Positions 1 to 17,789 of a DNA stretch of 17,789 nt are shown piece by piece. The translations under genes were made by a program, and so were the position numbers. The number at the start of each line of letters is the position of its first letter. The stretch's first letter is position 1. Source of the stretch: Nitrospiria bacterium (GTDB taxonomy: Bacteria > Nitrospirota > Nitrospiria > Nitrospirales > UBA8639); assembly GCA_030430725.1 (NCBI GenBank), contig JAUIKP010000013.1:1-17789 (forward strand), written 5' to 3'. The notes below the pieces were generated by a model, which saw only the letters and a list, made by a program, of their open reading frames with translations, was not told where the DNA came from and ran no database searches.

Positions 1-308
1 CATTCCCTGGCTTGGTCATCTCCACTAAACAGACAATCACCTGTGGAAAGAACCTGCATCTGCATCACCGTGGAAATGTCGCGGAGATCAATCAGATCAA
101 CGTCCCGATGAAGGATCGTCGCCAGACCTTGCTGAAGCTCCACCAACATATTCGGCGCAAGCCGATTCAGGGCCAACACCGCCAAATCAATATCGCTCCC
201 GGGACGAGCCGTGCCCTGGGCCTCGGATCCAAACCGGTAAACGACCAGGAGACCCGGAACTGTCTCTTTTAAAAAGCTAACGGCCGATTCTAATTTTTCG
301 TCTTGCAT
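1..308 (-). CDS. MNT-type nucleotidyltransferase (MntA-like antitoxin candidate), cut by window edge
   Basis: The minus strand is open from an ATG at 306-308 to the window edge, giving about 102 residues without a stop. The protein has the pol-beta nucleotidyltransferase signature: GS at residues 27-28, then SDID at 38-41 with metal-binding Asp39 and Asp41, and a likely third carboxylate in the stretch VDLIDL (Asp71). This is the compact MNT domain of MntA/COG1669 proteins. In HEPN-MNT toxin-antitoxin pairs such proteins AMPylate and so neutralise a HEPN RNase. The family is usually 100-150 residues, so only the last part is missing. No HEPN gene lies directly upstream, so a partner, if present, would be beyond the left edge. 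A GGGGGA run lies about 12 nt before the ATG. The family assignment is firm; the antitoxin role is inferred from the family. Confidence 0.85.
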   Translation of the reverse strand, partial: MQDEKLESAVSFLKETVPGLLVVYRFGSEAQGTARPGSDIDLAVLALNRLAPNMLVELQQGLATILHRDVDLIDLRDISTVMQMQVLSTGDCLFSGDDQARE

Positions 309-405
309 GATTTCTAAGCATCCCCCTAGAGGATTCATACCCCCTCCACCGTTGCTGTCAGGCTACTGCCACCACAACAACCTGTCAACAGCAAAGGAAA
401 AGACG

Positions 406-443
406 GTGTGACATGGGCAATGAAAAATGACGACCCGTCACAC
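406..443. repeat. Imperfect hairpin between MNT gene and sigma-54 remnant
   Basis: GTGTGAC at 406-412 pairs perfectly with GTCACAC at 437-443. GGG (415-417) and CCC (434-436) extend the stem across a 2-nt bulge. It lies about 100 nt upstream of the MNT start and its right arm runs into the remnant described next. It could be an operator or simply chance; no T-tract follows on either strand. Confidence 0.3.
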
Positions 444-487
444 TCCTCTCCCGCATCAAACAGATGGGGATTGTGAAATCAGGGTGA
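434..487 (+). pseudogene. 18-codon tail remnant of a Fis-type sigma-54 activator
   Basis: Codons 434-487 read PVTLLSRIKQMGIVKSG followed by TGA. This is nearly the same as the last residues of the larger fragment ending at 952 (PTTLLSRIKKMRIQKG), and the two share an identical 18-base core, CTCCTCTCCCGCATCAAA. It corresponds to the recognition helix of the Fis-type DNA-binding domain that ends NtrC/FhlA-family activators. The frame is closed by a TGA just upstream at 428-430, so only the very end of a second copy survives. It is too short to be a gene; the high identity to its neighbour suggests duplication or two related neighbouring regulators that both decayed. Confidence 0.7.
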
Positions 488-592
488 ATTGAAAGGCTTA
501 ACTTAGTTGGGCAAATGGGATAGAGTAGAGCCTTCAATCTATGGGGTAATCACGCCAAGGTCTGGCAAAACTCATTTGCATCGGAACGGGAT

Positions 593-952
593 TTGACCCA
601 GGCCGAAGTCTTGAAACTACAAAACTATCATTGGCCCGGCAACGTGCGGGAATTACAGAATATCATTGAGCGTGCCGTGATCTCTTCCCGCTGCGGGTCG
701 GTAAAATTCGACCTCCCGGTGCCTCAAACCAGCGGCGCGTCACTCAAGACGCCCATCAAGAAAAACGGCGACAACCCCAACGAAATTCTGACCGAAGAAG
801 ACATGCGCCTGCGCGAGAAGTCGAATATCGAAGCTGCCCTCAACCAGACCGGCTGGAAAATCTACGGCACCGGAGGAGCCGCCGAACTCCTGGGCATTAA
901 ACCCACCACCCTCCTCTCCCGCATCAAAAAGATGAGGATTCAGAAGGGTTAG
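593..952 (+). pseudogene. C-terminal fragment of a sigma-54-dependent (NtrC/FhlA-family) activator
   Basis: The fragment begins at the end of the AAA+ sigma-54 interaction domain, with the signature WPGNVRELQN and IIERAVI (about residues 14-30). A linker follows, and it closes with a Fis-type helix-turn-helix (GGAAELLGIKPTTLLSRIKKM, split as GGAAELLGIKP at residues 94-104 and the recognition helix after it). Full activators have 300-600 residues, with Walker A, the GAFTGA loop and Walker B upstream; none of these is present. The frame opens after a TAG at 521-523, but residues before about 590 no longer resemble the family, so the break is near there. There is no ribosome binding site and the only start would be a TTG. 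This is a 5'-truncated relic, not a functional regulator, although an HTH-only product cannot be ruled out. Confidence 0.8.
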
Positions 953-992
953 TAAAGCAAATTTTGAATCGATTGATTACTTAATCTGCCAT

Positions 993-1814
993 CTACCCAT
1001 CTACCTCTTGCTCAACTGCCGGAATCACCTGCCTCTTAACATAAGCTTGGACTTCTTGAATAAACGCTCGAGATGTTGTCTTTACGAACAAACAAATCTC
1101 TGCTAAATCATGCGGAGATAATTGGATCAGTTGACCTTTTGCGAATTTGCAAGAGCGAATAACATTAGGACGCAGTTTAATGGTTCCTCCTTTTTTTAAG
1201 AAAATGCTCTCTTTCCCTGCAGAAGGGATAATGGGAATTTCTTCCCCCTCAGGTGTCGAAACAAACACATCCATGCCTTTCCATTCTATAGTTAATTCAC
1301 TTGCACCATTTTTTAGATCAGCTGGACTAACGATCCCGTGCCTGTGGGTAAAACAATTTCTCGCAAATGCAAGACTTTCAAGATATGGAGCATCCTCTAA
1401 ATTCAAGCTATGTTTTTCCCGCAGCAAACTTAATTTATCCTTTAATCCTAAGTAGGTGAATTTCTTCCTTTCTTTCCTGGCTTCTAGGTGAGTCAAAGTC
1501 CCATTCCTCAATTTAATAAGGAGGGGGATCAAATGAATTCTCTCTAGAAATGACTCAAATCCTTCAATCAATTCATTTAATCCACCTGCTATAATCCATA
1601 AAGCAAACTCACTTTTTAAGTGAGAAATTGAATTTGAGTTTAGATTGGAGGGGATAACTTCAATTTGAGTAATGGGAGCTAGCTGATAGTTCTTAAATTC
1701 CTTGTCGTAGGCCGCATTGAGTCCAAGTCCCATAAAAGCGGCTGCCCGCTTCACTGGTTTATCTGCGACTTCCCGGATTTGATTGAAATCAATATTCAAA
1801 TTTACCTGTGGCAT
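993..1814 (-). CDS. Hypothetical protein with HEPN-like RNxxxH motif (273 aa)
   Basis: I do not recognise this protein by name. It is soluble-looking, with no signal peptide or membrane helix. Residues 65-160 are mostly helical by composition and end in ARNCFTHRHG, where Arg152-Asn153 and His157 form an RNxxxH pattern. That is the R-polar-x3-H catalytic motif of HEPN-superfamily RNases, and a helical bundle before it is what HEPN domains have. Residues 175-235 look beta-rich, and the C-terminus (236-273) is helical again. The gene is visibly more AT-rich than its neighbours, and its start region has no Shine-Dalgarno. It is separated from the MNT gene by about 700 nt of remnant sequence, so the two are not an obvious operon. 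A HEPN ribonuclease of a defence or toxin system is the best guess; the motif alone could be coincidental. Confidence 0.6.
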   Translation of the reverse strand: MPQVNLNIDFNQIREVADKPVKRAAAFMGLGLNAAYDKEFKNYQLAPITQIEVIPSNLNSNSISHLKSEFALWIIAGGLNELIEGFESFLERIHLIPLLIKLRNGTLTHLEARKERKKFTYLGLKDKLSLLREKHSLNLEDAPYLESLAFARNCFTHRHGIVSPADLKNGASELTIEWKGMDVFVSTPEGEEIPIIPSAGKESIFLKKGGTIKLRPNVIRSCKFAKGQLIQLSPHDLAEICLFVKTTSRAFIQEVQAYVKRQVIPAVEQEVDG

Positions 1815-2334
1815 TTGAATGATTTAGTCGGAAGTAAAATTTAAAAATGGTTAAAGACTATAAATATTAACAGAAATTTATTCGTTTTCATTTGAATGAA
1901 TTTCTTATGTCGAGGTTAGGCCTCCCGTATTAAAGGCCAGGTCCATTATTTTTTATATTCTAAACCTAGCCACTTCCCATACATTTTCTTCAATGGAATT
2001 TGGCCAAGCACAACTCAGATTGATGAGGTTGAGAGTTTATTGAATTTTCAGAAATTCGTAAATGGGATTAAGGGAGGCAGAAAGAATTTTTTTCTCTGTG
2101 GCTACATGAACCCGCTTTCTTTCCATCAACCTGGTGGGGTGCGTCTGTACTTTAAAGCGTTTGGTGGGTTTGATGAATGTCAAATGGGATGCGAATCTTT
2201 TTTCAGAATTAGAGTAAATGGCCCATAGAACTTTAATCGAATAAAACGTTGTATCTTTTCAGCGTGGGTTTCCTCAGCCTAACTAGTATCTATTTTATGT
2301 CAAAAATTTTCATCAATAGCATTCTCAGCTCCTG
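1815..2334. other. AT-rich gap upstream of the HEPN-like gene
   Basis: No confident gene. CATTTGAATGA occurs twice, at 1812-1822 (over the start codon of the minus-strand gene) and 1889-1899. The second copy sits in a 14-bp inverted repeat, TTCATTTGAATGAA (1887-1900). A 16-codon ORF on the minus strand (1891 to 1841) would encode a hydrophobic peptide beginning MKTNKFLLIF. A 62-codon plus-strand frame at 2040-2228 lacks a ribosome binding site and family resemblance, so I do not call it. Confidence 0.4.
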
Positions 2335-2512
2335 CCGAGATCTTGCTTTGCAGGTGAATTTTCTGAATTATGTCTTTGTCGTATCACCGGCCACCTCCTT
2401 AAACACTTGACAGGTGCCCGCATTCCGATGCCCACCGCCTTACGCAAGAACACGTTTACCGATATTGTTTGGTGAAATCCGTTTAACGGTCGGACTCCCA
2501 CCCACGAAAAGG
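2335..2512 (-). pseudogene. Decayed 3' end of a DHH-family phosphoesterase gene
   Basis: Read on the minus strand this stretch gives SPTVKRISPNNIGKRVLA, a stop, then GGGHRNAGTCQVFKEVAG. It matches the C-terminal region of the intact DHH protein at 5321-6325 (NRSSTVNLGELCLAY, then GGGGHRNAGTCQVANELAG). A TAA replaces the Tyr codon before the glycine-rich motif. After DTTK a one-base shift is needed to read on as DIIQKIH, matching KEIIGMIR in the intact copy. The rest of the gene is absent upstream, where the peroxiredoxin gene begins. The DNA differs at many positions from the intact copy, so this is an old duplication or a separate paralogue, not a recent repeat. Confidence 0.8.
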
Positions 2513-2527
2513 GTATTTTAGGGTTCC

Positions 2528-3055
2528 CTATTCATACGTTCCTCTAATGGGATAATCATTCTCCTGAATCCATTTCAACGTATCGATTAATTCCTCGGGG
2601 TCTGACCTGTTGAACGGCGTGTTGGACATATCGATCAACTGGACCTTGCCATCCGGATTCACGGCAAACATTGCAGGCTCGGGGAACGGTTGTTCCGTCT
2701 CCTCCTTGGAGCGGGGAAGGGAAATATACAGGCCGAGTTCCTTCATCTGTGCGATAGACAGCCCGTAGGCCACCGGGAAGGTTGCGCGGGTCTCTTCAAC
2801 CATCTTCTTGGCTTTGGGTTCCGGATCGCCTGAGACGGCCACCATCTCAGCGCCCACAGCCGGAAATTTTCCTTTCAAATCTTCGAGTTTTTTCAGGTAA
2901 GTTTTACATATGGGGCAATGCAGCCCCCGATAGATAAACACCACCTGCCAGTTCCCTTTCTTCTGTGGCTGTCCCAATGTGACCTCTCCTCCGTTGACCA
3001 GCGGAAGCGTGAATTCCGGTAGTCGGCTTCCCGACGAAAGCTTTGTTGGAGCCAT
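2528..3055 (-). CDS. Peroxiredoxin-like (AhpC/TSA, redoxin fold) protein
   Basis: A 175-residue thioredoxin-fold protein of the peroxiredoxin-like AhpC/TSA group. These are thiol enzymes that reduce peroxides or act as thiol-disulphide oxidoreductases in the cytoplasm. The strand [20 protein letters not shown] (residues 38-57) carries the active-site region with Cys47 and Cys50 as a CPIC pair. Classical peroxiredoxins have Thr-x-x-Cys here, so the CxxC form points to the atypical 'peroxiredoxin-like' family. A cis-Pro region follows near EPAMFAV. The ATG at 3053-3055 is chosen because AGGAGGTGAT lies 4-8 nt before it; an in-frame GTG three codons earlier is inside that ribosome binding site. 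No signal peptide. It stands alone, with a decayed DHH fragment right behind its stop. Confidence 0.85.
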
Positions 3056-3581
3056 GGGTATCACCTCCTCAAGATTGATTCATTTTTTGGTACAAACCGG
3101 TCCCATCCCAATGATCATGTGGATTGGGTATCTTAGGAATTTTTTAAAAGACCTGGTTGATCCCATCATAACAAGCCCGGGACGAGGAATAATCTCTCAT
3201 AGATGGATAAAAGTTCCTTTTTTGATGGCACTTCATCTAACAACATGAGAATATCCGGCTTCCAATCTGATTGGACCGAAAATTTAGGAACTTGAGAGCA
3301 GGCGTTCTAAAAATGGCTCATATTCAGGAAGGCGTCCTGACCTTGTTTAATCCATCCCCGAATTCCAGTTTTTCCTCTAGGGGTTTGTTGAAAAAAGCCG
3401 CCAGCGGCGTTCTCGCCATTTTTCCGTGCTCACGTACTCAGCGTACGCTCCGCGCGAAAAAAACGGCTGCGGCCTTGCTGGACCAACTTTTTTGAACCGA
3501 CCCGGAGCATTTGATGAGTATTCTAATCCTGGGCAAATTTGCCCCTGAAAATCTTTATTATTCAACACTCCCTCTAAGCGC
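3056..3581. other. Intergenic region between divergent peroxiredoxin and VTT genes
   Basis: It should hold the promoters of both flanking genes, but I find no clear -35/-10 pair. CCCAAT (3107-3112) pairs with ATTGGG (3123-3128) to make a small hairpin in the presumed leader of the peroxiredoxin gene. The most striking content is the palindromic repeat at 3387-3497, listed separately. The reading frames here have no ribosome binding sites and appear to be shadows. Confidence 0.5.
3387..3497. repeat. 111-bp palindromic intergenic repeat (REP/MITE-like)
   Basis: The element is bounded by 11-bp inverted ends, GTTGAAAAAAG (3387-3397) and CTTTTTTGAAC (3487-3497), with one mismatch. Nested inside are CCAGC/GCTGG arms, GC-rich blocks and a perfect 10-bp palindrome AGCGTACGCT near the middle. 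The whole can fold as one long imperfect hairpin. From memory, sequences of this pattern recur between genes in Nitrospira genomes; I could not check this. There is no transposase in the window, so it would be a non-autonomous element or a bidirectional terminator-like repeat. Confidence 0.7.
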
Positions 3582-4352
3582 GTGACAAACTTATTCCGGG
3601 TTAAAGCGGTAGCGTTGCTTGTCTTGCCGATAGCGGCGTATTTGGTCATGCAGAACGTCGACGTCGGTGAGGTATTCAATCCTGACCGGCTCACCCGATG
3701 GCTTTCCCAGGCCGGGCCATCCGCCCCTTTTCTCTTTATGGGATTGATGGCGGTCGCCGTGGTTATCAGCCCTATTCCGAGCCTGCCGCTGGACATTGCC
3801 GCGGGGGCCGCGTTCGGGCCGTTTCTTGGTGCCACCTATGCGGTACTGGGAGCGGAATTGGGAGCCATTGTCAGCTTTCTCATTGGACGCGCGGTGGGAC
3901 GGGAAGTGCTGACCAGACTCCTGCGTATGAACATCGCCTTTTGCGAGAAATGTTCAGACCACCACCTGGCGGTTTTTGTCTTTCTGTCCCGTTTACTGCC
4001 AATCTTTTCTTTCGACTTGATCAGTTATGGAGCCGGGCTCACCAACATGTCTCTTCGTATGTTTGCACTGGTCACCTTTCTGGGCATGATCCCTCCAACC
4101 CTCGCGCTTACCTATGCCGGAAGTTCTGTCACAGGAGGAACATGGCTCACTGTGGTTCTGGGACTTGCCATGGTCACGCTGCTCCTTCTCATTCCGAAAC
4201 TGGCTCTCCGATATCCCGACTCCCGCTTGGTGAAACTCCTGCGGGGAGAGGTCTCGGTCGGCAATCCCGGATCAACTCCCCTTCAACCGCCAACTAAGGA
4301 CTTTGCCGAAGGGGCACCACGGTGCGACTCATGCAACGGCCCGATGAAATAA
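3582..4352 (+). CDS. TVP38/TMEM64 family (VTT domain) membrane protein
   Basis: A 256-residue integral inner-membrane protein. Hydrophobic segments lie at about residues 9-24, 49-66, 72-104, 128-150, 160-182 and 188-207. Family marks include PIPSLPLDIAAGAAFGP (64-80), GAELGAIVSFLIGR (90-103) and SRLLPIFSFDLISYGAGL (136-153), the re-entrant-helix regions of VTT/DedA-like proteins. The superfamily is linked to lipid scrambling or transport, but the bacterial substrate is unknown. The start is a GTG with no visible Shine-Dalgarno; an in-frame stop at 3546-3548 limits the alternatives. An unusual cytosolic tail of about 45 residues ends in RCDSCNGPMK, a CxxC pair (Cys248, Cys251) that could bind metal. 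A second CxxC (CEKC, 121-124) lies in a loop between helices. Confidence 0.88.
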   Translation: MTNLFRVKAVALLVLPIAAYLVMQNVDVGEVFNPDRLTRWLSQAGPSAPFLFMGLMAVAVVISPIPSLPLDIAAGAAFGPFLGATYAVLGAELGAIVSFLIGRAVGREVLTRLLRMNIAFCEKCSDHHLAVFVFLSRLLPIFSFDLISYGAGLTNMSLRMFALVTFLGMIPPTLALTYAGSSVTGGTWLTVVLGLAMVTLLLLIPKLALRYPDSRLVKLLRGEVSVGNPGSTPLQPPTKDFAEGAPRCDSCNGPMK

Positions 4353-4747
4353 ATTGTGAAAGAGTGACTGCGGCAAGACTAGGAAGACAGTACGCCGGGA
4401 AGCCATTCCCGAATACTGGAGCAACCAGGCCCTTCCTGTCATCTTAGCGTCGAACACCGGCAACAAAACCTCCGGAGGACATTTTCCGTGGTCGTGCTCG
4501 AGCTGTGGCATAGAAACGATTACAATAACCTTATGAGAACCATGGCATTGGAAGAACAGGAGCTGGAGCAAGAACTATTCAGGAAACTTCTGAAGAAGCG
4601 AACAGATGACATTTTTCGCGTTCTTCGGGGGAGTTATGGCACCAAGACCAGGACGGGTAAACCCGGTCCCTCGGTTGGCCAATGTTCCCAGGATTTCCCT
4701 TTTGTTTCAGTCTTGTTTCTTGACTCTCCATAGGGAGGAACTCTCCC
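4353..4747. other. Intergenic region between VTT and thioesterase genes
   Basis: No confident gene. An 81-codon plus-strand frame (4488-4733) has no ribosome binding site or recognisable domain, though its stretch from 4530 to 4620 is Glu/Leu/Arg-rich and might be a relic. An overlapping minus-strand frame (4571-4329) looks like a shadow. The right end carries GGGAGGA at 4733-4739, the ribosome binding site of the next gene. Confidence 0.4.
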
Positions 4748-5200
4748 ATGAATCGACGTGAGTTAGAGCAATATTTGCACGAGCATATTCCACTCTCACG
4801 CGCCATGGGCGTTGAAGTCATGAAAGCAGACTGGAATGGCGTCACCTTACGCGCTCCTCTTGCTCCCAATATTAATCATCGGGAAACCGTGTTTGGTGGG
4901 AGCGCCTCGGCCGTGGCCATCCTGGCGGCTTGGGCCATTCTGTATGTTCGGCTACATCAGGAACACGTGAGGTGTCGTCTGGTGATTCAGCGCAATACGA
5001 TGACCTATGAGCGTCCTATTGCGAGTACGTTTGAGGCCTCTTCCACCATTCAAGACTCACCGGCCTGGGAAAAGTTTCTACGAACATTTGCACGGAAGAA
5101 TCTGGCAAGAATCAGCATCGCAGCCACACTGAGCTGCCACGAAGAACAGGTCGGGAAATTCGAAGGGGATTTTGTGGCTTTAACGATGAAACAGGACTAA
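4748..5200 (+). CDS. YiiD C-terminal-domain hot-dog thioesterase
   Basis: This 150-residue protein matches the stand-alone YiiD_C putative thioesterase family. It has an N-terminal helix (ELEQYLHEHIPLSRAMGVEV), then NINHRETVFGGSASAVA (41-57) over the central hot-dog helix, and strand-rich C-terminal half ending EGDFVALT. The family is thought to hydrolyse acyl-CoA or acyl-carrier thioesters in the cytoplasm, by analogy with hot-dog enzymes; the substrate is not known. GGGAGGA sits 8 nt before the ATG. The next gene is convergent and starts 120 nt beyond the stop. It appears complete and typical in length, and is not visibly part of an operon. Confidence 0.85.
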   Translation: MNRRELEQYLHEHIPLSRAMGVEVMKADWNGVTLRAPLAPNINHRETVFGGSASAVAILAAWAILYVRLHQEHVRCRLVIQRNTMTYERPIASTFEASSTIQDSPAWEKFLRTFARKNLARISIAATLSCHEEQVGKFEGDFVALTMKQD

Positions 5201-5320
5201 TGGCAGCCTCCATGGACGATCAATACCATGGCACCGCAAATTGGAAACCATCAGCCTCTTTTGAAGATGGGGGATTCTCGGAATGTGGTCAAGAAACATT
5301 CTGCGTAATTTCGGTACCTA

Positions 5321-6325
5321 TTACACCATGGCATTCTGCCTCTCTTGCCTGTAATGCCCTGCACAGGAGGCTACTTTCGATCCCACTGAGGCTAAGGTCT
5401 GCATGCGTATCATCCCTATGATTTCTTTGAGTGTTTTCCCTGCCAACTCATTCGCCACCTGACAGGTGCCCGCGTTCCGGTGCCCGCCACCGCCATACGC
5501 AAGGCAGAGTTCTCCCAGATTGACCGTTGAACTCCGGTTGACGATCGAGGCTCCAATTGCAAACACGGTGTTTTGTTTTTTCAATCCCCACATCACATGG
5601 ATGGACATATTGCAATCCGGATACAGGGCATAAATCATAAACCGGTTGACGGCATAGATCGTCTCTTCATCCCGCAGATCCAGCACCACCAGTTTATCAT
5701 GGACGGTCGAACATCGTCGTATCTGTTCTTTCGCCAATTCGGTATGTTTATGAAAGAGCCGCACCCGCTCTTGCACGTCCGGCAGGGCAATGACTTCATC
5801 GATACTGAGGGTGTTACATTTTTCGATGAGTTCCATCATCAACTGATAATTGGAGATACGAAAATCCTTAAAGCGTCCAAGTCCGGTTCGCGCATCCATA
5901 ATGAAATTCATCAATGCCCAGCCGGTCGGGTTGATGATTTCGTTGATATCGTATTTTGCCGAATCGCCTTTATCGACCGCATCCATCATCTCATTCCATG
6001 CAGCGGGAAAGGTATTTTCACCACCGTAATACTCATAGACCACCCGCGCTGCGGAAGGCGCCCTGGAATCGATGATATGATTCCTTCTTTCCCCCTTATT
6101 GCGAATGATCTCACTCAGGTGATGATCAAATGCGAGGTGGACACCCTCAACATAGGGAAGATTGGTGGTAATATCCCTGTCCGAGATCGCTACCTTGCCA
6201 TCCTGCATATCTTTCGGATGCACAAACTGGATATCATCAATAATCCCGACTTTTTTCAGCAGAACCGCACAGACAAGACCGTCAAAATCACTGCGGGTTA
6301 CCAATCGAAACTTTTTAGTCGCCAT
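5321..6325 (-). CDS. DHH-family phosphoesterase (exopolyphosphatase-like)
   Basis: A complete 334-residue DHH/DHHA1 phosphoesterase, a cytoplasmic metal-dependent enzyme family that includes exopolyphosphatases, RecJ and oligoribonucleases. The metal ligands are visible: SDFDG (12-16), SDRD (48-51), FDHH (66-69, the naming motif) and a DAVDKGD stretch (115-121). DHHA1 contributes the substrate-binding GGGGHRNAGT loop (278-287). The middle section ARTGLGRFKDFRISNYQLMM (145-164) is typical of the exopolyphosphatase-like subgroup often found in deltaproteobacteria and Nitrospira. GAGGATC lies about 10 nt before the ATG. The last 20 residues after MQT are poorly conserved-looking. A decayed relative of its C-terminus lies at 2335-2512. 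The natural substrate (polyphosphate, nanoRNA or a cyclic dinucleotide) cannot be told from sequence. Confidence 0.88.
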   Translation of the reverse strand: MATKKFRLVTRSDFDGLVCAVLLKKVGIIDDIQFVHPKDMQDGKVAISDRDITTNLPYVEGVHLAFDHHLSEIIRNKGERRNHIIDSRAPSAARVVYEYYGGENTFPAAWNEMMDAVDKGDSAKYDINEIINPTGWALMNFIMDARTGLGRFKDFRISNYQLMMELIEKCNTLSIDEVIALPDVQERVRLFHKHTELAKEQIRRCSTVHDKLVVLDLRDEETIYAVNRFMIYALYPDCNMSIHVMWGLKKQNTVFAIGASIVNRSSTVNLGELCLAYGGGGHRNAGTCQVANELAGKTLKEIIGMIRMQTLASVGSKVASCAGHYRQERQNAMV

Positions 6326-6891
6326 AAGAATTGATCCTCAAGAACGAGCGGGGTTGATAAGACTTTGTTACGCGTTGGTTATGATTGACGAGTTGGTTTG
6401 CCTTATGTCCGTAGCCGGACGGCCAGGACCTATATATGTTTTCGGCCATGGGGGTCAGATCTTAAGGATTAAAAACTTCCGTGTCCTGCTTCTTAGCCAG
6501 AAAAAGGAAGACCCCAACTCTTTTTCGCGTTTGTAGAGGGGTCGATTCCCTGCCTCAAATCCCGTTCATGCCTCAGATAAATCGAGTTTGGAAGTAGTCT
6601 CTCCTGAAGATGAAAAACGCTGAAACGGGGGACCTCCCTGATTTCATTCATTTCCTTAATGAATCCCTGAACGAACCTAACCAGACGATGACACCGGTCC
6701 CATGAGGCTTTATCCTGAAACGGTCGGGCTGCTATAGGTGAAGGGCACCATTATCGTCAGACCCATATCGTTACATGCCACGACGAACCGGCAGGTGCGA
6801 GGCCCTCTCAATCCGGTCATCCATGAGATGGGGGAGTGTCAAACAAAGCTTGGCCGATCGGAAGCAGCGGAAGACGGAGGACGATGAAACC
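6326..6891. other. Intergenic region upstream of the beta-barrel gene
   Basis: No confident gene. GGGGTC (6451-6456) and GACCCC (6510-6515) bracket a 65-bp stretch and may be the ends of a short repeat. A 52-codon minus-strand frame (6651 to 6493, beginning MNEIREVPRF) lies in a roughly 270-nt stretch without stops, but has no good ribosome binding site or family match. The long 5' extension that could be read from 6775 is not used, because the signal peptide of the barrel protein starts at 6892. Confidence 0.35.
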
Positions 6892-8085
6892 ATGATATCG
6901 ATTGCCTTTTGGATGGGTATTATCACGTTGGTGACCTGCTCATTCACCATGACTCAGGCCTTTGCAGAAAAACCTGAGAGTCTGCTCCCGAAAAAGGAAC
7001 GTGCGCAGGATGTGTCGGCCCAACCGCCGAACCCCCAGCAGCCTCAATGGCACTACGGCGGATTTGTGGATCTTGGCTATTCACACGACTTCAATTTTCC
7101 CGACAATCACCTCTTTCGCAATCGCGCCACCACGCCCAGAGTCAACGAGCTCGAACTCAACATGGGCGGTGCCTACATTAGGAAGAATGCGACCGAGCAG
7201 TCCCGATGGGGTGCAGAGCTATTGGGGCAGGGCGGACAGGATTCCAAAGACTTCGGTTTCGGGACCAACCTCCCTCATGTTCCAGAGTCCGATATCTGGC
7301 GCCACTTCGGGCGCGCAAATCTCTCCTACCTGGCTCCGGTCGGCAACGGCTTGATGATTCAAGCCGGACTTTTTAACAGCCTCATCGGTTATGAATCACT
7401 ATACGCCAAAGATAATTTTAACTATACGCGCTCCTGGCTGGCCGATTATTCACCATACCTCATGTTCGGAGCGAATGCGGTCTATTCGATCAATGACCGG
7501 TGGACCGGGGCGGTCTTTGTCATCAATGAATTTTTCCACCTCCAAAACGCCAACGATCTGCCGAGTTATGGAGCCCAGACGACTTACAAACCCGACCTCT
7601 CCTGGACGATAAAAGAAACCATCTATTACGGACCTGATCAATCAAACACCTCACTGGAATTCTGGCGATTCTTTTCAGACACCATCGTTGAATGGAAAGG
7701 CAAGGAGGTCACAATTGCGGGTCAGTATCAGATGGGCACCCAAAAGAATGCCACGGTTTCTGGCAATCCACGATCAATCTTTATGGGAGCGGCGCTCCAT
7801 ACGCGCTGGCACATCACCAAACCATGGTTTGTGGCACTTCGACCGGAGCTCTATTCGGACCCGAATGGCCTCATAACCGGCTTTGACCAATTTATTTGGG
7901 CGGTCACGGCCACTGTGGAATACAAACTTCCGTACGAGTGGACCAATTCCATCTTCCGGCTCGAATACCGCCATGACAACTCTACGGGTTCCGGTGGCGG
8001 GTTCTTCAAGGGTGGGCAAAACACCCTGACCCCATCTCAGAATTTAGTGATTTTCTCTGTCATCTGGACATTCGACTCACACTGA
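6892..8085 (+). CDS. Outer-membrane beta-barrel, BBP2/OmpL-like porin
   Basis: A 397-residue exported protein. Residues 1-25 are a signal peptide ending TQAFA before EKPE. A short Pro/Gln-rich linker follows, then WHYGGFVDLGYSHDFNFPDN opens the barrel. Alternating hydrophobic/polar strands with many aromatic residues fill the rest, ending in FSVIWTFDSH. Strands such as GRANLSYLAPVG, GLMIQAGLFNSLIGYE and SIFRLEYRHDNS fit the putative beta-barrel porin-2 (OmpL-like) family. Its likely role is diffusion of small solutes across the outer membrane; specificity is unknown. The start at 6892 is chosen because the sequence before it is not a signal peptide and GGAGG lies at 6876-6880. The spacing of 11 nt is long, and a four-codon mini-ORF (6884-6895) overlaps the start. 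A long palindrome follows the gene. Confidence 0.85.
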   Translation: MISIAFWMGIITLVTCSFTMTQAFAEKPESLLPKKERAQDVSAQPPNPQQPQWHYGGFVDLGYSHDFNFPDNHLFRNRATTPRVNELELNMGGAYIRKNATEQSRWGAELLGQGGQDSKDFGFGTNLPHVPESDIWRHFGRANLSYLAPVGNGLMIQAGLFNSLIGYESLYAKDNFNYTRSWLADYSPYLMFGANAVYSINDRWTGAVFVINEFFHLQNANDLPSYGAQTTYKPDLSWTIKETIYYGPDQSNTSLEFWRFFSDTIVEWKGKEVTIAGQYQMGTQKNATVSGNPRSIFMGAALHTRWHITKPWFVALRPELYSDPNGLITGFDQFIWAVTATVEYKLPYEWTNSIFRLEYRHDNSTGSGGGFFKGGQNTLTPSQNLVIFSVIWTFDSH

Positions 8086-8144
8086 CAAAACTCCTCAGGC
8101 TCTTGAATTTGATCGATGGATAATCCAAAAGCCACAGGAAAATT

Positions 8145-8172
8145 TCATGAGGCCATGATCATGGCCTCATGA
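8145..8172. terminator. 28-bp perfect palindrome downstream of the barrel gene
   Basis: The sequence is exactly self-complementary over 28 bases, TCATGAGGCCATGA followed by its reverse complement. It lies 60 nt beyond the barrel-gene stop. In RNA it would form a strong stem with a minimal loop around GATC. The bases after it (CCTTTTGATT at 8179) are only weakly T-rich, so it may be a terminator, an mRNA 3'-end stabiliser or a symmetric protein-binding site. Confidence 0.6.
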
Positions 8173-8296
8173 TACGTTCCTTTTGATTCAACCATTACGC
8201 CCTAACATAGAATACGGACTTTTGTTTTTAGTGAGATACACTCGTCATTCACATTACAGAGACGTATATTTTCCCGCTGATCTTATTGAAAACATG

Positions 8297-8326
8297 AAGG
8301 CCTAGAAAATTCCCGGTAACGGCCTT
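8297..8326 (-). terminator. Possible terminator of the small lipoprotein gene
   Basis: AAGGCC (8297-8302) pairs with GGCCTT (8321-8326) around an 18-nt loop that overlaps the stop codon of the minus-strand lipoprotein. On that strand the stem is followed by CATGTTTTC, a weak T-run. Confidence 0.35.
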
Positions 8327-8657
8327 ACAAGTTTTTTGCCTGCTCCGCATGGACCTTCGCCATCGCTTCCGCAACTTCTGCAGCTTTAGTGTAATGGTCC
8401 TTTAAATTCTTGGCGTGTTCCACAAGGCTTGATTCATGCCCTTCTTTGGGGGTCCCCAAGAACTCATACTCTTTCTCAATATGGCGCATTTCTTCTGCCC
8501 GCGCATGAAGATCACGCGCTTCCTTTTGGTACCAGTCCGCCAATTGCGCATGGTTGTTTTGTTTCACCATTTTGCTTGGCGGGCTGAATGCGCACCCTAC
8601 CATCAAGACTATCATTGTGGTGGCAAACACCAATTTCCAACTTCCTTGCATGTTCAT
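8325..8657 (-). CDS. Small helical lipoprotein (110 aa)
   Basis: The start at 8657 has AGGAGGAGG immediately upstream and gives a lipoprotein signal: KLVFATTMIVLMVGC, with the lipidated cysteine at residue 22. A longer in-frame start at 8714 would bury this signal and is rejected. The mature part is polar and helical, with many Lys, Glu, His and Ala residues (HAQLADWYQKEARDLHARAEEM, EHAKNLKDHYTKAAEVAEAM, each read as a helical segment), suggesting a short coiled coil. It would be anchored to the inner or outer membrane facing the periplasm. I know similar unnamed lipoproteins in Nitrospira and related bacteria, with no assigned function. A partial palindrome overlaps its stop. Confidence 0.75.
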   Translation of the reverse strand: MNMQGSWKLVFATTMIVLMVGCAFSPPSKMVKQNNHAQLADWYQKEARDLHARAEEMRHIEKEYEFLGTPKEGHESSLVEHAKNLKDHYTKAAEVAEAMAKVHAEQAKNL

Positions 8658-8957
8658 AACCTCCTCCTGTGTGATGAATGATTGATGGTTATCCCTGTGT
8701 CTTCTCTCTGCCATAATTCGGTAAGTAATTGGTTGTCAAAAAGAAAGAATCACAACGGTCTATGCCTAAAGATCGGCATGCTACTGCAGGATGTCCCCAA
8801 GAAGCATTCATAATTCATCGCTGGGAAAAGATCTGCCGGAATCCGCACCAACCTTCCTGATATTAAAACCAATCGGCTGGAGAATGTGCGCTGTACAGAG
8901 ATGCGCTATCACCCGCTGCCACAAATTTCAGATCGCACAATTAATCTTTAACCAACT

Positions 8958-9426
8958 TCATAAACACATCGCCATATTAAAAATCGTTAACCATCTTTTC
9001 AACATATTTGGCATAACAAAAGGAGTGTTATTTTCTTTGGCATTTGGCCCGGCTTGGCAGTCGCCTAACCGGGTTCCTTGAAAATGTTGGATGAAATAGC
9101 TACTGGCACTACCGATTTCGCAGTGTTGAATCCCTTGCAGGATACCCGGGATTTTATAGGTAAAGGAAAGGAAGCTTGAACCTCTGAGAATACCTTGCGA
9201 CCCTTTTTTTTGTGCCAATCGGTCCCGCCGGACAGGTAACCAGGACTTGGTACGCAGAAAACTTTTTTCGTGCCGTTTCTGGCGGACGGGAGACCGTTGA
9301 ATAATCACCGACTTCAGTAAACGTGGGAGGAGCCAATGGCCGATAGGTATCACAACAGATACAGGTTAAGTCGACCAATAAGGGACCTTCGACATTCGTC
9401 AATTTTCGTTTGGAGAGGATAGGCAT
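8958..9426 (-). pseudogene. Decayed MBL-fold hydrolase with N-terminal ferredoxin-like domain
   Basis: From an ATG at 9424-9426 the minus strand reads a ferredoxin-like segment: NVEGPLLVDLTCICCDTY (residues 11-28), LAPPTF, then LVTCPAGPIGT (62-72). In the family, CxxCxxC and a later CP ligate an iron-sulphur cluster; here the third Cys is Tyr28. The frame stops at 9154, but another minus frame continues from about 9155 with IPGILQGIQHCEIGSASSYF and PFVMPNMLKRWL. These match the start of the metallo-beta-lactamase domain (…YHCG…ASSYFI…, and the segment before its metal-binding motif). The HxHxDH motif and everything after it are lost. So the gene has at least one frameshift, a ligand substitution and a deleted 3' half. 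The assignment rests on remembered family patterns (ferredoxin-MBL proteins, also known from plants). Confidence 0.65.
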
Positions 9427-9737
9427 GATTCGCTTCGGATTTCAGTATATCGGCCTTAAACACGTCTATGCCATAGTGAGAACATGTGGCTCGGGTAGAT
9501 GTCCGGTGAAAGTTGAGGGATGAGAACTGCTGATTTGCATCTACTATGGCATATCCCGCTAATCTTTCCCGGCTTTTACAGACATCCGGATTTAATTTTC
9601 GATTCAAACCCTGTTGTCTAACCTTTCAATCACAGATACCCTCATATCAGATCAACAGGAATTACCAAAACTGCCCTTGACGGGACATCGCGAATCAGAC
9701 GGTACGGTGCCCATTCACCTACACGATGGAGGGATTT
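9427..9737. other. Gap between the MBL relic and the second lipoprotein
   Basis: It should contain the promoter of the plus-strand lipoprotein gene, but I see no convincing -35/-10 pair. An 85-codon minus frame (9607-9350) overlaps the relic and looks like a shadow. GGAGGG at 9728-9733 is the ribosome binding site of the next gene. Confidence 0.4.
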
Positions 9738-10172
9738 ATGCAAAAGATCGCAGCCATGCTACTGACATCGGCCTTAATCATCGGAGTCAGCGGATGCAGC
9801 TATGTTTTCTATCCGCGTGCGGATGAATTTGCCCAACAAGCGAAAGGGGCCACCAGCGTCGAAACCGTGCTGAATCTCACCGCCATGATGGAAGAAAGTG
9901 CGGAAGCCGCGATGGGCGGAACAGGGTACGATCAGCCCATGGACGACCTGCACAATCAATTTCATGCCTTCGACAATTCATTGTGTTGTGTGGACGAGGC
10001 CAAACGTGAAACACCGGCCTATGCGCTCGCGGTGACCCATAATAAGGAATTGTGGGCTATCTTTAAACGGCTATGGACGTTCAAGGATACGCAACCCCAA
10101 CGGGATGAACATCTTGCCTTATTTAAGACAGAGGTCCAAGAACTCCGTGCGACTCTTGAGGCATTGAAATAA
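9738..10172 (+). CDS. Lipoprotein of unknown function (144 aa)
   Basis: The start at 9738 is chosen over an in-frame ATG at 9726 because GGAGGG (9728-9733) directly precedes it. Residues 1-20 form a lipoprotein signal with lipobox VSGC and lipidated Cys20. The mature domain is helical, with a region rich in Ala, Glu and Met (NLTAMMEESAEAAMG, 44-58), a CC pair (LCCVDEA) and a C-terminal helix LFKTEVQELRATLEAL. I do not recognise the family. It is convergent with the SH3/anchor gene, 87 nt away. Its size and helical character resemble the lipoprotein at 8325-8657, but no sequence identity is obvious. The two may serve the cell envelope together with the neighbouring anchor protein. Confidence 0.75.
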   Translation: MQKIAAMLLTSALIIGVSGCSYVFYPRADEFAQQAKGATSVETVLNLTAMMEESAEAAMGGTGYDQPMDDLHNQFHAFDNSLCCVDEAKRETPAYALAVTHNKELWAIFKRLWTFKDTQPQRDEHLALFKTEVQELRATLEALK

Positions 10173-10259
10173 ATATGACTCGACAGGGGTGGAGTGTGTG
10201 CGTGTGCGAGGTGCCTAAGGGGAACAGAGACTTTTGGGTACGGTTACGACTGGCTCTTC

Positions 10260-10949
10260 CTAATAGCGGGAGGAATAACTCGCGGTCTGTCGTGGCCGTG
10301 CCTTGAGAATGACTCCGATTAACAGGCCGATGAGTACCAGAGCGCCCCCATACAGTAGCCATTTGAGTTGTAAGTTTTCTTCAAGCTGCCTGGCTTTAGC
10401 GGATAACTCTTCAACTTGGCCAGCTAAAAGTGTATTCTGCTGAACCAGTTCGATGTTACGTGCATGCTCGTTGATGGAATCGCCCGATATACGTTTCAGT
10501 TCTGCGAGTTCTTTCGACAGGGATTGCACTTGCAAATTGAGTGTCCGGTTGTTGGCGTCGGTCTCTTTGTGCTCAGTTTCAATGCGCGCGCGCGCCTCCC
10601 GTTCTTTATCGATTTCAGCTTTAAGAGCTTGAAGGCGTTTCTCGGCTGCGGCCAGCTTGACACGGGCGATGGGTTCCCCGACGAGGTACTGAGATGTTAG
10701 CCAGCCTTCCATCCCATCGTTGGTCCGAACCTGGGTGAAACCGGCCTCCTCGTCTATCGCGAGAATGGTCAGTTGGGTCCCGCTTGGTAGGCCACGGTGT
10801 AGAATGCGATGGGCAGTCGTGGGCCCACTGCGTAGCGGCACCGTTACCACGTCCGAGATGTAATTCACGTCTCCGACGGCAGCCAATGGCTGTGTAGTCA
10901 ACCCCAACCAGAAGAACGATAAAAATACGAGATAGATTAAAAGTTTCAA
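10260..10949 (-). CDS. SH3 domain, coiled-coil and membrane-anchor protein (YgiM-like)
   Basis: The architecture matches the 'SH3 and anchor domain' family (TIGR04211, YgiM-like). A signal peptide ends TTQPLAA (about residue 24). Next is a bacterial SH3 domain, YISDVVTVPLRSGPTTAHRIL to GWLTSQYLVGE (about 30-92), a long coiled coil (about 97-195) and a C-terminal membrane helix WLLYGGALVLIGLLIGVIL (about 200-218) with a basic tail. The bulk would lie in the periplasm, perhaps contacting peptidoglycan. I choose the TTG at 10947-10949: it has a perfect AGGAGG 9 nt upstream and yields a textbook signal peptide (MKLLIYLVFLSFFWLG). An ATG at 10977-10979 adds ten residues but has no ribosome binding site. 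Confidence 0.8.
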   Translation of the reverse strand: MKLLIYLVFLSFFWLGLTTQPLAAVGDVNYISDVVTVPLRSGPTTAHRILHRGLPSGTQLTILAIDEEAGFTQVRTNDGMEGWLTSQYLVGEPIARVKLAAAEKRLQALKAEIDKEREARARIETEHKETDANNRTLNLQVQSLSKELAELKRISGDSINEHARNIELVQQNTLLAGQVEELSAKARQLEENLQLKWLLYGGALVLIGLLIGVILKARPRQTASYSSRY

Positions 10950-11626
10950 AGCGTTTAGCCTCCTCATGGTGTCGCGCATTTCGAGAAAGGAGTTCTTGGG
11001 GCGAAAGGTAAAGTGTCGTACTCACTGGGATAAGGAAACGTCCAGGCCCTGCAGGACAAGCCGATAAGTAGCAAAGGAACCGTAAGGTGTCAATGACACC
11101 AAAAAATCGGCTCATGAAAATGGAGGTTTAAAAAAGTTCACTCCTGCATTGCCTCACGAGTTTATCCCTTTTTCTGCCCACGAATATAGACGTCCCGAAA
11201 ATGTTCATGCCAACAACCTTAGAGAGGGTGGATGAGCTGCGCAGGATGAAAAGAAAGGCTCAAACACAGCCCGATATCCAAGTCAGGTGATCATTTGAAG
11301 ACGGCCTGTATATGAGCGACCGGAGCGGAGGTTTAAAGCAAGAGGCGGACCTTGGTTGAGCCAGGCGCGACGATCCGCCCCTTTACGGAATGCGTCAGAA
11401 CGATCCAATGTACTAACTTGAGTGGAAATGGCTTTGTGTCCTTTGGCCGAATCCACAGGCCTGTCCTGAACCAAACCGAAGGAGCCTCGGCTTCCGGGCC
11501 GGAACACGGTTCTCTCACAGCCAAAGCCAAATATACATCCATGGCCCAAAACATAAGCGTTAGGCGTAAGAAACCTTTTATGAAACAACGCCGATGGATA
11601 GGACCATTTTATTTTAAGTTTCTCTG
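10950..11626. other. Gene-poor region with stop-free stretch on both strands
   Basis: No confident gene over almost 680 nt. Between about 11283 and 11669 both strands stay open in several overlapping frames (73-128 codons), with no ribosome binding site and no domain I recognise. The strings DRSDAFRKGADRRAWLNQG (minus) and its shadows feel like a repeated or decayed sequence from this lineage, but I cannot show this. The left part includes the promoter zone of the SH3/anchor gene. Confidence 0.35.
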
Positions 11627-12223
11627 TCATTTCTTTTGAAGCACAGGGTACCCAAATGAATAAATCCATTTATCGGCATCCACCGCCTTTTTCGGTGCCA
11701 ACTCTCTAGCCGGAGTATGGCAGGGTATGCAGTCGGTTTTGTAATCCTTGGACACTGTGTGTTGAGAATCATCCGGGTTAAAGAGGGACCAACCCCAACC
11801 ATCACCCCAAAGACTGGATTGCTTAAACCTCCCCTTCGTATCCCTGACCAACACAAACCAGCCTTTAATCGTGGTCGCATGACCCACTGCCGGTCCGGTG
11901 GTCATCGGCATGGTATCGGCGTTTAGCAGTTCTTTCACCAACACCGCTCCGTCCGGAAACCGGTTTTTCTCGTTGTAATACTTAATCGTGTCCGGCTGGG
12001 TATACACGACGTGGTACTCCTGCAAACCTGGCGTACCTTCTGCCTTCGCGTGGGCCCACGTGCCAAGCGTGGGCCATTCCCGGTAATTTTCAGGAACACT
12101 GATGGCGCCGGTTTCCGGATGGACGTTTGAGGCAAAGGAATTAACATCCTGAGACTTGGCCCATCCAGCCAAACTTCCCAATCCCAGAATGAGCCCCGCC
12201 CCTATGATCACAACCTGTTTCAT
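11627..12223 (-). CDS. Cytochrome P460 family protein
   Basis: A 198-residue exported c-type cytochrome. Residues 1-23 are a signal peptide (IIGAGLILGLGSLAGWA). The P460 domain follows: VPENYREWPTLGTW (43-56), EYHVVYTQPDTIKYY (69-83), FPDGAVLVKEL (89-99) and GWGWSLFNPDD (142-152). The single haem site is CIPCH at 165-169, near the C-terminus as the family requires. Cytochromes P460 oxidise hydroxylamine and nitric oxide in ammonia oxidisers through a Lys-haem crosslink; many relatives, including cytochrome c'-beta types, lack it. Lys81 or Lys97 could play this role, but I cannot decide. AAGGAGA lies 6 nt before the ATG. It is the second gene after the YHS gene, 76 nt downstream, behind a hairpin, probably in one transcript under the divergent TetR regulator. 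Confidence 0.88.
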   Translation of the reverse strand: MKQVVIIGAGLILGLGSLAGWAKSQDVNSFASNVHPETGAISVPENYREWPTLGTWAHAKAEGTPGLQEYHVVYTQPDTIKYYNEKNRFPDGAVLVKELLNADTMPMTTGPAVGHATTIKGWFVLVRDTKGRFKQSSLWGDGWGWSLFNPDDSQHTVSKDYKTDCIPCHTPARELAPKKAVDADKWIYSFGYPVLQKK

Positions 12224-12252
12224 ATCGTTCTCCTTTACAAATATTTCCTGAG

Positions 12253-12292
12253 GGCGGAGGCCCCTCGTATAAGAACACGGTGGACCTCCGCC
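12253..12292 (-). promoter_or_regulatory. Intercistronic hairpin between YHS and cytochrome P460 genes
   Basis: GGCGGAGG (12253-12260) pairs perfectly with CCTCCGCC (12285-12292) around 24 nt, and inner bases can add more pairs. On the transcribed strand no T-run follows (CTCAGGAAATATT), so it is not a standard terminator. It more likely stabilises the upstream YHS message or attenuates the P460 gene. Confidence 0.6.
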
Positions 12293-12299
12293 TGGTTTC

Positions 12300-12761
12300 T
12301 TATAAATCCGATGGGGCCTTATCCTTGATCTCTTTCCAATTGGCCTCGGATTTTTTGAGATATCCCGGAATATCCTTGGACCATTTGTTTTGGATATCCC
12401 GATCCAAATTCAAATACAGTTTACCCTGAACGATTTTCCACGCTTCAGGGTCGGACACGAATTTTTTCCCGACCGCCACCCCATAGGCGCAATAACCCCC
12501 ATAAGCCGGAACGTACTTTGCGGGATCGTCCTCAAACGTGTTCTTATGCTCTTTGCTGGCAAAGACATAGGTTACTCCCATGTACTCGGCTACGTGATAA
12601 CCCGAGCCTTTCACTGGCTTCCCGTCGGTGAAGTAGGCCACAGGATCGTAACCGCTAATACCTGGCGTGCTGTGTGTGACATCACCGGCAAGAGCCGAGT
12701 TCGCCCCCATGAACAGAAATACCGCAAACAGGGAACTTAAGATTGTCCTCATCATTTTCAT
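12300..12761 (-). CDS. Secreted YHS-domain protein
   Basis: A 153-residue exported protein: signal peptide to ANSALA (residue 25), then one YHS domain. The domain marks are ISGYDPVAYFTDGKPVKGS (35-53), YVFASKEHKNTFEDDPAKYVPAYGGYCAYG (66-94) and the C-terminal helices DRDIQNKWSKDIPGYL (120-135). YHS domains bind or sense metals in several settings; in secreted stand-alone forms a metal- or haem-linked role is suspected, not proven. Cys91 in GGYCAYG is the typical lone cysteine. AAGGAG lies 9 nt before the chosen ATG, which gives MKMMRTIL. It is the promoter-proximal gene of the YHS-P460 pair, whose promoter region is shared with a divergent TetR gene. Confidence 0.88.
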   Translation of the reverse strand: MKMMRTILSSLFAVFLFMGANSALAGDVTHSTPGISGYDPVAYFTDGKPVKGSGYHVAEYMGVTYVFASKEHKNTFEDDPAKYVPAYGGYCAYGVAVGKKFVSDPEAWKIVQGKLYLNLDRDIQNKWSKDIPGYLKKSEANWKEIKDKAPSDL

Positions 12762-12805
12762 GATGGATCTCCTTTTTGAAGGTAGAAGGGTTGGTAAAGA
12801 TTAGT

Positions 12806-12819
12806 ATACAGATCTGTAT
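12806..12819. promoter_or_regulatory. Perfect 14-bp palindrome, candidate operator for YHS-P460
   Basis: ATACAGATCTGTAT is a perfect palindrome 45 nt before the YHS start. On the minus strand its end overlaps the hexamer TATACT (12808 to 12803), a good -10 candidate; no clear -35 is seen. A repressor bound here would block that promoter. It shares CAGAT/ATCTG half-sites with the palindrome at 12931-12945. Confidence 0.6.
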
Positions 12820-12930
12820 CCTTTATGGAGCCTAGTCAGCTGAATCCCTGTTTCGTTACACTTCTTTTCCAGTCGTTTTAACATGGCAGACACTAGTCAA
12901 GTCCTTGTTATACAAAGACAAATAATATGG

Positions 12931-12945
12931 ATATCTGTCAGATAT
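12931..12945. promoter_or_regulatory. 15-bp palindrome, candidate operator for the TetR gene
   Basis: ATATCTG-T-CAGATAT is a perfect inverted repeat with one central base, ending 44 nt before the TetR start codon. TATAAT at 12943-12948 overlaps its right arm and is a consensus -10; a -35 is not evident. The placement suits autoregulation by the TetR protein. Confidence 0.6.
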
Positions 12946-12988
12946 AATTGTGTTTCCATAAAAATTAAAAAAATTTTGGTAGACCTGA

Positions 12989-13591
12989 ATGTCTAGTAAA
13001 ATGAAGCAAAAAGGTGCGCGACCCTCAAAGCGGGAGCAACTCATCCAGACAGCTGTGAACTTATTTGGCCAATACGGGATTCATGCCACGGGGATCGATA
13101 CCATTGTGGAACACTCGGGGGTAACCAAAAAAACCTTGTATGCGCACTTCCGCTCAAAAGAGGAATTGGTGCTCACGGCCTTGCGGCACTATGACGGGCA
13201 ATTTAGAAATTCGTTTATGCGGCAAGTGGAGACCAAGGCGCGCAATCCAAAAACCCGCTTGCTGGCCATTTTCGATGTGGCCGAAACCTGGTTTTCACAA
13301 CAGAGTTTTTATGGATGCATGTTCATCAATGCCGTTGGTGAGCATTCCACCCCCGACACCTCACTTCGTTACGTCTGCAGGGATTTCAAACGGATGATGA
13401 CGGAGTTTATCCTCAAGCTATGCATTCAGATGGGAGCGCGAAATCCCCAACATTTAGCCGAAGAACTCGCGCTCTTATTGGAAGGCGCCATCGTGACCGC
13501 CCAAGTGTCTCAAAAACCTGACGCAGCCAAAATTGCGAAACGGGCAGCAGCAGTACTGATCGAAAAACAACGTTCACATGAAGCATTCTAG
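12989..13591 (+). CDS. TetR/AcrR-family transcriptional regulator
   Basis: A 200-residue TetR-family repressor. The N-terminal DNA-binding domain is clear: REQLIQTAVNLFGQYGIHATGIDTIVEHSGVTKKTLYAHFRSKEELV spans residues 15-61, with the helix-turn-helix in the second half (VTKKTLYAHF, 45-54). The C-terminal ligand/dimer domain contains FYGCMFINAVGEH, typical of TetR proteins of the YxaF/AcrR-like branch. The ligand is unknown. It is divergent from the YHS-P460 pair, sharing a 227-nt spacer with two palindromes, so it probably represses both itself and that pair. The start has no clear Shine-Dalgarno; a second ATG four codons on (13001) is possible and does not affect the domain. Confidence 0.9.
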   Translation: MSSKMKQKGARPSKREQLIQTAVNLFGQYGIHATGIDTIVEHSGVTKKTLYAHFRSKEELVLTALRHYDGQFRNSFMRQVETKARNPKTRLLAIFDVAETWFSQQSFYGCMFINAVGEHSTPDTSLRYVCRDFKRMMTEFILKLCIQMGARNPQHLAEELALLLEGAIVTAQVSQKPDAAKIAKRAAAVLIEKQRSHEAF

Positions 13592-14433
13592 GCCCAGGAT
13601 CATGCAAGTGGATTATCAAATACTCCTCAATGTTCTGACGATCTTCCCTTCGGACAAACCAATTTCTGACATGTTTGACCTTTAGCTTGGTCATTGGATA
13701 TCCATGGCTCGCTACTCATGGGAATTTTGTAAAACCTGTCATGTCTAATAGTGGGTGCCGATTGCACCATTAATGCCTTCCGCTTTATCCGATTTTAGCC
13801 TGTGAACAACTCCATACATTTCACACAACCGACTTGATTCGTGTTGATGTGGAAGATTCCCTTGGGGCACCCGTATGTTTTGGAAAAAGGAATGTACAAT
13901 TGACGAGCCCAGACCACCATCATGAGCAATCGCCATTGAGGTCTTCGAGGATACCAGGAAGGGCTTAGATGTTCTTCTCCCCCTCTTGAATAATTTTCGG
14001 TTGGCGTTCGTATGTGGCGAAAGAATTTAAGCGGAAGCCATCTTGGTTTTATAGGCTTTTCCGGATGTTTACCTACAACCAAAACACAGGGATTGTCCTC
14101 TTGTGGTTCAGCGAAAGACCAAACATACATAATGAGCGACCCCTGGTGCTTGCATTTTTGGCCCCAATCCACAGTCTAGGCACGCCGGTACGGGGAAAGT
14201 TCCCAGTTAGCCTTGAGCGGAGATAATAAATAAGAGGTTTCATAGCTGTCCCATAACTAGTGTCACGAAAAACAAATTGGTAAATTTGGGGGTGATTTTG
14301 TTAGGGTCTCTCCACACAGAAAACTCAGGAGAGGCTCACAAGATGGTGGATCCATTTCCTGAGCGTGCTCTGCACCATCTACCATTATTATTCATGTGTT
14401 TCTCGAACTGAATAGTCATTTCTTTCTTAGAAT
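13592..14433. other. Gene-poor region after the TetR gene
   Basis: No confident gene. Overlapping frames on both strands (minus 14172-13795, minus 13936-13745, plus 14014-14226) lack ribosome binding sites and recognisable domains; some may be relics. AGATGGTG (14341-14348) and CACCATCT (14373-14380) form an 8-bp stem around 24 nt. A 22-codon plus frame beginning MVDPFPERAL starts in the left arm of this stem behind AGGAGAGG, but is too short to call. Confidence 0.35.
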
Positions 14434-14535
14434 TCATTCCATTATTTCGAGAAATTTACCAGGATCGGACCAATTAATCGGAGCGTTAGATTTAAAAAAC
14501 CAGACCCAGATTGCCGTCCACATCCCTACCAACAT
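14434..14535 (-). CDS. Possible small single-helix membrane protein (33 aa)
   Basis: The minus strand encodes MLVGMWTAIWVWFFKSNAPI and continues NWSDPGKFLEIME to a TGA. The first 14 residues would make a short membrane helix; the rest is a polar tail. AAGGGG lies 9 nt before the ATG, and an in-frame TAG lies shortly upstream. The clean helix-plus-tail pattern and the ribosome binding site suggest a real small protein, but I know no family and length alone makes chance possible. Downstream and upstream sequence is empty. Confidence 0.35.
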   Translation of the reverse strand: MLVGMWTAIWVWFFKSNAPINWSDPGKFLEIME

Positions 14536-14899
14536 GATGCCAATCCCCTTCTACACCCGATCAGCAGAAAAATGAAGGGTTTTTGTTTTAAATAAAAGAT
14601 TTGTATGGCTATGATCATTTCTCGCATTCAGTACCACCCCGCTGGACAATCGGGGCAGGCTTTTTTAACGGGTTTTTTTAGAATATCCAGTCTCACATTA
14701 AACTCCAAAGGGCATACACCCGGTAAAATTATATTTGCCAGAAGGTCTCCTTCTGGTTTACTTTGTAGGGTTTGAATATTTCCCTTTATCTAAGGAAAGT
14801 TGAGGATCTCCGTTTTACAAGAAAGCCTCGATGAAGTTTCTTAAATCGTAAGCTACAGATATCTCGGAATTCCCTACACATGAGAGAGGAGCGTTGAGG
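14536..14899. other. Upstream region of the desaturase gene with two hairpins
   Basis: Two stem-loops are visible. CCCCG (14637-14641) pairs with CGGGG (14651-14655) and is followed on the plus strand by a T-run at 14661-14666, terminator-like although no gene ends before it. CCAGAAGG (14738-14745) pairs perfectly with CCTTCTGG (14749-14756) around TCT. They may mark a small RNA or the desaturase leader. No promoter hexamers stand out. Confidence 0.4.
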
Positions 14900-15889
14900 A
14901 TGCCAGAAATCCAGCGGATCAGAGTGGGCCCATGGAAACTGTTAAAGTCCCTGTTTGACACCCAAGAAGCGACGGCACTGGCTTCCCATAAAAACGGTCG
15001 CGATATAGACCTGGTGCGAACGATCCCATTTCTGGCCTTACATATTGCCGTCCTCGCCGTCTTTTGGGTTGGATGGAGTCCGGTGGCAATCGCGGCCGCC
15101 GTTAGCTTGTATGTTATACGAATGTTCGCAATTACCGGCTTTTATCACCGGTATTTTTCACACCGAACGTTTCGAACCTCACGAGTGATGCAGTTCTTGT
15201 TTGCCTGCCTTGGGGCCAGCGCGGCCCAACGAGGTCCTTTATGGTGGGCCGCTAATCACCGCCACCATCATGCCTATTCAGACAAACCGGCAGATGTTCA
15301 TTCTCCTGTCATACGCGGCCTCTGGTGGAGCCATGTAGGTTGGTTTTTAACCCATGACCAACTGGCGACAAAGTTGAACCGCATCAGAGATTTTGCGCGA
15401 TATCCCGAATTACGATTTCTGAACCGTTTTGATACCCTTGTGCCAATCGGGCTGGCAGTCACCCTGTTTCTCTTGGGGAAATGGCTCGGCAGTGCCTATC
15501 CAAATCTGGGAACAAGTGGATGGCAAATGCTGGTATGGGGCTTCGTGGTTTCGACTGTTGTCCTCTGGCACGGCACTTTCACCATTAATTCGCTTTCCCA
15601 TGTTTTCGGTACCCGACGCTATCCAACATCCGACCATAGCCGGAACAACTTCCTTTTGGCCATCATCACCCTGGGTGAAGGATGGCATAACAATCATCAT
15701 CAATATTGCAGCTCCGCCCGGCAAGGGTTTCGGTGGTGGGAAATCGATATCACATATTATCTGCTGCAAGGACTCCAATTTTTCGGGATCATCTGGGATA
15801 TTCGTCCAGTCCCTACTTGGGTACTGAATCACCCAAGTCTTGATCAGGTGGCACAGGATACGGATTCAGCTGAGAAGATGGCGATGTAG
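14900..15889 (+). CDS. Membrane fatty-acid (delta-9-type) desaturase
   Basis: A 329-residue acyl-CoA or acyl-lipid desaturase, a di-iron membrane enzyme that introduces a cis double bond into saturated acyl chains using O2 and reduced ferredoxin or cytochrome b5. All three histidine boxes are intact: HRYFSH (83-88), HRHHH (120-124) and HNNHH (263-267, within GEGWHNNHHQY). Membrane segments lie near 43-59, 62-80, 96-110, 180-198 and 208-224. WWSHVGW (142-148) and RWWEIDITYY (278-287) are typical of the delta-9 branch. The ATG at 14900 is preferred over TTG at 14894 because AGAGGAG (14885-14891) is 8 nt before it. No cytochrome b5 fusion. The gene appears single; it would adjust membrane fluidity and requires oxygen. 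Confidence 0.93.
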   Translation: MPEIQRIRVGPWKLLKSLFDTQEATALASHKNGRDIDLVRTIPFLALHIAVLAVFWVGWSPVAIAAAVSLYVIRMFAITGFYHRYFSHRTFRTSRVMQFLFACLGASAAQRGPLWWAANHRHHHAYSDKPADVHSPVIRGLWWSHVGWFLTHDQLATKLNRIRDFARYPELRFLNRFDTLVPIGLAVTLFLLGKWLGSAYPNLGTSGWQMLVWGFVVSTVVLWHGTFTINSLSHVFGTRRYPTSDHSRNNFLLAIITLGEGWHNNHHQYCSSARQGFRWWEIDITYYLLQGLQFFGIIWDIRPVPTWVLNHPSLDQVAQDTDSAEKMAM

Positions 15890-15916
15890 AGCATCAATAG
15901 CCCCACGGAGGAACTT

Positions 15917-16087
15917 TTAAGCACCCGGCCCACCCATGCCTTTTTTAAATTTGCGCTTCCAGGCCTTCCCTTCCCCACTCTCCCATATCTCACAGACAAA
16001 GAACTTGCCATTTTCATAAGAGATGCACCCACTTGGATGGGTGATGTATGATAAGACAGTTGGCTCCTGATGCCTTGTGAGGTACAA
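15917..16087 (-). CDS. Possible short ORF with coding-like sequence, divergent from the PKD gene
   Basis: The minus strand reads HPSGCISYENGKFFVCEIWE and continues SGEGKAWKRKFKKGMGGPGA to a TAA at 15917-15919. The composition (aromatic, charged, Gly-rich end) looks like true protein, more so than other intergenic frames. The earliest start is a TTG at 16085-16087, only 2 nt from the start codon of the divergent PKD gene, and it has no good ribosome binding site. An AGGAG further in (near 16064-16068) has no start codon at a suitable distance. It may be a truncated gene that lost its 5' end, or a small protein with an unusual start. I recognise no family. Confidence 0.35.
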   Translation of the reverse strand: MYLTRHQEPTVLSYITHPSGCISYENGKFFVCEIWESGEGKAWKRKFKKGMGGPGA

Positions 16088-16089
16088 AT

Positions 16090-17112
16090 ATGTTTCGCGC
16101 TTCTATCTCCCTCATGACGATAGTCTTTCTAACCGCTCTTTCCCTTGTAATTGGATATCAAACTTCCTGGGCTTTCTCCATAATTGAGCCGAAAGAGTTC
16201 ACTGTTCACCAGTCAGGGGATCATATCTCAGTCTCCTTGGATTTAGAGGGTCTCCCGGGAGTCACCAAGGTGAACTACTACTGGTACAGTGAATTTGATG
16301 ATATGCTACGAGAATTCGTCGAGGAAAAATTAGCCCTAGTCGCCACGGCAAAAAACAACCCTCCCTTTGGCGGACAAATCCTCATTCCCAAAGAAAAGAT
16401 GGGCACTTATCGCCTTCTGGCTGTGGCCGAACAGGGTGGAAGACAATCTCAACATGAATCCTTAGCCATTTTCGATGAAATCCTGATTCAAGTCGAGCCG
16501 GACGCTGAACTCCTGGAAATTGACTTTCAGACTGATAAACCCCTGAGGTTGGGACGAGCCAGCGGAACTCGTGTGTACGACCAGGTAGACTTCCTCGGGA
16601 AAACCTTTGAATTACCAGTGATTGGGAGATTCTCAGACGGAATCTCCCGTTCCCTTCGGGCACAAAGCACAGGAACCACTTACCAGTCCGCCAACGACAA
16701 CATTATTTCTGTCAACCCAAATGGTGTGCTTCGGCTGATGGGAAATGGGGAAACCACCCTCACCGTAAAAAACCGCAACCAAGAGGCCACCCTCGGCATC
16801 CTGGTTGAGGTTAACGATGAACCGAATCATCCACCGGTTTCGGATCCCGGCAACACGCAAACGGTCTTTTCGGGAACACGGGTTACCTTGAATGGCTTAA
16901 GGAGTTATGATCCCGACGGCGGGTCCCTCCAGTACCACTGGGAACAAGTACGAGGAAGTAAAGTGCCATTGCTTGACCCATATTCGGCACAAGCCAAATT
17001 TTTGGCCCCGTTTGTAGTCGAAGAACGACTTTTCCGGTTCACACTTCGAGTTACGGACATACAAGGTGCCGACAGTCTTCCTGCCTTTGTCGACGTCATC
17101 ATTACGCCCTAG
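16090..17112 (+). CDS. Secreted protein with Ig-like (BIG2-type) and PKD-like domains
   Basis: A 340-residue exported protein. The signal peptide ends near YQTSWAFS (residue 30). Residues 31-140 form a beta-rich domain I cannot name. About 145-241 resemble a bacterial Ig-like (BIG2) fold: GRFSDGISRSL, YQSANDNIISVNPNGVLRLM and GETTLTVKNRNQEATL follow the 'value at each time step' pattern of that family. Residues 247-340 are a PKD/REJ-like domain: HPPVSDPGNTQTVFSGTRVTL, RSYDPDGGSLQYHWEQ and RFTLRVTDIQGADS. These modules mediate protein or polysaccharide binding outside the cell. TGAGG lies 7 nt before the ATG. It has no membrane anchor or sortase signal, so it is probably periplasmic or released. 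Confidence 0.8.
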   Translation: MFRASISLMTIVFLTALSLVIGYQTSWAFSIIEPKEFTVHQSGDHISVSLDLEGLPGVTKVNYYWYSEFDDMLREFVEEKLALVATAKNNPPFGGQILIPKEKMGTYRLLAVAEQGGRQSQHESLAIFDEILIQVEPDAELLEIDFQTDKPLRLGRASGTRVYDQVDFLGKTFELPVIGRFSDGISRSLRAQSTGTTYQSANDNIISVNPNGVLRLMGNGETTLTVKNRNQEATLGILVEVNDEPNHPPVSDPGNTQTVFSGTRVTLNGLRSYDPDGGSLQYHWEQVRGSKVPLLDPYSAQAKFLAPFVVEERLFRFTLRVTDIQGADSLPAFVDVIITP

Positions 17113-17789
17113 CGAGAGACGCCTCCCCGGACATCAGAGCGAGTTAGAATCCATCAATAATCCCTCCTTTCCCTTAAATCTCCACCTCCTGGTCCACCGT
17201 AAGCCGCGGAGGGACACCTTCCCTGTTCACTCTATTTTTGTCATACACGAGAAAGTGTCTTACAACATCATCGCCTGCAAGGAACATGATGATGGAAAAC
17301 CGGCATGCAAGCATGGGAAGACTGGATTTGAAACAAGACGGCTTTTCAGCAAATGGAGATTTCGACTAAAACCGAGGACGGTCGTATATATGCTAGGATT
17401 GACTCTTGCTGTCCATTTCTCTCTGCAATGAGACCTCACCAATTCAAGTCGTGACGATTGGGGAAAGAAAATGGGAAATCGCGGATTTTCCGAGCAACTG
17501 AATTCACCCTCAGTGAGGATTGTGGTGGCCTTGCCCAATCCCCGTGAAGTAGAAAAATGTCAATGGCATTTCCAATCGTCCGTCAAGCATCTTCACAATA
17601 CTCGGAAATTACTTTTTTATCGAATGTGATACATACGGACGGTCATCGAACCAGTGTTGACTGTTAAGGTGGAGTATCAAACTTTCTTGTAACAAGTGCC
17701 CCGCTTTGCACATCTGCCCTATAAGAACAACATTGAAATCATTAGGTTGTAGTTCTCCATTTTATGTGGTGAGATTCAACTCACACCGG
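17113..17789. other. Gene-poor right end of the window
   Basis: No confident gene. A 52-codon plus frame at 17471-17629 (beginning MGNRGFSEQL, with VRIVVALPNPREVEK inside) starts behind GGGGAAAG and has a coding-like look, but no known family. A 27-codon frame from about 17287 is weaker. Longer frames at 17066-17431 (plus) and 17538-17260 (minus) are shadows without ribosome binding sites. No terminator hairpin is evident after the PKD gene. Confidence 0.4.

Follow-up and report, generated by a model that had tools for sequence, protein, structure and literature searches.

What does a TetR-type gene control when it lies divergent to genes for a YHS domain protein and a cytochrome P460-family haem protein, and what would such a pair do for the cell? 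The question is raised by a 17,789-nucleotide contig of a Nitrospiria bacterium (JAUIKP010000013.1, here called the window), for which a sequence-only reading had proposed two matched palindromes serving one repressor in both directions and a role for the protein pair in handling hydroxylamine or nitric oxide. Comparison with orthologous loci identifies the TetR/YHS-P460 divergon as a conserved and specific putative repressor unit. Its operator and a probable ECF-type promoter hint at control by two keys, which, together with the residues of the TetR and P460 proteins, may point to a stress response of nitrite oxidisers.

A TetR gene faces genes for predicted exported YHS and P460 proteins

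The genes proved to be those first named, a TetR gene facing genes for a secreted YHS protein and a cytochrome P460, as judged by Pfam and NF041384 matches and by their coordinates. They and the elements of the spacer are as follows.

11627..12223, minus strand: cytochrome P460-family protein, predicted to be secreted, 198 aa (PF16694, 6e-24, and alignments)
12300..12761, minus strand: YHS domain protein, predicted to be secreted, Cys form of the NF041384 '(seleno)protein' family (PF04945, 2.8e-11)
12804..12821: putative operator 1, GTATACAGATCTGTATCC, 18 nt, consensus GTATAC[AC]GATCTGTATAC, a conserved spacer motif that encloses palindrome 1
12806-12819: palindrome 1, ATACAGATCTGTAT, perfect, core of operator 1
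12833..12860, minus strand: promoter-like element TGTAAC-N17-GACTA for YHS-P460, probably of ECF type
12931..12945: palindrome 2, ATATCTGTCAGATAT (ATATCTG-T-CAGATAT), perfect, not conserved
12979..12996: putative operator 2, GTAGACCTGAATGTCTAG, a weak copy that overlaps the start of tetR, recognised by position-specific half-site matches
13001..13591, plus strand: TetR repressor of 196 aa when read from position 13001, with a further possible ATG at 12989 (PF00440, 1.7e-15)

The YHS protein scored 149.5 bits against the NF041384 model (cut-off 70) and the TetR_N domain 56.9 bits (cut-off 24). Both the P460 and the YHS protein begin with a hydrophobic, signal-like stretch, read from the sequence, and are probably exported. 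Position 13001 is the conserved tetR start, with ATG or GTG there in 15 of the 18 rows listed of the spacer alignment, and the ATG at 12989 falls inside the second operator-like site. AlphaFold models were poor (pLDDT 61 for the P460, 51 for the YHS protein), and a sequence search for a solved relative of the YHS protein gave none that was convincing (best E 0.12). A chlorite dismutase-family gene is also present in the genome of origin (3.5 Mb in 551 contigs).

One palindrome is the core of a conserved operator, the other is not

A divergent TetR relative was present at 19 of the 30 YHS loci fetched, and these 19 spacers were aligned. Operator 1 occurred in all of them, with zero to three mismatches to the 18-nt consensus and 36–42 nt from the YHS ATG. 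With up to two mismatches allowed, a search of 97 genomes returned 26 sites in 23 genomes, compared to seven strand matches for the reversed control; 23 of the sites lie at YHS starts and one at a P460 start, the remaining two being G055:C15 and G005:C204. At one mismatch or fewer, 235 genomes of the order yielded 21 sites in 19 genomes (control, two strand matches). In the genome of origin the search returned the divergon site alone, matches there with up to three mismatches being at noise level (reversed control, 2 and 2).

Both perfect palindromes of the sequence-only reading exist, each exact sequence occurring at one place in the window, but they are no matched pair, since one has its half-sites in the opposite order to the other (CAGAT..ATCTG and ATCTG..CAGAT). 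Their conservation was likewise split: the operator that encloses palindrome 1 recurs in 19/19 orthologous spacers, whereas palindrome 2 is intact in two (the window and one relative, L006), and its best match in the other 17 was equalled by at least 6.5% of shuffles. On this pattern of conservation we reject palindrome 2 as the partner site. The symmetric spacing of 44–45 nt from each start codon also falls, as the conserved tetR start is 13001, and although the −10-like hexamers TATACT and TATAAT are indeed there, a sigma-70 promoter scan found no promoter in the divergon spacer.

The likelier second TetR site is the weak operator copy at 12979-12996. At its offset, 18 spacers (L013 left out, L009 out of register) averaged 8.2 of 12 half-site matches, compared to 3.4 (sd 0.8) over all offsets. 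A weight-matrix search in Nitrospirales reached p<0.05 in four of 19 spacers, in part away from the tetR start, and operator 2 was visible in the position-specific test only. Of nine Nitrospinaceae spacers, all nine have an operator-like site on the YHS side, and seven have one on the TetR side, that scores better than shuffles (p<0.05). Thus, the proposal of one repressor acting in both directions is supported, a single TetR facing the YHS-P460 operon with a predicted site at each gene start, although one of the two sites had been wrongly chosen.

A probable ECF-type promoter accompanies the operator

All 19 spacers carry TGTAA[CT]-N17-GACTA on the YHS strand (TGTAAC in 18). It stands upstream of operator 1, and the distance, measured in 18 rows, is 11 nt in 16 of them and 12 and 9 nt in the others. 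The exact pattern TGTAACRAA-N14-GACTA occurred once per genome, at YHS, in five of six genomes searched; in G007 both YHS copies carry TACTA instead of GACTA. With one mismatch allowed there were 22 matches, including the two G007 copies, compared to 18 for the control, so that matches at this level are mostly noise. A related element, CGTAAC-N17-GACTA, precedes an operon for a VTT-domain protein and an FAD-disulphide reductase in five of the six genomes (Pfam on L125 only). In Nitrospinaceae, TGTAAGG-N13-operator was found at YHS in eight of nine genomes; among the eight are G242 and G243, which lie outside the seven loci from which the pattern was drawn.

A link to a sigma factor came from L184, where an ECF sigma gene lies upstream of an unlinked P460 gene bearing the TGTAAC promoter. 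In eight of 56 cases a homologue of this ECF gene has a YHS gene no more than 5.5 kb away, compared to 0.14 expected by chance, and in four it has the CGTAAC site no more than 6 kb away. Pfam, run on the query and three of the eight YHS-near homologues, confirmed these as ECF. Many other matches look, by eye, like a general ECF-zf-HC2-peroxiredoxin locus away from YHS (Pfam on L203). We infer from promoter sequence and gene proximity that the YHS-P460 promoter is of ECF type.

The three genes are nearly congruent in presence and recur in two phyla

Relatives of the YHS protein (E ≤ 1e-10) were found in 37 of 97 related genomes. Among 48 genomes of the family, several of them incomplete, 22 have a close YHS (E ≤ 1e-60), 23 a TetR orthologue (best hit at least 59% identical) and 21 a P460 of the divergon type (E ≤ 1e-40), two of these P460s (G003 and G038) being partial at contig ends; a more distant YHS in G028 (47%) lies outside the count. 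All three genes are present in 21, TetR and YHS in G020, TetR alone in G014 and none in 25, so that presence of the three is nearly congruent (Fisher 8e-13 and 1e-12, with related genomes treated as independent).

Named genomes, scanned with the P460 alignment by way of two short peptide patterns and so not exhaustively, returned 46 loci, mostly labelled as groups known for nitrite oxidation and partly on the same contigs as the family loci, the two counts thus overlapping. Labels were chiefly Nitrospira/Nitrospirales/Nitrospirota, Nitrospinaceae and Candidatus Nitrotoga; the exceptions were Rhodopseudomonas, Bradyrhizobium and Methylotenera (40–44% identity) and two contigs of one Nitrosospira-labelled assembly. 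With limits of 1.2 kb for YHS and 2.5 kb for TetR, sixteen loci have both as neighbours, six YHS only, one TetR only and 20 neither, with three cut by contig ends. Adjacency of YHS and P460 elsewhere, on which the earlier proposal depended, therefore recurs (22 of 46), and each gene also occurs without the other nearby. Nitrospira proper yielded no TetR orthologue and, but for a stray site in G055, no operator; five of the six YHS-P460 loci without TetR are labelled Nitrospira, and the promoter was absent at the five Nitrospira-labelled pairs scanned. Candidatus Nitrotoga has the same type of P460 without TetR. Because the unit is found in Nitrospirota and Nitrospinaceae with operator-like sites in both, the unit and its putative switch appear to cross a phylum boundary, as far as labels of metagenome-assembled genomes hold.

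Other operator targets and the TetR cysteines hint at oxidants or electrophiles

Where the genes are split, YHS and P460 each carry operator or operator-like DNA. G031 has TetR-operator-P460 and an operator-YHS locus 37 kb away; G023 has TetR-promoter/weak operator-DUF5069-P460, its operator three mismatches from the combined pattern, and a separate operator-YHS locus, after which come DUF4383 and an old yellow enzyme. A search of the 48 genomes for the combined promoter-operator pattern, with up to three mismatches allowed, returned 24 matches spread over 19 genomes (control, seven). G005 has a second full promoter-operator, with no mismatches, ahead of an uncharacterised secreted ORF and a gene for a Dyp-type peroxidase; a redoxin gene flanks it on the opposite side, and a catalase gene is close by. 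This is the one genome in which a peroxidase link is clear. A match in G030:C70 precedes an ORF resembling, by eye, that of G005. Matches at G038:C72, G034:C106 and one in G010 look spurious, and the G055 operator, near a carbonic anhydrase-like ORF (by eye) with no TetR or YHS relative in the 6 kb fetched, is probably a chance occurrence. P460 genes away from the unit in G005, G006, G007, G030 and G033 had no operator upstream at up to five mismatches; in four of these genomes they are the only copies of the divergon type found.

In the TetR protein, Cys106 (numbered from 13001) and Cys126 are invariant in 26/26 rows, and Cys106 falls in the column of E. coli NemR Cys106 in all of them. A cysteine of this type may, we presume, be common in the TetR subfamily. 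Methionine sulphoxide reductase-type (Msr), SelO and old-yellow-enzyme genes are neighbours in some genomes, the last near YHS in G023 and G031. Together with Cys106 and the peroxidase operator of G005, these neighbours favour an oxidant or electrophile response.

The divergon P460 has phenylalanine in place of the catalytic carboxylate

By its PF16694 domain, CxxCH motif and lysine at the cross-link position, the window protein is at sequence level a cytochrome P460: it has a CIPCH haem motif and Lys97 at the cross-link position, with Phe123 at the position of the distal carboxylate. C165, C168 and H169 are invariant in 13 aligned rows. We aligned 44 distinct P460s of this type (at least 55% identical, identical rows merged, rows below 120 residues dropped) to solved P460s, the latter taken as fragments; the second P460-family gene of the genome of origin is outside this alignment. 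The cross-link lysine was present in 44/44, and the position of NeP460 Glu96, the distal carboxylate, was phenylalanine in 44/44, so the carboxylate typical of hydroxylamine-oxidising P460s (NeP460 Glu96/McP460 Asp102) is missing throughout. The capping position is Leu, Ile, Val, Ala or Ser, one row being without that region. Paralogues at the same loci keep the lysine and a Glu or Asp in eight of nine cases and have a Phe cap in nine of nine; to the Glu/Asp-type paralogues the window P460 is 25–29% identical. Three distant proteobacterial P460s (40–44%) also combine lysine with phenylalanine, and a tree, with long-branch warnings, separates the Phe type from the Glu/Asp type.

These residues bear on the strongest competitor of a stress response, namely that NO or another nitrogen oxide is the signal for TetR, with the P460 binding or scavenging NO or handling hydroxylamine. 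NO is a ligand of the P460/c'-beta fold, its binding has been proposed for cytochromes c'-beta whose pockets are hydrophobic (extracts of PMC11928373), and this type of gene occurs mostly in groups known for nitrite oxidation. Against it stand the phenylalanine in all 44 proteins while same-locus paralogues retain Glu or Asp, and the absence of any recognised NO-related gene among the few operator targets annotated. Moreover, the same review, in the extracts available, states that NH2OH oxidation needs a precisely placed carboxylate and that nitrite oxidisers cannot transform NH2OH (PMC11928373). Hydroxylamine oxidation by the divergon P460 is thus unlikely, because its catalytic carboxylate position is phenylalanine throughout, and the earlier suggestion of hydroxylamine handling is not supported, though the protein may still bind NO; we consider the nitrogen-oxide explanation as a whole rather unlikely.

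A possible stress-response unit under two keys

YHS domains are linked to metal proteins, and Cys91 of the YHS protein is invariant in 26 aligned sequences, as might be expected were the unit to serve metal (copper) homeostasis, with YHS binding or reducing a periplasmic metal and TetR sensing the metal or its damage; the selected neighbours given to Pfam included no recognised metal exporter or metallochaperone, and we regard this explanation as improbable. Housekeeping electron transfer in the periplasm, with a real operator by which TetR tunes constitutive expression and with incidental stress neighbours, accords with the six named YHS-P460 loci without TetR, five of them Nitrospira-labelled, but fits poorly with the patchy presence (25 of 48 family genomes without all three genes) and the probable ECF-type promoter, and is very improbable.

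We give an even chance to a stress-response unit of nitrite oxidisers, released by oxidants or electrophiles and controlled by TetR and an ECF sigma factor. A TetR dimer would block its own gene and the YHS-P460 operon, and the ECF factor would drive transcription of YHS-P460. When an oxidant or electrophile attacked Cys106, and perhaps Cys126 too, the repressor would come off. The two exported proteins, YHS and a P460 with a Lys-cross-linked haem and a non-polar distal pocket, would in turn shield the periplasm; they would bind or reduce a small reactive species and would not act as hydroxylamine oxidisers. We count in favour the conserved operator, congruent presence, the split genes, the second G005 operator, ECF proximity, Cys106 and the Lys/Phe P460. 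Counted against it are a NemR-type Lys175 that is not conserved, a Cys106 that may be common in the subfamily, the GACTA −10, an operator search of the genome of origin that returned the divergon site alone, unlinked P460s without an operator, Nitrospira without TetR or promoter, a peroxidase link in a single genome and the general ECF-zf-HC2 loci. Both the two-key control and the oxidant sensing are read from these comparisons and would be predictions of them.

More tentatively, and at rather less than even chance, nitrite oxidisers of Nitrospirota and Nitrospinota may share this TetR-plus-ECF defence unit, its effector being a distinct subfamily of Phe-type P460 (also in Ca. Nitrotoga, without TetR) whose cross-linked haem, with its YHS partner, would destroy a reactive species of oxygen, chlorine or nitrogen and would not oxidise hydroxylamine. 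P460 genes of nitrite oxidisers have been taken as evidence of hydroxylamine-to-N2O chemistry in Nitrospira moscoviensis (PMC8649781, in part) and in Nitrobacter (PMC12213059, in part). Such predictions may be wrong for Phe-type P460s because the residue needed for that chemistry is missing, though the genes in those two reports may be of another type. The operator and promoter would allow the switch to be tested directly in lineages of nitrite oxidisers, and they provide a handle on the role of P460s with non-polar pockets, whose functions are described as unresolved in extracts of PMC11928373.

P460-family genes of some Nitrospira are already in print (PMC6478695, PMC6311188, in part), and YHS is only listed as a selenoprotein family in the portion of PMC9312934 available. 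Literature searches found no work pairing cytochrome P460 with YHS or YHS domain with nitrite-oxidizing, and among the matches listed for YHS domain, TetR and hydroxylamine none concerned the divergon; within the literature searched, the YHS-P460-TetR unit is previously undescribed.

Comparison with known systems

The divergon P460 is set apart from cytochromes c'-beta, which have no cross-link lysine, by its lysine in 44/44. It comes closer to NsP460, the 'halfway house' of Nitrosomonas sp. AL212, which likewise has a CxxCH haem and the cross-link lysine and no distal carboxylate (extracts of PMC11928373, where a peroxide-dependent step is also suggested for P460 cross-linking). Where NsP460 has Ala in place of the carboxylate, the divergon type has Phe, and where NsP460 has a Phe cap, it has Leu, Ile, Val, Ala or Ser.

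The repressor resembles that of the E. coli NemR-NemA-GloA electrophile/HOCl system, being of the TetR family with the Cys106 column in common, a cysteine that in NemR responds to reactive chlorine (PMC7464077, in part), and old yellow enzymes lie near YHS in G023 and G031. Unlike in NemR, the Lys175 partner is absent, its column being Gln in L001, L012 and L102 and Val in L077 (four rows listed), and the predicted targets are an exported YHS protein and a P460. As Cys106 is thus present without Lys175 in the rows listed, we do not file the divergon TetR as a NemR.

The YHS promoter shares the −35 element (T/C)GTAAC and the N17 spacing with ECF16 (SigF/EcfF/BcrS) regulons, whose consensus is (T/C)GTAAC-N17-CGAA; as far as extracts of the two reports go, ECF16 is HOCl-responsive in one organism (PMC8315932) and EcfF is an H2O2-responsive relative (PMC3420878). 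Since the −10 differs, GACTA in 19/19 divergon spacers compared to CGAA, we claim likeness to ECF16 alone. To the pattern of those regulons the divergon adds a putative TetR operator.

P460 genes and their neighbours

Alignment of the P460 proteins revealed a gene for a P460 with Glu or Asp at the catalytic carboxylate position adjoining one for a Phe-type P460 at five loci (L182, L183, L184, L099 and L100), the hosts of such pairs being relatives of the window and two alphaproteobacteria. The window's own genome (G000) has a second P460-family match above the cut-off (G000:C404:4981-5373; L033) and a third, weak one (G000:C103:20481-20660; L034).

Around the tetR-YHS-P460 unit, the window also contains:

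2528-3064, AhpC-like redoxin (score below the NCBIfam cut-off)
3582-4352, DedA/UptA-like membrane protein (score below the NCBIfam cut-off)
9726-10172, small lipoprotein-like ORF
10260-10979, TIGR04211 SH3 protein
14894-15889, fatty acid desaturase, downstream of tetR

Judged by eye, several relatives (loci L135, L138 and L139) also have the small lipoprotein-like ORF and the TIGR04211 SH3 protein in the vicinity of YHS. The SH3 protein is present in L178 too, which shares with the window the order tetR then fatty acid desaturase. The TetR copies in three related genomes (G013, G026 and G031) each had one stop codon flagged by the search tool within the matched stretch.

Promoter-like elements at other genes

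Secreted ORFs that appear similar by eye follow a promoter-operator element in each of two genomes (L175 2978-3904 and L132 3111-3716), and a Pfam search found no match for either. A conserved CGTAAC-N17-GACTA variant precedes an operon encoding a VTT-domain protein and an FAD-disulphide reductase in L123, L117, L125, L120 and L106 (site at 1501), with an ECF gene 4.5-5.1 kb from the site in four of these five genomes.

Phe-type P460 in nitrite oxidizers

Pfam matches place MsrB and MsrA genes adjoining Phe-type P460 in Candidatus Nitrotoga (L071 4001-5899), and SelO and MsrA genes close to it in Nitrospira moscoviensis (L068 4001-7018), whose P460 genes are reported to be Tn7-like cargo (PMC8649781).
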